NCBI GenBank assembly: GCA_947564735.1
Contig: CANOEC010000003.1
Location: forward strand, 62,001 to 126,000
Source of the DNA: an uncultured Lachnospiraceae bacterium
Lineage (GTDB): Bacteria; Bacillota; Clostridia; Lachnospirales; Lachnospiraceae
Reading direction: 5' to 3'
DNA: 64,000 bases
The notes under the pieces: generated by a model
Told to the model about the DNA's origin: nothing
What the model saw: the letters and a program-made list of their open reading frames with translations, nothing else
Database searches by the model: none
Part shown: positions 1 through 64,000 of the stretch, piece after piece
Layout: each line of letters opens with the position of its first letter
How positions within the stretch are numbered: the first letter of the stretch is position 1
Made by a program: the position numbers and the translations under genes

Positions 1-659
1 GTAATAAGCGTCCTGCGCTCGTCGCCCACCTGAATCTCCTCTTCCGCTATGCATGTTTTGCGGGTACTCATAACTTTCTCTTCTGACTCAATACATGCCG
101 GGTCATCCTCGTCCACATTCCATATGTAAGCATGTCTCTGTCCCTGCACCTGTTCTTTGGTCTTGTTGACCGCCTCACAGAAGCTGTTATTTACTTTCAG
201 ATGCACGCCTTCCGTGTTTTTAAACCAAATCAGATTCGGACTGTTATCAATCGCCGCCTCAAGATAATGGTTTGCCTGCCAGCAATCCATACTCCTCTTA
301 CAGCTCTGCTGCCATCTTAAGATGCGGAACCTAAGCTCTTCTTCTTCCATCGGCATCGTCCATATATCTTTAATTTCCGACAATTCGTTCGTAAGAAGCG
401 CAATCTGACTTCTGTCTGCAAACACAATCAGATCTGCCTCTTTGCGCTTAACGTGTATCATCGTCTGCACAGCTTCCCTTGCATCCATCCCCTGCAGTCC
501 CAGCCAGATGACATCCGCCTTCGCCGCTGATACCTCATCTATGCCCTCACTCTCCATAAATGTATGCGTAAATCGTTCAAAGGGCTCCATCGCCTTTATT
601 ATCTTTGCTGTTTCCTTACGACATCCCGCTAAATACAAGTGCATATGGCAATGATACAT
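1..659 (-). CDS. PAS-domain signalling protein, 3' end outside window
   Basis: The leftward frame opens at the ATG at 657-659 (protein MYHCHMHLY...) and stays open to the window edge, about 219 codons. An AGGGGG Shine-Dalgarno lies just upstream. Residues 1 to about 125 look like a receiver-type alpha/beta fold without an obvious phospho-acceptor; residues about 130-219 look like a PAS domain (LEAAIDNSPNLIWFKN, then VNNSFCEAV). Such N-terminal layouts usually precede a GGDEF, EAL or kinase output domain, which would lie beyond the edge, so the output activity is unknown. It has its own promoter at 705-734. Confidence 0.75.
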   Translation of the reverse strand, partial: MYHCHMHLYLAGCRKETAKIIKAMEPFERFTHTFMESEGIDEVSAAKADVIWLGLQGMDAREAVQTMIHVKRKEADLIVFADRSQIALLTNELSEIKDIWTMPMEEEELRFRILRWQQSCKRSMDCWQANHYLEAAIDNSPNLIWFKNTEGVHLKVNNSFCEAVNKTKEQVQGQRHAYIWNVDEDDPACIESEEKVMSTRKTCIAEEEIQVGDERRTLI

Positions 660-704
660 AATCATTTCCCCCTGTGTCCAATCAAATAGTCAACCCATGC
701 TACT

Positions 705-734
705 ATTTTAACAAAGAGGTCGAACAGATGTCAA
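705..734 (-). promoter_or_regulatory. sigma-A promoter of the PAS gene
   Basis: On the minus strand, TTGACA (729-734) and TAAAAT (705-710) are separated by 18 bp, about 46 bp before the start codon of the PAS gene. Confidence 0.6.
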
Positions 735-837
735 TATTATGAATATTTATAGTGGAATATATAAGATATATGCAACATATAAAATATGCGGAATGCAGAA
801 GACTTATAAAATATTGAAGACGTATACAGCGGTCATA

Positions 838-873
838 TCAAAAAAGTCCCGGAAGTTATCCGGAACTTTTTTC
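838..873 (-). terminator. rho-independent terminator after glyA
   Basis: A hairpin with CCGG arms extended by AAAAAGT/ACTTTTT flanks, with A/T runs on both sides. It lies about 60 bp after the glyA stop and can act in both directions. Confidence 0.6.
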
Positions 874-930
874 TACATTTTATAATATTTTTCTGTGTTC
901 TATGATATCATGCCATACAATCTAAAAATT

Positions 931-2169
931 CTAAATAAGAGGATACTTGTCCGTCAAAGTCTTAACGATTGCGCTTGCCTTCCCGATTCCATCTTCGCCT
1001 TCCTTGATGACAATGGAAATAGCTTCCGCCACCTTATCCATATCCTCCGTATTGAGTCCGCGGGAAGTCGCCGCCGGTGTTCCAAGACGGATACCACTTG
1101 TAACAAACGGAGACTTCGGATCGTTTGGAATCGTATTCTTATTAGCTGTGATATGCGCCTCATCCAAAAGCTTCTCCACTGCTTTACCAGTAAGGTCATA
1201 TGTGGTCAGGTCAACCAGCATCAGATGATTGTCCGTGCCGCCCGATACAATCTTAACATCTCTGTTCTGTAAACCTTTACAGAGCGCCTGCGCATTATCC
1301 ACAACACCCTGCTGGTATTTCTTAAATGCCGGATCAAGAGCCTCTTTAAAGCAGACAGCCTTCGCTGCAATCACATGCATCAGCGGGCCGCCCTGAATCC
1401 CTGGGAAAATCGCCTTATTGAAATTATATTTATCCGCTATTTCCTGACTGGACATAATCATGCCGCCACGCGGTCCGCGAAGCGTCTTATGTGTTGTCGT
1501 CGTTGTCACATGGGCATATGGAATCGGACTCGGATGCAACCCTGCCGCAACAAGACCTGCGATATGCGCGATATCAACCATCAGCACGGCGCCTACTTCG
1601 TCTGCAATCTCCCTGAATTTCTTGAAATCAATCGTTCTTGCATATGCAGAAGCGCCCGCCACAATCATTTTCGGTCTGCATTCCAATGCAATCTTACGTA
1701 CATTATCATAATCAAGGAATCCGTCATCGTTCACACCATAAGGGACACACTTAAAATATTTTCCTGACATGTTAACCGGTGATCCGTGGGAAAGATGTCC
1801 GCCATGGTCTAAGTTCATACCCATAAAGGTATCTCCCGGCTCCATCACCGCAAAAAATACCGCCATATTCGCCTGCGCACCGGAATGCGGCTGTACATTG
1901 ACATACTCGCAGCCAAAAAGCTCCTTTGCCCTGTCTCTTGCCAAATCCTCAACTACATCCACACACTCGCAGCCGCCGTAATACCGCTTACCCGGATATC
2001 CCTCCGCATACTTGTTCGTCAGCGGGCTGCCCATCGCTGCCATAACCGCCTTGCTCACCCAGTTCTCGGAGGCAATCAGTTCAATATGGGAATTCTGACG
2101 TTGCTGCTCCGCTTCGATAGCCTGCGCTATCTCGGGATCTACCATCCTTACTTCATCCAATGAATACAT
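931..2169 (-). CDS. glyA: serine hydroxymethyltransferase
   Basis: A 412-residue cytosolic PLP enzyme that interconverts serine and glycine and supplies 5,10-methylene-tetrahydrofolate. The PLP-binding lysine sits in [16 protein letters not shown] (Lys228). VDIAHIAG (Asp199, His202) and the N-terminal IASENW motif are intact. Length and motifs are those of bacterial GlyA. It is monocistronic, with its own promoter at 2232-2261 and a terminator at 838-873. Confidence 0.97.
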
Positions 2170-2231
2170 TCCTCGTTCCTGCCTTTCTTCAATTCACTAT
2201 AGTTTGAGTCATCTTGCATAAAAGTGGTTTT

Positions 2232-2318
2232 AGTATACCACAGGCAACGTTCATGACGCAACTAAGAGTTCGCGGGAACAATGTCCGTTTGCCACAACCG
2301 CCTTCCTCATGTTATACT
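2232..2318. promoter_or_regulatory. divergent promoters for glyA and the lipid kinase
   Basis: Leftward (glyA): TTGCGT at 2256-2261 and TATACT at 2232-2237, 18 bp apart. Rightward (lipid kinase): TTGCCA at 2289-2294 and TATACT at 2313-2318, 18 bp apart. The two transcripts diverge from this 90-bp region. Confidence 0.55.
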
Positions 2319-2382
2319 AACTGCAGACAAAATCTTTATGAAATCTACATATGACAACACCTGTCTTTGGAGGGGAATATAC

Positions 2383-3351
2383 ATGTACCATATTATTATC
2401 AATCCGACATCTAAATCCGGCAAAGGTCTGACCATCTGGAAATCCTTGGAGCCCGTTCTGAAAGACCGAAAAGTCTCCTATCAGGCTTACCTCTCGACCC
2501 ATATCGGACATGTAACACAGTTAACCGCAGAAATCACTTCCCAAATTTCCGCCGGCGGAAAGCCTGTCAACCTCATCCTGTTAGGCGGAGACGGCACGCT
2601 CAATGAAGCCTTGCAAGGCATTTCAGATTTTGACATGGTGAATGTCGGCTATATACCCACCGGTTCCAGCAATGACCTTGCCAGAGCTTTGAAGTTAAGC
2701 CGCGACCCGGTCGAACTGCTGACACAAATTCTTGACGGAACCCATTCCCGTATGCTGGATTTGGGCATTCTTACATACGAAAGCGATACGCAGGTAGTGT
2801 CACGGCTCCACAAACGTCTTGAGCACAGCAGCCGGTATTTCATTGTCAGCAGCGGCATCGGTTTTGATGCAGCCGTCTGCGAAGAAGCGCTCTCTTCCTC
2901 TATCAAAGATACGCTGAATCGATTTAAACTCGGAAAACTGACTTATCTCGGCATCGCCTTAAAACAGCTTATTACCGCTAAAGCCGTTGCCTGCGACATC
3001 TGTCTGGATGGCGGTCAGACCATCCACATACCGAAATTCCTTTTTAGCGCTTTCATGATTCACCCCTACGAAGGCGGTGGATTCTGTTTCTGTCCTCAGG
3101 CGGACAACGGCGACGGTCTTCTTGATTTGTGCGTAGTCGGCAATCTCCCGAAGCTCCTCATTCTGATTGCTCTTCCGACGGCATTTTGGGGAAAACACTA
3201 TATGTTCCCACGGATTAACCACTACACGGCTTCTTCTGTGCGTGTCAAAACCTCGATTCCTCTATGGGTCCACACAGACGGCGAGGTTTATCTAAAGTCG
3301 GACCAGATTAGCATTTCCTGCCTTAAGAGGCGGCTTCATTTCCTAATATAA
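2383..3351 (+). CDS. YegS/DAGK-family lipid kinase
   Basis: A 322-residue protein of the diacylglycerol kinase catalytic family, which phosphorylates membrane diacylglycerol or a related lipid at the inner face of the membrane. The nucleotide-binding signature GGDGTLNEALQG starts at residue 68, and the N-terminal INPTSKSGKG motif is present. The ATG at 2383 is chosen because AGGGGA lies 6 nt upstream and the protein then begins MYHIIINP, as in the family; an earlier in-frame ATG at 2281 has no such signal. The lipid substrate cannot be read from the sequence. A terminator follows at 3392-3414. Confidence 0.88.
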   Translation: MYHIIINPTSKSGKGLTIWKSLEPVLKDRKVSYQAYLSTHIGHVTQLTAEITSQISAGGKPVNLILLGGDGTLNEALQGISDFDMVNVGYIPTGSSNDLARALKLSRDPVELLTQILDGTHSRMLDLGILTYESDTQVVSRLHKRLEHSSRYFIVSSGIGFDAAVCEEALSSSIKDTLNRFKLGKLTYLGIALKQLITAKAVACDICLDGGQTIHIPKFLFSAFMIHPYEGGGFCFCPQADNGDGLLDLCVVGNLPKLLILIALPTAFWGKHYMFPRINHYTASSVRVKTSIPLWVHTDGEVYLKSDQISISCLKRRLHFLI

Positions 3352-3391
3352 TGCTGTTAGGGTCAAAGTGAACTTTTACAATCTGCCATCT

Positions 3392-3414
3392 TAAGCTTAC
3401 CAAAAGCTTATTTT
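3392..3414 (+). terminator. terminator after lipid kinase
   Basis: TAAGCTT, a 5-nt loop, AAGCTTA, then TTTT, 40 bp after the lipid kinase stop codon. Confidence 0.55.
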
Positions 3415-3495
3415 GCCCCAACATCATATATTTTTCTTTGAACATAATGGATATTTTTTCATGAAAAATTAAGAAATATTTAGGAAAATCTTATT

Positions 3496-3609
3496 TTGAC
3501 TTTTTCATCTAATCTGCTATGATTACATCTATGAACGGAATATCCGTGACAAGCACGGCATATATCAGTTTGTAACACGGTTTGTGTCTGCGTGCATTTG
3601 ACACAAACT
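3496..3609 (+). promoter_or_regulatory. promoter and hairpin-containing leader of the PAP2 gene
   Basis: TTGACT (3496-3501) and TATGAT (3518-3523) are 16 bp apart. The predicted transcript has a leader of about 140 nt before the start codon at 3669. Within it is a perfect 9-bp stem GTTTGTGTC/GACACAAAC (about 3580-3609) with an 11-nt loop. No known riboswitch class was recognised. Confidence 0.5.
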
Positions 3610-3668
3610 CGTCAATGCGCTGTTCCGGCAAAGCTGAAACGAAAGTGTGCGCTGAAATGAGGATTATC

Positions 3669-4346
3669 ATGAAAAATATGTTGTCAAAATACAAACACGC
3701 GATACCGTTACTGATTTACGGTATCATTTACATGGCATGGTTTGGTCATCTGGAAAAAACCGTCACAAGCCATTACCGGATAATTCATGTGGCGCTCGAC
3801 GACCATATCCCGTTCTGCGAGATATTTGTCATTCCATATATGCTCTGGTTTGCCTATGTGGCAGTCGTCGTTATGTACTTTTTCTTCCGTGACAAAGACG
3901 ACTATTTCAGAACCTGTACATTTTTATTCACCGGCATGACCGTGTTCCTTCTGGTATCCACCCTGTGGCCGAACGGACACCATTTAAGACCTTATGTCAT
4001 GCCCCGTGACAATGTATTCACACATCTGGTGGCTGCCCTCTACAAAGCGGACACGCCAACCAACCTATGGCCGAGCATTCATGTATATAATTCCATCGGA
4101 TGCCATATCGCCGTTATGAAAAGCCGTCATTTACAAAACCATAAAGGAATACGCATCGGTTCCTTTATCCTATGCATTTCAATTATTATGTCAACCATGT
4201 TCATCAAACAGCATTCCGCATTTGATGTGCTTACCGCTTTTATTATGGCGACGGTCATGTATGGCGTTGTATATCGTTCCGATATGCTGCTCCACTTTTA
4301 CCACAGCCTGCAGAACCGCCATAAGAGAAAACCGGAAATCAGTTAA
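3669..4346 (+). CDS. PAP2-superfamily membrane phosphatase
   Basis: A 225-residue integral membrane protein with about six hydrophobic segments. Two of the three PAP2 signatures are clear: PSIHVYNS (from residue 135) and KQHSAFDV (His182, Asp186). The first motif (KxxxxxxRP) is weak, perhaps the HHLRPY stretch near residue 104. The family dephosphorylates lipid phosphates such as phosphatidate or undecaprenyl pyrophosphate. The start at 3669 has GAGG 7 nt upstream; an in-frame ATG at 3657 is the alternative. The gene is tail to tail with the glycosyltransferase, the stop codons overlapping by 4 bp. Confidence 0.82.
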   Translation: MKNMLSKYKHAIPLLIYGIIYMAWFGHLEKTVTSHYRIIHVALDDHIPFCEIFVIPYMLWFAYVAVVVMYFFFRDKDDYFRTCTFLFTGMTVFLLVSTLWPNGHHLRPYVMPRDNVFTHLVAALYKADTPTNLWPSIHVYNSIGCHIAVMKSRHLQNHKGIRIGSFILCISIIMSTMFIKQHSAFDVLTAFIMATVMYGVVYRSDMLLHFYHSLQNRHKRKPEIS

Positions 4347-5368
4347 TTAAATTTATAGAATCTGCGGCAGATTTTATATCCTTCTACGGAAATCTTTCTG
4401 CCGCCCTTACCCGGAAGATTCATGGAGCTGCCAAGCACACCGTACCGCAGGCGCATGTACAGACGCATGTCCTTCTTTTTGATATATTTCCACAGTTCCT
4501 GTTTCTTCTCAAGATTTTCCTCCGTGCCGGAACGAATCAGAAGGATTGAAGATATTACCGTTATAATCTCCAGATAATTCATCATATAATTCTTTAATTT
4601 GCGCTTTGCACATATTTTGTCCATATTCCCGGACAAATAATCCACCATAATTTTATTGACCTTAATCTGCTGGTCCACTCTGGATATCATAATATCCTCA
4701 TTGACCGACTGTCCTTCGCGTCCAATATAATATCTGTAGAAATTTACATCCAGATAGTACATATTCCTCACAAACGGTAACGGCTCAAACACAAAAATAT
4801 TATCTACATAAAAGGTCTTTTCCGGCAGCTTCAGACCGCATTCCCGCAACAGCCTCGTCCGAAAGATTACTGAATGCATCAGTATATACTGTCCTTTATG
4901 GAAATGCTTCACCTCATTCCATGTAAAAATCCTGTCCTGAGGAAGCGCATGGCGGTATTTCATGACCTTATGCTTCGCTTCGCCCTCTTTCTCATAGACA
5001 AAATTGCTAATCAGCATATCGAGCGTGGATTCTCCTGCCGTAATATCCCGCAGCACTTCCAGAATCTTGAAATAAGCGCTCTCCTTCACCCAGTCATCGC
5101 TGTCCACCACCTTGAAATACAGACCGCTTGCACACTCTAAACCTGCATTAACTGCCGAGCCGTGTCCTCCGTTCTCCTTATGAACTGCCTTGACGATTGA
5201 CGGATACCGTTTCGCATACTCATCCGCTATGGTTCCCGTTCTGTCCGTAGACCCGTCATCCACAATCAAAATTTCCACGTCCTCCCCGCCCACCAGCAGA
5301 GAGTCGATACACTTCTTCATATATGCTTCTGAGTTGTAGCTTGGTACTGCCACCGATAATAACTTCAT
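4343..5368 (-). CDS. family 2 glycosyltransferase
   Basis: A 341-residue GT-A fold glycosyltransferase. It begins SVAVPSYNSEAYMKKC, has ILIVDDGSTD (Asp37, Asp38) for nucleotide-sugar binding and VVDSDDW (residues 88-93) as the DXD metal site. No transmembrane segment is evident. GAGGAGG lies 5 nt before the ATG at 5368, which also starts the protein at the usual family position; the longer frame to 5410 lacks such a signal. The sugar and acceptor are unknown; cell-envelope glycan work is usual for the family. Confidence 0.88.
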   Translation of the reverse strand: MKLLSVAVPSYNSEAYMKKCIDSLLVGGEDVEILIVDDGSTDRTGTIADEYAKRYPSIVKAVHKENGGHGSAVNAGLECASGLYFKVVDSDDWVKESAYFKILEVLRDITAGESTLDMLISNFVYEKEGEAKHKVMKYRHALPQDRIFTWNEVKHFHKGQYILMHSVIFRTRLLRECGLKLPEKTFYVDNIFVFEPLPFVRNMYYLDVNFYRYYIGREGQSVNEDIMISRVDQQIKVNKIMVDYLSGNMDKICAKRKLKNYMMNYLEIITVISSILLIRSGTEENLEKKQELWKYIKKKDMRLYMRLRYGVLGSSMNLPGKGGRKISVEGYKICRRFYKFN

Positions 5369-5462
5369 AATGACCTCCTCAATACACACAATCTTCTTCT
5401 CTGAATCCAATTCAGCTATTCCATTCTATCAAAGGCATCTCATGATTTTTCAACCTAACCTC

Positions 5463-7181
5463 TTATATAAGCTTCATATAGGCAGCATAGGCGGACGGTA
5501 CCGGATACTTGTCCTTAATTTCCACCGGATCGACAAACACATATTCACCCATGCCCGTCAGCTCGTCCACCCGGACATGGTATCCCGTCATATGCCATTC
5601 CTTATGGGTAAAAATATGTCTGGCAGGCGCAAGCTTCCGGATTCTTAAAGGCATCACGCCCAGTCTCTTCAAATATGCAATCACCTGTTTTTCTCCCTGA
5701 TGCCCTTCCATCGTCGGAAATTCGTACATACCTGCCAGAAGTCCCTTGGAAGGTCTTTTGGCGAGAGCAATACTCTGCCCGTACTGTATCAGTAAAACAG
5801 TCTTCTTCTCGATACTCCGCGGCTTTTTTGCACTTTTCTTCGGATACTCCGTCATTCTGTCCTGTTTCTTTGCAAGACATAAGTTCTCCCACGGACATCG
5901 CTCACACTTCGGACTGCCGTTCGGAACGCAGACCGTTGCTCCCAGCTCCATCAACGCCTGATTAAAATCCCCCGGCCGGTCTTTCGGCATGACGGCATAA
6001 AGCTCTTCTTCCACAGATTTTCTGACCTTGGCATCCGCGATATCCCTGTCATCAGCGCGCAGTCTTGCCAGTATCCGCAAAACGTTGCCATCCACCGCCG
6101 GAACCGGTTTCCCAAAGGCTATGGAAGCAATGGCGCCTGCGGTATAACTTCCAATTCCTGTCAGTTCTATAAGCTGCTCATATTCCTCCGGCATCTCACC
6201 GCCATACTGTAAGACAATCTGCATCGCGGATTTCTTCAAATTTCTCGCCCTGTTATAATATCCGAGTCCTTCCCACAGTTTAAGAAGTTCTTCCTCCTCC
6301 ACCGCGGCAAGGCTCTCTATATCCGGCAGTCTTTGTAAAAACCGGTCATAATACGGCTTGACCGCCTCTACTCTCGTCTGCTGCAGCATAATCTCCGAAA
6401 GCCATACATGATATGGTGTAGGATCCTCTCTCCACGGAAGGATTCTTCTGACGGAATCATACCATGCAAGCAGCGGCTTTGCAATCAAATCCAGACTGTC
6501 TGCCACCACCGTAAGCTCCTCGTCCATCTCAAGACCGTCCTCCTCTACCCTGCAGTCATAGGCGAGCAAATGCACCCCCGCATTCCTCGCCTTCTGTAAT
6601 GCCGCACAAAATTCCGGCTGGGTTTCACGGTTCGGTTCCACCCGGCTGACACCTTTCATCTGGACGACAAAAATAAGATACGCATCATACCCCTGCCTGC
6701 GAGCCAGAATCAGCTCTTCCAGATGCTTTACGGCACGTTCGGAAGGCGCATCCGGAAAAAGCGCCGTCTGATTCTTTTCAAGCGTTACGCCCTTCACTTC
6801 AATGTACGCCTTGGCACCGGAAGCGCTCTCTACATAAAAATCAAATCTGGAATTGCCAAACGTCGTCTCCGGACGCACCAGATTGATATCCCGATACAAT
6901 CCGCCCTTCTCAAGCCACTCTCCCACCACTTTATTGGGTGCACTGGAATCAATATTCACCAGTCTGCCATCCTTCTCCACCGCTACCAGATCGTAGGCGG
7001 TAGACCGGTTTGCATGACCGCTCCTTTCTAGGTAAACCCGCGCCTGTTCCCGCAACAGTTCCCTGCATCTTCCGGTATTCTTCACATGTACCTTCGTCCG
7101 TTCGCCTTCAATCTGCACATAAGCGATAAAACGATTCGGTCTTTCCATAAATATTGCCGGAATTATCTCATTATATTTCAT
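5463..7181 (-). CDS. SfsA-MutY fusion: SfsA nuclease domain plus A/G-specific adenine glycosylase
   Basis: A single 572-residue frame joining two proteins that are usually separate. Residues 1 to about 227 are SfsA-like, with putative nuclease residues in SRFDFYVE (Asp114) and IEVKGVT (Glu128, Lys130). Residues about 230-572 are MutY: SEIMLQQTRV (Glu263), helix-hairpin-helix LTGIGSYTAGAIAS, PAVDGNV (catalytic Asp364), a four-Cys iron-sulphur loop (Cys418, 426, 429, 435) and a C-terminal MutT-like domain. MutY removes adenine opposite 8-oxoguanine. It follows the 5'-nucleotidase by 32 bp in a probable operon. No frameshift or stop separates the halves. Confidence 0.93.
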   Translation of the reverse strand: MKYNEIIPAIFMERPNRFIAYVQIEGERTKVHVKNTGRCRELLREQARVYLERSGHANRSTAYDLVAVEKDGRLVNIDSSAPNKVVGEWLEKGGLYRDINLVRPETTFGNSRFDFYVESASGAKAYIEVKGVTLEKNQTALFPDAPSERAVKHLEELILARRQGYDAYLIFVVQMKGVSRVEPNRETQPEFCAALQKARNAGVHLLAYDCRVEEDGLEMDEELTVVADSLDLIAKPLLAWYDSVRRILPWREDPTPYHVWLSEIMLQQTRVEAVKPYYDRFLQRLPDIESLAAVEEEELLKLWEGLGYYNRARNLKKSAMQIVLQYGGEMPEEYEQLIELTGIGSYTAGAIASIAFGKPVPAVDGNVLRILARLRADDRDIADAKVRKSVEEELYAVMPKDRPGDFNQALMELGATVCVPNGSPKCERCPWENLCLAKKQDRMTEYPKKSAKKPRSIEKKTVLLIQYGQSIALAKRPSKGLLAGMYEFPTMEGHQGEKQVIAYLKRLGVMPLRIRKLAPARHIFTHKEWHMTGYHVRVDELTGMGEYVFVDPVEIKDKYPVPSAYAAYMKLI

Positions 7182-7213
7182 ATCGTGTATCCATCCCGTT
7201 ACCCATCATAATA

Positions 7214-8158
7214 TCAACTGCTGTCCGGGTCATCCTCCACCCCATCATCGGGTACTTTCTTCTTATAAGGCACCCTTGCAGCCGGTACAACCTCCGATGC
7301 CGGACCCGTATGCACCGACTGGTCATCAAAGAAAATATGCGCGCCAAATGCCTGAAGCACATCCTTCTTGCGAACGCCTCCCAAGAAAAACACCTCGTCA
7401 ATACGTACATTCCACGCACGCAGGGTACGGATAACTCTCTCGTGCGCCGGTGCGCATCTTGTTGTCACGAGTGCCGTCCTGATTGGCGCTTCCTGCGCTG
7501 CAAAATCCTTCTGCAATTCCGACAGTGTCTTCAAAAATTTTGCAAACGGTCCCGCCTTCAACGGATTGTTCGCATTGCGTCTCTCATTCTCCTCGAAAGC
7601 TTCCAGTCCGTGTTCCTGAAAAATCCGCTCCGATTCATCCGAAAAAAGCACCGCGTCTCCGTCAAATGCAATGCGTATCTGTCTGATTTGATGTTCACAG
7701 TCGTAGGTGTGCAGTCCGTCCGTACAGATGATGCCCGCCGCAATATTGGAATCTATGGCGCTTTGTACATCATCCTCATATGCCGACAGGAACAAATCCG
7801 TCTTAAATGCCGACAAATAAGGCGCAAGCGAAGCGCCGCTTGCCAGCACGGCTCTTGTAATATTCAAGCCGTAATATTCTATCGCCTTGAATACCCTGAG
7901 AGAAGAATCCGGACTGTTTCTTGACATAATAATCACTTCTACGCTTCCCTCTTTGTCCGGTAAATGATTCAGATTAAGCAGCGCTTTAATCAGCGGAAAC
8001 CCCGGTCCCGGTCGAAGTATATCATTCTCATGTTCTATCTGATATCTGCAATATGCCTCCACTCCATCCGATTCATATATCGTATTCTCATACGTCAAAT
8101 CAAACAACGCTCTGGACGACACCCCCACTACCAGCCTGTTCTCCAAATCGTAAGCCAT
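7214..8158 (-). CDS. cytosolic 5'-nucleotidase
   Basis: A 314-residue protein matching the cytosolic 5'-nucleotidase family (Pfam PF06189), which dephosphorylates nucleoside monophosphates. Recognisable stretches are LVVGVSSRALFDLT at the N-terminus, RPGPGFPLIKALLNLN, VIIMSRNSPDSSLRVF and the Asp-rich FDGDAVLFSDESE. AGGAGG lies 6 nt before the ATG at 8158, which also puts the conserved N-terminus in place. It sits between the DUF1653 gene (92 bp upstream) and sfsA-mutY (32 bp downstream). If the LexA boxes at 9020-9059 work, it may be induced on DNA damage; that is inference. Confidence 0.85.
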   Translation of the reverse strand: MAYDLENRLVVGVSSRALFDLTYENTIYESDGVEAYCRYQIEHENDILRPGPGFPLIKALLNLNHLPDKEGSVEVIIMSRNSPDSSLRVFKAIEYYGLNITRAVLASGASLAPYLSAFKTDLFLSAYEDDVQSAIDSNIAAGIICTDGLHTYDCEHQIRQIRIAFDGDAVLFSDESERIFQEHGLEAFEENERRNANNPLKAGPFAKFLKTLSELQKDFAAQEAPIRTALVTTRCAPAHERVIRTLRAWNVRIDEVFFLGGVRKKDVLQAFGAHIFFDDQSVHTGPASEVVPAARVPYKKKVPDDGVEDDPDSS

Positions 8159-8250
8159 AAGCCACCTCCTGCCGCAAATCATGGCGTCTTGCGACGCCTC
8201 AACGATTCTCTGGAAATGATCCCATGCCTTCTTACCTTCTGCGCATATTC

Positions 8251-8886
8251 TCAGCGCAGTCTATTGCACTCATACTTTTCAAATGTAAGCAGACAGTTCT
8301 TCAGTTCTTCGTACCGCTCTTCTATATTACCGTCCTTAATCTCCAGATCAACGGCAACCGCCATCGTGTTAATCATCTCGTCGGTAATCCTGTGTCGAAG
8401 CGCAGCCAGAACATTTAATTTCTGCTCATAAGTATCCGCATCCAGAAATTCCATCACCAGAGGATCGATTTGCATCTGCTCTTCCGATTCTGCTGTCTGC
8501 TCGTAAAGCGGGGTCTGCGGGCAGTCTCTCTCAGGACCATGCGGCTCTTCCATAGACTTTTCTTCACAAATAGCCATCGGCTTTGCGGCATCTTCCTCCG
8601 GTTCATGCCCCTGTATCGGCTTCTGTACCGGCTCTGCCATCTCCATGTCCTGCATATCCTGCAATAATTCAAAACGGTATTTCTGCCTGACATCAGGGTA
8701 TTTGAGATGATCCACCTCTTCCATAAACATCGCAAGCGGACGCACATATATCTGGAAGGTATCATACATCGCCTGATAGACTACCATCGTCTCTCCCGTT
8801 TCACTGTGCTTCGCAAGACAGCGAATCTGATAAATATTTCCTTTAAAATGTCTGTACATCTCCTGTGGTTTGGGATTCGTTCTCAT
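8251..8886 (-). CDS. DUF1653 domain protein
   Basis: A 211-residue soluble protein. Residues about 5-72 form a DUF1653 domain (YRHFKGNIYQIRCLAKHS, then VVYQAMYD and PLAMFMEEVD), a small beta fold of unknown activity. The rest is acidic and low in complexity, with a helical end. The ATG at 8886 has GGAG 6 nt upstream; an in-frame TTG at 8898 is less likely. First gene of the run DUF1653, 5'-nucleotidase, sfsA-mutY. Confidence 0.8.
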   Translation of the reverse strand: MRTNPKPQEMYRHFKGNIYQIRCLAKHSETGETMVVYQAMYDTFQIYVRPLAMFMEEVDHLKYPDVRQKYRFELLQDMQDMEMAEPVQKPIQGHEPEEDAAKPMAICEEKSMEEPHGPERDCPQTPLYEQTAESEEQMQIDPLVMEFLDADTYEQKLNVLAALRHRITDEMINTMAVAVDLEIKDGNIEERYEELKNCLLTFEKYECNRLR

Positions 8887-8952
8887 TCTATACTCCAATC
8901 TGCTTCAAACAGCCTGCCTGAGCAGGCATAGGCAATGGTTTTCACTTTTAAT

Positions 8953-9069
8953 AGTATAATCCCAAATAAGGAAAATGTCATTCCTTTCTCTTTATGAAAT
9001 GGTAAAATTCATTTGTATGGAACGTATGTTCTGTACAAATACTATAAAACGTATGTTCTGTTCTGTCAA
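8953..9069 (-). promoter_or_regulatory. tandem promoters with two LexA (SOS) boxes
   Basis: Distal promoter: TTGACA (9064-9069), 17 bp, TATAGT (9041-9046). A perfect GAAC-N4-GTTC box (GAACGTATGTTC, 9020-9031) lies just after it, and a one-mismatch copy (AAACGTATGTTC, 9048-9059) fills its spacer, matching the Firmicutes LexA/DinR operator. Proximal promoter: ATGACA (8976-8981), 17 bp, TATACT (8953-8958). Both read into the DUF1653 operon. Confidence 0.65.
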
Positions 9070-9443
9070 GTACTTTGCAGTTCATAACGAAAACTGCATC
9101 CTTCGTCATGAAACTCCACATCAGACAATCTGTACTTAAGCCTGTATAATTCTTCTTCCGTCAGCCTGTCAAACCGCCTGTGATAAAGCCGCACAGTATA
9201 TTCTCTTCCTCCGTCTTCATAAGTCACTCTCGTCAGATTAATCCCACAGTCCGTAAACCCTTCTTCTAAAAGCAGCGCTCTCGTCTTCGCCAGATAATCC
9301 TGTTCCAGCGCCGCATAATAGTGATTGTACTCTGCACGCTCGTGCTTCTCCTTACTCATCACGGTTCCTTTCACGCAGAAAAGGATAACAAGTACAAGTA
9401 AAACCGTAACAATCCCAAATCCTCTCTTCATCATTCCCTCCAT
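9066..9443 (-). CDS. small membrane-anchored protein, function unknown
   Basis: 125 residues. A Lys/Arg-flanked hydrophobic segment (residues about 6-26) is a signal anchor, so the rest is probably extracellular. The tail contains a DRLTEEELYRLKYRLSD stretch and two Cys (in FTDCGIN and DEGCSF) that could pair outside the cell. I do not recognise a family. Starts at Met1, Met4 or Met5 are all possible. The gene ends inside the SOS-type promoter of the next operon. Confidence 0.6.
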   Translation of the reverse strand: MEGMMKRGFGIVTVLLVLVILFCVKGTVMSKEKHERAEYNHYYAALEQDYLAKTRALLLEEGFTDCGINLTRVTYEDGGREYTVRLYHRRFDRLTEEELYRLKYRLSDVEFHDEGCSFRYELQST

Positions 9444-9640
9444 TTCCGTGCCGCTCCCTCATAGTATGTTGTTAATCTCCGGCACTCAGATACAGCTTTC
9501 GCGATTGAACATTTATCTCCGTCTCTGTTTCAATCCCTTCTCAATGTGATGTAATCATAACAAACCATATGTCCCATAAAACGGACTTCAATGAAGAATG
9601 CTTCACATTCTTCCGCTCCTTGGCGTAATTTTTATTCCAG

Positions 9641-9679
9641 AAAAAAAAAGACAGAGAGCAAAACACTTCGCTCTCTGCC
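9641..9679 (-). terminator. terminator of the transglutaminase gene
   Basis: On the minus strand, stem CAGAGAGC/GCTCTCTG followed by a run of nine T, 22 bp after the stop of the transglutaminase-like gene. Confidence 0.85.
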
Positions 9680-9700
9680 TTGTCTACCACCCCATGCCGC

Positions 9701-11299
9701 CTAATCCGTCAGCGTCACCTCATGGGTGATCAGATAAATGTCATCCTGCAATTTTTCTATACCCAGCGTCATCGTACATCTGCCTGCTCCTGCCGCTGTC
9801 ATCGCTTCCTCCATGTATGCCTGTCGGTATCCTTCAGATTCATAAGCCCTTTTCCACTCTTCAAACAACTGCTCTCCTGTAATCGCGTTAGTAAACGTAT
9901 AGTGTCCCCTGCCGTTTGACGTAATCTGCTGATAGCAGTCCGCACAGTATGCACCCATATCTGCAAACACCCGGTCTGAGGAAAGCCCCGTATCCGCAAT
10001 ACTGCGCATTCCGTCTTTCCCGTCTGGTATCTGTTCTCCGTCTGCTATCTGTTCTCCGTCCGGTATCTGTTCCCCGTCCTGTTTCTGCTCCGGCGTCCGG
10101 TACATCTGTCCGTTGCACGGCGGAAGATATACCGACATCTCCTTCCTGATATGGCTGCTCGCATACTCCGCATCGGATTTGTTAAAAAAGTCATAGTTTG
10201 CGCCTTCCGTATCATCCCATGTGGTATCCACATTGTAATAGCCATCGTCCAGCGCAACAATATTCCATGCATGGCTCTCTCCCGCATATCCGGTACAATA
10301 ATAACACGGAATGCCAAGCTGCTGCAAAATATACTGAAAGGCACGGGAATAACCTGCACAGACCGTTTCTCCGTTCACCAGCGCACTGTATGCGCTCTGA
10401 TTCATCTCGGCGCCCGCATGATAAGAAATTCTCTCCAGAAGCACATCATGAACCGCCTTCTCCTTCGTATACGAATCCGGCAGATTCTGTACCTGCGAAA
10501 CGACTGCATTCACCTGCGCGTCAAATACGGCTTTCGCACTGTCCAGTTCCTCCGCCGTGCGGTTAAATTCCAAATCAATCTCCACACACTGTCCCGACCG
10601 TTTATATTTACATGCATATGCCGTCTCCATCCAGAACAATTCTGGATGGTCATTGTACACGGCGGCAAAAATATCCCTAAGCCCCGACGACGAAATCTCC
10701 TCGACTGGCATAAATACCGGATTCAGCGCGTTGGCATTGGCATAAATCTGGCGATAAATATGCTTCTCTTTCTCGTCCAACATCGCATAATAAGGATAAA
10801 AGACCGCGTCAAAATCCAATCCGTCACCCGTATACCCGACATCCAGACGACTCTCGATATCTCCCGCCGCCGCATCGTCAATCTGCTGCGCCTCGTCCTG
10901 TATCTGCCGGTATCCGTTCTTTCCGGATACACTGTCCGGTATCACGATTCCGGACTCGTCAGGCGCAATATATCCCGATACACTATCGTTCATACCTTCC
11001 GCTAACCCCTGCGCATCCGGCTCTTTTTCCACACTTTCTCCATGAATGTCCGCCGCCTCTGCCGTGCCTGCATCCCCGTCCTCCGGAAAATAGACAATGC
11101 TCTTTGCCGCTGTATCCGTGAGATAACCGCTTTCAGGCTGTGCGGATGGTTCTGCCGTCACAGCCTGATTGTCCCCGTGATATAGAATTTCTTTGATTCT
11201 GTCCGTAACATCCGGTCTGACGGCGCATACAACAATCAGAATACACAAAAGTCCCATCAAGACCACCGGTACCAAAAGAATTTTCTTTAACACTTTCAT
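9701..11299 (-). CDS. membrane-anchored transglutaminase-like protein
   Basis: 532 residues. A hydrophobic anchor (residues 5-27) is followed by a Pro/Glu/Asp-rich linker and a transglutaminase-like (papain-fold) core with a full triad: Cys314 in GETVCAGYSR, His343 in ESHAWN and Asp358 in YYNVDTTWDD. Such proteins act outside the cell as proteases or crosslinkers; the substrate is unknown. A short in-frame repeat (three copies of a DGEQIP-type unit, nt about 10,020-10,080) lies after the core and may vary in copy number. A terminator follows. Confidence 0.85.
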   Translation of the reverse strand: MKVLKKILLVPVVLMGLLCILIVVCAVRPDVTDRIKEILYHGDNQAVTAEPSAQPESGYLTDTAAKSIVYFPEDGDAGTAEAADIHGESVEKEPDAQGLAEGMNDSVSGYIAPDESGIVIPDSVSGKNGYRQIQDEAQQIDDAAAGDIESRLDVGYTGDGLDFDAVFYPYYAMLDEKEKHIYRQIYANANALNPVFMPVEEISSSGLRDIFAAVYNDHPELFWMETAYACKYKRSGQCVEIDLEFNRTAEELDSAKAVFDAQVNAVVSQVQNLPDSYTKEKAVHDVLLERISYHAGAEMNQSAYSALVNGETVCAGYSRAFQYILQQLGIPCYYCTGYAGESHAWNIVALDDGYYNVDTTWDDTEGANYDFFNKSDAEYASSHIRKEMSVYLPPCNGQMYRTPEQKQDGEQIPDGEQIADGEQIPDGKDGMRSIADTGLSSDRVFADMGAYCADCYQQITSNGRGHYTFTNAITGEQLFEEWKRAYESEGYRQAYMEEAMTAAGAGRCTMTLGIEKLQDDIYLITHEVTLTD

Positions 11300-11319
11300 A
11301 ATCTTTCCGCTGCCGCCTC

Positions 11320-11931
11320 TTACTCCACAAGCGCTCCCTTAATTGCCGTCATCAGCTCTTCATAAGTTTCATATGCCGGAATCTGCGGATTGTCCTTCTT
11401 AATCTGCTCTGTGCTCTTGAATAAAAATCCTGCCTTGCTTGCCTTGATCATCCCCATATCGTTATGGCTGTCCCCACTGGCAATCGTATCGTAGCCGATG
11501 GACTGCAATGCTTTGACTGTTGTCAGCTTTGAATTCTCAATACGCATCTTAAAGCCCGTAATCTCACCGTCAGACGCCACTTCCAATGAATTGCAGAAGA
11601 TGGTCGGATAACCGAGCTTCTTCATCAAAGGTCCCGCAAACTGCGTGAAAGTATCGCTGATAATGATGACCTGCGTGATACTGCGCAGCTCGTCCAGAAA
11701 TTCTTTTGCTCCGGGAAGCGGATCGATTGTCGCAATCGTCTCCTGTATCTCTTTCAAGCCAAGTCCATGCTCCTTCAATATACCGATTCTCCATTTCATC
11801 AGCTTATCATAATCCGGTTCGTCCCTCGTCGTTCTTTGAAGCTCCGGAATACCGCTCGCCTTTGCAAACGCAATCCATATTTCGGGAACCAGAACGCCCT
11901 CCAAGTCCAGACACACGATATTCATACCCAT
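11320..11931 (-). CDS. thrH: phosphoserine phosphatase / homoserine phosphotransferase
   Basis: 203 residues of the HAD superfamily matching ThrH. Motif I is CLDLEGVLVPEIW, motif II is VIIISDTFTQF, a Lys lies in the TTVKAL stretch and motif III is IASGDSHNDMGM. ThrH dephosphorylates phosphoserine and can move the phosphate to homoserine, linking serine and threonine synthesis. AGAGGA lies 7 nt before the ATG at 11931. It ends 20 bp before the transglutaminase gene. Confidence 0.9.
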   Translation of the reverse strand: MGMNIVCLDLEGVLVPEIWIAFAKASGIPELQRTTRDEPDYDKLMKWRIGILKEHGLGLKEIQETIATIDPLPGAKEFLDELRSITQVIIISDTFTQFAGPLMKKLGYPTIFCNSLEVASDGEITGFKMRIENSKLTTVKALQSIGYDTIASGDSHNDMGMIKASKAGFLFKSTEQIKKDNPQIPAYETYEELMTAIKGALVE

Positions 11932-12048
11932 ATTCGTATCCTCTTTTCTTTCTAATATATTGTTTTATTTGTATTGATTTTCAACCTAACTGCTTATATA
12001 GATTCTTTGGTATTGGTTCTCTTGTTCGTTTTTCTTGTATTGGGTTCC

Positions 12049-12864
12049 CTACTCATTAAGGGACTGGCATCTGCCGGGCGAAAGAGTCACCACCCTGTCT
12101 CCAACGCGAAGATACAGCGTGACCGCCGTAGGATTATAGAGCAAATCCCCATCCGCAGACATGACCATCGCGCGCATCGCCTCAACATATTCATAAATCT
12201 CGATATTGGTCGCATACCACACATCTTCCCTGCCGCCAAGCTTCTCGCAGATTCCACTGATATGCTCCCAGTTATGCGCATCCTCAAACTCATAGCTGTG
12301 CCCCCATATGTAAAACAGCGACAGATTGCGGTATGCAGGTGCATTTAAAAAATTCTCCATTAAGGCATCCGTCACCTGCATATGATGGCATGTGGGATTC
12401 CATTTCATAAAATCTGCAGGCAGCGAAAAGTCCATGGTACTGCCCACCGTGCGGTTATAGACAATGCCAAGATCCGACGCGGTCCGAATCATCTGCTCAT
12501 TATATTCCCCGAAAGGATAAGACATCCCCCGCACAAGCTTACCGCAGCATTGCTCCAACGCCCGTCTGTCCTCGTATATCTCCGCAACCATCTGTGTCTT
12601 GGACAATTGGTTGAAAAAGGGATGCGACACCGCGTGGCAGGCAACTTCATGGTTTACATAAAGTTCCTTCACTTCCGCTGCCGTGACATAACCATCCATA
12701 TTAAGCGTTCCGCTGTTTAAGTGAAAGGTCGCCTTCACCTGATATTTATCAAATATGCTGACCAGACGCCTGTCATAATCCCTTGCATCGTCATAGCTGA
12801 AGGTCAGCGCCTTATCTTTTCCTTCCGGAAAAAGAAATCTGATGTCTCCTATCCGTATCTTCAT
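12049..12864 (-). CDS. polysaccharide deacetylase family protein
   Basis: 271 residues with a NodB-type carbohydrate esterase 4 fold: ALTFSYDDARDYDRR (metal/catalytic Asp pair), ATFHLNSG, HEVACHAVSHP (two metal-binding His) and YPFGEYNE. No signal peptide is seen, which is unusual for enzymes acting on wall peptidoglycan, so the substrate may be cytosolic or the export route different. It is followed by thrH after about 120 bp. Confidence 0.82.
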   Translation of the reverse strand: MKIRIGDIRFLFPEGKDKALTFSYDDARDYDRRLVSIFDKYQVKATFHLNSGTLNMDGYVTAAEVKELYVNHEVACHAVSHPFFNQLSKTQMVAEIYEDRRALEQCCGKLVRGMSYPFGEYNEQMIRTASDLGIVYNRTVGSTMDFSLPADFMKWNPTCHHMQVTDALMENFLNAPAYRNLSLFYIWGHSYEFEDAHNWEHISGICEKLGGREDVWYATNIEIYEYVEAMRAMVMSADGDLLYNPTAVTLYLRVGDRVVTLSPGRCQSLNE

Positions 12865-12891
12865 TGTATGTTCTCCTCTCCCTGCCTGTCC

Positions 12892-13461
12892 TTAGTTCAG
12901 CGGCTCTCTGCAAAAATAGCAGCTGTACCGCGTTTTCGGTATCATCGGAATCAGATTCTCCGCACCGCAGTAGCCGCAGTTGATACAGCGTTTGCCGTTC
13001 GGAATCCTCTCTCCGTCCAGATATCTCTGCGCCACTGCCAGACCGCCCCTCGTCTCGTATAAACGCTTCTGCTCCTCATATTTCTCCTTCGCATGTTCTC
13101 TGGCGTCAGCTTCCGCCTTTTCCATCAGATAAGCCGTCGTGGAATGTCCGTCTTCCTTTGCCTCCTGTATCGCCTGTTGCGCCGCGCTTTTGTGTACCGG
13201 CGTTTTTGTCATGCCATGCGGCGTAAATACGCCCTTTTTATGATTCGCTCCATCCAAAGAACCCGGTCTTGGATTTTGCGGATAAGGATTCTGCGGATTC
13301 TGAAACGTCTGCGGACTCCGGTTGTCTGACGGATTTGCCGTGGTGACGGTGGTGTTCGGCTGGGAACCGTTTCCCCGCGCACCGCCGCCATTTCCCTTTG
13401 CATTCTGAACCCTCTTATACACTATCGTACACACAATAATAATAAATATCAGTTCTATCAT
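12892..13461 (-). CDS. membrane-anchored zinc-ribbon protein, function unknown
   Basis: 189 residues: an N-terminal transmembrane helix (residues 1-18), a long disordered Asn/Pro/Gln/Gly-rich stretch, a charged helix and a C-terminal zinc ribbon (CINCGYCG, then CYFCRE). The topology would leave the ribbon in the cytosol if the N-terminus is outside. No family was recognised. It lies 27 bp before the deacetylase gene in the direction of transcription, so probably cotranscribed with it. Confidence 0.65.
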   Translation of the reverse strand: MIELIFIIIVCTIVYKRVQNAKGNGGGARGNGSQPNTTVTTANPSDNRSPQTFQNPQNPYPQNPRPGSLDGANHKKGVFTPHGMTKTPVHKSAAQQAIQEAKEDGHSTTAYLMEKAEADAREHAKEKYEEQKRLYETRGGLAVAQRYLDGERIPNGKRCINCGYCGAENLIPMIPKTRYSCYFCREPLN

Positions 13462-13490
13462 TCGTATCCCCTCCGTTGCTATCTACCCTC

Positions 13491-13514
13491 ATAAAAACTG
13501 TCCCAAACAGTTTT
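13491..13514 (-). terminator. terminator after holA
   Basis: AAAACTGT, a 5-nt loop, ACAGTTTT, followed on the minus strand by T residues, about 50 bp after the holA stop. Confidence 0.5.
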
Positions 13515-13565
13515 CTTCCAGCGCACTGTATTTTGTCCGGTCAGCCAGAAAAACGTATCAGCGTC

Positions 13566-14549
13566 CTAGGAAGCCGCACTGTACTTGACAATCAGAAGCT
13601 CCACACTCATCACATCATTCATTCTGCCGGTCTTAACCGCCTCTTCCGCCTCCACGCAATCCGTCAATGCCCTGCGCAGATCGGTCTCCTTAAATTTCGC
13701 CGCCTGTGCCACATATTTTCTGGCGATAAATCCCGCCAGTCCCACCTTCTCTCCGATGGCGCCTGCGTCAAAGCCTTTGTTTTTTAATTCTTTCACCTGC
13801 AAGAGCAGATTAAACTGTCTCGTAATCAGAAACAGTATCCGCATAGGCGGTTCCTTAAGCGTCAAAAGGTCATAATACAAATCCATTGCCACCCTCTGCC
13901 GTCTCTCCGCCACCGCATTGATCATATCAAATATCTGGCTGCTCACCTGCTTCGTGCAGACCGCCTCGATATCCTGCGCCGTAATCACGTCTTTCTCCAT
14001 ACAATAACAGAGCAGCTTTTCAAGTTCCCCCCGGATGTTTTCCATATCAGACCCTGTTTTATCCAGAAAAAGGTTCAAATCCCTCTCCGTAATGTTCTTG
14101 TTCTCTTTTTTTAAAAACCCAAGTATCCAGCGTTTCAGCGTTGTCTCGTCCTGCGCCTTAAACTCGATGGCGCGCCCCTTTGCCGTCGCCGCCTTATAGA
14201 GCTTACTGCGCTTATCTGCCGCAGACTCCACAAACACAAAGTAAGATGTCGGTGATATTTCCGTCAGATATTCCGCCAGCGCCTCTCCGCCATGTGCAAA
14301 CAGCCCGCTGTTTTCTAGCATGATCACTCGTCGCTCCGCCAGAAAGGGCATTGTCTGCGCCAAGTCAATCACTTCGCCTACTCTGACGTCCTTCCCCTCA
14401 AAATAGTGGAAATTCATATCGTCTCCACCGTCCAGCAGTGCATTTTTCAGCTTCTCTTTATACTGATTGCGCAGGTATGCCTCTTCGCCGTACAAAATAT
14501 AAACCTGTTTCAGTTGTCCAGATTGTATTTCTTCCAATAATTTTTTCAT
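13566..14549 (-). CDS. holA: DNA polymerase III delta subunit
   Basis: 327 residues, the clamp-loader delta subunit that opens the sliding clamp. Recognisable are VYILYGEEAYLRNQYK near the N-terminus, RVIMLENSG, the YFVFVES strand and a C-terminal helical domain (LLFLITRQFNLLLQVKEL). The ATG at 14549 gives the usual N-terminus MKKLLEEI; the longer frame to 14615 would run into the upstream gene. It follows the REC-synthetase gene by 31 bp. Confidence 0.9.
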   Translation of the reverse strand: MKKLLEEIQSGQLKQVYILYGEEAYLRNQYKEKLKNALLDGGDDMNFHYFEGKDVRVGEVIDLAQTMPFLAERRVIMLENSGLFAHGGEALAEYLTEISPTSYFVFVESAADKRSKLYKAATAKGRAIEFKAQDETTLKRWILGFLKKENKNITERDLNLFLDKTGSDMENIRGELEKLLCYCMEKDVITAQDIEAVCTKQVSSQIFDMINAVAERRQRVAMDLYYDLLTLKEPPMRILFLITRQFNLLLQVKELKNKGFDAGAIGEKVGLAGFIARKYVAQAAKFKETDLRRALTDCVEAEEAVKTGRMNDVMSVELLIVKYSAAS

Positions 14550-14580
14550 AAATCCAGTATATTGTATCCTGCACAAATAA

Positions 14581-15666
14581 TCAATTGATATGTTTTGCAA
14601 TAACGGAACGATCAATCTTATTCCGGATATCCTGCATCTGATAATCCAGCGCCTCTATGGAATCCGCGCAAATACGCAGTTGTCTTTCGATTTCCTCCGT
14701 ATCCTCCACGTCCTTCTTATACTTCAGCTTATGCTCAACGCTCGCCCAGAAATCCATGGCAATCGTGCGAAACTGTACCTCCGCCTTCATATACTTTTTC
14801 TCGTCGGAAAGAAAAATAGGCACGCTCAATATCAAGTGCAGACTCCGATACCCGTTCGGCTTAGGGCTGCTGATATAGTCCTTCTTTCTGAGCAGGATAA
14901 AATCGTCCTGCTTAATCAAAAAGTCCGCCAGCCGATAGATATCATCCGGGAAAGAACAAATAACCCTGAGACCGGCGACATCAGTCAGATGCTCTCTGAT
15001 GCTTTCCACTGTCACCGGATATCCCTTATACGCCAGCTTTGCATAAATGCTTGTGGGTGACTTTAATCTGCTCTTGATGGATTCAAAAGGATTCCTGTTA
15101 TACACTTGGGAGAACTCCTCATTGAGCACCTTAAGACGCGTCTCCACCTCCATAATCGTGGCGCGGTACTCCATCATCAGTCTGTTAAAAGGCTCTGTCT
15201 CACGCAGCTTCTCCGCCTGCATCTCAATAATCTGGTGCTGCTTTTCCAGTGTCTCCTCCTGCTCCTCAACCTTCTGTTCCAATTGGTTTTTATATGTAAA
15301 AAGCTGCATCGCATTCTTGACTCTGTTCTTCACAATGGAGGTTTCAAAGGGCTTATGTATAAAATCAGACACTCCCATCTCCAGACACCTGTTTTCGACC
15401 TCAATAGCATGTTCACTGCTGATAATCAGCACCGGTATTTTCTGCAGCCAGCCCTGCGCTTTCAAATCCGAGATTACAGCAAATCCATCCCTCTTCGGCA
15501 TATGCAGATCTAAAAGCACCGCCGAAAACTCCTCCCGCTGCTTCTTCAGCATAAATAGCGCCTCTTCTCCGTCCGCCGCCATGACCACATTGTAATCGTC
15601 CTCTAACATGACACGGAGAATCTCCCGGTTCACCTCCGCATCGTCAACTACCAGTATCTTTTGCAT
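14581..15666 (-). CDS. response-regulator receiver fused to a RelA/SpoT-type (p)ppGpp synthetase domain
   Basis: 361 residues in three parts. Residues 1 to about 120 are a CheY-like receiver with Asp8/Asp9, phospho-acceptor Asp53 (LLDLHMPKRD) and the conserved HKPFE lysine. Residues about 130-175 are a coiled coil. Residues about 175-345 are a RelA/SpoT synthetase fold: RLKSPTSIYAKLAYKG, DVAGLRVICSF, KPNGYRSLHLIL and EVQFRTIAMDFWASVEHKL. No HD hydrolase domain is present, so it resembles a small alarmone synthetase under two-component control. That control is inferred from domain order; the partner kinase is not in the window. It has its own promoter. Confidence 0.88.
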   Translation of the reverse strand: MQKILVVDDAEVNREILRVMLEDDYNVVMAADGEEALFMLKKQREEFSAVLLDLHMPKRDGFAVISDLKAQGWLQKIPVLIISSEHAIEVENRCLEMGVSDFIHKPFETSIVKNRVKNAMQLFTYKNQLEQKVEEQEETLEKQHQIIEMQAEKLRETEPFNRLMMEYRATIMEVETRLKVLNEEFSQVYNRNPFESIKSRLKSPTSIYAKLAYKGYPVTVESIREHLTDVAGLRVICSFPDDIYRLADFLIKQDDFILLRKKDYISSPKPNGYRSLHLILSVPIFLSDEKKYMKAEVQFRTIAMDFWASVEHKLKYKKDVEDTEEIERQLRICADSIEALDYQMQDIRNKIDRSVIAKHIN

Positions 15667-15755
15667 TTCTTTTCCCCTTTTGCATGTGTAAGCGCCTGCT
15701 TTTTTGTCTTACAATCCGTTTCCCCTGTTTTATATTCTTTTTTATTCCTCTTTAT

Positions 15756-15784
15756 ATAATATAGATTCTGCACACATCCGTCAA
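15756..15784 (-). promoter_or_regulatory. promoter of the REC-synthetase gene
   Basis: TTGACG (15779-15784), 17 bp, TATTAT (15756-15761) on the minus strand; the -35 overlaps the end of comEC, so the gene need not depend on comEC transcription. Confidence 0.6.
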
Positions 15785-17460
15785 TTTCTATATGCATCAA
15801 ACACACATTTCTTGTTACGGTCCACAAGATACTCCTCCACCTTCACTTTTCCGCCGTTTACGCGCACCGTTATCGCACCGCTTTCCTGCGTCCGGTAAAT
15901 CAGGCAGTCACGTTCTGCAAGCCTCTCTAACAGTTCCTCGTGGGGATGCCCGTACCGGTTATTCCGCCCTGCAGAAATCAAGGCAATGCGCGGATTGACA
16001 GTATCCAGAAAATCTTTTGTTGTGGAATTTCTGGAACCGTGGTGTGCGACTTTTAGCAAAGTTATGTCAACTGATTCCTTCCATATACTCCCTGCATTCT
16101 CAATATTTCTTATTATCTCTCCATTTTCTTTTTTCTCTGTCTTCCTTATTTCCTCCAACACCATTTTTTCTCCTTCCCCCTCCAAATCTCCTGTAAACAG
16201 TGCCGTAAACGTTCCGTAAGTAAGATACAGTACGGTGGAATATGCATTGCTGTCTTCCATATTCCATCCTTTTTGCGGATGCAGGCAGGTTAACATAACT
16301 TTTCCGCATTGCAGGATATCTCCTTTTCCGATATAACACACCGGTATGCCGCTTTGCATGGCAAGATACTCAAGTTCATGGTACTGTTCATTTCTTCCCG
16401 CCGCTCCCACATCGGGCAGATAGAGCACTCCAATAGAAATACCGTTTGTTTTCGTCTCATTTAGCAGCGTACAGATACCGCTTACGTGGTCACCGTCTGG
16501 GTGGGTGACTACCACGGCATCCAGATGCGATACGCCTTCATGTTTCAAATAGGGCGTCATCTGGTAGTCGGCCACCTTCTGGTTGTCCGAGCTTCCGCCG
16601 TCAATCAGCATGTGGATACCACTGTCTTCCGTCAGATAAATACAGTCTCCCTGTCCCACATCTACCATCGTAATCTCAAGACCCTTTGGCAGCCTGATGG
16701 TCAATACAAGCAGTGCACAGGCTGCCCCCTGCCAGAAATACAGTTTCGGAAGCCGGCTGTTCCAGACAAGTAATGCCGCTAAGATTCCGAAGAACAGCAG
16801 AATCTGCCACGGCTGCGGACAACCGGTAATCCACTTGCTGCCGGGAAGGCTAAGACCTATGTGGCAAAGCTTTTCATATATTTCCAACATAAAATGCACC
16901 GGATACGCAGTGACAGCGCCCATAGGCAAAAAAAGCGCAGCAAGCCCCATACTGAGCAGCCCGCCCAGCAGCAAAAACGTCATGCAGGGAATCACAAGGA
17001 GATTCAACAGTACCGAATAAGGCGGAAATTCATAATAAAAGCCAAGATAAACCGGCAGCGTGGCAATGGATATGGCGGCGCCGGACACTGCCATCTTCTC
17101 CAGTCTGCCGCGTCCAAACAAATTCTCCGATGCCGCCGGCAGAAAGATTCCGATGCCGCAGATGGCGCCAAAGGAAAAGAGAAACCCGCTATGCTGCAAA
17201 TATAGCGGCTGCTGCACAAGCGCCATAAGCGCCGCCACAGTCAGAGCAGTCAATAAATCATAGGTTCTTCCTATCATTTTTGCAAAAAGATGCATAACAA
17301 ACATAATATACGCCCGAAAAATGGAAATTCCCATGCCCGTCATCGTACCATAACAATACATGAACCCTGCACACAGAATGATGTTAACTGTATCCGGAAC
17401 CCGCATTTTATGCAGAAGCTTATGAAAACCCATTCCAATAACCGACAAATGCAGACCCGT
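15781..17460 (-). pseudogene. comEC: comEC, 5' part removed by prophage insertion
   Basis: The remaining frame encodes the C-terminal two thirds of ComEC, the membrane channel for DNA uptake in competence: the multi-helix Competence domain, then a metallo-beta-lactamase-like domain (TMVDVGQGDC, VVTHPDGDHVSG, KVAHHGSRNS). Full ComEC is about 750-850 residues; here at most about 560 remain and the N-terminal OB-fold region is absent. Upstream, the frame reads TQTGLHLSVIGM and stops at a TAG (17470-17472), where intact ComEC would have an AISGLHLS-like motif. A TTG at 17448 is the only near start. The missing half should lie beyond the right end of the prophage. Confidence 0.85.
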
Positions 17461-17475
17461 CTGGGTATTCTATCT
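17449..17475. other. attL: comEC/prophage junction
   Basis: Minus-strand codons from 17457 leftward encode the conserved ComEC GLHLS motif, while bases right of about 17,460 no longer match ComEC and hit an in-frame stop. Serine recombinase genes lie inside the boundary. Large serine integrases use short core sequences, so the exact crossover dinucleotide cannot be fixed without the other end. Confidence 0.65.
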
Positions 17476-17887
17476 AACTAAAAAATAGCGTTAATCAGCA
17501 TATTTATTGAAATATCCCCTGTTTCCCCTCCCTCTCTATCCCCCTGTGCGAAGGGGGATAGAATTTTTACCCCCATAACCATAATCCATATTTATCTATT
17601 TTGCCAAATGGTAATATCCCCTCTCCATTACCCTGAGCGACACAGTCATAAAATCTCCCTTGCCATACACAGATTTTACCACCATTTGAAACCACTCCAT
17701 CATCCCAAAAGTACCGTTTTTCTGCGGTTTCTTCACTGTATTATTTCACCGATAAGAAACTCTTAAGGGACATCTAAACTCTTTCCCTACAAATAAAATA
17801 GCGTAAATATAGACTCTATCCCCTCATTCAAAAAAGCGGCTGCCACTGCAACCGCCAATTATCAAAACTCTTTTTGAAACAACACAT
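17476..17887. other. noncoding prophage end with inverted repeats
   Basis: No credible gene in about 410 bp. It holds a 9-bp perfect inverted repeat CTATCCCCC/GGGGGATAG (17536-17544, 17553-17561) followed by AATTTTT, a second small hairpin GGTAAT/ATTACC (about 17,610-17,633), repeated TATCCCC strings, and two copies of an AAATAGCGT element (about 17,483 and 17,796). These may be recombinase binding sites or terminators that insulate the junction. Confidence 0.5.
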
Positions 17888-18109
17888 TCAATCTCTCAAA
17901 AACTTAATCGGATCACTATTCCAATCTATATTATAATATATACCAAATCGTTTAGCCTGCCCTTTTGCAAAGTCCATATCCTCATTTGCCGCCATTATTA
18001 TATATCCGAAAATCTGCGTTTCCCATACATCATGGTCAATTCGTCCCACATCATAAAGCCGATTACTACGACTTACATCAACATGGTATTCTCCATCTAT
18101 GTAACCCAT
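17888..18109 (-). CDS. small prophage-end protein, function unknown
   Basis: 73 residues, soluble and acidic to neutral, with a DVWETQIFGYIIMAANEDMD stretch. It starts 3 bp after the stop of the next gene upstream, so the two are probably translated together. No family recognised. It is the last gene before the attachment junction. Confidence 0.55.
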   Translation of the reverse strand: MGYIDGEYHVDVSRSNRLYDVGRIDHDVWETQIFGYIIMAANEDMDFAKGQAKRFGIYYNIDWNSDPIKFLRD

Positions 18110-18112
18110 TCC

Positions 18113-18301
18113 CTATTCCTCCTCTGAATCTAAATCAAAAAAAACAGACCAGTTATCTACAAATTTTTTATGAAACTCTTTTTGCGATAAATGTTTTTTA
18201 TTGCCCGCAAGTTCTGCATAGACTGTATATGCCGCCGCCTGAATGCAAGCACGCAAATCAAGCGCCATATCATCCAATTTTTGTTCTTCCCTAAGTGACA
18301 T
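18113..18301 (-). CDS. small prophage-end protein, function unknown
   Basis: 62 residues, helical, charged and ending in an acidic tail (FFDLDSEEE). GGAGGAGG lies shortly before the ATG at 18301. It is separated from the recombinase genes by a strong terminator, so it needs its own promoter or readthrough; no clear promoter was seen. Confidence 0.55.
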   Translation of the reverse strand: MSLREEQKLDDMALDLRACIQAAAYTVYAELAGNKKHLSQKEFHKKFVDNWSVFFDLDSEEE

Positions 18302-18321
18302 TTCTCTTCCTCCTCCGTAAC

Positions 18322-18367
18322 CAAAAAAATGGTCTCCTTACGCCACAAATTATAGCATAAGGAGACC
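18322..18367 (-). terminator. strong terminator after the recombinase genes
   Basis: Stem GGTCTCCTTAtGC/GCgTAAGGAGACC (13 bp, one wobble) followed by A and seven T on the minus strand, 18 bp after the stop of the second recombinase gene. Confidence 0.9.
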
Positions 18368-18384
18368 TCCTACTCAATATTCTT

Positions 18385-19767
18385 CTATACCTTTATTTTG
18401 CTGCCATCCATAAATTCAAACTCAAATGCCCTTGCTTCATGCACAGTGACTGAAATAGTCACAAGCTGGGCAAGTTCCGGCACAAAATTCTTTATTTCGC
18501 CCTCTGCGGCAATGCCAATCATCTGCTCTGCCCTTATCCGCTGAAGTGGTGTACCATCCGTCCGCATTTTCTCCCACTTTGCAACATTGACCTTATCAGT
18601 TATAATTTTGTTAAAAGCCACTACAAACCCTTTTTCCAAATCGGAACAGTCCACAAACGCATTTCTGCAAGTCAGCCTTCCGTCTGTGCGGTGGTTTTTA
18701 CACTGCCACTGTTCCACTCCTCGGCTCTTCCATGAATGTTTTGTGTATGAGTGACCGCATTCCCCGCAGAATACCCTGCTTGTGAATGGGTTGCATTCTG
18801 CCCCATAAACGTATTTTGTAAGACCATGTTCTTTCATGAACTTCTCTCTGCGTTCAAACTCCTCCTGCACCGCTTCCCATGTCTGCCTGTCGATAATTCC
18901 CTTATGACTGTCCTTTACATAGACTTGAGTAATCTCCCCATTATTTTTTACCTGTTTTTTTGTAAGGAAATCAATGGTATAAGTTTTCTGAAGCAGGGCA
19001 TCTCCCATGTGCTTCTCATTTTTCAGAATTCCGATAACTGTTGTGGTATACCATTTTGTCTGTCCGCAGCATCCCGGTACTCCTTCATCTTCCAATTCTT
19101 TCGCAATCTCCTGCGGATTTCTGCCCCATATGAACTCTTTATAAATCCTCTCCACCGTTTTCGCCTGTTCCTTGTTGATAATGAGCTTCCCCTCTTCATC
19201 CTTATCATATCCGAGAAATTTATAGGTGTTTAAATGCATCTCCCCGTTTTTGAACTTAGTGCGGATACCCCATTTACAGTTTTCCGAAATGTTCCTTGAT
19301 TCATCCTGCGCCAAAGAACTGAGGATCGTGAAAAGCAGTTCTCCTGTGGAATCTAGGGTATTGATATTTTCCTTTTCAAAAACAATCCCTATTCCCATAT
19401 TTTTAAGCATCCGTGAATACTGGAGACAATCCTGCGTATTCCGTGCAAATCTGCTAATGGATTTTGTTATCACAAGGTCTATCTTCCCTGCTTGGCAATC
19501 CTCTATCATTTTTCTAAACTGTTCGCGCTTGCGTACATTAGTGCCGGATATGCCTTCGTCCGCATATATTCCAGCCATCTCGTAATTCTCCCTCTCATTG
19601 ATATACTTGGTATAATAATCCACCTGTGCATCAAAACTGTGCATCTGGTCTTCCTGATCTGTTGATACACGACAGTATGCTGCCACCCGTATCTTTGTTT
19701 CAGGTGTCAGCACCCGTCCAACTTCTTGACGGTTTCTCGCCGGAATAACCGTAACGCTTCTTGCCAT
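18385..19767 (-). CDS. large serine recombinase B
   Basis: 460 residues. The N-terminal resolvase catalytic domain has the active Ser in AAYCRVSTD (about residue 35) and the Arg motif SISRFARN. A recombinase domain and one zinc beta-ribbon (CGECGHSYT, then CKNHRTDGRLTCRN) follow. The usual long coiled coil after the ribbon is short. It overlaps the upstream recombinase gene by 68 bp, so the two are coupled. Likely integration/excision enzyme, alone or with its neighbour; which acts at comEC is not decided by sequence. Confidence 0.92.
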   Translation of the reverse strand: MARSVTVIPARNRQEVGRVLTPETKIRVAAYCRVSTDQEDQMHSFDAQVDYYTKYINERENYEMAGIYADEGISGTNVRKREQFRKMIEDCQAGKIDLVITKSISRFARNTQDCLQYSRMLKNMGIGIVFEKENINTLDSTGELLFTILSSLAQDESRNISENCKWGIRTKFKNGEMHLNTYKFLGYDKDEEGKLIINKEQAKTVERIYKEFIWGRNPQEIAKELEDEGVPGCCGQTKWYTTTVIGILKNEKHMGDALLQKTYTIDFLTKKQVKNNGEITQVYVKDSHKGIIDRQTWEAVQEEFERREKFMKEHGLTKYVYGAECNPFTSRVFCGECGHSYTKHSWKSRGVEQWQCKNHRTDGRLTCRNAFVDCSDLEKGFVVAFNKIITDKVNVAKWEKMRTDGTPLQRIRAEQMIGIAAEGEIKNFVPELAQLVTISVTVHEARAFEFEFMDGSKIKV

Positions 19768-21217
19768 CTTTATCTGCCTTCCTTCCTATAAAAATATCTT
19801 TGTCAATATCTCCCCATGTGCGGACGACCTGATCGGGAATCCTGACTCCCCCACAGAAATCTTTTCCTTTGTGCTTGTTCCCACTGCATATCCAGAATAC
19901 ATTTCCATTCTTAGGATTGGTATGTCTCGTAAGCCTGTAGCCACAGATGCCACAATGCAGTCTCTTCATATACGGATAATGTTCCTCCGTGGCTTTCGGC
20001 ATATCAGATTTAAATACCTTTTTCCTGTGTCTGCGCTTCCATGAGGATTCCTTTAAATAAGAAAATCCGTTAATTCCCTTCCCTGCATCACTCCGCCGAA
20101 TATAAATGTTATCTTCAAACTCCCATGTGCGGACAATGCCATCTGGAACATTGATACCATCGCAGAATCCCTTCCCATAGCGTTTCATTCCACTGCAGCC
20201 CCAATTAAGACGGTTGCCGTTACTGTAAACCCTCGGATATAGCGGATGACCACATTCAGCACAGAACAGTTTGATTCTGTATGGATAGTTTTCATCACTC
20301 ATCTCTGCAACAACAGAGGGTTCTGCAAGATACGCCCGCTTTCTGGCAATCACGTCCTGTGCCTTCTGCCATAAATCTGGGGATACAATCGCAAGATGGT
20401 CATCCTCAATGTACCATGCATCTACTTCCCCTCGGTTCCTGACCAATTTCCGTTCCTCATTCACGAAGTGCTTATGCATCATGTAATCGCCTTTGTATAT
20501 TTCATTTTCAATCAGCCTGAAAACCGTTGAATCCAGCCATGCAGTTCCTGTTGCCGTCAGCACCCCATTTTCATTCAGAAAACGCTTGATTGCGGCAGGA
20601 GTGTACCCGTCTGCTGCCATCTCATATATCTTCCTTACCCATTCTGCTTCATTTTCATCCGGGATAAAATTTCCATATTCATCTTTCGTAAATCCGAAGG
20701 AGCGGTCAAGGTACTGCACCGGAATGCCCTGCTCATATTTCCTGCGGTATACCATTTTTGCTCCGATGCTCCCACTCTCGCTCTCCGCTTGTGCAAAAGC
20801 AGCAACAATCGTCATCATCAGTTCCCCCTCGCAGGAGAGCGTATTAATGTTCTGCAATTCAAAGAAAACACCAACATTCAGTTCCCGAAGCTCTCTTGTG
20901 GCTTCCAAAACAATGCTGGTGTTTCTGGCAAATCTTGATATGGATTTTGTTAATATCAGGTCTATTTTTCCTGCCCTTGCATCGGAAAGCATCTGCTGTA
21001 GTCCGGGACGCTTTTCTTTAAATCCTGAAATGGCAAAGTCACTATAAACCCCGACATATTCATAATCGGGATTTGATTGTATCAATTCCCGATAATGTGC
21101 TATCTGATTTTCAAGTGAATTTTCCTGTTCTTCCGCATCCGTAGAAACGCGGCAGTAAGCGCATACCTTTATTTTACCCTGCCTCTGTTTTCTTCCTTTG
21201 ATAATGTTTATCTGCAC
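19700..21217 (-). CDS. large serine recombinase A with duplicated zinc ribbon
   Basis: 505 residues from the GTG at 21217, preceded by GGAGGAGGG; the frame is open to 21352 but the extra residues are not family-like. The catalytic Ser is in CAYCRVSTDAEEQENSL and the Arg motif is SISRFARN. The C-terminal half holds two zinc ribbons in tandem (LFCAECGHPLYP...FCDG and LHCGICGYRLTR...FCGG), each followed by a similar IPD/VPD-x-VRTWE/G stretch, so this part is an internal duplication. A single ribbon is the norm for large serine recombinases. Confidence 0.9.
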   Translation of the reverse strand: MQINIIKGRKQRQGKIKVCAYCRVSTDAEEQENSLENQIAHYRELIQSNPDYEYVGVYSDFAISGFKEKRPGLQQMLSDARAGKIDLILTKSISRFARNTSIVLEATRELRELNVGVFFELQNINTLSCEGELMMTIVAAFAQAESESGSIGAKMVYRRKYEQGIPVQYLDRSFGFTKDEYGNFIPDENEAEWVRKIYEMAADGYTPAAIKRFLNENGVLTATGTAWLDSTVFRLIENEIYKGDYMMHKHFVNEERKLVRNRGEVDAWYIEDDHLAIVSPDLWQKAQDVIARKRAYLAEPSVVAEMSDENYPYRIKLFCAECGHPLYPRVYSNGNRLNWGCSGMKRYGKGFCDGINVPDGIVRTWEFEDNIYIRRSDAGKGINGFSYLKESSWKRRHRKKVFKSDMPKATEEHYPYMKRLHCGICGYRLTRHTNPKNGNVFWICSGNKHKGKDFCGGVRIPDQVVRTWGDIDKDIFIGRKADKDGKKRYGYSGEKPSRSWTGADT

Positions 21218-21409
21218 GCTTTCTCCCTCCTCCGTTTTGGTAGTACCATTTATCACTCTAAAAGCCCATAATAGCAAGTGTTTTCTGCCACCTTTCATCT
21301 TCTTTTTCTTGGTAACTGAATCAAAAAAGAAAGCCCGGACGGTGTTACCCATCCGAGCCTGTGTACTGCCCTAAAAGCAGCAGTGTAATTCATTTCTAAA
21401 CATCAGCTT

Positions 21410-21595
21410 TTAATCATCATCCTCACCAAACCGGCTGCCAGAGCCGCCCATTGTCATATGCATTTCTCCCGTCTCCATGTCCATAGCCATACTGTTTCCA
21501 AAGGACTGCATCAGATGCCCTTCGGAATCCATCATCATGTTATCCGACATTTTCATGAGAAAATCCCCATCTTCCATATCAAATATGCTACTCAT
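21410..21595 (-). CDS. methionine-rich small acidic protein
   Basis: 61 residues with about 15 Met and many Asp/Glu, containing two loose repeats of an MxxSDNMMMDSEGHLM-like unit. Similar Met-rich small proteins accompany clostridial mobile elements, but I know no function. It overlaps the HNH gene upstream by 8 bp. Confidence 0.6.
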   Translation of the reverse strand: MSSIFDMEDGDFLMKMSDNMMMDSEGHLMQSFGNSMAMDMETGEMHMTMGGSGSRFGEDDD

Positions 21596-21938
21596 ACCCT
21601 GCCTCCAATTCTACAATCCTGTAACCGAAACCTTCTGCTTTCCGCACCTGATACAGACTGCCGTCTATCCAAAATGTAATCCTGTCCCCTGCTTCTTCAT
21701 TAGTCGCAATGTTCGTGCAGAGCAGATTGACGGCTGCGTTGCTGCCGCCGAATGCCCTCGGCAGTATGTGGTGCAGATTCCATCCGCAGTAAACCCTCTC
21801 TCCGTTTTCGTAAATATAGAAATCAGGATTCCCATATCCGTCCCTGCACATCAAGTTTCCATGAAAATCCTCTGCATATACGGCTAATCCGTAACACATC
21901 TCCCACAGCTTCAGAGCGTTTTTCCTGCATATTTTCAT
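21588..21938 (-). CDS. HNH endonuclease domain protein
   Basis: 116 residues. The HNH core reads WNLHHILPRAFGGSNAAVNL then CTNIATNEEAGD, with paired His and a conserved Asn. The N-terminus is helical and Cys-containing. It is separate from the packaging-module HNH at 45,969-46,328. Role unknown: homing-type or accessory nuclease. Confidence 0.75.
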   Translation of the reverse strand: MKICRKNALKLWEMCYGLAVYAEDFHGNLMCRDGYGNPDFYIYENGERVYCGWNLHHILPRAFGGSNAAVNLLCTNIATNEEAGDRITFWIDGSLYQVRKAEGFGYRIVELEAGYE

Positions 21939-21965
21939 TTCCCGTCACCTCCAATCCTGACCAAA

Positions 21966-22320
21966 ATAAAAACCTATACACTATGTATGTACAGGCTCAT
22001 AGGTCAGTTATTGGGCTTTACACACATAGCAACCCAGACATATGCCTTGCATATATCTGAAGTAAGTTATGGTGTAAAGCCGGGAAACAATAATTTACGC
22101 ACCGAAGGTTTATCATTACTATCTCAAAGAATCACCCATGATTTCTGTCCCTTGATAGTTTCCGGGGTTTACAAAACACTATACACTGCCAAGCTTTCTG
22201 ACAGTTCCAATGCATGCCGCAGCTTTCAATTACAGCATGGTCTGCAAATCAAGCTGATTCAGTACATTGTAAAACTGCACTTATGCAATGTATTTACCCA
22301 CTAAATTTACCATATAAATG
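21966..22320 (-). ncRNA. candidate structured noncoding RNA ending in a terminator
   Basis: 355 nt without a credible ORF, downstream of the lysis genes. On the minus strand consecutive stems can be drawn by eye: TACATTG/CAATGTA (22292-22286 with 22269-22263), CAGCTT/AAGCTG (22256-51, 22225-20), ACTGTC/GGCAGT (22205-00, 22190-85), CTATC/GATAG (22158-54, 22123-19) with an inner AGAA/TTCT arm, AATGAT/ATTATT (22117-12, 22094-89) capped by CTTCGG, long-range GGAAAC/GTTTCC (22163-58, 22088-83), and a 68-nt hairpin with GGCTTTACAC/GTGTAAAGCC (22081-72, 22023-14). It ends with ACCTAT/ATAGGT plus T5. It might be a known phage ncRNA class such as ROOL or GOLLD; I cannot match it. Confidence 0.6.
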
Positions 22321-22326
22321 GTTTTT

Positions 22327-22488
22327 TTACAAGTCCTCCTGCTGATTTTCATTCTCACTGCAAATATACATGATGCAGTTGACAATATCCTTATCGCTCT
22401 GACCGTGCGCCCTCATCCATTCGATCAGCCGTGGAAATATAAAATTGGGGATTTCCTGCTGTTCCATTTCAATATCCAAGTTCTCCAT
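22327..22488 (-). CDS. short acidic protein at the end of the lysis cassette
   Basis: 53 residues beginning MENLDIEMEQQEIPNF, with AAGGGG 6 nt before the ATG. It has an amphipathic helix (IFPRLIEWMRAHGQSDKDI), two Cys-containing turns and an acidic tail. It follows the endolysin gene by 62 bp. Strong start signal and biased composition favour a real gene; function unknown. Confidence 0.6.
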   Translation of the reverse strand: MENLDIEMEQQEIPNFIFPRLIEWMRAHGQSDKDIVNCIMYICSENENQQEDL

Positions 22489-22550
22489 ATTGCACCCCTT
22501 TCATTCAGTCCGATAAGATTTCAAAAAGTTCCAATAGCTTCCACTTAAAA

Positions 22551-24005
22551 TTATATCAGCTGGATGTTGTAATTTCTACTTAATTTCAAAATTTCATTAA
22601 CACATTTCTGCACCGCAGAATAATCATATCCTGCTGCCGTCAGTCTCTGTTCCCGTTCTGCACCATTGCCCCACTTTCCCTGAATGACTTCTCTGGCAAG
22701 TGTCTCCACGGATTTTTGCTCTGTCTTTCTGCCATAAATTGCAGTGCCGCTTTCATCAAATACAAAATATCCTCTGTGTTCGTCCACACATTTTTTCGCA
22801 TTGGCAAGACTGTGGTATGCTCCAAGCTGTGATCCTGCATCTGTCCATGTCTTTCTGACACGGTACCAGACTTCCTTCTGCTCCGGCTTCGTTTCTGTTT
22901 TTGGAGTGTCTGCTGCTGTCCCGATAATCTTCGCCAGAATATTACATATCTTTCTTCCATAGTCTACTCCGGCTGCCCAGCCTTTCCCTGTCGGATTCTC
23001 TTTCTGACCGAGCCATTCCACATAAGGCGCACATCCTCTTTCCACATACTGAAATCTCGTGTCTACGCACACATTGGCAAGACCATCTGCCGAAGCATAA
23101 GCCTTCAGATGTTGGATCTGCGCCCTGATTCCAAACTGCGGCGTCTCAAAAGAATTCCCTCTCGCACCGCCGCCAGTTGCCCCAAGCCCTGCGAAATTAT
23201 TCTGCCCCGCCTTCACATCTCCCTTAAAAGTAAAGTTCCCCGTTTCAAGGCATGACTGTGCAAAAGCCACATCGCCCCTGACACCTTCTGCCTCTCCCTC
23301 GAAAATATAAATGTCTGCAAGCCCGGCATAGGATACCGCATTCGGATTAACGGAAAGGAGATACTTTTTCATCTGCGCCGCTGTAGCCACAGCCGTTCCC
23401 ATGACAGCGGTCATGCCATCCTCCTTGGCGTTTGAAATACCGTTCATTACCCCCTTTACATCTTTTCGGAAACCGTCCATCGTATATTCCATGCCAAGCT
23501 GTCTCCAAAAATGCTCCGGATCTCCGTGGTTGGATGCAATCCCCCTCTTATGCCCCTCTGCATGGGACACGATAACGCCATCACCGAGCGGATTTAAGGA
23601 GAACTTCCCACAGAGCATAGCAAACAGTTCCACTGCCGCTTTATAGGTTCTCTCCGCCACGGCTTTGGCTTCTGCCGGATTGGAGCAGACAAAAGAAGAT
23701 CCGCCCGTATATTTGATGCCGGACGGCTCACACATTTCTATTCCGATATGGGTATTGTTGCTGCTGCCTCCTCCATGCCAGCCTCTGTGATTCCACGGAA
23801 GCGTCTGATAAACTGTTCCATCATTTCCGTCAATAAATCCATGAACGCATGAGGTGTTATGGCTTTCCCTGTTCCATGAACTGATAAAGGCTGATGCATC
23901 CGGCTGCGGACAGCCCACCGAATGAAGCATCAGCCCTTTGACTGTAATCTTTTCTCCCTTTTTGTAGCAGGGATTGTTTGTCATGATAGATTCTGCCAGT
24001 TTCAC
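22551..24005 (-). CDS. endolysin: amidase plus glucosaminidase
   Basis: 484 residues. Residues about 10-170 are an Amidase_2 (N-acetylmuramoyl-L-alanine amidase) domain with zinc ligands in LMLHSVG and SHAEGHKRG and in the GDPEHFW stretch. Residues about 200-350 are a glucosaminidase domain (FAQSCLETGNF, FAGLGATGG, GIRAQIQHLKAYA). Residues about 375-425 are a small SPOR-like repeat probably binding the wall, and the end is helical. It cuts host peptidoglycan twice during lysis. No signal peptide; export depends on the holin, whose gene overlaps by 4 bp. Confidence 0.93.
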   Translation of the reverse strand: MKLAESIMTNNPCYKKGEKITVKGLMLHSVGCPQPDASAFISSWNRESHNTSCVHGFIDGNDGTVYQTLPWNHRGWHGGGSSNNTHIGIEMCEPSGIKYTGGSSFVCSNPAEAKAVAERTYKAAVELFAMLCGKFSLNPLGDGVIVSHAEGHKRGIASNHGDPEHFWRQLGMEYTMDGFRKDVKGVMNGISNAKEDGMTAVMGTAVATAAQMKKYLLSVNPNAVSYAGLADIYIFEGEAEGVRGDVAFAQSCLETGNFTFKGDVKAGQNNFAGLGATGGGARGNSFETPQFGIRAQIQHLKAYASADGLANVCVDTRFQYVERGCAPYVEWLGQKENPTGKGWAAGVDYGRKICNILAKIIGTAADTPKTETKPEQKEVWYRVRKTWTDAGSQLGAYHSLANAKKCVDEHRGYFVFDESGTAIYGRKTEQKSVETLAREVIQGKWGNGAEREQRLTAAGYDYSAVQKCVNEILKLSRNYNIQLI

Positions 24006-24421
24006 TTTTCTTTCTCCTCTCCGTCAGCCCTGTCATGAAGCTGCTTTAAAATCTCCTTCATCTGTTTGGGAATCGGCAGTCCAAGATGTCCTGCATTTTC
24101 CAGAAGGCTCACACCCTCATTGGAAATATAGAAAAAAATAACCGCCGTCCGAAGCACGCTGCCATTTCCAATCACCTGTCCATCAAGAATGTTTGCAATC
24201 CCTACCAGCAGAAAAATCAGCACCTTCTTTGCGATGCCTCTAAAGCCCACCTCACTGGACAGCTTCTTGTCTGCCACAGCGCACATCACACCCGTGATGT
24301 AATCCGCCATCACGAATGCGATGAGCGCATACAGCAGGCCGTCGCAGCCCCCGAGGAACCAGCCGAGCCATCCCCCTATCATTGTGAAAATAAGTTGAAT
24401 TGTGTTCCAGAATTCCTTCAT
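24002..24421 (-). CDS. phage holin (toxin secretion/phage lysis family)
   Basis: 139 residues with two to three membrane segments (IGGWLGWFLGGCDGLLYALIAF, AKKVLIFLLVGIANIL, TAVIFFYISNEG) and a charged tail, typical of the Phage_holin_4 family. AAGGAGG lies 8 nt before the ATG at 24421. It forms membrane lesions that release the endolysin. Confidence 0.9.
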   Translation of the reverse strand: MKEFWNTIQLIFTMIGGWLGWFLGGCDGLLYALIAFVMADYITGVMCAVADKKLSSEVGFRGIAKKVLIFLLVGIANILDGQVIGNGSVLRTAVIFFYISNEGVSLLENAGHLGLPIPKQMKEILKQLHDRADGEEKEK

Positions 24422-24497
24422 ACTGCATTCCTCCTTTAATTTTTTGTATGAAAAAAGCAAACACGCTTCCGCATCTGCCCTTCCATCTGATATTTTG

Positions 24498-26636
24498 TTA
24501 CACGCACTCCACATAACGGATAAAGGAATACCCATTCCCGTCATTGATCCCGGCTTCGTTGGTGGTCGGATAATATTTCTTATTATAGGTAAATGCAGCC
24601 ACGCCTCCTACATATCCCGATCCTCCTGCCCCTGACTGCCCGCTCATACCATAGTTGCCGCCAAAATAACCGCCGCCTCCTCCTGAATAGCTGTGACTGC
24701 TTCCTGAATAAGACGGTGCGCATCCAAAATTGTCATCTTCGTAACTTCCTGTAGAAATCTGTCTGCCTCCCAATGCCCCGCCGGAACCATCGCCACCCCT
24801 TTCGCCGCCACCGTCACCGCCCTGTTTTTCTTCCCCACTGGAAGTTACACCACCACCTCCGCCGCCGCCAGCCACAATCAGAATTTCCTCTTTCCGATTT
24901 TTATAATTGTTCGCCTTCGAGCTGCTGTTTGACGAGCCAAGCGAACCTGACCTTGTAGTTATGCTTGTGGCACCGCCGCCTCCTGCCCCGTATCCATCGC
25001 TTGAGTTTGAGTACGTATATCCGCTGCCTCCCCCATTAACCCCTGAATAATTGGCCGAAGCAGGTTTCCCGCCATTATAAATATAAATTCGGGTTCCTTT
25101 AGCCATTTCCCTATAGCCTTTGGCATGGCCACCCAGACCCCCCCCCTTCCCGGTCTTTTTATCTTTGCTTACGGCATCTGCCCCCGCGGCTCCCCAAACT
25201 TCAAATTCATAAATGCCATCTGCAGGAATAGTAAATGGAACATAATTAGCCGTATAAGGAAAATCATAGACTGTATCAATCCATTCCGGCACAAGAAAGG
25301 CATCATCATTAAACCTCCCTTTTTCTCCGGGTTTATGGATATCCCCGCCGCTGCTCCATCCGCAGAAAGACATATCCTCCCTCTCATAAGGGCATTCCGG
25401 AATACTGACCTCCGTGCCGTGGATATTGCCATTATTATAAAAGCATTCCGCAGACAGAGTGCTTTCCTTCTTCCCGTCCTTCAGCGTACCGCCGTTCGGA
25501 TACATGGCAATCTCTATATTTCTCTTAAACACTGCATATAATGTAAAATCCTCTTCTCCTTCTACAATGCAGGATTCCAGCACCTTTCCGTCTGCCTCTG
25601 TGTCCATTCTCCACCCCGCAAACGAATATCCTTCCTTAAATGCCTTTGGTACAGAAAGCAAGGCATCCTCATTATCGTCCACATGGCGGGTTATGCTTTC
25701 TCCCATGTCTGTCTGGTAAGTCACGTCCACGCCGTCAGAATAAGCCTTATTAGCCCCCAGATAAATCCTGACTATCTTCCCCGGATTGGAAGCATAATAG
25801 CAGTAGTACATGGTGATATCGCTGTAGTCTTCCAACGCCGCATAATCCTCAAGGCTCATCAGCTTTGTAATAATCCCCTCCGAACTGTCCAAACGTGAAA
25901 AAATGTCATCAATGTTTCCCTGCATATCTCCAATACCACTCTGCACTTCATCCAGTTCTTCCATGATGTTTCTTGCCTGAAACACACAGGTTCCGTCCAC
26001 CACGGTATCCCCAGCCTTTTCAATCCTCGCATAGCCAGAAGGCACAGTCATGGCGGTTTCCCCGGCTTGGATACAGACAAGCATCGCCCATCCGGGCGCA
26101 TTGGCACATCTCGTCATATCTCCGACGCTGTATTCCGCAGAACGGGAAACATTCTCCCGTCCGCTGCCACCACCGATGCCGTCTCCGCTTCCATTGCCAA
26201 TCTTCTGAAAGGTCATCTCAAGCTGGCTGATTTCCGAGGATGTTACACGGAAGGTGGCAAGTTCCATATCATAAACGGAATTATTATAGTTCACATCAGC
26301 GTCCGCCTCCATTCCGGGCAGTTCCCCGTCTGCCACAGTAAGGAGCTGGATTGGCTCATCCGCATTAGACAGATCCATGTGGACATAAAGCCTCCCATAG
26401 AGCCTTTCATCCTTTTCGGCAAGCCGGACATCCACTTCACAGTCGTATATCTCAAAAAACCGTCCCTTCAACAGCCCAAAGCCCTGTGATACCCGCAGGA
26501 CGTTCCCTCTTGCATAAGAAATATTGCAGCCCTTAAAGATTCCATTCATGGGAATAGCGGTCTCATGCATGATGGCATCATTCTGCGGCGTCACCGTGCC
26601 TCCCTTATATGTTTTGAGTACAATATTACCGGCCAT
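24498..26636 (-). CDS. receptor-binding tail-tip protein with InlB-like repeats and a glycine-rich adhesin
   Basis: 712 residues. The N-terminal ~260 probably attach to the tail and form a coiled stalk. Residues about 285-370 resemble bacterial InlB/Flg_new repeats (KEGYSFAGWRMD, FTLYAVFKRN). From about residue 470 a glycine-rich domain follows (FEVWGAAGAD, ILIVAGGGGGGG, GGGGYFGGNYGMSGQSG), as in phage adhesins that use polyglycine loops to bind the host. A G9 run lies at 25,138-25,146 inside the codons for TGKGGGLGG. It follows the tail hub gene with an 11-bp overlap. Confidence 0.82.
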   Translation of the reverse strand: MAGNIVLKTYKGGTVTPQNDAIMHETAIPMNGIFKGCNISYARGNVLRVSQGFGLLKGRFFEIYDCEVDVRLAEKDERLYGRLYVHMDLSNADEPIQLLTVADGELPGMEADADVNYNNSVYDMELATFRVTSSEISQLEMTFQKIGNGSGDGIGGGSGRENVSRSAEYSVGDMTRCANAPGWAMLVCIQAGETAMTVPSGYARIEKAGDTVVDGTCVFQARNIMEELDEVQSGIGDMQGNIDDIFSRLDSSEGIITKLMSLEDYAALEDYSDITMYYCYYASNPGKIVRIYLGANKAYSDGVDVTYQTDMGESITRHVDDNEDALLSVPKAFKEGYSFAGWRMDTEADGKVLESCIVEGEEDFTLYAVFKRNIEIAMYPNGGTLKDGKKESTLSAECFYNNGNIHGTEVSIPECPYEREDMSFCGWSSGGDIHKPGEKGRFNDDAFLVPEWIDTVYDFPYTANYVPFTIPADGIYEFEVWGAAGADAVSKDKKTGKGGGLGGHAKGYREMAKGTRIYIYNGGKPASANYSGVNGGGSGYTYSNSSDGYGAGGGGATSITTRSGSLGSSNSSSKANNYKNRKEEILIVAGGGGGGGVTSSGEEKQGGDGGGERGGDGSGGALGGRQISTGSYEDDNFGCAPSYSGSSHSYSGGGGGYFGGNYGMSGQSGAGGSGYVGGVAAFTYNKKYYPTTNEAGINDGNGYSFIRYVECV
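25138..25146 (-). repeat. homopolymeric G9 tract in the receptor-binding gene
   Basis: Nine consecutive C on the plus strand, G9 in the coding strand, near codon 500 of 712. A one-base slip would remove the glycine-rich adhesin. Confidence 0.9.
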
Positions 26637-27711
26637 TTCCGTCCCTCCTTAAAATTTTTGTCAGGTCAAGCCTTACCGTCCCGAATATCAGTCTGGCCTC
26701 TTTTCCCATTTCTTTCCCTGTCAGAATGCTCAGATAGGATATCCCATCCGAAATAATGCGTACTACCTGTCCAAACTCCATCCCCTCAGGGTGTACCAGA
26801 CAGTCCCCGCTACTCATGGTCAGCTCTATAAGATTGGAATACGACAGCCCCGCAAACACATTTGCAGCCTCATTCTGCGCCGCTGATGCGAAAGATGCAC
26901 CCTCCTCCAGCTGTAAAGCCTTCATGGTGCATACCACCGGGGTAATCCTGTCTGCATCCCTCGTGTCATAACCCAGATCCGAATGAAGGTAATAGATAAT
27001 GCTGTCCCTGTAACCGCTGCGCGGATCATAAAGCACCAGTTTGTTCACATCCGCACTGACCTGTTTAATGACAATATTTTTCTTTATGATGTTTGGCAGA
27101 TCAGCCTCTATCACAAATACACCGTCCCCCAGATGCCCTATCTCCATCACGATCTCCCGGTTCTGGATATCCAACCGGGTTCTGACCTGTATGCCGTATT
27201 TCTGCAGGGCAGGAATAATGACGGAATCCAACAGATTCACGATATTGTAATGCCCGCCTTTGTCTGCCGGAGTAATATGGAGATACCAGTCATAAGTGAC
27301 GGATACCGCCTCTACCCGGAGTCCCGGCACATTCTGCTTTGTGTCAGGATTTTCGATAAACAGCTCCCTGACCGCCCCCGCAATGAACTCTTCAAAACTT
27401 CCCTGCCTCTGCCTGTCAACATCAAACAGATAGCCCGTGGAAAGCATTTCAACAAAAGGCTTATAAGAAATTGTCTGCTGTAACTTGGATTTGTCCGTCC
27501 CATAGGCAATTTCCGTAATGATGCCCGCATACTCCGTGCCGCCCCTGCTGATGCGGATATAATCCTGTTTTCGCACCCCATGCACCGGGAACACGGTTAT
27601 GCTGTTTACATCCTGCGAAAGATAATCCTCTTTATAAACAATATCCTGCACATTAGTGCATCCCACCAGTTTGAACGCAGGGGTAAAAATCTCCACGTTA
27701 TACGGTTTCAT
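26626..27711 (-). CDS. tail hub / tail-associated protein (Gp37-like)
   Basis: 361 residues, soluble, in the position of the baseplate hub (Tal) between the distal tail protein and the receptor-binding protein. It resembles siphovirus ReqiPepy6 Gp37-like proteins (SITVFPVHGVRKQDYIRI, YDWYLHITPADKG). No peptidase or wall hydrolase motif was found. It overlaps the Dit gene by 14 bp. Confidence 0.7.
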   Translation of the reverse strand: MKPYNVEIFTPAFKLVGCTNVQDIVYKEDYLSQDVNSITVFPVHGVRKQDYIRISRGGTEYAGIITEIAYGTDKSKLQQTISYKPFVEMLSTGYLFDVDRQRQGSFEEFIAGAVRELFIENPDTKQNVPGLRVEAVSVTYDWYLHITPADKGGHYNIVNLLDSVIIPALQKYGIQVRTRLDIQNREIVMEIGHLGDGVFVIEADLPNIIKKNIVIKQVSADVNKLVLYDPRSGYRDSIIYYLHSDLGYDTRDADRITPVVCTMKALQLEEGASFASAAQNEAANVFAGLSYSNLIELTMSSGDCLVHPEGMEFGQVVRIISDGISYLSILTGKEMGKEARLIFGTVRLDLTKILRRDGNGR

Positions 27712-28534
27712 AGCTGATCCTCCCTTCTACCATGACTTTCAGCGTATTGATGCCCTCATGGATGACGGAAATGCGGTTTGCACCCCTTTGGAGGTGGAAA
27801 AACCTCTCCGTCCCGAAATCACACATCTGGTATCTGTCTGCCACCAGTTCATCCATCGCTCCCCTTTCCGTTATGCTGTACGGGATCTGCGTAGTGTCAA
27901 TGACCAACTTATGGTCCGACGGGATGCTGCCTGTATAGGCACCCGTAGCATACAGCCCGTTCTCCACGTAATGCTTCCACACGGGATTGAGACACGGCCC
28001 GAAAATGGTTATCCTGCAGGGGCTATCCTCATTGCTGTCAGAGTCCATTAAAACCGTATTGAACGATTCATCCGCATAAGTATACGGATAACTATAATCG
28101 TAAATTTTCCCGCCTATCATGACCGTGTCCCCATAACGGCTGACGATACGGTAGAACATTCCCTCCGCCGTAAAGCATACCGGGCAGTCAAGCCCGATGC
28201 CCCCGTTCACCTTTTCGCTTTTTTCAAGCCTTGTCAGCCGCACCTGAATGCGGAATGTCTCATCTGTCTGGTAGACAAGCGTCAACGGCATCACACGGGC
28301 AAACCGCGCGAATTCCCGGTAATGGGAATAAGCCCCCGGCTCAGAGAAGAAAATGTGCCCTTCCATCTGCCCCTGCGAAAATATCCCGTCAAGGGCATAA
28401 AAAGAAGTCCCTATCTGTTCATACCGTGTGCTGTCCTCATATCCGAAGCCGCTGACCGTATGGAAGAAGGAGCGTTTCCCGTTCAGATCCCAAGATTCGC
28501 CCCTTCCGTTAACTAATTTAAACTGCCTTATCAT
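27698..28534 (-). CDS. distal tail protein (Dit-like)
   Basis: 278 residues of the phage tail component family: N-terminal FKLVNGRGESWDLNG, then SFYALDGIFSQGQMEGHIFF, and a C-terminal galectin-like part with the GANRISVIHEGINTLKV strand set. It forms the ring linking tail tube to tip. Overlaps the tape measure gene by 4 bp. Confidence 0.82.
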   Translation of the reverse strand: MIRQFKLVNGRGESWDLNGKRSFFHTVSGFGYEDSTRYEQIGTSFYALDGIFSQGQMEGHIFFSEPGAYSHYREFARFARVMPLTLVYQTDETFRIQVRLTRLEKSEKVNGGIGLDCPVCFTAEGMFYRIVSRYGDTVMIGGKIYDYSYPYTYADESFNTVLMDSDSNEDSPCRITIFGPCLNPVWKHYVENGLYATGAYTGSIPSDHKLVIDTTQIPYSITERGAMDELVADRYQMCDFGTERFFHLQRGANRISVIHEGINTLKVMVEGRISYETV

Positions 28535-31500
28535 ACATACGCCTTTCCAAGCTGCCTGTTGATGTCATCTGCCAGTTCTCCGACCAGTGCACCGGAATCA
28601 AGGACTATCTGGCTTCTTGCCATCATGGGCAGATATTTTGTAAGAAGCGCCATCACGGCATCCAGTTTTACCATGCTGCCAGAGCCGGATGGATTACTGC
28701 CACCCGTCTCCATGCTGTTTCCCGGCACAAGCATCCCCGCTAATTCATTCATCGGTGCTGCCAGCTTATAAAGATTTCCTTCAATGCCCTTCCCCAGAAG
28801 GTCAATCATGTCCGGCATGAATGTGTGGAAGTTGGACAGCGGTCCTTTATCCGGCTCGGAAAAGTGCAGAAAGTCCGCTATCGTCCCCGCCACATCCTTC
28901 ACACTGTCCACAAGGCTGCTGATCTTTGATTTGATACCGTCAATCAGCCCGCCGATGATATCCTTGCCCCACTGTAATGCCTGACCGGGCAGACCTTTGA
29001 TAAAGTTGATTGCCCCTTCAAATCCGCTTTTTACTGCATTCGTAATCCCACTCATGGCATTTTTGATGCCGGATAACAGGCTGTTGAATACATTCACCAC
29101 TGCATCCTTAATGCCGCCCATGATACTGATGACCGTAGATTTAATGGCATTCCAGACGGAAGTGATTACTTCTTTTATCGCATTCAGCACGGAACTGACT
29201 GCGGATTTGATGACTTCCCACGCTGCGGTAATGGCGGACTTGATCGCCGCCATAATGGAAATGACCGCGCTCTTTATCGTTTCCCATGCGGCAATGGCCA
29301 CACTCTTGATTGTCTCAATGCAGGAAGATACAGCGGACTTTATGGTCTCCCATGCCGCAATAATAGCTGATTTGATTGCATCCATCACGGAGGTGACTGC
29401 ATCCTTGATGGCGTTCCATGCGGAGGTGACCACATTTTTGATTGCCTCAAGCGCTGAAGATACCGCGCCTTTTATTGCTTCCCATGCCGCCGAAACTGCG
29501 TTCTTTATCGCTTCCATCACGGAAATGACTGTATTTTTGATTCCCTCCCATGCTGAAGACAGGAAAGAACCGATGGCATTGGTGACAGTCTCGATTACAG
29601 ACTGAATCGCCTTCCATACTGTGGAAACCACAGTATGTATCACATTTAAAACGGTAGTGATGATGGTCTTAAAAAACTCAAACCGTGCCACGATCAAATT
29701 CTTGATATCATCCAGCACCGTGGAAAATATATTCTTTATCCCTTCCCACAGGTTTGAAAAGAAGTCCTTGATGCCTCCCCAGATGGTCTCCGCCACACCC
29801 TTTATGCCATTCCATACAGCAGAAAAGAAATCCTTCAGCGCATTCCATATAGCCTCGGTCGCATCCTTTATGGTATTCCATAGGTTAATCCAAAACTCCC
29901 GGAATCCCTCGCAGTTATTCCAGAGCAGCACAAATACGGCTATCAGCGCCGCCACTGCCGCAATGACCAGCGCAATGGGATTGGCAAGCATCACCGCATT
30001 CAGTGCGCCAAAAGCACCTGTCACCACATGGATAGCAGAGCCGATTGCCGGAAGGATGCTTAAGACCGTCCCGATGGCGCTGATGATTTTTCCAACGATA
30101 ATAAGGACAGGGGCAGTTGCCGCCACCACCAACGCGATAGTCGCTATGGTCTTTTTCTGCCCTTCATCAAGGCTGTTCAGCTTATCCACAAACCCCTGCA
30201 CCCATGTGACGATCTGGCGGATGGCTGGCATGAGGATTTCACCAAAGGAAATGGCAAGCTCCTGCAGCTGGCTTTTTAGGATGGTAAGCTGCCCGGCAAG
30301 GTTATCCTGCATGGTAGCCGCCATCTCCGCAGACTTTCCGTCACAGGCCGCAATAGCTCCTGTAACCTTCTCAATATCCGCAGGAGCGGCATTCATGAGG
30401 GCAAGGAAGCCGGACATGGCATTTTTTCCCACAAGGGTTTCTGCCGCCGCTGCTTTCTCGGATTCCGACAGTCTTGAAAATGCGCCCCTGCAATCTGCAA
30501 GGATATCGCTTAAGTTCCTCATGCTCCCATCCGCATTGGTGGTCGCAATAGTTACCTCACCGATGTTTCCTCCGCATATCTTCACTTCCCCGGCAAGGTT
30601 GTTCATAATGGTGCGGAGTGCCGTGCCAGCCTGTGTGGATTTAATTCCCGCATTCCCCATCAGCCCGATGGCTGCCGCCGTATCCTCTGCCGAAAATCCC
30701 AATGCCCCGGCTATGGGCGCACAGTATTTGAAGGTTTCACCCATCATGGATACATTGGTATTGGCATTACTGCTTGCCGCCGCAAGGATATCCGCAAAAT
30801 GCCCGGAATCCGCAGCTGTCAGCCCAAATGCGGTCAGGGCATCCGTAACAATATCCGATGTAGTTGCAAGGTCTTCCCCGGATGCCGCCGCAAGATTCAT
30901 GATTCCCTCAATGCCAGAGAGCATATCCGAGGTTTTCCACCCTGCCATTGCCATGTAGTTCATGGCCTCTGCTGCTTCAGATGCGGAGAACTTGGTCTTT
31001 GCGCCCATCTCCCTTGCCTTATCCCGGAGGGCATCGAAGTCACTCCCCGTTGCCCCGGAAACCGCTGCCACCTGACTCATGGCAGAATCAAAGTCTGCTG
31101 CCGTCTTTACCGCCGCCGTCCCAAGCCCTGCAACCATGCCTGTCACAGGCATCAGCTTTGTCCCGGCATTGGAAATGCCGTCACCGAGGGTTTTCATCTT
31201 CTCCCCCGTTGCCGCAAGTTTCTGTAATGCCACACCAGAACGCGCCGCCTGTGTTTCCAGCTGTTTCAGTTTCTGTTCCGTTTCTGCGATTTCCCTCTGC
31301 AGCCCGTCATACTGGTCCTGTGTAATAGCCCCCTTTTCCAGCTGTTCATTCGCCTGTCTGCTTGCTTCTTTTAGCTGCGATAATTTATTCTTCGTTTCCT
31401 CAACCGCCTGTGCAAGAAGCCTGTGCTTTTGGGACAGCAGTTCCGTATTGCCGGGATCAAGTTTTAACAGCCTCTCCACATCCCTGAGCTGCGACTGCGT

Positions 31501-31599
31501 AGTGCGGATTTCACTGTTTACGCTTTTTAAGGCTACGGTCAGTTTTGACGTATCTCCCCCGATTTCTACCGTTATCCCCTGTATCCTGCTGTTTCCCAA
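28531..31599 (-). CDS. tail tape measure protein
   Basis: About 1022 residues. It sets tail length and is ejected with the DNA. N-terminal coiled coils (residues about 20-130) precede a TP901-type tape measure core (FDSAMSQVAAVSGATG, FSASEAAEAMNYMAMAGW, GIKSTQAGTALRTIM), two hydrophobic stretches (TIALVVAATAPVLIIVGKI and the following ALVIAAVAALIAVFVLL), 23 in-register 11-residue repeats, and the typical end (DFLHFSEPDKGPLSNFHTF). The TTG at 31599 is chosen because AAAGGAGG lies 8 nt upstream; the frame extends to 31626, but that extension itself encodes the SD. Confidence 0.93.
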   Translation of the reverse strand: MGNSRIQGITVEIGGDTSKLTVALKSVNSEIRTTQSQLRDVERLLKLDPGNTELLSQKHRLLAQAVEETKNKLSQLKEASRQANEQLEKGAITQDQYDGLQREIAETEQKLKQLETQAARSGVALQKLAATGEKMKTLGDGISNAGTKLMPVTGMVAGLGTAAVKTAADFDSAMSQVAAVSGATGSDFDALRDKAREMGAKTKFSASEAAEAMNYMAMAGWKTSDMLSGIEGIMNLAAASGEDLATTSDIVTDALTAFGLTAADSGHFADILAAASSNANTNVSMMGETFKYCAPIAGALGFSAEDTAAAIGLMGNAGIKSTQAGTALRTIMNNLAGEVKICGGNIGEVTIATTNADGSMRNLSDILADCRGAFSRLSESEKAAAAETLVGKNAMSGFLALMNAAPADIEKVTGAIAACDGKSAEMAATMQDNLAGQLTILKSQLQELAISFGEILMPAIRQIVTWVQGFVDKLNSLDEGQKKTIATIALVVAATAPVLIIVGKIISAIGTVLSILPAIGSAIHVVTGAFGALNAVMLANPIALVIAAVAALIAVFVLLWNNCEGFREFWINLWNTIKDATEAIWNALKDFFSAVWNGIKGVAETIWGGIKDFFSNLWEGIKNIFSTVLDDIKNLIVARFEFFKTIITTVLNVIHTVVSTVWKAIQSVIETVTNAIGSFLSSAWEGIKNTVISVMEAIKNAVSAAWEAIKGAVSSALEAIKNVVTSAWNAIKDAVTSVMDAIKSAIIAAWETIKSAVSSCIETIKSVAIAAWETIKSAVISIMAAIKSAITAAWEVIKSAVSSVLNAIKEVITSVWNAIKSTVISIMGGIKDAVVNVFNSLLSGIKNAMSGITNAVKSGFEGAINFIKGLPGQALQWGKDIIGGLIDGIKSKISSLVDSVKDVAGTIADFLHFSEPDKGPLSNFHTFMPDMIDLLGKGIEGNLYKLAAPMNELAGMLVPGNSMETGGSNPSGSGSMVKLDAVMALLTKYLPMMARSQIVLDSGALVGELADDINRQLGKAYV
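29107..29865 (-). repeat. 23 tandem 33-bp (11-residue) repeats in the tape measure gene
   Basis: Unit of the type SAVSSAWEAIK, in perfect 11-residue register for 23 copies, with Trp or Met/Leu alternating at position 8 and Lys mostly at 11. Hendecad spacing predicts a long straight coiled coil. Confidence 0.85.
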
Positions 31600-31716
31600 A
31601 CTTCCCGCCTCCTTTTTGCACAGCAAAAAAAGGACATCCCTGCCCCTTTAAAAAATATTCTGTCTATATGGGTACCATATATCGTTTTATCTGACGGATG
31701 ATTTTCACTGCCATGT

Positions 31717-32255
31717 TCAGAATCTGTCCATATCCTCCTGTGTGGCAATCGTGGCATATTTATATCCGTCATTCACACTCTCCGCATACATATCATTGAT
31801 GAGTCCTATCGACAATAACTCCAAATCCGCCATCGAAAGTCCTAACTGGACACACCGCAGGAGGAACAATGGCGTTGTCATTTCACGCTCTGTCGGACGA
31901 AGTTTTTTTTAGCCTCTACGTCTGTCTGGACATTCAGCCCCCATAATTCAATCAGCTGCGGAAGAACCTGATAAATGGAAAAGGTATTAAAATTATCGAG
32001 CCACTCCTCCGTCGTATCCGGGATTTCAGGGGTTGCGTGTTTCGCCATAACAAAAGCGATGTTCTCAAACATTTCAAGTGAAAACAGGTCGAGGTTCGAT
32101 CCGTCTTCTTCCTCACTGCCGATGCTTTTCTCAAGACTGTTCAGATCCTTATAGATATCCCTTTGGAATTTCAGGCGGTAAATGCGGGGGATCGCCGCAG
32201 ATGCCTTAAATTTTACCATCTGCCCGTCAATTTCAATATCTTTTATAATGCTCAT
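31717..32255 (-). CDS. tail assembly chaperone, long form by -1 frameshift
   Basis: Predicted fusion of the 125-residue chaperone with a 60-residue extension in the -1 frame. Slippage at A_AAA_AAC (31,904-31,910) joins ...DVEAKKK to LRPTEREMTTPLFLLRCVQL and ends in ATQEDMDRF at the TGA 31717-31719. The extension matches the T-domain style of gpGT proteins (TQEDxDxF end). It accounts for the otherwise empty stretch before the tape measure gene. An ATG (MTTPLF) overlapping the short-form stop is an alternative for separate translation. Confidence 0.75.
31878..32255 (-). CDS. tail assembly chaperone, short form (gpG-like)
   Basis: 125 residues from the ATG at 32255 (GGAAGG upstream), mostly helical: FKASAAIPRIYRLKFQRDIY, then FENIAFVMAKHA. 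Position between major tail protein and tape measure is that of gpG. It coats the tape measure before tube assembly. Confidence 0.85.
   Translation of the reverse strand: MSIIKDIEIDGQMVKFKASAAIPRIYRLKFQRDIYKDLNSLEKSIGSEEEDGSNLDLFSLEMFENIAFVMAKHATPEIPDTTEEWLDNFNTFSIYQVLPQLIELWGLNVQTDVEAKKNFVRQSVK
31903..31910 (-). promoter_or_regulatory. programmed -1 ribosomal frameshift site
   Basis: Eight A in the coding strand followed by C give the heptamer A_AAA_AAC in the correct frame at the end of the short chaperone. The same heptamer class is used in many siphophage tail chaperone genes. Confidence 0.75.
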
Positions 32256-32268
32256 TCTTTCCTTCCTC

Positions 32269-32904
32269 CTATGACTCTTTATTTTCATCTGATGCTGCTG
32301 TCTGTTTCTTGGCTGCACGGAAAGCCGGGGCAGCTGCCGCCTGTGACGGCTGGTATACCTCGCTGTACCAGTTAGTGTAGACTTCCTCCGTTGTGGCATC
32401 CCCGGTCTTTGCCTTGACATACCCGCTTGCCAGCGGCCTTGCCTTGATGGTCAGCTTTTCCGTCTGCACCTCCTTGTCCTCCTCATTGGTCTTGGAAGCA
32501 ATGGTCGGACGGGAAGCGGAACAGTTATACATAACATGGCGGATTTTACGGACATCGCCGTCAAACTCAAACAGCAGGGCAAAACTGCCTGTCTCGCTGT
32601 TGGCGTTCTCCACAAGCACATGGTTGGAATCCGCCTCCTCTTTCAGAATATCCGCGCGGAAACTTTCCGGGATCATCGCCAGTTCCAGATCACCGTCATA
32701 CCCTTGATTGTTATTGATTACATAATACTCAATGCCATCGGCATAAAAGCTCTCCGGCTCGCCTGTCGGATCAAGGCTGATGGATACTGCGCCCGGCATC
32801 GGCACAGGCGCGGCATACGATACCGTTCCGTCCTCCGCAGCCGTAATCGCCGCATAATGGACATTGCAGATATTGAATTTTACTTTGTTTTTCTTGCCGT
32901 TCAT
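32269..32904 (-). CDS. major tail tube protein
   Basis: 211 residues of the phi13-type major tail family: FNICNVHYAAITA, then GAVSISLDPTGEPESFYADGIEYY and GYDGDLELAMIPESFR. It polymerises into the tail tube. The ATG at 32904 has GGAGG 7 nt upstream. The C-terminus is Ala/Gln-rich and probably flexible. Confidence 0.88.
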   Translation of the reverse strand: MNGKKNKVKFNICNVHYAAITAAEDGTVSYAAPVPMPGAVSISLDPTGEPESFYADGIEYYVINNNQGYDGDLELAMIPESFRADILKEEADSNHVLVENANSETGSFALLFEFDGDVRKIRHVMYNCSASRPTIASKTNEEDKEVQTEKLTIKARPLASGYVKAKTGDATTEEVYTNWYSEVYQPSQAAAAPAFRAAKKQTAASDENKES

Positions 32905-32906
32905 GA

Positions 32907-33224
32907 TCATACCTCCATTTCATAAAGCACCTCGTACAGATTTTCCGTCTCAATCCATACCTCGCTTTTGGCATAAAAAATGCCATGCCCCTCAAGCACA
33001 GCTTCAATTCTTGTTTCCAGTTTTACATCCTTCAAATCGGTATAAACCTCAATATCCAGATGGTTTATCTTAAAATACGGCTTGCCGTCTGCCGAAAAAT
33101 TATCAGCTCTCGGATAAAGGAACACCGCAAAAGGCGGCTCCGGGGACTCCCCTTCCGCAAAATGATGATATGCAAAAGGAATCCCCGTCTCAGCCATCAT
33201 TTCCATCACTTCCTGATGTGTCAT
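32907..33224 (-). CDS. tail terminator-like protein
   Basis: 105 residues, a compact alpha/beta protein (FAVFLYPRADNFSADG, INHLDIEVYTDLKD) in the usual position of the tail terminator between gp10-like and major tail genes. It overlaps the neighbour upstream by 4 bp. Assignment rests mainly on order and size. Confidence 0.65.
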   Translation of the reverse strand: MTHQEVMEMMAETGIPFAYHHFAEGESPEPPFAVFLYPRADNFSADGKPYFKINHLDIEVYTDLKDVKLETRIEAVLEGHGIFYAKSEVWIETENLYEVLYEMEV

Positions 33225-33598
33225 TTCGACAGCCCCCTCTCTACCATTTCACGCAACTGTTTTATGCCCCTCTGCTCAGCCGGCTCAATGTGCGGGATGG
33301 CTGCAGCCCTGCCTCCGCCCCTTTTCGCATGACCCTTTTCCAACAGGTGCGTCAGCTGGTATCGGTTTTTGCTGTGTACCGCCACGGTCATCCCGGCTGA
33401 ATTTTCATCCAGTTTGGTAACAGTAAAACTCTTTTTATATTTTCCCGTCCGCTTCGGGGCATGGGCAGAGATATCTTCCTTTACCGTCTCCCCGGTCTCC
33501 TTTACGGCTTTCTTTATCATCTCTGAAGAGGCATCCGCATATTCCAGAAGCCCTTTCATGATATCGTCTGCCATACTGTTAACGCCCGTTCTCCGCAT
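33221..33598 (-). CDS. HK97 gp10-like tail completion protein
   Basis: 125 residues matching the HK97 gp10 family: DISAHAPKRTGKYKKSFTV and HLLEKGHAKRGGGR. It finishes the tail-side connector. GGGAGG lies before the ATG at 33598; an internal Met (MADDIM) is possible. It overlaps the upstream gene by 20 bp. Confidence 0.85.
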   Translation of the reverse strand: MRRTGVNSMADDIMKGLLEYADASSEMIKKAVKETGETVKEDISAHAPKRTGKYKKSFTVTKLDENSAGMTVAVHSKNRYQLTHLLEKGHAKRGGGRAAAIPHIEPAEQRGIKQLREMVERGLSK

Positions 33599-33932
33599 AC
33601 TGCTGCCTCCCTGTCCCCGCTGTCCTGATCTTCAGCATTTTATTCCGATACTGCACATTATCCACAAAAGAAATATTGTAAATCTTATCCCGGAAAATAA
33701 TTCTGTAATGTTCCGAGTCCAATACCGACAGCTTCCTGCAGTACCGCACGGAAAACACAATCTCATCCTGTGAATTTGTCTGTGCCGCCGCCCAATATTC
33801 ATTCCCGGACAGCCCGTTCACATAGGCATAACACCTGTAATAATCCTCCCACGCAAGGATACGGTTTCCATGTTTGTCATTTCCTGCCGTACTTTTCTGG
33901 ATGATGATGCGTTCCCCCATCATGCTTATCAT
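33579..33932 (-). CDS. head-tail adaptor (head closure protein)
   Basis: 117 residues, beta-rich, starting MISMMGERIIIQKSTAGND, with WEDYYRCYAYVNGLSG and DSEHYRIIFRDKIYNI, as in SPP1 gp16-type closure proteins. GGGAGG precedes the ATG; stop and start of adjacent genes touch. Confidence 0.82.
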   Translation of the reverse strand: MISMMGERIIIQKSTAGNDKHGNRILAWEDYYRCYAYVNGLSGNEYWAAAQTNSQDEIVFSVRYCRKLSVLDSEHYRIIFRDKIYNISFVDNVQYRNKMLKIRTAGTGRQQYAENGR

Positions 33933-34207
33933 CAGAACACCTCCCCACGCAGTCCGCCGAGCATTGCCCGGAGTGTCAGCATCAGTTCCCCATGTTCCGC
34001 TTCCTCCCTGTGTTCATATAGGTACGCTGCCGCATACATGACCGCTGTCCGTACCGTCTCATTTTCTGCGAAACCGTCCATACTGTCCGCCCGCAGGATA
34101 TCCTGACACATCTTTTCCGCAGTCCGGATAAGCGTTCTTATCAGGCCGTTATCATCCGGGTAATCCACACGGAGATATTTTTTCATTTTTGCAAGCGTAA
34201 CAATCAT
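33932..34207 (-). CDS. head-tail connector (Gp6-like)
   Basis: 91 residues, helical, starting MIVTLAKMKKYLRVDYPDDN, typical of the DNA-packaging/connector family that sits on the portal after filling. A perfect 8-bp hairpin GGCATCCC/GGGATGCC (34,231-34,251) separates it from the capsid gene. Confidence 0.85.
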   Translation of the reverse strand: MIVTLAKMKKYLRVDYPDDNGLIRTLIRTAEKMCQDILRADSMDGFAENETVRTAVMYAAAYLYEHREEAEHGELMLTLRAMLGGLRGEVF

Positions 34208-34260
34208 ACAGATGTCTCCTTTTCAGAGAAGGCATCCCTGACCGGGATGCCCCATATTTA

Positions 34261-35466
34261 TCAGGACGTTTTCGCCTTAATATCAAGCGTCTTGACCGCC
34301 TCGGAAAGAATCAGCTTGCCGTCCACACGCTCAGACGCAAGAAAGCCGACCTGTCCCGTGGTTGCAAACAATTCGTTAAGCCTCTTGAAGCTCCTGCCCT
34401 GACGGTCAGCAATCCAGTAATGGCTGTAGTCACCAAATGCCATGACACGGTTTCCCGCAGCAATCTCCGGCACATAAATGGATGTGCGGTAAGGACGGTT
34501 CAAAATCCTGTCCGGCTCCCCCTCCCTTACGGAAGGCTGCCAGATATAATTCCCGTTCCCATCCTTCAGCTTGCGGATTGCCTTGACGGTGGAATCATTT
34601 AGCAGCCATACCGCCTTATTGCGGTAAGGCGCGCGGAGGCTGTAATACAGATCCATCACATCATCAAACGTGATATTGGTACTGGTCGCAGTCACTCCCG
34701 TTTCTGCCCCGGCGGCAGTATCGAAAAGGCCTGTCGGTTTGCCCTTTCCGTCACCGACAAAAAACGCCTCCTCTTCCTTTGTCCCGATTCTTCTTCCGAA
34801 CTCCTTTGAAATATACTGCTCAATACTGAATACGGAATCATTCAGGAGTTCATCGGAAACCTTGATCATCGTAGCCAGCTTATAGGCGCTGATCGATGTC
34901 TGCCCGAAGCTGTCATCGCTCTCGGGGAACTGTCCGCCCTCATCAATCCATGCCGCTTCTCCCTTAGAAGTGACAATCGGGATCTTGCGGTCACCGCTTG
35001 CCGTCCTGATCACCGTTGCAAGGCTGCGGAAAAACACTTCATCCTCAAGTGCCTCCACCAGCTTCTTCTCGTACTCGTCCGGCACAAGGTAGCCGCCCTC
35101 GGAATCCGTGCCGATGGAAAGGGCATTCTGGACGTCATAAGAAAGTTTGTTTCTCATGCCGTTCCAGAATGCCCTCCTGTACTCCTCCGAAGCCCTTCCT
35201 TTCTTCTCCTCTCCGTCCATGCCTGTATCCGGCTTCCCGACAATCGGCGTAGAAGTTGCCTTTGCAAGCTCCGCATCAATAAGCGCCTGTCTTTCCAGAC
35301 GGTCAATCTCCTTTCCCAAGCTGACCACATCCGCCTCCATGCGGTCATAGGTTTCCGCATCCTCTGCAGGCAGAAGCCCAGACTCGTTTCTTTTGCTGTC
35401 AAGGAACGCCTTCGCCGCCTCCCATGCCTTTGCGCGTTTCTCTTTCAGTTCTAAAATCTTACTCAT
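34261..35466 (-). CDS. major capsid protein, HK97 fold
   Basis: 401 residues. The first ~95 are a charged coiled-coil delta domain (ILELKEKRAKAWEAAKAFL) that probably serves as internal scaffold and is cut off. The HK97 core follows (LSIGTDSEGGYLVPDEYEKK, FRSLATVIRT, GKPTGLFDTAAGAETG). No separate scaffold gene is present, as expected. The protease gene is directly upstream. Confidence 0.95.
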   Translation of the reverse strand: MSKILELKEKRAKAWEAAKAFLDSKRNESGLLPAEDAETYDRMEADVVSLGKEIDRLERQALIDAELAKATSTPIVGKPDTGMDGEEKKGRASEEYRRAFWNGMRNKLSYDVQNALSIGTDSEGGYLVPDEYEKKLVEALEDEVFFRSLATVIRTASGDRKIPIVTSKGEAAWIDEGGQFPESDDSFGQTSISAYKLATMIKVSDELLNDSVFSIEQYISKEFGRRIGTKEEEAFFVGDGKGKPTGLFDTAAGAETGVTATSTNITFDDVMDLYYSLRAPYRNKAVWLLNDSTVKAIRKLKDGNGNYIWQPSVREGEPDRILNRPYRTSIYVPEIAAGNRVMAFGDYSHYWIADRQGRSFKRLNELFATTGQVGFLASERVDGKLILSEAVKTLDIKAKTS

Positions 35467-35479
35467 AATGGTTGCCCTC

Positions 35480-36262
35480 CTAATATTTCAAGAGACTCAG
35501 TCTCTTGTCTAACTGATTGATGGGTACTGTTTTTTCCTCTGCCACTTTGGAAAGGAACGAATCACTCACGGCTTTTTGGGAATACAAAAGGGAATCCTGC
35601 CGGAATGCAGTTTCCTTTTCCCTGCCATCCCCGTTTTTCTCCCCGCCTTTCCCATCCTGCCCTTCTCCGCTTTCCTCCGGCGGCTTTTCAGGCTTCGCGG
35701 AATCTTCCTCCCCGCCAAAGAGAATCCTGTCAGCAAACCCAAGTTCCACCGCTTTCTTGGCATTAAACCAAGTTTCATCGTCCATCATATGGGACAGCTT
35801 CACACGGTTAAGCCCCGTCTTCTGCTCGTAGGCATTCAGGATGGACTCCTTAACCTCGTTTAACATACCGATTGCCTTCTCCATATCCCTCGCTTCACCA
35901 AACGCTATGGTTGCCGGATTATGGATCATCATCATTGCAACGGGCGACACAACGACCGTATCCCCTGCCATCGCAATCACGGATGCTGCCGAAGCCGCCA
36001 GCCCGTCAATCTTGACGGTTACCTGTCCCTTATAGTCACGGAGCATGTTATAGATTTGCGCCGCCGCGAACACATCCCCGCCCGGGGAATTGATCCAGAC
36101 AGTGATGTTCCCCTGCCCGGCATTCAGCTCATCCTTGAACAGCTTCGGGGTTACTTCATCCCCATACCATGTTTCATCAGAAATTTCCCCATTTAAAAAG
36201 AGCGTCCTCTCCGTATCGGGAACGCCCTCATTTTTTACCCAGTTCCAAAACTTCCGTTTCAT
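35480..36262 (-). CDS. ClpP-like prohead protease
   Basis: 260 residues with a ClpP/crotonase-type Ser protease fold: INSPGGDVFAAAQIYNML, catalytic Ser in GLAASAASVIAMAG, catalytic His in MMMIHNPAT. The C-terminal ~80 residues are charged and low in complexity. It trims the capsid delta domain. Overlaps the portal gene by 4 bp. Confidence 0.93.
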   Translation of the reverse strand: MKRKFWNWVKNEGVPDTERTLFLNGEISDETWYGDEVTPKLFKDELNAGQGNITVWINSPGGDVFAAAQIYNMLRDYKGQVTVKIDGLAASAASVIAMAGDTVVVSPVAMMMIHNPATIAFGEARDMEKAIGMLNEVKESILNAYEQKTGLNRVKLSHMMDDETWFNAKKAVELGFADRILFGGEEDSAKPEKPPEESGEGQDGKGGEKNGDGREKETAFRQDSLLYSQKAVSDSFLSKVAEEKTVPINQLDKRLSLLKY

Positions 36263-37575
36263 TCCTGTCTGCCTCTCTTTCTTCGGTTTTTGCTTTCCTT
36301 TCCCGTCTCTGTCTGCTCCTGTCCTCCTACTGTCTGTGTGTCTGCGGCAAATACTCCCGCATCTTTTAACTTGGTCATGCTGCCATTGATCAGATACAGG
36401 TTGCCGCCCTCCTCTTCGGGAATCGGATTCATGTTCTCCATCTCCCGGATGTCATTGGCAGAGAACCATCCGTTCTGCCTTCCGACAGAATAGCCTTTCA
36501 TCCGGCTTTCATAGTCGCCCCGTAAAAGCCCGTCCAGATTGAATTTTATGAAATATTTCCCTTTCTCCCCCGGGAGCAGGAGTGCCTTCTGCATCGACTG
36601 TTCCAGCCGCACCACCCACGGATCCAGTGTATATTTCACGAATTCCAAGGACTGCTGCTCAATATTGGAAAAACTCGACTTTTCCAAATCCCCGACCATA
36701 TGCGGGGGAATCCGATAAAGCCTTGCTATCTCATTAATCTGAAACTTCCTTGTCTCCAAAAACTGTGCTTCTTCCGGTGGAATCCCTATCTGCTGGTATT
36801 TCATTCCCTCCTCAAGCACCGCAATCTTGTGGGCATTGTTCGTTCCCCGGTACACAGCATTCCACGATTCCCTGACCTTTGACGGGTCTTTCAGCACACC
36901 CGGATGTTCAAGCACACCGCCGGGATTTGCACCATTGGCAAAAAAACTGGCACCATACTCCTCACAGGCAATCGACATGCCCACAGCATTCTTGGCCATT
37001 GCAATCGGAGAATATCCGATAAGACCGTCAAATCCAAGTCCGGGAATATGAAGCACATCATCATGCTTCAGCAGATACTGCCCGTTTCCCTTGAAATTCG
37101 GATTCTCTTCACTGCTCCTCGTATAGATATAATAAATCCTGCCGTGTTCGTCCCTCTCCACTTCCATCTTGTCCGGCAGAAGCGGATACAGCCCGAGTAC
37201 CCGCCCTGCTCCGTCCCTGATTATCTGTGCATAGGCATTTCCCCAGATCAGGAGATGGCTCATCAGTGTTTCCCTGAACACAAAGGAAGTCATCTCCGGG
37301 TTCGGCTCATCATGCAGGAGATAATACAGCGGATGTCCATGCACCAGCTCTTTTCCGCCATCATCCCTGTACTCATATACATGAAGGGGCAACTGCGCAA
37401 CCGCCTCCGCAAGAATCCTGACACACGCATACACCGCCGTGGTCTGCATTGCAGTCCTTTCATTTACAGGTTTGCCGCTTGTAGTCCTGCCAAAAAAGAA
37501 CGAATATCCGCTTCCCACAGAATCCACGGGTTTATCCCTCGCCTGTCCAAAACCAAATAAACTCTTTATTCCCAT
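36259..37575 (-). CDS. phage portal protein
   Basis: 438 residues of the HK97-type portal family: NERTAMQTTAVYACVRILAE, WGNAYAQIIRD, HIPGLGFDGLIGYSPI and a LYRIPPHMVGDLEKSSFSN segment. It forms the dodecameric ring for DNA entry. GGGAGG lies 5 nt before the ATG at 37575; a GTG at 37581 is less likely. Confidence 0.95.
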   Translation of the reverse strand: MGIKSLFGFGQARDKPVDSVGSGYSFFFGRTTSGKPVNERTAMQTTAVYACVRILAEAVAQLPLHVYEYRDDGGKELVHGHPLYYLLHDEPNPEMTSFVFRETLMSHLLIWGNAYAQIIRDGAGRVLGLYPLLPDKMEVERDEHGRIYYIYTRSSEENPNFKGNGQYLLKHDDVLHIPGLGFDGLIGYSPIAMAKNAVGMSIACEEYGASFFANGANPGGVLEHPGVLKDPSKVRESWNAVYRGTNNAHKIAVLEEGMKYQQIGIPPEEAQFLETRKFQINEIARLYRIPPHMVGDLEKSSFSNIEQQSLEFVKYTLDPWVVRLEQSMQKALLLPGEKGKYFIKFNLDGLLRGDYESRMKGYSVGRQNGWFSANDIREMENMNPIPEEEGGNLYLINGSMTKLKDAGVFAADTQTVGGQEQTETGKESKNRRKRGRQE

Positions 37576-37596
37576 AGACACCTCCCAAAATGGTAC

Positions 37597-37623
37597 AAAA
37601 AAAGCACCTCAAACCGAGATGCT
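37597..37623 (-). terminator. terminator after the PIN/NYN-like gene
   Basis: AGCAtCTC, a 5-nt loop, GAGgTGCT, then seven T on the minus strand, 18 bp after the PIN-like stop and just before the portal gene. Confidence 0.8.
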
Positions 37624-37640
37624 CTTATACTGAACCCGCA

Positions 37641-38105
37641 CTAACAGTATTTTATTGCTTTCCTCAAAGCCAGATATCCGGCAGACAATCCATATTTTCT
37701 CTGATATCTTTCCACGAGGGCTTTATATCCCTTATCTTGGCTTATAACATATATTTTCTGGTAAGTTTTCCTGTTCTTTACTTTATTTCCCAGAATCGCC
37801 TTGATCCTGTTATCAACGGCATTCTCTCCGGGATTAACCATGATAATGTTAATTTTCCCGCCATACTTCCTTCGCAGATTATCCCTCAGCCCGGGCTGTG
37901 AAACAAAAACTAATACTTTACCAAAAGTACCGATTTTATCCAAACCGTCCAGTCCCTCATAAACATGGTTATCCCCGTCTACCAAATACAGTACATTAAA
38001 TATATCTTCCTCATATTCATCATCCCAATACGAATCTCTTAATGCCTGTTCATAAAATCTTTCTTCTTCAAGCATCCCCATGTAAAATTCTGCATCATCA
38101 CCCAT
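37641..38105 (-). CDS. PIN/NYN-like putative nuclease encoded as a moron
   Basis: 154 residues. An acidic N-terminal ~35 residues precede a Rossmann-like domain: NVLYLVDGDNHVYEGLDGLD (first acidic site), KVLVFVSQPGL, KINIIMVNPGENAVDNRIK (second acidic site), YVISQDKGYKALVERYQRK (third), ending LRKAIKYC. This pattern is that of NYN/PIN-like RNA nucleases. It breaks the terminase-portal order, has its own promoter (38,121-38,150) and terminator (37,597-37,623), and its DNA looks more AT-rich than its neighbours. It is probably expressed in the lysogen; a defence or exclusion role is inference. Confidence 0.65.
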   Translation of the reverse strand: MGDDAEFYMGMLEEERFYEQALRDSYWDDEYEEDIFNVLYLVDGDNHVYEGLDGLDKIGTFGKVLVFVSQPGLRDNLRRKYGGKINIIMVNPGENAVDNRIKAILGNKVKNRKTYQKIYVISQDKGYKALVERYQRKYGLSAGYLALRKAIKYC

Positions 38106-38120
38106 TCTGCCACTCCCTTA

Positions 38121-38150
38121 AATATAGTCTTTAAGAAAATGATATCACAA
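38121..38150 (-). promoter_or_regulatory. promoter of the PIN/NYN-like moron
   Basis: TTGTGA (38,145-38,150), 18 bp, TATATT (38,121-38,126), in the 56-bp gap between the terminase stop and the moron start. Confidence 0.6.
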
Positions 38151-38161
38151 CTCCCATACTA

Positions 38162-39712
38162 TTAAAATATTAAAATTCCACGGTCATCATATACGCTGCC
38201 TTCTCCTCCCTGATTCCGTATTGCCCTGTCAAGAGCCATGACCGTTGCTACGGCAGCATCGATTTTCTCCGTAGATTTTTCCTTATCCATCTTGATATTC
38301 CCTGCAGGGTCATTTCTTACAAATACATTATCCATCATCCATCGGAGAACCTTATGCCCTCCGTGGGCAATCCTCTCTTCCAGTGTCAGCTTCATCAGTT
38401 CCTTTGTCGGAGGGCTCATATCTTTATAACCCTGACCGAAAGGCACTACTGTAAAACCCATACCCTCCAAGTCCTGCACCATCTGTGTCGCACCCCATCG
38501 GTCAAACGCTATCTCCATGATATGGTATTTCGTTCCAAGTTCCTCAATAAAGTTCTCGATGTAACCGTAATGGATGACATTCCCTTCCGTGGTAAGCAGA
38601 CACCCCTCTGCCACCCACACATCATATGGGACGTGGTCACGCCTTACCCTCAGACGCATATTATCCTCGGGAATCCAGCAGTACGGAAGAATCATATATT
38701 TTTCCGTATCGCCTCTCGGAGGGAATACAAGCACGAATGCTGTAATATCCGTGGAACTTGAAAGGTCAAGTCCGCCGTAGCACTCCCTTCCAAGCAGCTC
38801 CCCCTCATCCACCGGGAATGCACACGCATCCCATTTGTCCATCTGCATCCATCTCGTACTCTGCTTTACCCATTGGTTCAGGCGCAGCTGCCGGAAAATG
38901 TTCTCCTCCGCAGCATTCTCCTTTGCACTGATATAAGCATTCCGTACTTTTTCTATATCAATCGTGCTTCCGAGTGACGGATTAGCTTTATGCCATACCT
39001 CCTCGCTCGACCAGTCATCTTCATCCGCTGCCCCATAAATAACGGGATAGAAGGTCGGATCTGTCTTCCTGCCCTCAATGATATCCAAGGCTTTCTGATG
39101 CTGCTCGAAACACACCGAATTCCTGTCATTCCCCGCCGTTGTTATCAGAAAGAACAACGGCTGTGTCCGTGCATCGCCGGAGCCTTTTGTCATGACATCG
39201 AACAGTTCCCGGTTCGGCTGTGCATGGAGTTCATCAAAAATTACCGCATGGACATTAAGCCCATGCTTCGTGTATGCCTCCGCTGAAAGCACTTGATAGA
39301 AGCTGTTGGTCGGTTTATACACGAGCCGCTTGACCGACATGACCGGCTTGATTCTTTTTTTCAGCGCCGGACACTGCTCCACCATATCTACCGCAACATC
39401 AAATACGATAGAAGCCTGCTGCCTGTCTGATGCACAGCCGTAAACCTCTGCACCCCACTCTCCATCGCCACAGGTCATGTAGAGTGCAACCGCAGCTGCC
39501 AGTTCTGACTTGCCGTTTTTCTTCGGTATCTCGCAATAACAAGTATTATACTGCCTGTACCCGTTTTCCTTGACCGTACCGTAAAGATTACGGATAATTT
39601 TATCCTGCCACGGTAGAAGTTCGAATGGAACGCCCCGCCACTTTCCCTTTGTATGCTTCAGGCAGTTGATAAAGTTTACTGCATGATCCGCTTTTGCCTT
39701 ATCAAACATCAT
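38162..39712 (-). CDS. terminase large subunit
   Basis: 516 residues: packaging ATPase and nuclease. The N-terminal ATPase has an atypical Walker A (IPKKNGKSELAAAVAL) and Walker B (VIFDELHAQ); the C-terminal RNase H-like nuclease has acidic residues in GGLDLSSSTDITAF and further downstream. Overlaps the small subunit gene by 4 bp. Confidence 0.95.
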   Translation of the reverse strand: MMFDKAKADHAVNFINCLKHTKGKWRGVPFELLPWQDKIIRNLYGTVKENGYRQYNTCYCEIPKKNGKSELAAAVALYMTCGDGEWGAEVYGCASDRQQASIVFDVAVDMVEQCPALKKRIKPVMSVKRLVYKPTNSFYQVLSAEAYTKHGLNVHAVIFDELHAQPNRELFDVMTKGSGDARTQPLFFLITTAGNDRNSVCFEQHQKALDIIEGRKTDPTFYPVIYGAADEDDWSSEEVWHKANPSLGSTIDIEKVRNAYISAKENAAEENIFRQLRLNQWVKQSTRWMQMDKWDACAFPVDEGELLGRECYGGLDLSSSTDITAFVLVFPPRGDTEKYMILPYCWIPEDNMRLRVRRDHVPYDVWVAEGCLLTTEGNVIHYGYIENFIEELGTKYHIMEIAFDRWGATQMVQDLEGMGFTVVPFGQGYKDMSPPTKELMKLTLEERIAHGGHKVLRWMMDNVFVRNDPAGNIKMDKEKSTEKIDAAVATVMALDRAIRNQGGEGSVYDDRGILIF

Positions 39713-40188
39713 GAGCCACCGCCTTTCACCAGCAGAAGTTCCATCTCGTCACTCTGCTCATCTTTGCCGCTGTCAGAAACAATACGGCTTCTCGCAGATG
39801 GAGTAAGTCCAAACTGCTCACAGAATTTATTCATAATCTTAAGATAGGTCTGCGCAATGGAAACCTGTGGAACCTGCTGCCAGTATCCGCTTGGTGTCTT
39901 GACAATCGTTCCGTGCTGCGTGATAAATTCTTCTGCCTCCTTCCACCGGGCATATGCTTGACAGTATCCTGCAAAAGCCGCCATATCAATCTCAGTAAGA
40001 ATACCAAGATGCTCCAGCTGTTTCGCCATCCGCTTCCATTCCTTTTTTGCTTCTTCCTCAAGCCATGTGGGACAACGGGGAGCCTTCTTTTCAGGCTTCG
40101 GCTCGGCCGTGTTAATCGCCCTCTTCCCCGGATTCCCTTCAAGCACCTTGACCGCTGTCGGCTTCGGCTTTCTCCCTCTCTGTGCCAT
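39709..40188 (-). CDS. terminase small subunit, P27 family
   Basis: 159 residues, starting RGRKPKPTAVKVLEGNPGKR and containing PTWLEEEAKKEWKRMA, typical of P27-type small terminases that select the DNA end for packaging. GAGGGG precedes the ATG. Confidence 0.93.
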   Translation of the reverse strand: MAQRGRKPKPTAVKVLEGNPGKRAINTAEPKPEKKAPRCPTWLEEEAKKEWKRMAKQLEHLGILTEIDMAAFAGYCQAYARWKEAEEFITQHGTIVKTPSGYWQQVPQVSIAQTYLKIMNKFCEQFGLTPSARSRIVSDSGKDEQSDEMELLLVKGGGS

Positions 40189-40266
40189 TGCCCCTCACCT
40201 CCTCCGTAAAAATGATACGTAAAAAGACCTCCGAAGAAGCCTTTTATCCTTTCTTATGCTTTTTAC

Positions 40267-40704
40267 TTAATTTACTTTAAAAAGGTAACCGTGTTTCTTC
40301 TCGAATTCATCGCTTCCCCAAGCCCTGCCCTGTGTGTTGTATTCGGTCATGCCCTCAATCGTGCATCCGTTCTGTGTAAATATCCATGCACTGTCAACCG
40401 CGCTGCTCCATCCTGATGCAAAAATGAACTTCTCAATCCCGTATTTTCTGAAAAGCTCTATCAGTGTTTTCTCATCCCTGTAATCGTGGCACTCGCTGAT
40501 GGCAATGTATTCGTTGCCCCTCTCTGCCGCCTCGCTTAAGAATCTGTAAATCCTGCCGTATTCCTCGCCTTTCTCAATCACCGTTGCTTTCCACATTTGG
40601 TATGCTTTCCTTGCCGTTTCCCTTTCTTCCTCGGTGGCTGCCGCATTGTAGTTTGCCTTTATTTCCTGTTCCTTTTTGATATCCTCTGCAAAAATGTTGT
40701 TCAT
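40267..40704 (-). CDS. conserved phage protein, function unknown
   Basis: 145 residues from the ATG at 40704 (AAGGAGG upstream). Helical first third, then an alpha/beta part (YIAISECHDYRDEKTLIELF, FIFASGWSSAVDSAW) ending in GYLFKVN. Small proteins of this type accompany methylase clusters in clostridial mobile elements. No activity can be assigned. Confidence 0.65.
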   Translation of the reverse strand: MNNIFAEDIKKEQEIKANYNAAATEEERETARKAYQMWKATVIEKGEEYGRIYRFLSEAAERGNEYIAISECHDYRDEKTLIELFRKYGIEKFIFASGWSSAVDSAWIFTQNGCTIEGMTEYNTQGRAWGSDEFEKKHGYLFKVN

Positions 40705-40817
40705 GAATGTGTGCCTCCTTTTCTTTTGGTAGGTACATATTCGCTCTAAACCGGGGATATATCCAGTTATATCTGTGCTATAATGTACACAAATTACCCG
40801 AAAATCAATTGTGTACA

Positions 40818-41018
40818 TTACCCTGCATAGCATCGGTGAATGGTTTCAATAATCTGCTCCTGTTCCTCCGCTCCCACACCGATGCTTTCCAATGCCTCCC
40901 TCGTTCCGCAGTCGGGGCAGATGGCGGTTCTGCCATCCACCCTCGAAAGTGCAGGGGCATTGTGGTAGATGCATCCGCATTTCGGGCATTTCCTTATCCG
41001 AAAAATATTATCCTTCAT
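40818..41018 (-). CDS. small zinc-ribbon protein
   Basis: 66 residues with two CxxC knuckles (RKCPKCGCIYH and ICPDCGTREAL) forming a zinc ribbon, then a short acidic helix. Possibly a nucleic-acid or protein adaptor; no known role. Confidence 0.7.
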   Translation of the reverse strand: MKDNIFRIRKCPKCGCIYHNAPALSRVDGRTAICPDCGTREALESIGVGAEEQEQIIETIHRCYAG

Positions 41019-41170
41019 GGCAGCTCCCCTTTCCGCTTTTCTTCAGGGCATCCATGATCGGTCTGCTGTCCAGACCGAAATCCCTGTCTCTATATCACTC
41101 TGAAGACACATATTATCCAGTTATTTCCCGCCATAAATCTGACAAATATCACCATGATATATTGTGTATG

Positions 41171-41503
41171 TTATGAAGCCCCAGCATGCTCCTCAATAGC
41201 CTGAACTACCTTTGCCAGTTCCTCTTTGGGAAGCTGCGACATTCCTTTCCAGAAAGCCGCCTCCTTCCTATCCTTAAAAATAGGATGAGGCATCATGTCA
41301 CTTCCGACCAGATAATCTGCGCTGATCCCGTAAACGTCCATCAGTGCTGTCACATCACCTGTCCTGACCTTCACTTTCCCGCGTTCAATATCCCTAATCC
41401 TCTGCGGTTTTATCTTGGTCTTCTCTGCTAATTCCTTCACGGAAACCCCCAGCATTTCTCTGAACTTTCTGAAACGTTCATTAACTATATCCATATTTTC
41501 CAT
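41171..41503 (-). CDS. XRE-family transcriptional regulator
   Basis: 110 residues. Helix-turn-helix KFREMLGVSVKELAEKTKI, then IKPQRIRDIERGKVKV, in the first 60 residues; the rest is a helical dimerisation part. GTGAAAGG lies before the ATG at 41503; Met at 41494 is an alternative. Probably controls the accessory/methylase block. Confidence 0.8.
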   Translation of the reverse strand: MENMDIVNERFRKFREMLGVSVKELAEKTKIKPQRIRDIERGKVKVRTGDVTALMDVYGISADYLVGSDMMPHPIFKDRKEAAFWKGMSQLPKEELAKVVQAIEEHAGAS

Positions 41504-41529
41504 CCTTTCACAGGTAGCCCTGCCCATAA

Positions 41530-41766
41530 TCATTCCCCTTCCGGGGAAAGTTTCTCACACGCATCCTCACCATATACAATCCCAAGCCTTCCCTCTCCAT
41601 CCCAATCGACGTGGATGGTCCCGGTATCGTCCACAACGCTTACTGTTCCTTCCGTTCCTGCGGGGATATTCCTATATGGATCTTCGAGCCGGACAAGGCG
41701 GACTCTGGTACCCGGCGGATACTGTACTTTAATTTTATCAACAATCTCCTGCTTTGGAAAAATCAT
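41530..41766 (-). CDS. DUF4314 protein
   Basis: 78 residues, a small SH3-like beta barrel: YPPGTRVRLVRLEDPY, GTEGTVSVVDDTGTIHVDWD. Common in clostridial phages and conjugative elements; role unknown. Confidence 0.8.
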   Translation of the reverse strand: MIFPKQEIVDKIKVQYPPGTRVRLVRLEDPYRNIPAGTEGTVSVVDDTGTIHVDWDGEGRLGIVYGEDACEKLSPEGE

Positions 41767-41767
41767 A

Positions 41768-42553
41768 TCACTCCGCCTCCCTTTCCGCTTTTCTCCTTGC
41801 CTGTGCTTCCTGCCATTTTACCCTGTCGTCATCCGTCCTGAAAGCTGTGTGTCCTTTAAGATTCTCAAGCAGCACTTTCCTCGTCTCTTTGGCATCTTTT
41901 CCGTCAAACCCGAGCCGGACAAGCCAGACTCTCATATAATATTTTTCATTTTCCTCTATGGTCTCCTTTGCGGAAATCCTTTTCTGTTCCTTCGCCTGTT
42001 TCACTACCGCCGCTGCGAATTCAGTATAAGCACTGACTTTTGCCGGTTCCGTGCTGTATGGGAATCCCGAAAAAATGATGCACCCGTCTTGGAAGGAAAA
42101 ACCCCTGCCGTAATCCCCATACCCCGTTATGAAAGAAACCGCTTCTTCTGCAGTGGCAAACTGCGCGCTTTCCAATTCCGTGATGAGTGCATCCGCCGCT
42201 TTGAACCCCTCATTCCTGACAGCTTTGTTTATAAGATACTGCTTGGAATGTATGAGGTTTAAGAGATTTATGATTCCCTGCGGTCCGAACCCTTCAAGCG
42301 GAATCTTTATCTCCATTGCCCCTGTTCCCTCTGATTCCTCGTCTTCCATAAATCCGTTTTCCTGAAGCATCTGCACGACTTCCTCCCCCTTCTGCTCATC
42401 CTCCGTGTGGATGATCCCTTCCCTGTCTACCGTAAAGCCGCCGATCCTGTAACCGAATGTGGGCGGCCCGAGGTAGACCGACTGTTCTCCGAAAAACCCT
42501 GCAATGGCTTTTGCGATGGCTTTTCTGTCTGTTGATGCTGTTCTAATCTCCAT
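41768..42553 (-). CDS. conserved mobile-element protein ('virulence-related' type)
   Basis: 261 residues from the ATG at 42553 (AAAGGAGG upstream). N-terminal MEIRTASTDRKAIAKAIAGF and GPPTFGYRIGGFTVDREG are typical of a protein often labelled virulence-related in clostridial elements, though no virulence activity is shown. The end is charged (QEAQARRKAEREAE). It sits between DUF4314 and the cytosine methylase. Confidence 0.65.
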   Translation of the reverse strand: MEIRTASTDRKAIAKAIAGFFGEQSVYLGPPTFGYRIGGFTVDREGIIHTEDEQKGEEVVQMLQENGFMEDEESEGTGAMEIKIPLEGFGPQGIINLLNLIHSKQYLINKAVRNEGFKAADALITELESAQFATAEEAVSFITGYGDYGRGFSFQDGCIIFSGFPYSTEPAKVSAYTEFAAAVVKQAKEQKRISAKETIEENEKYYMRVWLVRLGFDGKDAKETRKVLLENLKGHTAFRTDDDRVKWQEAQARRKAEREAE

Positions 42554-42636
42554 AATCTGTGCCTCCTTTTCTTTTGGTAGTAAGCATATTACCTCTGAAA
42601 GCACATTATATCCAGTTATTTTTCCATATTTTCCAC

Positions 42637-44043
42637 TTAATCTCTGGACTCCGGCAGTGCCATTGCCACGGCATATGCCACCGTTGCCGTTACTGCATTT
42701 CCTGCCTGTTTATAGAGCTGTGCATCCGAATTAACCGAAGCCGCCCTGTCAAACAGTTCTTCGGGGAATCCCTGCAGCCGGAAGCACTCCCTCGGAGTCA
42801 ACCTTCGGATGCGGCCGCACTTCCCGATCGTACCCATCTGCCCGGAACAGTCCAGCGTCTGCGAACATCCTTTTCCTACCCTTCCACGCCTTGTGGGGCT
42901 TTCAGGATAGGCAAGGCTGATGCCGTCGCCAACATGGGCTTCATCGTATCCCTGTTTTGTACCGTTTCTCACTTTAAGTGACGGATCGGATTTTTCGCCA
43001 AGAAACACACCGTGGCGGTCCTGTGAGGTAAGCGTGAACATGGGCTCGCCGTCTTCCTTCATCCGCCTTCCGTTCTGCCGTTTCTCCATTCTCTCCGGAG
43101 TAAGCACGGGACGGACCTCAAGCACTGCAGAATTCATCGCCGTATGGTTGGTCATCCCCGCCGTATACCTTGCGGTCAGGCAGCGCGCCGTATCCGTGAC
43201 CTTCGGGGAATGGTTGCACTGGTCAATGAAACGGTACTCCTTATCTCCTTCCACAACCGCATTGGTGGTCTGGTTTCGGTTGATGCCACGGTAGTCGCTT
43301 GCCGCAATGGCTCCGGCATTCTCCCTTTTTCCCACCACGCCGTCATTCCTGTTGTAGCCGACAAGGTAAAGCCCCGTCTTTGCACCCACGCCCCCTGCAT
43401 TGCCGACAAGCGTAGCGGATATCCCGTCCGTCCCATACACACGGTATCCCTGCATCCCTCCTACAAGCTGGTTAAGAGCTGCTGCGTTTTCTCCGCTGAA
43501 AGGTAATATTTCTCGTCTACCTCTGCTTCTAAGATTTGCGATAATGAACACGCGCTCCCTGTTCTGGGGGACTCCGAAGTCTTTCGAATTAAGCACCTGC
43601 CACCGACAGTCATACCCTGCTTCGTCCATTTCAGACAGAACGGCAGCAAAGTCGAATCCTGAATTAATCGATAACAGGTTCTTAACGTTCTCAACAAGAA
43701 GGTATGCGGGCTTATCAATTTCTTTTTTGCCTTTGATGAGGTCAATAATGTTAAAATAAATCCCACTTCTTTTTCCGACCAGTCCCCGCTGTTTTCCCGC
43801 AACGGAGATGTCTTGGCAGGGGAATCCGAAACACCAGATGTCCGCATATGGGACGTCTCCGGGTTTAAGTTTTGTGACGTCATCTGCTTTCCACTCTCCT
43901 TCCGTATCATACATGGCCTCATACGATGCCCTCGCAAACTTGTCATATTCACAGTAGCCGATGCATTTATGCCCGGCGGTTTCAAGTCCGAGCCGGAAAC
44001 CGCCGATGCCCGAACATAAATCAAGGAAGGTCATCTGCTTCAT
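42637..44043 (-). CDS. DNA (cytosine-5) methyltransferase
   Basis: 468 residues. Motif I LDLCSGIGGFRLGLE, motif IV GFPCQDIS (catalytic Cys), motif VI LLVENVKNL, motif VIII QNRERVFIIA, and C-terminal motifs IX-X with QAGNAVTATVA. A long target-recognition region carries repeated T/A-L-T-x-R/D-type stretches. No cognate nuclease is adjacent, so it probably protects phage DNA. The ATG at 44043 has GGGAGG 8 nt upstream; the gene overlaps the next methylase by 23 bp. Confidence 0.93.
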   Translation of the reverse strand: MKQMTFLDLCSGIGGFRLGLETAGHKCIGYCEYDKFARASYEAMYDTEGEWKADDVTKLKPGDVPYADIWCFGFPCQDISVAGKQRGLVGKRSGIYFNIIDLIKGKKEIDKPAYLLVENVKNLLSINSGFDFAAVLSEMDEAGYDCRWQVLNSKDFGVPQNRERVFIIANLRSRGRREILPFSGENAAALNQLVGGMQGYRVYGTDGISATLVGNAGGVGAKTGLYLVGYNRNDGVVGKRENAGAIAASDYRGINRNQTTNAVVEGDKEYRFIDQCNHSPKVTDTARCLTARYTAGMTNHTAMNSAVLEVRPVLTPERMEKRQNGRRMKEDGEPMFTLTSQDRHGVFLGEKSDPSLKVRNGTKQGYDEAHVGDGISLAYPESPTRRGRVGKGCSQTLDCSGQMGTIGKCGRIRRLTPRECFRLQGFPEELFDRAASVNSDAQLYKQAGNAVTATVAYAVAMALPESRD

Positions 44044-45277
44044 TACAGCCACCTCCCTTAAAAAGTTCCGTATATTTTACTTCTGCCCCGTCACGGATTA
44101 CGCTGATTCCGTCCGTGCTTCCCCGCTGTTCAATGTATCTGTTTACGATGACATCAACGAACTTCTCCTCAAGCTCTATGCCGTAACAGATGCGTCCTGT
44201 CTGCTCACACGCCATAAGGGTGGAGCCGGAGCCGAGGAACGGATCAAGCACGATGCAGTTGGACATACACGAATTCTGAATCGGGTACGCCATCAGCGCC
44301 ACCGGCTTCATGGTCGGATGCTCCTTGGAGGATTTCGGACGGTCATACTCCCATACGGTTGTCTGCTTCCTGTCGGAATACCACTGGTGCTTCCCGCCTT
44401 TCTTCCAGCCGAACAGGCACGGCTCATGCATCCATTGGTACGGACTTCTCCCAAGCACCAGCGCATTCTTCTTCCAGATGCAGCACCCGGACAGGTAAAA
44501 TCCCGCATCCTGAAATGCCTTCCTGAAATTAAGCCCTTCCGTGTCGGCGTGGAACACATAAATGGAAGCATCCTGCTCCATCGACTGCTCCATATTTACA
44601 AAGGCAGCAAAAAGGAATTTATAAAAATCCTCCGGCGCCATGTTGTCATTTTTTATCTTCCCGGCAGTCTCTTCCACATTCACATTGTAAGGCGGATCGG
44701 TCAGCACCATATTGGCACGCTTCCCGTCCATTAAAATATCGTATGTCTCCGGCTTTATGGAATCGCCGCATATGACACGGTGTCTGCAGAGCAGCCAGAC
44801 ATCCCCCGCCTTTGCGACACACGGCTTTTTCAGTTCCGCATCCACATCAAAATCATCTTCCTTGATTTTCCTGTCATGGACGGAATTAAAAAGCTGCTCG
44901 ATTTCAGGCGGCTCAAAGCCTGTAATGCCGACATCAAAGCTGCTGTTCTCCAAATCTTTGATGAGTTCTGCCAGAAGTTCCTTGTTCCATTCGCCCGTTA
45001 TCTTATTGAGTGCCACATTGAGTGCCTTCTCTTTGGTCTTGTCAATGTCAATCACGATGCAGTCAATCTCATCAAAGCCCAAATCGGAAAGCACCGTAAC
45101 TCTCTGGTGTCCGCCGATAATCGTCATGTCTGAATTCACAATAACAGGTTCCACGTAGCCAAACTCCGTTATGGAATTTTTGATTTTCTCATATTCCTTA
45201 TCACCCGGCTTCAGCTTCTTTCTCGGATTATATGCCGCCGGAATGAGTTCTTTTATTTTATGTTTCTCAAATTTCAT
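44021..45277 (-). CDS. ParB-like domain fused to an adenine/N4-cytosine DNA methyltransferase
   Basis: 418 residues from the ATG at 45277. Residues 1 to about 120 are a ParB/Srx-type domain (IGGHQRVTVLSDLGF at 54-68). Residues about 150-400 are an amino-methyltransferase: LTDPPYNVNV (DPPY at 194-197) precedes the AdoMet site DPFLGSGSTLMACEQTG, i.e. beta-class order. Frequent in phages as an orphan modifier; target unknown. Overlaps the sigma-like/zinc gene by 11 bp. Confidence 0.92.
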   Translation of the reverse strand: MKFEKHKIKELIPAAYNPRKKLKPGDKEYEKIKNSITEFGYVEPVIVNSDMTIIGGHQRVTVLSDLGFDEIDCIVIDIDKTKEKALNVALNKITGEWNKELLAELIKDLENSSFDVGITGFEPPEIEQLFNSVHDRKIKEDDFDVDAELKKPCVAKAGDVWLLCRHRVICGDSIKPETYDILMDGKRANMVLTDPPYNVNVEETAGKIKNDNMAPEDFYKFLFAAFVNMEQSMEQDASIYVFHADTEGLNFRKAFQDAGFYLSGCCIWKKNALVLGRSPYQWMHEPCLFGWKKGGKHQWYSDRKQTTVWEYDRPKSSKEHPTMKPVALMAYPIQNSCMSNCIVLDPFLGSGSTLMACEQTGRICYGIELEEKFVDVIVNRYIEQRGSTDGISVIRDGAEVKYTELFKGGGCNEADDLP

Positions 45278-45707
45278 CTTCCCCGTCCCTCCAAAATCTG
45301 TATTTGATATAGCAGTCATGGCTGCAGAATTTCCTGTTCTTATTCCCATAGGAGATAAACCGTCTCCCGCAGTTTCCGCAGACCAGCTCGTAGCTGGCTT
45401 CCCTACTCTTCTTTACAGCTTCCGGGTGCTGCTTCCACCATTCTCTCCTGCACTTCTCTGAGCAGAACTTTTTTGGCCTGCCCGTTTTCGGCTGCATGAT
45501 GCTTCCCCCGCAGTAAAGGCACGCCTCACCCTGCTCTATCCGAAGCCTCACATTTTTTGTGAGTACCGAAGCATATCCCGTCAGGTTATGGCTCTTGCAG
45601 TAATTCCTCACAATGTCACGGGAAAGTCCGACCACCGTTCCTATTGATTTGTATCCCACGCCCTTAAGGCGCATCTCCACAATCTGTTTTGCCTGTGCAT
45701 CCGTCAT
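45267..45707 (-). CDS. sigma-4-like HTH plus zinc-finger protein
   Basis: 146 residues. An N-terminal helix-turn-helix (DAQAKQIVEMRLKGVGYKSI, then VGLSRDIVRNYCKSHNL) is followed by two zinc modules (CLYCGGS...CSEKCRREWW and CGNCGRRF...CSHDCYIKYRF). Likely a DNA-binding regulator or packaging accessory protein. GGAG lies before the ATG at 45707. Confidence 0.7.
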   Translation of the reverse strand: MTDAQAKQIVEMRLKGVGYKSIGTVVGLSRDIVRNYCKSHNLTGYASVLTKNVRLRIEQGEACLYCGGSIMQPKTGRPKKFCSEKCRREWWKQHPEAVKKSREASYELVCGNCGRRFISYGNKNRKFCSHDCYIKYRFWRDGEDEI

Positions 45708-45734
45708 CCTTTCTCCACTCCTTTCGGCACACAT

Positions 45735-45968
45735 AAAAGAGCCAAAAACTGCGTTTTTTACGCTGTTTCGGCTCCTTAAAAATAGGCTTTTTCATTATTT
45801 TCCGGCAAAAGATAATCTCTGCCGGGTATCGGGTTTCGGTTACATTTTGCGAAAACCACACCCTGCCCGGAATATCCCCCCTGTTTAATTCTGCGAAAAT
45901 TCACGTAAAGGGGGGCCTCGGTCTTCAGCCGGAGGACTTACAGAGATTAAGCTCCCCCCGCCCCGTCA
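45735..45968. other. noncoding region next to HNH: hairpin and possible cos
   Basis: No ORF of note in about 230 bp. It contains a terminator-like hairpin on the minus strand (45,740-45,774: AGCC/GGCT and GCGT/ACGC arms, then CTTTT) and C/G runs facing each other (CCCCCC near 45,875-45,880 and GGGGGG near 45,910-45,915). Its place after the packaging-type HNH gene is where cos lies in many HK97-type phages; this is only positional. Confidence 0.3.
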
Positions 45969-46328
45969 TCAGAATCGGTACTCTGGGTTTGCATCCTCGT
46001 TCCATGTCTTTTTATCATGGCACGGTTTACAGAGGCTCTGCCAGTTGTTTTTATCCCAGAAGAGAACTTTGTCTCCACGGTGCGGTCTTATATGGTCAAC
46101 GACCGCTGCTTCCACCATCTTCCCTTCCTTCATGCAACACACACAGTACGGATGCTGCCGGAGATACTGAAGCCTAGCCTTCTGCCATCTCCTGCTGTAC
46201 CCACGCTTGTCAGCACCCGGTCTGTCTCCACGGTGCTGTGCTTCGTGTTCCTCGCAGAACTTGCTGCCATACGGTACCAACTTCGGGCATCCGGGATGTC
46301 CGCACGGCACATTCGGTCTCATCGGCAT
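45969..46328 (-). CDS. HNH endonuclease of the packaging module
   Basis: 119 residues from the ATG at 46328 (AAGGAGG upstream). N-terminal zinc site CGHPGCPKLV...CEEH, then an HNH core YCVCCMKEG, AAVVDHIRPHRGD, LCKPCHDKKTW. HNH proteins of this type help terminase cut at cos. Here two methylases and regulators intervene before the terminase genes. Confidence 0.9.
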   Translation of the reverse strand: MPMRPNVPCGHPGCPKLVPYGSKFCEEHEAQHRGDRPGADKRGYSRRWQKARLQYLRQHPYCVCCMKEGKMVEAAVVDHIRPHRGDKVLFWDKNNWQSLCKPCHDKKTWNEDANPEYRF

Positions 46329-46403
46329 AACCGTTACCTCCTTCCCCGGTATGTAGCTGCGGCGGCTGTGAAAGGATTGGAAAGCCATCCGCCGCAGGGC
46401 ATC

Positions 46404-46426
46404 AAAAAAGGAGGCTCAAAGCCTCC
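46404..46426 (-). terminator. terminator before the HNH gene
   Basis: GGAGGC, a 5-nt loop, GCCTCC, then six T on the minus strand. It ends the transcript of the small genes at 46,534-47,026. Confidence 0.8.
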
Positions 46427-46473
46427 ATCCAATTCTGCCGATTATAGACTACCACAAATAATTTTGCAGAGGA

Positions 46474-46506
46474 AGTGCAAATGTAGTGCAACATTAGTGC
46501 AAATAC
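46474..46506. repeat. three direct repeats AGTGCAA with 11-bp period
   Basis: AGTGCAA at 46,474, 46,485 and 46,496, each followed by 4 variable bases. The one-turn spacing puts the three copies on one face of the helix, as in protein-binding arrays. Confidence 0.6.
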
Positions 46507-46533
46507 AAATCGGCAATAAAGGGATAATCCCCT

Positions 46534-46758
46534 CTAATTCTTAAGCCTGTCTATCAGTTCCTGTATCTGCCGCACTTCATTCTCTGTCCACGCTGTTTTT
46601 TCACAGTGACCTCTGTTCCTGCAGTTCTCATTTTTGCATCCCGATATTTTCCAACACTTGATCTTGTAATATCCGATATAAATCCACATCACAATACCGC
46701 CTAAATACATCGCCGCCATAAAAATCAAAAATACCCAGCCAATGACCTCATCAAACAT
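46534..46758 (-). CDS. small membrane protein, function unknown
   Basis: 74 residues from the ATG at 46758 (GGAGG 6 nt upstream). One hydrophobic segment (VIGWVFLIFMAAMYLGGIVM), then a Cys-rich patch (CWKISGCKNENCRNRGHC) and a charged helix. Overlaps the gene upstream by 8 bp. No family recognised. Confidence 0.6.
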   Translation of the reverse strand: MFDEVIGWVFLIFMAAMYLGGIVMWIYIGYYKIKCWKISGCKNENCRNRGHCEKTAWTENEVRQIQELIDRLKN

Positions 46759-47026
46759 TTCGTGCCTCCATGCCATAATCAAACATTTTCAGGGAAAGGA
46801 TACGTGCAATGCCTTCCATGCAGTTGATGATTTCCTCTACATCCTCATCTTCATCATTATCCAGTCTTTCCGCAAGCCGCAGTCTCGCATTATATACACG
46901 TTCATACAATTTTCCGCATTCCCGCTCCCCGGAAAATTCATCCACAATCTCTATTTTCTCAAGAATATCAATATCCGTCAAAGCCACCTCTCCGTTCATA
47001 AGTTGGTATATCAGTTCTTTATCCAT
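46751..47026 (-). CDS. small acidic protein, function unknown
   Basis: 91 residues, strongly acidic and helical (LDNDEDEDVEEIINCMEG). It is the leftward gene of a divergent pair with the XRE gene at 47,155, and the shared spacer carries a 14-bp inverted repeat. Acidic small phage proteins are often inhibitors, but nothing shows that here. Confidence 0.6.
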   Translation of the reverse strand: MDKELIYQLMNGEVALTDIDILEKIEIVDEFSGERECGKLYERVYNARLRLAERLDNDEDEDVEEIINCMEGIARILSLKMFDYGMEARNV

Positions 47027-47040
47027 AAATCAATTTCTCC

Positions 47041-47117
47041 TTTGTCTCACTTTTACAACCGATTCTATCATTCAAACAAAGTAAAATCAATACTGTTGGT
47101 GCAAAAAGTGAGACAAA
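47041..47117. promoter_or_regulatory. divergent control region with 14-bp inverted repeat
   Basis: TTTGTCTCACTTTT (47,041-47,054) and its exact reverse complement (47,104-47,117), 49 bp apart, flank the space between the leftward acidic-protein gene and the rightward XRE gene. Probable operators of the XRE protein. Confidence 0.65.
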
Positions 47118-47154
47118 TCATTCGACAAAATTTGACAATGGGAGGTGTTTCAGA

Positions 47155-47406
47155 ATGCCAAAGCCACGGAATTCCAATGGCGATAAGAACCTCATCGGCA
47201 GACGCCTTATAGAATTAAGGAAACAGCATAATCTCTCGCAGAGGGACTTGGCGCAGGCACTTCAGCTTGCCGGATATGACATAGACAAAAACGTGATTAC
47301 ACGGATTGAAACAAATAAGAGATATGTGACAGATTTGGAGCTGCTTGCCCTGAAACAAATATTCGGTGTTTCTTATGAATACCTTATCGAAGGAAAGTCG
47401 GAATAA
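47155..47406 (+). CDS. XRE-family regulator, rightward
   Basis: 83 residues: RRLIELRKQHNLSQRDLAQA and NVITRIETNKRYVTDLELLA make a classic lambda-repressor-like helix-turn-helix. GGGAGG lies 9 nt before the ATG. One of only two rightward genes in the prophage; its stop codon lies inside its own terminator. Probably controls the divergent acidic-protein operon and itself through the 14-bp inverted repeat. Confidence 0.88.
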   Translation: MPKPRNSNGDKNLIGRRLIELRKQHNLSQRDLAQALQLAGYDIDKNVITRIETNKRYVTDLELLALKQIFGVSYEYLIEGKSE

Positions 47407-47422
47407 TTCATCCGGCTTTTTT
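47394..47422 (+). terminator. terminator of the rightward XRE gene
   Basis: AAAGTCGGA/TCCGGCTTT (9 bp, one wobble) then T6; the arm begins inside the last codons of the gene. Confidence 0.8.
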
Positions 47423-47493
47423 GTTTTCATATTTACGGACAAAACTTTTCGTATTAAAATAATAATATCACATGCCAAAGCGGGGTGGTCACA

Positions 47494-48057
47494 TTGCCAA
47501 GAACATTCAATCATTTATCCTATGAACAGAGATGCCGGCTGAAAAACATGCTTGAAAGCAAAACTCCTGTCCAGACAATTGCTGACACGCTTGGTTTCCA
47601 CCGTTCAGCCATTTATCGTGAAATCAAGCGGGGAACAGTGGATGGCGTCTACAGTCCAGAAGATTCTGAAAATCGGTATCAGGAAAACTTGTCCCACTCA
47701 GGAAAAGAAGCAAAACTGTCCATAAATCCTGAATTAGCCCAGATTATAGCAGACTACATTTTAAAGGATAAGCTGAGCCCGAAGAAAATAGCCGCCGAGC
47801 TTCAAAAACGCTCTGGCGACATACCGAATGCCGCGATAACGCACAATACCATCTATAATGCCATTGACAATGGCTTAATTCCCGGCGTTACAAGAGAGAA
47901 TCTCCGCTCCGATGAAACATCCGTATATAATAACGGAAATATTTTTCTCGCCAAATGGCTCAGGGAAGAACTCGATATCAAAGACGGAGATATACTCCAT
48001 TTCGAGGTAACAGCTGATAAAAAAATCATATTCTCAAAAATTGAAGAGGACGGTTAA
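47494..48057 (+). CDS. IS30-type DNA-binding region fused to an AbrB/MazE-like C-terminus
   Basis: About 187 residues. The first ~50 residues (RTFNHLSYEQRCRLKNMLES, FHRSAIYREIKRG) and residues about 80-130 (LKDKLSPKKIAAELQKRSGD, ITHNTIYNAI) match the two helix-turn-helix parts of IS30 transposases, but the DDE catalytic domain is missing. In its place the last ~40 residues (FLAKWLREELDIKDGDILHF, then DKKIIFSKIEE) look like a swapped-hairpin AbrB/MazE domain. TTG at 47494 (GGGGTGG 5 nt upstream) or GTG at 47485 can start it. It ends 15 bp from the end of the opposing mazF gene. Probably a regulator or antitoxin. Confidence 0.7.
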   Translation: MPRTFNHLSYEQRCRLKNMLESKTPVQTIADTLGFHRSAIYREIKRGTVDGVYSPEDSENRYQENLSHSGKEAKLSINPELAQIIADYILKDKLSPKKIAAELQKRSGDIPNAAITHNTIYNAIDNGLIPGVTRENLRSDETSVYNNGNIFLAKWLREELDIKDGDILHFEVTADKKIIFSKIEEDG

Positions 48058-48074
48058 TAGCCGCCCTCCGTTTT
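48046..48074. terminator. bidirectional terminator between the AbrB-like and mazF genes
   Basis: GAGGaCGG, a 7-nt loop, CCGcCCTC, with TTTT to the right and AATTTTT-type sequence on the other strand. Lies across both stop codons. Confidence 0.6.
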
Positions 48075-48438
48075 AATTATATTCGTCATAGGCCCCTGTC
48101 TGTATCATGACGGCAACCGTCAATGCCTCCATTACCACATCGTTCGTGATCTTACCGATTTTTTCCTTCAGACAGGATTTGTCAACCGTTTCAAGCTGCT
48201 CCGCAAGTGCCATCGAATCACGGGAAAGGCCGCCGCTGTACTTCTTATGTATCTGCACATGGGTAGGCAGATGCCTTTTCTTTTTTATTTTCGATGTAAG
48301 CGGGACCACCGTAACCACTGGGGAACTCTCGTTGTTCCTGTTATTGCTCACTATGACAGCCGGGCGGACTCCCCTTTGTTTATGTGTGCCATCCTCCTCC
48401 CCAAAATCGATATAATATATGTCTCCTCTCATGCACAT
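48073..48438 (-). CDS. MazF/PemK-type mRNA interferase
   Basis: 121 residues. RGDIYYIDFGEEDGTHKQRG, VRPAVIVSNNRNNESS and VVTVVPLTSKIKKKRHLPTH are the conserved MazF core, including the Arg and Ser/Thr used in RNA cleavage. AAGGAGGAG lies 6 nt before the ATG. MazF normally follows a cotranscribed mazE; here the upstream gene is a phage regulator and no mazE is on this strand. The only AbrB/MazE-like candidate is on the opposite strand, tail to tail. Confidence 0.9.
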   Translation of the reverse strand: MCMRGDIYYIDFGEEDGTHKQRGVRPAVIVSNNRNNESSPVVTVVPLTSKIKKKRHLPTHVQIHKKYSGGLSRDSMALAEQLETVDKSCLKEKIGKITNDVVMEALTVAVMIQTGAYDEYN

Positions 48439-48452
48439 CCATCTCTCCTCCT

Positions 48453-48941
48453 TCAGCTTAACATATAATCGACAGTACAGCTCTCGCGCAACTCATACAT
48501 GACATTCAGTTCCTTTAGCGCCATCTTCCGATAATTTCCGACCGTTCTCCTGCTGACATGATGCCTTGCGGCAATCTCGTCCCAAGTCGCACCATCCTCC
48601 AATAAATTCATAACGATTTCCGGAAGGCTTCCGGAAAGCCCTTGCACGCACTCCTCAAAAAATGCAATCTCGTCCGACAGCTTCCGGCAACGCTTCAGGA
48701 GAAAACTGTACCACTCGTCATTCTCCCGCTCCATCACTTTCCTGTAATTTAACGCCGTCTTTGCCGTCTTGTCAGACAGGGTGCTTGTCTGTACCCTGTC
48801 CGAATCGTCCGGGTGCGAAAATGTCATCGAGGATATGACTTCATTTTCCGAAACACCCTGAAACCTCGAAAGCTGCATCTTGGTTACCTGTAATTCCATT
48901 TTCATCTGCCTGTATTCCTTCATCATCGTTTCCGCTTTCAT
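48453..48941 (-). CDS. sigma-like / late transcription regulator
   Basis: 162 residues, helical, with a C-terminal helix-turn-helix (DGATWDEIAARHHVSRRTVG, then NYRKMALKELN) like region 4 of sigma factors or ArpU/RinA-type late activators. Its place between replication and packaging modules fits a late-gene switch. Overlaps the helicase gene by 4 bp. Confidence 0.7.
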   Translation of the reverse strand: MKAETMMKEYRQMKMELQVTKMQLSRFQGVSENEVISSMTFSHPDDSDRVQTSTLSDKTAKTALNYRKVMERENDEWYSFLLKRCRKLSDEIAFFEECVQGLSGSLPEIVMNLLEDGATWDEIAARHHVSRRTVGNYRKMALKELNVMYELRESCTVDYMLS

Positions 48942-50284
48942 CCTTTACCTCCGATCCTTGCCCTGACAGCCTCGATCAGCGCCGACTGTCCGGCCTCCTT
49001 TCTTTCCAGCGCCCGGATGACATCTTCGTCTACCGTCCCCTTCGTGATGATATGCTCCACAACCACGGTGTTCTTCTGCCCCTGCCGCCAGAGCCTTGCA
49101 TTCGTCTGCTGGTACAGTTCCAACGACCACGTCAGCCCGAACCAGATAATGGTTGAACCGCCGTCCTGTATGTTTAATCCGTGTCCGGCACCCGCCGGGT
49201 GGATCAGCGCAATGGGGATTTTCCCGCCGTTCCAGTCTTCAATGTCCTTCTGTGTATCTATGTCCCTCACCTGAAACCTCTCCCGGATTCTCTCCCTGTC
49301 ATGTTTGAACCAGTACGCCACCAGCACAGGCTTTCCGTTCGCCGCCTCAATCAGATCCTCCAGCGCATCCAGCTTCCTGTCATGGATATGAATCACTTTC
49401 TTGTCCTCCCCATACACAGCGCCGTTTGCCATCTGCAGCAGTTTGCTGCTTAAAGCCGCCGCATTCGCGGCATCCAGTTCCTCATTTCCCACCGAAAGCA
49501 CCATCTCACCTTCCATCGAATCATACATTTTCTGCTCCTTCTCATTCATTTCCACTTCCACGCTGGATGAGATGTACTCCGGCATCGGAAGGTAATCGAC
49601 AGCCTTCATGGAAACACATATGTCAGAAATCAGACGGTAGATTTTTTCTTCTGCATCCTTCTTTGGCTTGTACGAATAGATGATTGCCCCGTTCCTTTTA
49701 TCCGGGAGAAAGAACTGCTCCCTATACGCACCAATAAATCTCCCGAGCCTCTTTCCCATATCAAGCAGCTTCATCTGCGGCCATAGGTCAAGGAGTCCGT
49801 TCGGCGCCGGGGTCCCGGTCAGACCGACAATCCTTGCCGCCTTCGACCTTACCTTCATCAGCGACTTGAACCTCTGTGCCTTGCTGGATTTAAAGGATGA
49901 CAGTTCATCAATGACTATCATGTCAAAATCCCATTCATAGTTTTCACACAGCCAGCTGGCATTTTCACGGTTTGTGATATAGATGTCCGCATCCGCCGAA
50001 AGTGCTGCCTTCCTCTGCTTCTCCGTACCGAGAACTTTTGAAATCGTAAGCCCGGCAAAATGATCCCATTTCTTAAATTCCCTGCTCCAAGTATCCTCTG
50101 CCACCCGCTTTGGTGCGATCACCAGAACCTTCCTGACGCTGAAGCAGTCATAAAGCAGAATCCATAATGCTGTAAGCGTGATGACCGTCTTTCCGAGTCC
50201 CATGTCCAGCATCAAGGCACACACGGGATGGTTTAATATAAAATCCGTGGCGTAGCTCTGATATTCATGTGGTCTGTATTTCAT
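48938..50284 (-). CDS. SNF2-family DNA helicase
   Basis: 448 residues. Walker A LMLDMGLGKTVITLTAL, Walker B IVIDELSSFKSSKAQR, motif III GLTGTPAPNG, and C-terminal motifs with HPAGAGHGLNIQ and QTNARLWRQGQ. Phage helicase for DNA replication or recombination. The ATG at 50284 has GGAGGG upstream; it overlaps the VRR-NUC gene by 20 bp. Confidence 0.93.
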   Translation of the reverse strand: MKYRPHEYQSYATDFILNHPVCALMLDMGLGKTVITLTALWILLYDCFSVRKVLVIAPKRVAEDTWSREFKKWDHFAGLTISKVLGTEKQRKAALSADADIYITNRENASWLCENYEWDFDMIVIDELSSFKSSKAQRFKSLMKVRSKAARIVGLTGTPAPNGLLDLWPQMKLLDMGKRLGRFIGAYREQFFLPDKRNGAIIYSYKPKKDAEEKIYRLISDICVSMKAVDYLPMPEYISSSVEVEMNEKEQKMYDSMEGEMVLSVGNEELDAANAAALSSKLLQMANGAVYGEDKKVIHIHDRKLDALEDLIEAANGKPVLVAYWFKHDRERIRERFQVRDIDTQKDIEDWNGGKIPIALIHPAGAGHGLNIQDGGSTIIWFGLTWSLELYQQTNARLWRQGQKNTVVVEHIITKGTVDEDVIRALERKEAGQSALIEAVRARIGGKG

Positions 50285-50552
50285 CAAGAATCCCTCCAAT
50301 CATGTTAATGCTGTCAATGCAGTAAACCTTAAATCCCATTGCTTCAAGCTGCTTCTTTCTCCGTTCCTGAAGCGGACGCAGTTTTTTCCCCGGAGCCTTA
50401 AGTTCCACGAAAGCTGTCAGTCCATCCCCGAACAATACAATGCGGTCAGGCACCCCATCAAATCCGGGAGACACCCACTTTGGTGCGATGCCGCCCCGCT
50501 TTTTTACTTCACGGACTAATGTCTGCTCTATCTGCTTTTCCGAATATCCCAT
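50265..50552 (-). CDS. VRR-NUC domain nuclease
   Basis: 95 residues from the ATG at 50552 (AAGGAGG upstream). SEKQIEQTLVREVKKRGG, SPGFDGVPDRIVLF (acidic site) and FVELKAPGKKL (ExK) make a full VRR-NUC fold, a PD-(D/E)XK-type nuclease often coupled to phage SNF2 helicases to resolve branched DNA. Confidence 0.92.
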   Translation of the reverse strand: MGYSEKQIEQTLVREVKKRGGIAPKWVSPGFDGVPDRIVLFGDGLTAFVELKAPGKKLRPLQERRKKQLEAMGFKVYCIDSINMIGGILDEIQTT

Positions 50553-50664
50553 AAATTCCTCCTTGTTGCCAAAAATCCAATTTACGCGCGTATAAGCGTA
50601 AACATGCGTTTCGTGTGCCATACGCATCCGCATTTTATATATTTTCACAATACATATATTTATA

Positions 50665-50798
50665 GGCAACATAAGCAACCACACGGCTTAACAGCCCATC
50701 AAATCTAGCTTTCGCAAAGTTGCCAGTTTTTCCGTTTTTGTAAAATCCGTGGCAACGGGCAACATGCTGTTTCCGTTGCTGACTGCCATGCTGTTGCC
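50665..50798. repeat. cluster of GGCAAC/GTTGCC hexamers
   Basis: Exact copies at 50,665, 50,719, 50,751, 50,758 and 50,793, plus near matches, in 134 bp between the VRR-NUC and VapE genes. A 33-codon minus-strand frame (50,688-50,789) spans it but has only a weak AAGG signal. Origin, operator or composition effect cannot be told apart by eye. Confidence 0.4.
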
Positions 50799-50809
50799 TT
50801 AAAAACTGC

Positions 50810-53179
50810 CTATTCTGCAGCCGCCTCTCCTTCCTCATCCCGGACAAATCCCCTTACCACACCGTAAATCGGAAAACGGATTTTTCCGGGATTCCTCTTC
50901 CAGCCGCCGATATTCTGCAGTATGGCGATGATCTCGTTGGTATCCTGCCTTTTTAAGTTGCCGCGCTCCCTGCCGAAGCACTCGCACCAGATTTCCATCG
51001 CACACACCCTCTCCCTGCGCCTGACTCCCACAAGACCACTTGAGCCAAACTCCGATCCGTCCAGAAAATTCCTGCGTTCATAAATGCTCATGGTGTCCCA
51101 CTTCTCCGGGAGCAGGGTTTCCAGATAAGATATTACGATGCCTTCCCTGTCATCCGATTCCATCGCATCCTGCTGTTCCCTAACAGCAATCGTCTCAAGC
51201 TCCCTCGGCAGATACAAGGGCTCCTTCCTGCCATAATAGATAAGCGCCTCCGCCCAGATCTGGCAGACCTCATCCTGCGTGATATCCCACGACTGCTTAT
51301 CCGTGCTTCCCGGCGTTTTTACCGGCCAGAACCTTCTGTTCCCTGTAATGTCACGGAGGTAAGTTTCTGCATTAGTCGTGCCGATGAACACGCACTGCCT
51401 CGGATGCGGCGTTGCTCTCCTTCCGAAAGCAGCCCTATAGATATCGTTCTGTCTGGAAAGGAAACCCCGCAGAGTCTCGATGTCCGTCTTTTTCATTCCT
51501 GCCAGTTCCCCAATTTCGAGGATCCAGTAGCCCTGCAGCTTCTCCGCCGCCGTCTTGTCCTTTGCATCCGACAGCAGCAGGGAATCGTTGAACCACTCCC
51601 CGCACAGCTTTGCAATGAGCGTGGATTTTCCCTTGCCCTGCGGTCCCGACAGCACAAGCATCGTATCAAACTTGATGCCCGGATTCATCACACGGGCTAT
51701 CGCTGCCACAAGCGTTTTTCGTGTCACGGCACGGACATAGGGAGTATCCGCAGCGCCGAGATATACGGAAAGCAGCGTGTCCACCCTCTCCACGCCGTCC
51801 CATTCCGGGAGTGCATCAAGGAAATCGCGGATCGGATGGTAGCTCCTGTCATCCGTAACTTTTGTGACCGCAATGTCGTAGTTCCTTACCGAAAAATTTC
51901 CATAATTCAAGTCAATATAAGAAACAAGCTGTGCATCATCTGCATCTCTCCAGAACTTGCTGGGATGCTCCCACGGCAGTTCCCCGGTTATCTCCATGTT
52001 GTCCGCCAGCTGGTTGAAGCGGATGCCTTTTAACTTCGGATCGTTGGAAATAATGAGCAGGAGGTTTTTTAAGCTGTTAACCACCTCGCCCCTGCGGTTA
52101 TATTCCAATTGCGACTGCCAGTCATCCTCTCCGGCAAAATCAAGCCTTGCGGAATTTTCCCTCTCCCTTGCAAGTGTGGCCTTGACCGCATCCTGCCCTG
52201 CGGCAAACTCCTGCATCGCCTTAAAGGACGGCAGCTTTGCCGCATCCGTGGTGTCAGCATTCTCGTCCAGTTCCCCAAACTTATGGATTCGGACCACATC
52301 AAAAGCATTCATAAGCTTTCCACAGGCTGGATCAGAAGCATGGTGCGAGTATGCAAATACATCGTCATAAACCACCACTCCGGCTGCAGAATCTGCAAGA
52401 ACATAATCATACCGCCCCTCCATTGCACTCGGCTGGTAAACATTCGGGATAAAGGCATCAATTGCCTGTGTCACGGTATAGGTCCTGTTGAACGCACCGA
52501 TGATTCCTCTCTTGCCAAGCGGATCCTCCTGCTTCCTGATGCTTTTCCTAACCATTGTCTTCTGACGCTCGGATACCGGCCACGAAGATATGTCTTTCCA
52601 GTCATCATAACGCGCAAGAACATCATCCGGGTTTAATATATCGCCATCCATCTCCTCAAATACAAAATCCCCGTCACTTGAAGTGCTTGGCCAGAACATG
52701 AGGCGGTTCGGCTCATAGGTTGTGTCATCGAACAGATCCATGCCGATGTCCTCCGCCGCCTTCCTTGCAACTGCCATATATTCATCAGGATTCACTTCCC
52801 GTGAAAGCGGAATGATAAGACGGAGCCTCGGCTTATCGGCTGTGTGTTTATGCGTACTGTAGATATATGCCTTGTACGGATTGAGCATCCGAAGCTGCGC
52901 CACCGTATCTGTTTCCGCATAATCCATGTCAAGAGTCAGCCCGGAACGGGAAACCACGCTGTCCTTCTTCCTTCTTCCGTCTTTCAGCCGCCCCATAACA
53001 AATCCGCCCACATCCTTGATGTCATCCTGCTGCCCCTTCGGCAGTTTCTTGTACTGCTCCTGTGTTTCCGCAGTCCGTATGGTAGTCTTGATGCGGTCAC
53101 GGAAATCATCCAGTTCCATCTCCTCGCAGTTCCACTGCTTTGCCATGCGTGAATTTCCCACTGATACTGCAATTTTCAT
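50810..53179 (-). CDS. VapE-family primase/helicase-like ATPase
   Basis: 789 residues. The N-terminal ~300 carry a primase-like fold (SGLTLDMDYAETDTVAQLRM, with acidic residues). The C-terminal half is a virulence-associated E P-loop ATPase: LSGPQGKGKSTLIAKLCGEW (Walker A, about residue 513), WILEIGELAGMKKTDIE (Walker B) and FIGTTNAETYLRD (sensor 1). Initiates phage DNA replication. It overlaps the upstream gene by 4 bp. Confidence 0.93.
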   Translation of the reverse strand: MKIAVSVGNSRMAKQWNCEEMELDDFRDRIKTTIRTAETQEQYKKLPKGQQDDIKDVGGFVMGRLKDGRRKKDSVVSRSGLTLDMDYAETDTVAQLRMLNPYKAYIYSTHKHTADKPRLRLIIPLSREVNPDEYMAVARKAAEDIGMDLFDDTTYEPNRLMFWPSTSSDGDFVFEEMDGDILNPDDVLARYDDWKDISSWPVSERQKTMVRKSIRKQEDPLGKRGIIGAFNRTYTVTQAIDAFIPNVYQPSAMEGRYDYVLADSAAGVVVYDDVFAYSHHASDPACGKLMNAFDVVRIHKFGELDENADTTDAAKLPSFKAMQEFAAGQDAVKATLARERENSARLDFAGEDDWQSQLEYNRRGEVVNSLKNLLLIISNDPKLKGIRFNQLADNMEITGELPWEHPSKFWRDADDAQLVSYIDLNYGNFSVRNYDIAVTKVTDDRSYHPIRDFLDALPEWDGVERVDTLLSVYLGAADTPYVRAVTRKTLVAAIARVMNPGIKFDTMLVLSGPQGKGKSTLIAKLCGEWFNDSLLLSDAKDKTAAEKLQGYWILEIGELAGMKKTDIETLRGFLSRQNDIYRAAFGRRATPHPRQCVFIGTTNAETYLRDITGNRRFWPVKTPGSTDKQSWDITQDEVCQIWAEALIYYGRKEPLYLPRELETIAVREQQDAMESDDREGIVISYLETLLPEKWDTMSIYERRNFLDGSEFGSSGLVGVRRRERVCAMEIWCECFGRERGNLKRQDTNEIIAILQNIGGWKRNPGKIRFPIYGVVRGFVRDEEGEAAAE

Positions 53180-53511
53180 CCGTTCCTTCCTCCAATCAAT
53201 AATTCTATGTTGCGCTTGATGCGCTTAAGCAGAACATCAGCCTTCCTGCATTCCGAAAGGTAAAATTCCTGCATCTGCATATTCTCCGAAACTCCGGCAC
53301 GCTCCGATTCAGTACGGCTGTCCTCCCTGATTTTCCACTGTATTTCATATTGCTGTGAAAGATAGTCCCACAGGGCATCGAAGTCTTCATCCGATGCCCA
53401 CTGCCCGACAAATGGAAATATCTTTCTTGCCACATCAATTTTACAGGGGAAGAACTCCGGCACATTCAGTTCCATCCGTCCTCTCGGGTAACTGAGTACA
53501 AGCCTCTCCAT
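53176..53511 (-). CDS. phage replication-module protein, function unknown
   Basis: 111 residues, soluble and helical with an acidic middle (WASDEDFDALWDYLSQQYEI). AGGGGG lies before the ATG at 53511; a second start at 53475 (GAGAGG upstream) would avoid most of the 71-bp overlap with the preceding gene. Conserved position before vapE; no activity known. Confidence 0.6.
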   Translation of the reverse strand: MERLVLSYPRGRMELNVPEFFPCKIDVARKIFPFVGQWASDEDFDALWDYLSQQYEIQWKIREDSRTESERAGVSENMQMQEFYLSECRKADVLLKRIKRNIELLIGGRNG

Positions 53512-53758
53512 GTCTGCCCCCTTTCTCCCGGAACTTCTGCTTCTCGGTTTCCATAATCTTATTTATCAGCATCGAACCATCCAAGTCTGTAAGCGTCGCA
53601 TACCAGTCCGACACAAAAAATCTGCTCTGTCTTGCCACCTCACCCGCTGCCTCCCTGCTTTCTGGATCACGCAGCATTCTTCTGTATGCAATTCTGAAAT
53701 CCTTTACTGCCTGTATGATGATGGCATTGGTCAGTTTTTCATAGCAATCCGTATCCAT
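53441..53758 (-). CDS. phage replication-module protein, function unknown
   Basis: 105 residues: a helical core (NAIIIQAVKDFRIAYRRMLR, RQSRFFVSDWYATLTDLDG) then a low-complexity tail that is read over the start of the next gene. Such fragments recur between polymerase and vapE genes in these phages; the family is not known to me. Confidence 0.6.
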   Translation of the reverse strand: MDTDCYEKLTNAIIIQAVKDFRIAYRRMLRDPESREAAGEVARQSRFFVSDWYATLTDLDGSMLINKIMETEKQKFREKGGRHGEACTQLPERTDGTECAGVLPL

Positions 53759-53769
53759 TGCAATGCCTC

Positions 53770-55710
53770 CTAATCTTTTTTATAAAACGGGCTTTCAAAT
53801 CCGGCCGCCGATAACGGCAGCCCTGCAGCCCATTCCGGGTTTACGGCCATGATGGCGTTTACTTCCTCCACGCTCCTTATGCCCTCCGGTACTTCCAGAA
53901 CAACCTCGTCATGCACATGGCAGACGATGTCAAATCCCGCCCTCTCCAAGCGGAGCATCGCCTCTGCCAGAATATCCCTAGAAGCTGCCTGAACGACATT
54001 CTCCACCAGTTTCGGACCGTAAGTTTCAAGCCTCATCCACTTTTTGCTTTCGCCGATCCCCTCAAAGGTAATGGAATCCCCTCCGAATTTGTTCGTACCC
54101 ATCCTCGGTTTTGCATAGGCAAGTTTCCTTCCAGATGGAAGCGTAATAAACATCATTCCGCTTTCGCAGCCGATTCCTATCCTGCCGATCCTTGCCGGTC
54201 TCTTTTCCCTTACTGCGGCAATGGCAGCATTATGGACCGCCCACCAGAATTCCGTAATATGCGGATTCGCCGTTCGCCATGAATTTACAAGTCCCGGCAG
54301 TTCCTCCTCGGAAAGCCCCATCGACAAAGCACCCATCGAAATCAAGGCTCCCGTGCTTCCCCCATAGCCGAGCGCCAGCTCTGCAATCTTGCCCTTCTGC
54401 CGTAAATGCCCGTTGACACCGCCCTTTTCCACCGGGATGCCGAACATCTGCGTGGCACTGGCGCAGTAAATATCAGCGCCGCCATTAAAGGCTTCAATCC
54501 TCCACTGCTCGCCGGACAGCCAAGCCAGCACCCTCGCCTCGATTGCGGAAAAGTCGGATACAATAAACCGGCAGCCGGGTTTTGCCACAAAAGCCGTCCT
54601 GATAAGTTCCGACAGCACATTGGGTGTATTTTCATAAAGAAGCTCTATCTCCTCATATCTTCCTTCCGTGACAAGCGCCCTCGCCAGTTCCAGATCCTCA
54701 ATGTGGTTCTGGGGAAGGTTATGGATCTGCACCAGCCGTCCTGCCCACCGCCCCGTCCTGTTTGCGCCGTAATGTTTGAGCAGCCCCCGGACACGGTTAT
54801 CCGAACACACCGCGCGGTCGATGGCTTCATATTTTTTCACCGAGGTTTTTGATGTGGCGAGACGGAGCTTTAGCATCTCCTGCACATTCCCGGTTGTTGC
54901 CTTTACCAGTTCCTTCACGTTTTCTTTTGCAAGGGAATCCACTTTCTGGCCGTTCTTTGCAAGCCACGACTTAAGCTGCGGCACGCTGTTAGGGTTTTCA
55001 AGCCCCGTCAGTTCATATGCCCGCTCCGATGCCGCCTCTTTGTATAGCAGGTCACAGGTTATGGCGTTGTTCACCAAATTTAAATCCACCATGATTCCAC
55101 GGTCATTGATCCGCTGGTCGAGGCAGTAAATTTCCTGCTCCCTGTCCGTAATCGGATATTTATAAAGCCTCTTCCGTATCTGTTTCTCCACATCGACATC
55201 ACGGATGCAGTATGTTTTGAACAGCTCCCATTTCTCCGGCACATCCGCCGGCAGATTTCTTGTCCTGCCGCCATTGGCTTTGGTCGGCTTACATGGGGAA
55301 CAGAAAAATTTGATCAGTTCCTTTCCCTCTGACATCTTCTGTCTGTCCAGTCCAAGCACCGCTCCAACTCCTTCCAGTGTCAGGGGAAGCGCAAGCATGG
55401 AGGACTGCACCGCCGTACACCGCCAGCTCTCCGGCTTCAAATGTATTCCGAGATGCTTGGAAAGACAGATGCGTTCAAAATTTGCATTAAACGCCGTCTT
55501 TATGACATCTTCTGAAAGAAGCATCTCCACTATTTCCTGCGGAAGCTCCTCTCCCTGCGCCAGATCCACCATCCCTATCTTCCCGTCATCAATGCAGTAT
55601 GCAAACAATAATATCTGGAATTCATCCGAATCAACGTAGCGGTATACACCGCAGTTCGGCAGAGAAGCATCACTGTATGTTTCAATATCAATCGCCAGTA
55701 TCCTTACCAT
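53770..55710 (-). CDS. family A DNA polymerase
   Basis: 646 residues from the ATG at 55710 (GGAGGG upstream). The N-terminal 3'-5' exonuclease has ILAIDIETYSDASL; the polymerase part has motif A FIVSDFSAIEARVLAWLSG, a motif B-like GKIAELALGYGGSTGAL and motif C CHVHDEVVLEVPEG. It lacks the 5' nuclease of host PolA. Replicates phage DNA. Confidence 0.96.
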   Translation of the reverse strand: MVRILAIDIETYSDASLPNCGVYRYVDSDEFQILLFAYCIDDGKIGMVDLAQGEELPQEIVEMLLSEDVIKTAFNANFERICLSKHLGIHLKPESWRCTAVQSSMLALPLTLEGVGAVLGLDRQKMSEGKELIKFFCSPCKPTKANGGRTRNLPADVPEKWELFKTYCIRDVDVEKQIRKRLYKYPITDREQEIYCLDQRINDRGIMVDLNLVNNAITCDLLYKEAASERAYELTGLENPNSVPQLKSWLAKNGQKVDSLAKENVKELVKATTGNVQEMLKLRLATSKTSVKKYEAIDRAVCSDNRVRGLLKHYGANRTGRWAGRLVQIHNLPQNHIEDLELARALVTEGRYEEIELLYENTPNVLSELIRTAFVAKPGCRFIVSDFSAIEARVLAWLSGEQWRIEAFNGGADIYCASATQMFGIPVEKGGVNGHLRQKGKIAELALGYGGSTGALISMGALSMGLSEEELPGLVNSWRTANPHITEFWWAVHNAAIAAVREKRPARIGRIGIGCESGMMFITLPSGRKLAYAKPRMGTNKFGGDSITFEGIGESKKWMRLETYGPKLVENVVQAASRDILAEAMLRLERAGFDIVCHVHDEVVLEVPEGIRSVEEVNAIMAVNPEWAAGLPLSAAGFESPFYKKD

Positions 55711-55784
55711 CCGGCATCCCTCCTTCCAAAAACGCCCCGGACGGACCATGCCGCCCGGAGCGCATCAGTTAATGCCTTACGGCA

Positions 55785-56336
55785 TCAGTCGAGAAAACCC
55801 TCGCCGTCATTCTCCACGGAATCAAAATCATCTGCCGCATTGGTACGGCTTCCAAGAGAAGGTCCCTGCCTTAACATCTGGATATTGCCAAGTCCCGCGC
55901 CAACGCCTCTGTTACCGTTACTGTTGTATCCGAAAAATGTCACGCTGATCCTTCCGTAGCAGCCGCTGTAAACCTCACTCTGGTCAAGAATGGGCTGGAC
56001 ATGCTTATCCACAATCTGCGGAGCCTGTTTGCTGTTGGCATTTAAGAACATGCTGTGGGCATAAGCCTCATCTTCCGGACGGTCGATATCGCCATCCCTC
56101 AAAGGCAGTTTCAGGTTCGCAGGAACCTTGCCGCCCCACTTCGGAAGTGACTCCTGCTTTGCCGCTTCCACCGCTTTCTGGATCTTGGCGATAGTCTCCT
56201 TGTCATCCTTATCGATGATCGCCGAAATGGAATACTTCGGATCCGACCCGTTGATGCTCTGCGGCTCCCAGCAGTTAAAATAGGAAAATCTGCAGGGAAT
56301 GACCACCTTTGTGGGATTGTTGTTTACTGTACTCAT
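55785..56336 (-). CDS. DUF2815 protein, probable ssDNA-binding protein
   Basis: 183 residues from the ATG at 56336 (GGAGG 8 nt upstream). An OB-like beta core (VVIPCRFSYFNCWEPQSING, YSISAIIDKDDKETI, GRISVTFFGYNSNGNRG) and an acidic flexible tail (DDFDSVENDGEGFLD) are the layout of phage single-strand binding proteins. Cotranscribed with DUF2800 and polymerase. Confidence 0.85.
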   Translation of the reverse strand: MSTVNNNPTKVVIPCRFSYFNCWEPQSINGSDPKYSISAIIDKDDKETIAKIQKAVEAAKQESLPKWGGKVPANLKLPLRDGDIDRPEDEAYAHSMFLNANSKQAPQIVDKHVQPILDQSEVYSGCYGRISVTFFGYNSNGNRGVGAGLGNIQMLRQGPSLGSRTNAADDFDSVENDGEGFLD

Positions 56337-56353
56337 AATAATTTCCTCCTTCT

Positions 56354-57481
56354 TCATTCGGCAAAATCCTCTCTTGCCGTGTCATGTTTATATGCTTCTC
56401 TTCTATCAGTTTCAGGCACGAGGACTAATTTCCCCTCCGGCTTATAAACCAGTCCGCCTAAAATCTCACTAAATTTCTTTTTGCCCATAAGGCGCTCCAT
56501 TTCGGTAATCCCGATAAGTGCCATCTTATAAATATCCTCGAACCCGGCTGCCTTTGCAGCCTCCGACACGGCATCCTCATCCGTGTATTTACGGTTTGAC
56601 TTGCCGCGCACAATCTTAAACCCCGGCCATTCTTTATGGTTCTCCACGGCTTCGTTCTGTGCATAGGCATACACCTCTTCCACCCACTTTTTCAGGGCAT
56701 CCGCTTTCAGCAGCACATCCGCCATCTCTTCATCCGTGAGAAGTTCCGGCTGTCTGAATTCAAGACGGGCCACCTCAAGGAAGAACTCCGCCCTTGCACG
56801 GCACTGGAATCTCGCCTTGCAGAAACGGCACGTTTCCGTTCCCGGATGGAAAGAACCCCGGTGTTCCAGCGCTTCCGCCACTTTCGGCACAAACACATCC
56901 CTGCCCCATGCCTTCAGTTCTTCTACGCCGATCTCCCATGTGGAATATGACTGCAGCCTCGGCTGCACGATGGTCAGTTCCACCGTTTCAATCGGATAAA
57001 GCATCTCCACTTCACTTAAGATACCCAGTCCGTAAGCCATCAGCTGCGGATTATCCTCTGCATAGACCGGGATTCCCTGCCCCATCTTAAGGTCAAAAAT
57101 GTGTACCTTTGTATCCGTGACAATGACCATATCCGCCGTCCCGAAACAGTCCCCGACATAAGTGCTCAAGTCTACCCTGTGTTCGACATCAAACATCGGA
57201 TCCCTGCATACCTTATGGGCTTCCCCGACTGCCTCGCACACGGCCGAGACATACTCGTCCACGGCCTCAAGATTTTCATCCGTGTAATAATCCGAATTGG
57301 GCCGTCTGGTGCATATCTTAAGATGCTTCTTTATCAGATGCTCCGCCATCGCATGAAGGGCAGTTCCTTCGGCCGCATATGTGGATTCCTCATCCGGGAA
57401 TCCCGCTTCTGCATCAAGCGATGCCGTGCAGCCGAGAATCTGCTTCAGCTTCGACGGGGAGGCTTTTGCATGTTTCCCCAT
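56354..57481 (-). CDS. DUF2800 nuclease-like protein
   Basis: 375 residues, a PD-(D/E)XK-fold phage protein of the RecB/Cas4 type: SPSKLKQILGCTASLDAE, AEGTALHAMAEHLIKKH, the active-site strands DMVIVTDTKVHIFDLKMGQG (D and DxK), and a C-terminal Cys cluster (CRFCKARFQCRARAEF) that may bind an iron-sulphur centre. Likely recombination exonuclease. Its ATG overlaps the previous stop. Confidence 0.88.
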   Translation of the reverse strand: MGKHAKASPSKLKQILGCTASLDAEAGFPDEESTYAAEGTALHAMAEHLIKKHLKICTRRPNSDYYTDENLEAVDEYVSAVCEAVGEAHKVCRDPMFDVEHRVDLSTYVGDCFGTADMVIVTDTKVHIFDLKMGQGIPVYAEDNPQLMAYGLGILSEVEMLYPIETVELTIVQPRLQSYSTWEIGVEELKAWGRDVFVPKVAEALEHRGSFHPGTETCRFCKARFQCRARAEFFLEVARLEFRQPELLTDEEMADVLLKADALKKWVEEVYAYAQNEAVENHKEWPGFKIVRGKSNRKYTDEDAVSEAAKAAGFEDIYKMALIGITEMERLMGKKKFSEILGGLVYKPEGKLVLVPETDRREAYKHDTAREDFAE

Positions 57482-57822
57482 CAAAGCACCTCCACTTTGG
57501 CAAGCAGCTCTGCCAGTTTCTCCTCCGGCACATCCGTCAGCTTCTCAACGCCGAACGAGCGCAGGACATCCTGACACGCTTCCATCTTGCCGTCCTTGAT
57601 CTTCTGTCTCATGGCGGCACGTACCGTTGCCACATCAGCCTTCGGTTCTGCCGTCTCTTTCTTTGCTTCCTGCATTGGCGTGTCTGCCACCTTCTTAGCC
57701 GTTTTCTCCGGCTTTTCAGGCTTTGTTGCAGGAGCAGACACCGCAGGGGAAACATCTGCAAGCTGTTCATACCCTGCTGCCATCATCTTCAAGCCTTCTG
57801 CTATCATTGCGTATCCGCTCAT
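57481..57822 (-). CDS. Ala/Lys-rich phage protein, function unknown
   Basis: 113 residues: a short N-terminal helix (IAEGLKMMAAGYEQLADV), a disordered Pro/Lys linker and a C-terminal helical domain (VRAAMRQKIKDGKMEACQDV) resembling small DNA-binding or Rho-N-like modules. Cotranslated with DUF2800 (TGATG overlap). Confidence 0.6.
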   Translation of the reverse strand: MSGYAMIAEGLKMMAAGYEQLADVSPAVSAPATKPEKPEKTAKKVADTPMQEAKKETAEPKADVATVRAAMRQKIKDGKMEACQDVLRSFGVEKLTDVPEEKLAELLAKVEVL

Positions 57823-57829
57823 AATTCCT

Positions 57830-58237
57830 CTACCTCCATTTCAATCCATCCACTTTCCTGCGGAATTCCGCATTCACACGGTCATCAATCTTCAGTGTAT
57901 CCGGCTTTATTTCACTACAGTCCGTGTCAAACATTCCCACGGGAATACCCAGCTCTTTTGCCTTTTCGATTTCATACTCCATGCCTTCCGTGATGCCTGT
58001 TCCGAAAATCCACATCATGTCGCACTGTTTCAACTGGTCAATTCCAAGTTCAATACCCCTGATGCGCTCATCCGGCTTGTCATCTGCTAAAAATTGCGGA
58101 AACAGCAGATGTGGCACTACGGGACTGTATCCGCAGCGGGCTGCGAATCTTGCATACTCCCTCGCTTTTACCACATTCGTTTCCACATCGCCACGATAGG
58201 CGGAGCAGATAAAAACCATATTTGTTTTTCTTGCCAT
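57830..58237 (-). CDS. DUF4406/DUF7768-like protein of the deoxyribosyltransferase fold
   Basis: 135 residues. FICSAYRGDVETNVVKAREY, SPVVPHLLFPQFL and the active-site-like FGTGITEGMEYEIEKAKELG are typical of nucleoside 2-deoxyribosyltransferase-like proteins in phages. Possible nucleotide metabolism or NAD-related role; substrate unknown. Confidence 0.75.
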   Translation of the reverse strand: MARKTNMVFICSAYRGDVETNVVKAREYARFAARCGYSPVVPHLLFPQFLADDKPDERIRGIELGIDQLKQCDMMWIFGTGITEGMEYEIEKAKELGIPVGMFDTDCSEIKPDTLKIDDRVNAEFRRKVDGLKWR

Positions 58238-58259
58238 ATCTTTTTCATCCTTTCTGCCG

Positions 58260-58598
58260 CTATGCTCTATTTGACAACTCGAAAGTTCTAAGGATCTGTT
58301 CCATGATCAGCTTGTCCTCTGGCTGCAGTCCTTCTGACAGGCGATGAAGCAGTTCTGCCTGATTCGGCTTTAAGTATTTATGGCTTGCGTACCAACCATC
58401 GGCCACATGGTATCCACCGCCATTTCCCTGCGTGGAATCAATCGGTATGTAATTAGGCTCGCCACAGAGAAACTCAATGTCACGCTGCGCTGTGCGCTTG
58501 CTGATTTTGAACTCATCCATCAGATTCTGCAGAGTGAAGAATCTTTTGTTTGAGATATATTCAGTTATCTGACTTCGTCTCTCATTAGCTGTCAGCAC
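58260..58598 (-). CDS. HTH (DeoR/WYL-type) regulator, no ligand domain
   Basis: 112 residues from a GTG at 58598. The winged helix-turn-helix TEYISNKRFFTLQNLMDEFK, ISKRTAQRDIEFLC matches WYL/DeoR regulators, but the WYL domain is absent. AAGGAGG is optimally spaced for an out-of-frame ATG 4 nt earlier that would encode only 5 residues, so translation may be reduced. Confidence 0.75.
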   Translation of the reverse strand: MLTANERRSQITEYISNKRFFTLQNLMDEFKISKRTAQRDIEFLCGEPNYIPIDSTQGNGGGYHVADGWYASHKYLKPNQAELLHRLSEGLQPEDKLIMEQILRTFELSNRA

Positions 58599-58679
58599 TC
58601 ATTACACACCTCCTTTCCTTTCGATGTCGTAATCATAAAATCCAAACTGGTCACCTATTGACCACTTTGAACAAGGTTA

Positions 58680-58860
58680 TTTATTTTTTCTAATCGTAAA
58701 CTGGATATCATCAATCATAAGAACATCCTCGGTTCTGTATTTTCAAAAACTTTGTAGGCAATTGCGTGAATAAAATGCGTCTTTCCGCACAGATATTCTC
58801 CCCTTCCCTTCGATAAAGGTTGGAAAAATTCTTCTTGCGGGTTTTCTCTCCCAAAATGCA
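58680..58860 (-). pseudogene. decayed DnaA-like AAA+ fragment
   Basis: Broken minus-strand frames read ...CGKTHFIHAIAYKVFENTEP (DnaA-like Walker A, GKTH-x-x-HAI) and, in a shifted frame, VLMIDDIQFTIRKN (DnaA-like Walker B, IDDIQF). In intact DnaA these are separated by about 50 residues; here about 10. No start, no full frame. The rest of the 58,599-59,036 gap holds only the terminator at its right end. Confidence 0.5.
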
Positions 58861-58951
58861 GACATATTTATATATCCAGTTTCGATTTTTTTGTAAAACG
58901 ATCTCTGATAATTTCTATAACTATTTTCAAGTTCTAAAAAAGCTCTGGGAA

Positions 58952-59002
58952 AAAAGCAAAAAAAGAGCCTGACAAACAGCATTCATCTGCTATCTGTCAG
59001 GC
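58952..59002 (-). terminator. strong terminator after the zinc-ribbon gene
   Basis: GCCTGACA...TGTCAGGC with inner AGCA/TGCT arm, then TCTTTTTTT, 35 bp after the stop at 59037. Confidence 0.9.
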
Positions 59003-59036
59003 GCGTATGTCATTTGCATCGTGCTCTGTACGGATA

Positions 59037-59213
59037 TTAACTTACTTTCCGTATTCCTATCTGCTTTTTACATTGCGGACACTTCTGAAAATAATCAGGA
59101 TGCCAATCAACTGGCATTTGATCTTCCGCGATCAGCTCCGACTGATTATTTTCATCAGCATCAATCAGTCTTTTGAAACCGCAAAACGGACAACTCAATT
59201 TTTTTCTCCTCAT
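59037..59213 (-). CDS. small zinc-ribbon protein
   Basis: 58 residues from the ATG at 59213 (GGAGGGA 7 nt upstream). CPFCGFKRLIDADENNQSEL and CPQCKKQIG give two CxxC knuckles. It follows the regulator gene by 4 bp and is ended by a strong terminator. Similar short ribbons occur in many Firmicutes elements; no role known. Confidence 0.75.
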   Translation of the reverse strand: MRRKKLSCPFCGFKRLIDADENNQSELIAEDQMPVDWHPDYFQKCPQCKKQIGIRKVS

Positions 59214-59217
59214 TCTG

Positions 59218-59892
59218 CTATCCCTCCCCATTATTATTTTCCAAAAATCGTGTAACATAATTTTTCACATCATCCCCCGGAATAAACTTTTCCTCATTCA
59301 ACACTATCGCCATATACAAATTATGCAACCTCATTTTTAACATATCCCCAACCAAATCAGTGGCACAAGCCGGCATGTATTTATCTGTCGTTGGATCATA
59401 TATTATAAGTTCATACCCACCCCTTTCTTTATCCTCAAAGACCTTACCTGTAATCGGCATTATTTTTGTTCTGCTTCCATCGCTCATGGTACATTCATAA
59501 AACGTTCCATTGCAAAATACCTTCTTTCTATGCTGAAATAATTTGGCAGGCAATTCTATGTTAAGCATAGATATAAATTCATCTGTCCTTTCCCACTTTA
59601 TATTTCCATCCAAAGTCCAAGATATTAATTTCTCAACATATTCCGACATTATTTTATCTGTTTCTGAACAAGTTGCATAACTGTGGAGAAGTAGGCTATC
59701 AATAGAAACGCCATAATGAAGCGCAATCTTCATCAACACTTCTGCACCCGGCAGGGTGTCAGGTTTTTGAGATAATCGTGCAAAATAACCTGTACTCACT
59801 CCTATTTCTGTCTCAAGCTCTCCAACTTTTTCATGAAACACCTTTCTGATATTATCAACATTTGATAAGAATAATGTGTTCTGATACTCCAT
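59218..59892 (-). CDS. XRE-like regulator with C-terminal effector part
   Basis: 224 residues. Helix-turn-helix FHEKVGELETEIGVSTGYFA, RLSQKPDTLPGAEVLMKIAL in the first ~70; then an alpha/beta part (YECTMSDGSRTKIMPITGKV, GGYELIIYDPTTDKYMPACA) of unknown use. GAGGAGG precedes the ATG at 59892. Two promoters and the immunity-type operator lie just upstream. Confidence 0.75.
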   Translation of the reverse strand: MEYQNTLFLSNVDNIRKVFHEKVGELETEIGVSTGYFARLSQKPDTLPGAEVLMKIALHYGVSIDSLLLHSYATCSETDKIMSEYVEKLISWTLDGNIKWERTDEFISMLNIELPAKLFQHRKKVFCNGTFYECTMSDGSRTKIMPITGKVFEDKERGGYELIIYDPTTDKYMPACATDLVGDMLKMRLHNLYMAIVLNEEKFIPGDDVKNYVTRFLENNNGEG

Positions 59893-59916
59893 TTCTTCCG
59901 CCTCCTCTATGTTACT

Positions 59917-59986
59917 ATTGTATCAAATTTTACTTATTTGTCAAATTTTATTTTTTTCTAATATTTTTGTCAACTTATCGGTTGAC
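59917..59986 (-). promoter_or_regulatory. two promoters and operator upstream of the 224-residue regulator
   Basis: Operator GTCAAC-N6-GTTGAC at 59,969-59,986. Its left half overlaps a -35 (TTGACA, 59,968-59,973) with TAAAAT at 59,945-59,950 after 17 bp. A second promoter has TTGACA (59,939-59,944) and TACAAT (59,917-59,922), 16 bp apart. Confidence 0.65.
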
Positions 59987-60028
59987 ATCTTGAGGATTTT
60001 TTAAGCACCTCTTCCGAGGTGCTTTTCG

Positions 60029-60823
60029 TTAAAGCGAAAATACCCGTTCCGGATACCCTATGGTAAATATGGCAGGATTATTATGCATGGTTGGTTTAAA
60101 GTCATACTCCAGCTGCTTAATCCTGATTCTTGCAGACTCCACCGATACATTGAATACCTCGGCTACATGGTTTGCCAGAAAAATCTCCTCAAGTCCCGGA
60201 GCCTCCGCTGTCAGATTCCTTCTTACGGCTTCATCCCCGCATACCACCTTCATTGCTTCCCTCGGCATCAAAATGGCAGCACTGAAATACTTTGCCTGAT
60301 GCTCAAGCCAGTCATGGTCTGTCGACAGTGTTCTTTTTGTTCCAACTCCGCCCTCTATGTCGGATTTCCTACAGGCTGTTCCCATCCTGTCAATCATATC
60401 AAAGAATGTAAGCTGGTTCGGATCCGTGTAGAAATAAGACTGCTGATAAATCCAATGTCCTGCCTCATGTCCCATTGTTGAACGCAGACGGTGTTCATCA
60501 TCGACAATGGTATTATCTATGATGACAGTTCCACGGCTTGCAGATATGTATTCAGCTCTCTGTCTTTCCGCATCATATATGGGAATCCTGTCCGTATCAT
60601 TAAACACCATTCTTCCAAGAATAAGTCCGCAGTGTGAGAGATTGTTATATTCAGGCGTGAGTCCCAGATAGAACTCCGCAAATTTCTCAATGTCCACCGC
60701 CCTTGGATGTGTAAGAATATCCGCATCAAAATCCTTTATGAAATTCTCTGCATCCTCTTCAATGTCCTTATTGAATAAAATAGGCACTCCATTACTCCGG
60801 CATTTAAAATCTGGTCTGTACAT
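60029..60823 (-). CDS. ImmA/IrrE-type metallopeptidase
   Basis: 264 residues. The zinc motif is STMGHEAGHWIYQQ (HExxH, about residue 117), with downstream Glu/His-bearing helices (HQAKYFSAAILMPREAM). ImmA cleaves a phage or element repressor on a stress signal. It follows the XRE repressor gene by 10 bp, the standard repressor-peptidase pair. Confidence 0.9.
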   Translation of the reverse strand: MYRPDFKCRSNGVPILFNKDIEEDAENFIKDFDADILTHPRAVDIEKFAEFYLGLTPEYNNLSHCGLILGRMVFNDTDRIPIYDAERQRAEYISASRGTVIIDNTIVDDEHRLRSTMGHEAGHWIYQQSYFYTDPNQLTFFDMIDRMGTACRKSDIEGGVGTKRTLSTDHDWLEHQAKYFSAAILMPREAMKVVCGDEAVRRNLTAEAPGLEEIFLANHVAEVFNVSVESARIRIKQLEYDFKPTMHNNPAIFTIGYPERVFSL

Positions 60824-60833
60824 AAATTGCGTT

Positions 60834-61223
60834 CTACCCCTTTCGAGCTTTTAATTCATCAAGAAGTACCTGCCATTCTTTTTCTCCTGCTCCTGTTTCC
60901 TTTGATAACCTCAAGGCTTCTACCACATACGAATTATCAACCAGATAGTCTACGCAGTCCTGTGGAACTACAATATCGGATGATGTTCTCGCTTGTGCCG
61001 CTATGTCATAAAGTGTATGAGTTTCTGTTTCTGTCAGGATTAAATATGCCGCCAGTCTTTCAAGGCGCTCTTTTGTGAAGGCACTTCTTCTGTCTTTCTC
61101 CACCTCACTGTAAAATTGTGGAGAAACCCCTATTGCTTTTGCTGTTTCTCTTAGTGATTTTCCTCTACTTTTTCTTAGTGTTTCAATATGTTTCCCAAAA
61201 CTTACCTTTTCGTTCTCATTCAT
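60834..61223 (-). CDS. XRE repressor, probable partner of ImmA
   Basis: 129 residues. Helix-turn-helix FGKHIETLRKSRGKSLRETA, GVSPQFYSEVEKDRR in the first 65, then a helical domain ending in a Lys-rich tail. The start at 61223 (MNENEK) is preferred; Met at 61238 is possible. Upstream are a consensus promoter and the operator shared with 59,969-59,986, which suggests autoregulation. Confidence 0.88.
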   Translation of the reverse strand: MNENEKVSFGKHIETLRKSRGKSLRETAKAIGVSPQFYSEVEKDRRSAFTKERLERLAAYLILTETETHTLYDIAAQARTSSDIVVPQDCVDYLVDNSYVVEALRLSKETGAGEKEWQVLLDELKARKG

Positions 61224-61369
61224 TGTTTTCAACCGCACTTTCTCTTAATTTTAATTTTTTCATTTTCACTCATTTACACTTTATTCATTGTTATGTGCGC
61301 CATTTATTTATTATATTTTTTATGGTAAGCCTGTCCTATTCTTAGGTTTTTAAAAACAGAACAACAGTC

Positions 61370-61429
61370 GTCAACCGTCAACTTAACGATTGACACTATT
61401 AATATAACAAAGGAGGATTGTACTGTCAA
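61370..61429 (-). promoter_or_regulatory. repressor promoter and operators
   Basis: TTGACA (61,424-61,429), 17 bp, TATATT (61,401-61,406). The palindrome GTCAAT-N6-GTTGAC (61,377-61,394 on the minus strand) covers the likely transcription start, with a further half-site at 61,370-61,375. Leader to the XRE gene about 150 nt, AT-rich, nothing else seen. Confidence 0.7.
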
Positions 61430-61437
61430 CCCCCTTT

Positions 61438-61971
61438 TTATAAAAAGTTTAATTCCATAATTTCAACAGCAGTTTCATGTATGGTTCTATCTTCAGTATT
61501 GATTCTTACTGCATCAGGATATTCCTTTTTCAAATATTTCATCTGCCAGTCTACTTTTGCTTTCTGTTGTATCTGTGCACTTTCATCTCGTATCGGATCA
61601 TTTTCTATACGGGCTATGATTGTTTCTTTTTTTGCTTCAAGAATAACATGAGTCATAGCTGTTCCCTTTTCTTCAAAATATTGAAACAGCTCTTTTTCAC
61701 ATAACTTATCAACGAGCGACATTGGCACAATAAGTATCTTGCCGCAATCATTCATCTTTTCTTCTAACACTTTCCTAAGTGTTTCCATAAAATACGCATT
61801 GTAATAAGGATCAAAGCCACTAAGTGCCTTAAGAAAATCATTTTGCACTAAATCATTCCAATACAGGTCAGACTCCACATATTCTGCATTCTTTTCAGAA
61901 AGCAACTCTTCCAGTTCTGCTGCCACATGAGATTTCCCCACGCCGTTGACACCATCAATCCAAATAATCAT
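61438..61971 (-). CDS. TmrB-like P-loop ATPase/kinase
   Basis: 177 residues from the ATG at 61971. MIIWIDGVNGVGKSHVAAEL is a Walker A-led N-terminus as in TmrB and chloramphenicol phosphotransferase-like proteins; MTHVILEAKKETIIARIEND gives the base-binding Arg region. Could be a nucleotide or antibiotic kinase or a phage accessory factor. It lies just outside the immunity promoter. Confidence 0.75.
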   Translation of the reverse strand: MIIWIDGVNGVGKSHVAAELEELLSEKNAEYVESDLYWNDLVQNDFLKALSGFDPYYNAYFMETLRKVLEEKMNDCGKILIVPMSLVDKLCEKELFQYFEEKGTAMTHVILEAKKETIIARIENDPIRDESAQIQQKAKVDWQMKYLKKEYPDAVRINTEDRTIHETAVEIMELNFL

Positions 61972-62041
61972 ATCTGCCCCCATTTTAGTGTGCTGCCTTT
62001 ATTCTTCAAAAAACTCCGTATAGATGTCACGGAATTCAATG

Positions 62042-62659
62042 CTACATATATGCTTTAATAAAAGCATCTGACAATTGAATGTCTGCTATGTCTGATAAAT
62101 CCCCAATTTTAATTTTCATCCATTTTTCTTTATTTTGGGTGGCATCCATTACCAGATACCTATATTCTTTTTGAAACGACAAATCGGCCTCTCTTTTCAA
62201 AAATGCAAAATTTTCTTTACCTGAAGACAATAATCGCATGGCTTCCATATCATCTTCAATACTTTCACTATAATAGAAAACATCTTTTCCCAAAAATAAA
62301 CATGCTGTACTCTCAACTTCCCTATCTAATCTCCGTATAAATTCCCATTCGTCTTTAATAATGACAACATGATTTCCAAATTCAGCCATTCTTTTCAATC
62401 CCTCTAAATCCAACTCATCACTCATATGATATAAACATAAGACATGACCAATCTCTTCATCAGGCTCAAGTCTAAAATTTATTGGGCTTCCATTCGGAGT
62501 AGTATATTTTGGGGTAAAAAACCTTCCCTCCTCAAGGTCTTGTTTTCCGGCAACTATCGCATTCTCTTGATTTCTATATTCTTTTACCGCTTTCAACCAT
62601 ATATTCCCACTTAAAAAGTTATCTGCTCCAACTTCATCAATAAACTTTAAAAATGCCAT
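62042..62659 (-). CDS. unknown protein beside the restriction gene
   Basis: 205 residues, soluble. Visible stretches: FTPKYTTPNGSPINFRLEPD, VVIIKDEWEFIRRLDREVES, ADLSFQKEYRYLVMDATQNK. The last resembles the FxxEYRY type of end seen in DUF2971-like proteins, a weak similarity. GAGG lies before the ATG at 62659. It starts 24 bp after the restriction gene stop and is probably cotranscribed, so a restriction/defence link is likely by context only. Confidence 0.6.
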   Translation of the reverse strand: MAFLKFIDEVGADNFLSGNIWLKAVKEYRNQENAIVAGKQDLEEGRFFTPKYTTPNGSPINFRLEPDEEIGHVLCLYHMSDELDLEGLKRMAEFGNHVVIIKDEWEFIRRLDREVESTACLFLGKDVFYYSESIEDDMEAMRLLSSGKENFAFLKREADLSFQKEYRYLVMDATQNKEKWMKIKIGDLSDIADIQLSDAFIKAYM

Positions 62660-62682
62660 ATCATACCTCTTTCACTTCTTCA

Positions 62683-63999
62683 CTACAATACCAATTCCTC
62701 TATTGGCATTTTCTTCCTTGTAAGATAGTATTCATAAACCCTGTGTGCTGGCAGTTGGCGTATTTCTATGTTTTCCAATCCCAATGCTTCCAACATTGCC
62801 AGTCTTACTGTGCCTTTAACAATAATATCTTTTTTTTCAGTAGGCATAATAAAACAATTTTTTACTATAGGAATTGACTGTTTTTTAATAAAATTCATAT
62901 ATGCCAACTGATAAAGATATTGTTTTGTCACATCTCCAATTCCCGGATTGCCCCGCAGTGCTTTACCCTTTTCAAGTTGGATATTATAATACTTGGCATC
63001 CAAAATTATAAAATAATCTCCCTCCGCACTTTGTCCTGTTGTAATAATATCAGGTATGAGCGTATCCTTGGCAAGTATTGGTTTATCCATATCAGCAGCT
63101 TTCCATTCTGGCAAATCGATTATTTCTATCAGTTTCTTTTCCTGCTTAAACTCAACTGCCAAAGGCTTAGATAATCCAAGACCGCCAATAGGTGTTGCCA
63201 ACTTATTATTAAATACCTCTGCGCATATTTTTTCCCACACAACATGGAAAGCTGTCGTTCCAAACATACTGATTCCTTCGTTTTCCTCCAATACTCTCTT
63301 GTCCTGTGAAACATAGGTATACATTGTTTTCAGAAGTATCTGTCTTCTGGTGTTGAACTGTAAACTGAGTTCAGCTTGGATTCTATCCAATATGTATTCC
63401 TTGTCGCCAAAATCCTCTAAACTCTCATCAGACAGTTCCACAGAAGCCATCTCGAACAGTTCCTCCAACTCAGAATCATGAAGCTGCTCGGAGCATTCGG
63501 TCAAAATGCACTCATGAAGTCTCTTGAAGTAATCCATTTCATCGTCAATAGTTTTTTCGGTATATAGCTCTGTATAATAAGGCCGATTATCCCGAATAAT
63601 GGTAAATCCCTCATTAATAGTTTTTTCCCAAAGGATTGCCCCTTCTCCATTAACCTCCACTATATCTTCGCTGTTGTTGTACACCCCATACTCATGATAG
63701 TCATTGAGTAAATAAAGGATAATTGCAAGCAAATTGAAACTGCGGTTATCCCCATCGCCATTAAACAGATTTACAATCTGCTCCTCGGAATTGCTGTAAC
63801 GCTCTAAAACCTTCATGACCTGCTTCATCTCTTCTAGCGGATCAACCGCCGAAAGGAGATACTTTGGATATATTTTTATAATCCTGCTGCCATAGGTTAT
63901 AACGCCAACATAAGTAAAAACATACAGGTACTCATCGTTTCCAGCGGATTCATCTGCTATTTGGATATCCTCATCCACCAAATCAGAAAGCACCAGTTG
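62683..63999 (-). CDS. LlaJI-family / McrC-like restriction endonuclease subunit, 5' end outside window
   Basis: At least 439 residues, open to the window edge; a GTG at 63993 is the first start in view but the frame continues. The N-terminal half is McrC-like (FTYVGVITYGSRIIKIYPKY, a LERYSNSEEQIVNL helix). The C-terminal PD-(D/E)XK core has TLIPDIITTGQSAEGDYFII and LDAKYYN (D...DxK). LlaJI-type systems pair this with an McrB-like GTPase and cytosine methylases, which would lie upstream, outside the window. Confidence 0.75.
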   Translation of the reverse strand, partial: QLVLSDLVDEDIQIADESAGNDEYLYVFTYVGVITYGSRIIKIYPKYLLSAVDPLEEMKQVMKVLERYSNSEEQIVNLFNGDGDNRSFNLLAIILYLLNDYHEYGVYNNSEDIVEVNGEGAILWEKTINEGFTIIRDNRPYYTELYTEKTIDDEMDYFKRLHECILTECSEQLHDSELEELFEMASVELSDESLEDFGDKEYILDRIQAELSLQFNTRRQILLKTMYTYVSQDKRVLEENEGISMFGTTAFHVVWEKICAEVFNNKLATPIGGLGLSKPLAVEFKQEKKLIEIIDLPEWKAADMDKPILAKDTLIPDIITTGQSAEGDYFIILDAKYYNIQLEKGKALRGNPGIGDVTKQYLYQLAYMNFIKKQSIPIVKNCFIMPTEKKDIIVKGTVRLAMLEALGLENIEIRQLPAHRVYEYYLTRKKMPIEELVL

Positions 64000-64000
64000 T

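Follow-up and report, generated by a model that had tools for sequence, protein, structure and literature searches.

In riboswitch-type transcription attenuators, the strand that closes a junction competes with an antiterminator/terminator pair, and in type III toxin-antitoxin systems of the ToxIN type the RNA carries tandem short repeats. Phages and prophages also harbor ornate RNAs such as ROOL and GOLLD, and HEARO was studied as an RNA of 343 nt that acts with IsrB (PMC12286853, available part). In the C. difficile prophage phi027, promoter, noncoding RNA, terminator, ribosome-binding site and protein gene follow one another beside the holin in the RCd22-AbiF system, for which the available part of the source describes a cis action by termination, a trans action by binding of the toxin, and co-transcription by read-through (PMC12373285).

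Here we analyzed 64,000 nucleotides of DNA from an uncultured Lachnospiraceae bacterium (GenBank assembly GCA_947564735.1, contig CANOEC010000003.1, positions 62,001 to 126,000; hereafter the window), for which an earlier note, made from the sequence alone, had proposed a large free-standing noncoding RNA in a prophage at positions 21966–22320. We consider it probable, at about 0.68, that this region encodes a transcription attenuator resembling a riboswitch, which would control a mobile HNH cassette, with the leader transcribed together with the HNH-type gene. Directly observed beneath this reading are conservation, the covariation of both folds, the position and the gene association. If the family holds, long switch RNAs outside Rfam would sit on a mobile HNH-type gene, and control of the riboswitch kind would reach the cargo of prophages and perhaps defence as well. 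Given the covariation, compensatory mutants can test the switch directly, with the downstream genes and the signal as concrete targets.

Comparison of the locus with described systems

No Rfam family, ROOL, GOLLD and HEARO included, reached its gathering score in the window, which leaves the likeness to ROOL and GOLLD drawn in the earlier note unsupported. In nine related loci nothing matched the RNA at that score, the sole match being a SAM riboswitch elsewhere in L049, and five further loci gave no match to the RNA at E ≤ 0.05. The trpB motif (RF04312) scored 30.2 bits over a hairpin and the terminator, against a gathering score of 59, and was treated as a chance match. The RNA is not described in the literature searched, which comprised the available parts of articles including PMC12286853, PMC8040213 and PMC12373285.

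RCd22-AbiF would, by analogy, be the closest working analogue. Both systems lie in a prophage beside a holin and place a noncoding RNA with its own promoter and terminator, here predicted from sequence, ahead of the ribosome-binding site of a protein gene; in contrast, the available part of the source gives RCd22 transcripts of 88–132 nt, two abiF motifs and an Abi_2 protein, whereas the window RNA measures about 350 nt and precedes an HNH-type gene (PMC12373285). Because the abiF motif (RF03085) is absent among the Rfam matches of the window, the nine loci and the five loci, and the Abi_2 family has no match in four HNH proteins including that of the window (only weak HNH families matched), we describe the RNA as a riboswitch-like attenuator of a putative new RNA family. 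Like riboswitch-type attenuators, it has a junction-closing strand that would compete with an antiterminator/terminator pair, and covariation points to a mutually exclusive terminator and antiterminator; unlike them, it carries a sensor domain outside Rfam at gathering score and would control a mobile HNH cassette, not metabolism.

HEARO (omega RNA), which accompanies IscB or IsrB, is likewise a long structured RNA beside an HNH-containing gene, but the window RNA has no Rfam HEARO match, no guide was seen, and the proteins of its family, 104–120 aa long, are presumably too small for the IscB partner domains. We regard HEARO as nearer in spirit than ROOL or GOLLD, from which, as they appear in the available part of PMC12286853, the window RNA differs in its tie to a downstream gene (36/38 sources), its terminator/antiterminator pair and the lack of an Rfam match.

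A structured minus-strand RNA upstream of an HNH-type gene

Folding of positions 21966–22320 on the minus strand yielded −115.7 kcal/mol (z −4.95, 0/100 shuffles as good), against −80.4 kcal/mol on the plus strand (z −2.26, 1/100), and the predicted leader (21960–22305, minus strand) reached z −5.38. The structured RNA is encoded on the minus strand, contrary to the strand chosen in the earlier note, and belongs with the gene downstream, which encodes the HNH-type protein. Several stems, as described there, are confirmed, and so is structure in excess of chance. The long-range GGAAAC/GTTTCC helix was also correctly recognized (22158–22163 with 22083–22088, within a 5' side spanning 22158–22165); it covaries in relatives, with both sides changed in 5/6 pairs. 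So was the long closing hairpin, which measures 66 nt (22015–22080). The C(UUCG)G loop is present as well, on the minus strand (22102–22108). The supposed terminal T-run, however, is a plus-strand feature (22322–22328) that was not scored as a terminator and overlaps a minus-strand promoter-like site. Although the region was held to contain no ORF, its plus strand has one of 105 aa (21987–22304); it is probably not a gene, because its relatives in L016, L022 and L023 carry stops. A plus-strand RNA was rejected on its weaker fold, the lack of a scored terminator and the unconserved ORF.

The genes assigned around the RNA all lie on the minus strand, in the order holin (24002–24544), amidase/CW_7 lysin (22551–24005), a 53-aa ORF (22327–22488), the RNA, the HNH-type gene, a gene for an acidic protein and two serine recombinases. 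The leader is predicted to span about 350 nt (21945–22297), from a 5' end at GUAA near 22297 to the ribosome-binding site GGAGGTGA (21945–21952), on the basis of fold z value, covariation and a match to R1, a covariance model that covers the final 144 positions and was built from 25 leaders. R1 matches the window at 21940–22079 with 120.7 bits, the window being amongst its own building sequences. With the end of the U-run only 10 nt from GGAGGTGA of the HNH-type gene, the RNA is not free-standing as first described; the broader idea of an ornate prophage RNA is supported, as the covariation test suggested in the earlier note came out positive.

Two probable, mutually exclusive folds of the leader

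Five minus-strand segments make up the putative switch: strand 0 (GUAAACC, 22166–22172), strand 1 (GCUUUACACC, 22071–22080), strand 2 (22015–22030), strand 3 (21981–21995) and strand 4 (21973–21981). Comparison of the leaders supports two mutually exclusive folds, an OFF fold in which strands 1 and 2 would form a hairpin and strands 3 and 4 the terminator, and an ON fold in which strand 0 would pair with strand 1 to close a junction and strand 2 with strand 3 as antiterminator. RNAalifold, run with no structure supplied on 13 type-A leaders, returned the ON arrangement, in which 0:1 bounds a junction containing four additional helices and 2:3 is paired as well, and eight type-C leaders yielded the OFF arrangement with hairpin 1:2, the terminator and an outer helix around it. 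At strand 0, all 30 leaders listed have a GUNAN motif whose spacing from strand 1 is characteristic of the subtype.

In the 13-leader alignment, 97.5% of cells are paired in the ON fold, and both sides changed in 20/43 pairs, compared to 10.2 in shuffles; the covariation score of 0.419 (0.223 in shuffles) was reached by 0/500 shuffles and fell to at most 0.098 when partners were slid by 1–3 columns, some of the excess being expected because the structure was predicted from the same alignment. Across 25 leaders, 89.0% of cells are paired in the hairpin, the terminator and the outer helix of the OFF fold, which together score 0.298 versus 0.182 (0/500), and the antiterminator is 86.2% paired with 0.304 versus 0.222 (0/500), figures to be read with the caveat of the covariation tool that related sequences can beat shuffles without structure. 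Measures that resist kinship are weaker: both-sides-changed pairs number 11 versus 8.0 for OFF (37/500) and 5 versus 3.5 for the antiterminator (40/500), and the pair types were equaled in 58/500 and 206/500 shuffles, respectively. Two of five measures for the antiterminator are not clearly above shuffles, and slid by two columns it still pairs 68–75% of cells because its strands alternate purine and pyrimidine. Its cleanest sign is the pair between alignment columns 70 and 114 (UA in 15 leaders, CG in 8, other in 2): in the structures as drawn, column 70 forms a bulge of hairpin 1:2, and column 114 is not part of the terminator stem.

Strands 0, 1 and 2 moreover change jointly in some leaders. 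Five type-B leaders read GUAAC / CGUUACAC / GUGUAACG, compared to GUAAA / CUUUACAC / GUGUAAAG in the window, and L036 carries a different joint change, GUGAA / CUUCACAC / GUGUGGAG. Amongst the 34 leaders attempted, near-copies included, the antiterminator run measures at least 11 nt in 26, 10 nt in one, and 8–9 nt at another place in three; four were not parsed. In type C, the pairing of strand 0 with strand 1 comprises only 4 pairs in 6/8 leaders. In a pseudoknot-free energy model of the whole leader, ON lies above OFF in 7/7 leaders tested, by 10.9 kcal/mol in the window and 5.9–14.7 kcal/mol overall, and when the sequence is taken only as far as strand 3, ON is no worse than OFF in 2/6 leaders (L028, L049). 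In the leader of L043 (3851–4001), strands 2 and 3 are kept but hairpin 1:2 seems to be largely missing, which may reflect either a naturally constitutive variant or an error of assembly.

According to the attenuator model, a minus-strand leader of about 350 nt would be transcribed together with the HNH-type gene. By default, strand 1 would pair with strand 2, the 3:4 terminator would form, and transcription would end before the HNH-type gene. A signal, which could be a metabolite, a protein, an RNA or an infection state, would stabilize the upstream junction such that the closing strand 0 captures strand 1; strand 2, thus freed, would pair with strand 3 and block the terminator, and the HNH-type and acidic proteins would be made. 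Transcription, the direction of switching and the existence of a signal are what we infer from the observations above.

Transcription signals and possible leader peptides

The promoter-like site of the window (22304–22332, minus strand) consists of TTGTAA (22327–22332), a 17-nt spacer and TAAATT (22304–22309); by our own count its hexamers match 8/12 positions, no better than shuffles. A promoter scan of the window named a different 8-of-12 site, and a second scan, of 21900–22420, found no promoter reaching its threshold. Relatives carry strong promoter-like sites at the corresponding place, with TTGACA-N17-TATAAT in L017, L021, L025, L029 and L048; a promoter-like score of at least 10 is reached in 18/29 leaders (in L045 at another place), mostly with GUAA or GUAG shortly after. 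At the other end of the leader, the sole terminator-like site within 21900–22420 is on the minus strand at 21998–21970. Sequence and terminator scan place the predicted intrinsic terminator at 21963–21981, formed by strand 4 and a U-run (21963–21972). It is surrounded by the outer helix (21957–22009; 22002–22007 with 21957–21962), in which both sides changed in 6/6 pairs across 25 leaders.

The geometry of alternative pairings 1:2, 2:3 and 3:4 is identical to that of ribosome-dependent attenuation, in which translation of a leader peptide would decide between the folds. In 10/30 leaders, all of types A and C (L024, L025, L027, L028, L029, L038, L044, L047, L051, L053), a TTG or ATG with a Shine-Dalgarno-like site at −152 to −160 indeed reads into strand 1. 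No such ORF is listed, however, in 14/30 leaders, the window and L022 amongst them, and five type-B leaders have none preceded by a Shine-Dalgarno site at −152 to −160. Where the ORFs are shared, they vary between 16 and 50 codons and overlap conserved structure, which could itself explain the shared letters; the longest minus-strand ORF wholly inside the window leader (21945–22297) has 32 aa, and the upstream junction itself covaries. Control by a translated leader peptide thus appears quite improbable to us.

A candidate long-range helix and a possible role in trans

The 5' part of the leader contains a candidate long-range, pseudoknot-like helix between 22236–22241 and a loop strand at 22134–22141, the latter inside hairpin 22119–22158. 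With strands picked by eye in 20 leaders, 14 distinct strand pairs pair at 96/112 positions, compared to a mean of 77.7 and a maximum of 90 in 10,000 permutations. An automatic search placed the partner elsewhere in 7/13 type-A leaders, the window included, and only 3/29 of its hits were matched by at most 10 of 200 shuffles.

A long 5' domain with such a helix would suit an RNA that acts as a partner in trans, where the terminated leader binds the HNH nuclease to restrain or guide it and the terminator only sets the ratio of RNA to mRNA, modeled on type III toxin-antitoxin systems or on RCd22-AbiF. The near-constant company of HNH-type gene and RNA and the gene order beside a holin, identical to that in the available part of the RCd22-AbiF source (PMC12373285), speak for this arrangement. 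We nevertheless consider it rather unlikely as the main function: in L065 and L104 the gene behind the RNA is a small one unrelated to HNH, the conserved alternative of 0:1 and 2:3 would be superfluous for a trans role, and the alignments show by eye no hypervariable guide-like stretch. Tandem short repeats were likewise not seen by eye in the leader alignments. On the attenuator reading, the terminated transcript would build up, so that the leader could still bind the HNH-type protein in addition, in the manner of RCd22 and AbiF.

Association of the leader with the HNH-type gene

Searches with the HNH protein identified 33 loci in genome contigs whose titles name Lachnospiraceae, Oscillospiraceae, Ruminococcaceae, Erysipelotrichaceae, Atopobiaceae and other groups; relatives with the same upstream RNA come from Lachnospiraceae, Oscillospiraceae and Erysipelotrichaceae as well as from a single Atopobiaceae MAG, and viral contigs contribute L016–L018 and L021. 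Amongst 38 sources found through HNH, R1 matches directly upstream of the gene in 36; the two misses are L052, whose HNH lacks the N-terminus, and L054, whose sequence begins within HNH. L040 is truncated by the edge of its contig. Since 25 of the 36 were used to build R1 and several others are near-copies, the informative cases are L036 (8.8e-25), L043, L045, L046, L055, L065 and L104. Three of them have the RNA without an intact HNH-type gene: in L065 and L104 it precedes a different small gene, and it is therefore regarded as a portable leader, and in L055 (1500–1730) only 28 aa of the HNH C-terminus remain behind the R1-matching 3' domain, which points to loss of HNH with the 3' part of the leader kept.

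In a DNA search of 99 relatives, 397 family and 78 genus genomes, G015 and G045 were the only clear relatives besides the window, recovered from the 99 as well as from the 78; a further 12 hits in the family set were weak (E 8e-5 to 0.01), one of which, G213, turned out to carry the RNA with an HNH remnant. No match was found in a phage collection by direct DNA search, and the HNH protein searches added one unannotated phage record and one distant record of a plasmid collection. RNA pattern 1 matched 11 stretches in viral contigs. HNH is present in four of them, L016 and the closely similar L058, L063 and L066; in L065 another small protein follows immediately, and the other six lack the features of the family. 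In the 397 family genomes it hit the window and G213, which retains just 28 aa of HNH; the reversed control pattern gave one hit. Pattern 2 matched 31 viral stretches, of which two have HNH (L077 and L079, the contigs of L017 and L018) and the other 29 neither a strong HNH match nor, by eye, family features. Across 291 class genomes, R1 hit 20 at E ≤ 0.01; besides the window, only G543 was accepted (1.6e-9), where, as in L065, the RNA precedes a gene we call NPNN after the repeats in its small protein. For the other 18 genomes, the eight neighborhoods read (L105–L112) resemble a generic hairpin with a ribosome-binding site, some lying before genes identified by eye as ribosomal-protein genes, and were rejected.

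A free-standing ornate phage RNA of the ROOL/GOLLD sort, next to HNH by accident, would account for the prophage location and complex fold. It has become very improbable given that the RNA lies directly upstream of HNH in 36/38 sources (themselves found through HNH), that immediately behind every accepted hit found through the RNA lies HNH, a remnant of it or a different small gene, and that no Rfam family matches.

The HNH-type protein and its downstream genes

The HNH-type protein of the window has 116 aa (21588–21938, minus strand), and H56, H57, N71 and N80 are invariant in an alignment of 28 sequences; we take this H-N-N pattern to resemble that of the Cas9 HNH. Pfam HNH families remain below cut-off in all four HNH proteins searched, including that of the window (best 20.3 vs 21.4), PDB matches are weak (a Cas9 at E 0.21, with unrelated proteins ranked above), and the AlphaFold model is poor (pLDDT 53) and unusable. 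The dN/dS values of 0.045–0.23 in 11/13 pairs (dS was not computable in two) indicate purifying selection, and the protein may be an active nuclease.

An ORF for an acidic protein of 61 aa (14 D/E, 2 K/R; 21410–21595, minus strand) without a Pfam match follows. Downstream of HNH in 36 loci, a sequence pattern, which may miss some genes, detected the acidic gene in 20, the NPNN gene in one and neither in 15. In L063, the NPNN gene comes after HNH. In the Dorea phage PV036443 (L125, 4001–4414), an NPNN-type gene and, by eye, an acidic-protein-like gene lie between tail genes and are annotated as hypothetical; an R1 search of L125 found no leader. A distant HNH relative, a 318-aa ORF at 856–1812 of L099, has no R1 match in its locus.

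Prophage setting and mobility of the unit

The C-terminal part of ComEC is encoded at 15826–17460 of the window and its N-terminal part about 54 kb away at G000:C3:133638–134354. A prophage thus probably disrupts comEC, with the RNA close to its recombinase end, and the split suggests comEC as the attachment gene of a serine-recombinase phage. L022 (MAG UBA7054) has an uninterrupted comEC, behind which come the RNA, HNH, the acidic gene, a remnant resembling the recombinase C-terminus and a HolA-like gene, the last two recognized by eye. Between copies in differing contexts (L022/L016, L022/L023, L042/L051, L038/L044, L022/window), similarity sets in at the promoter, at about −400, and stops around the end of the acidic gene or before it; only in L022/window does it continue, reaching 21235. 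Near-identical copies (L025/L029/L033/L034 and L028/L030/L032) share longer flanks and seemingly represent one locus each.

The neighbors of the unit include terminases (L018, L042), serine recombinases (L035, L045), a Tn916-type integrase (L027), a LexA-like peptidase (L017) and a housekeeping PPDK gene (L030). Judged from these boundaries and neighborhoods, the RNA-HNH unit seems to behave as a moron-like mobile cassette; because neither an empty site nor a duplication was established, autonomous mobility is a presumption. One could speculate further that the whole forms an RNA-controlled nuclease cassette of a new class, sensing phage attack or prophage fate, with HNH silenced by termination and released by antitermination, the terminated RNA also binding the nuclease, and serving as a portable defence or addiction module across Clostridia and beyond, a scenario that we regard as doubtful. 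In L051 (4689–6308), the RNA-HNH unit adjoins a gene for a SIR2-like/TPR protein. Elsewhere in the prophage of the window, positions 24498–26636 encode a protein that combines an ALK/LTK glycine-rich domain with a Listeria-Bacteroides repeat.
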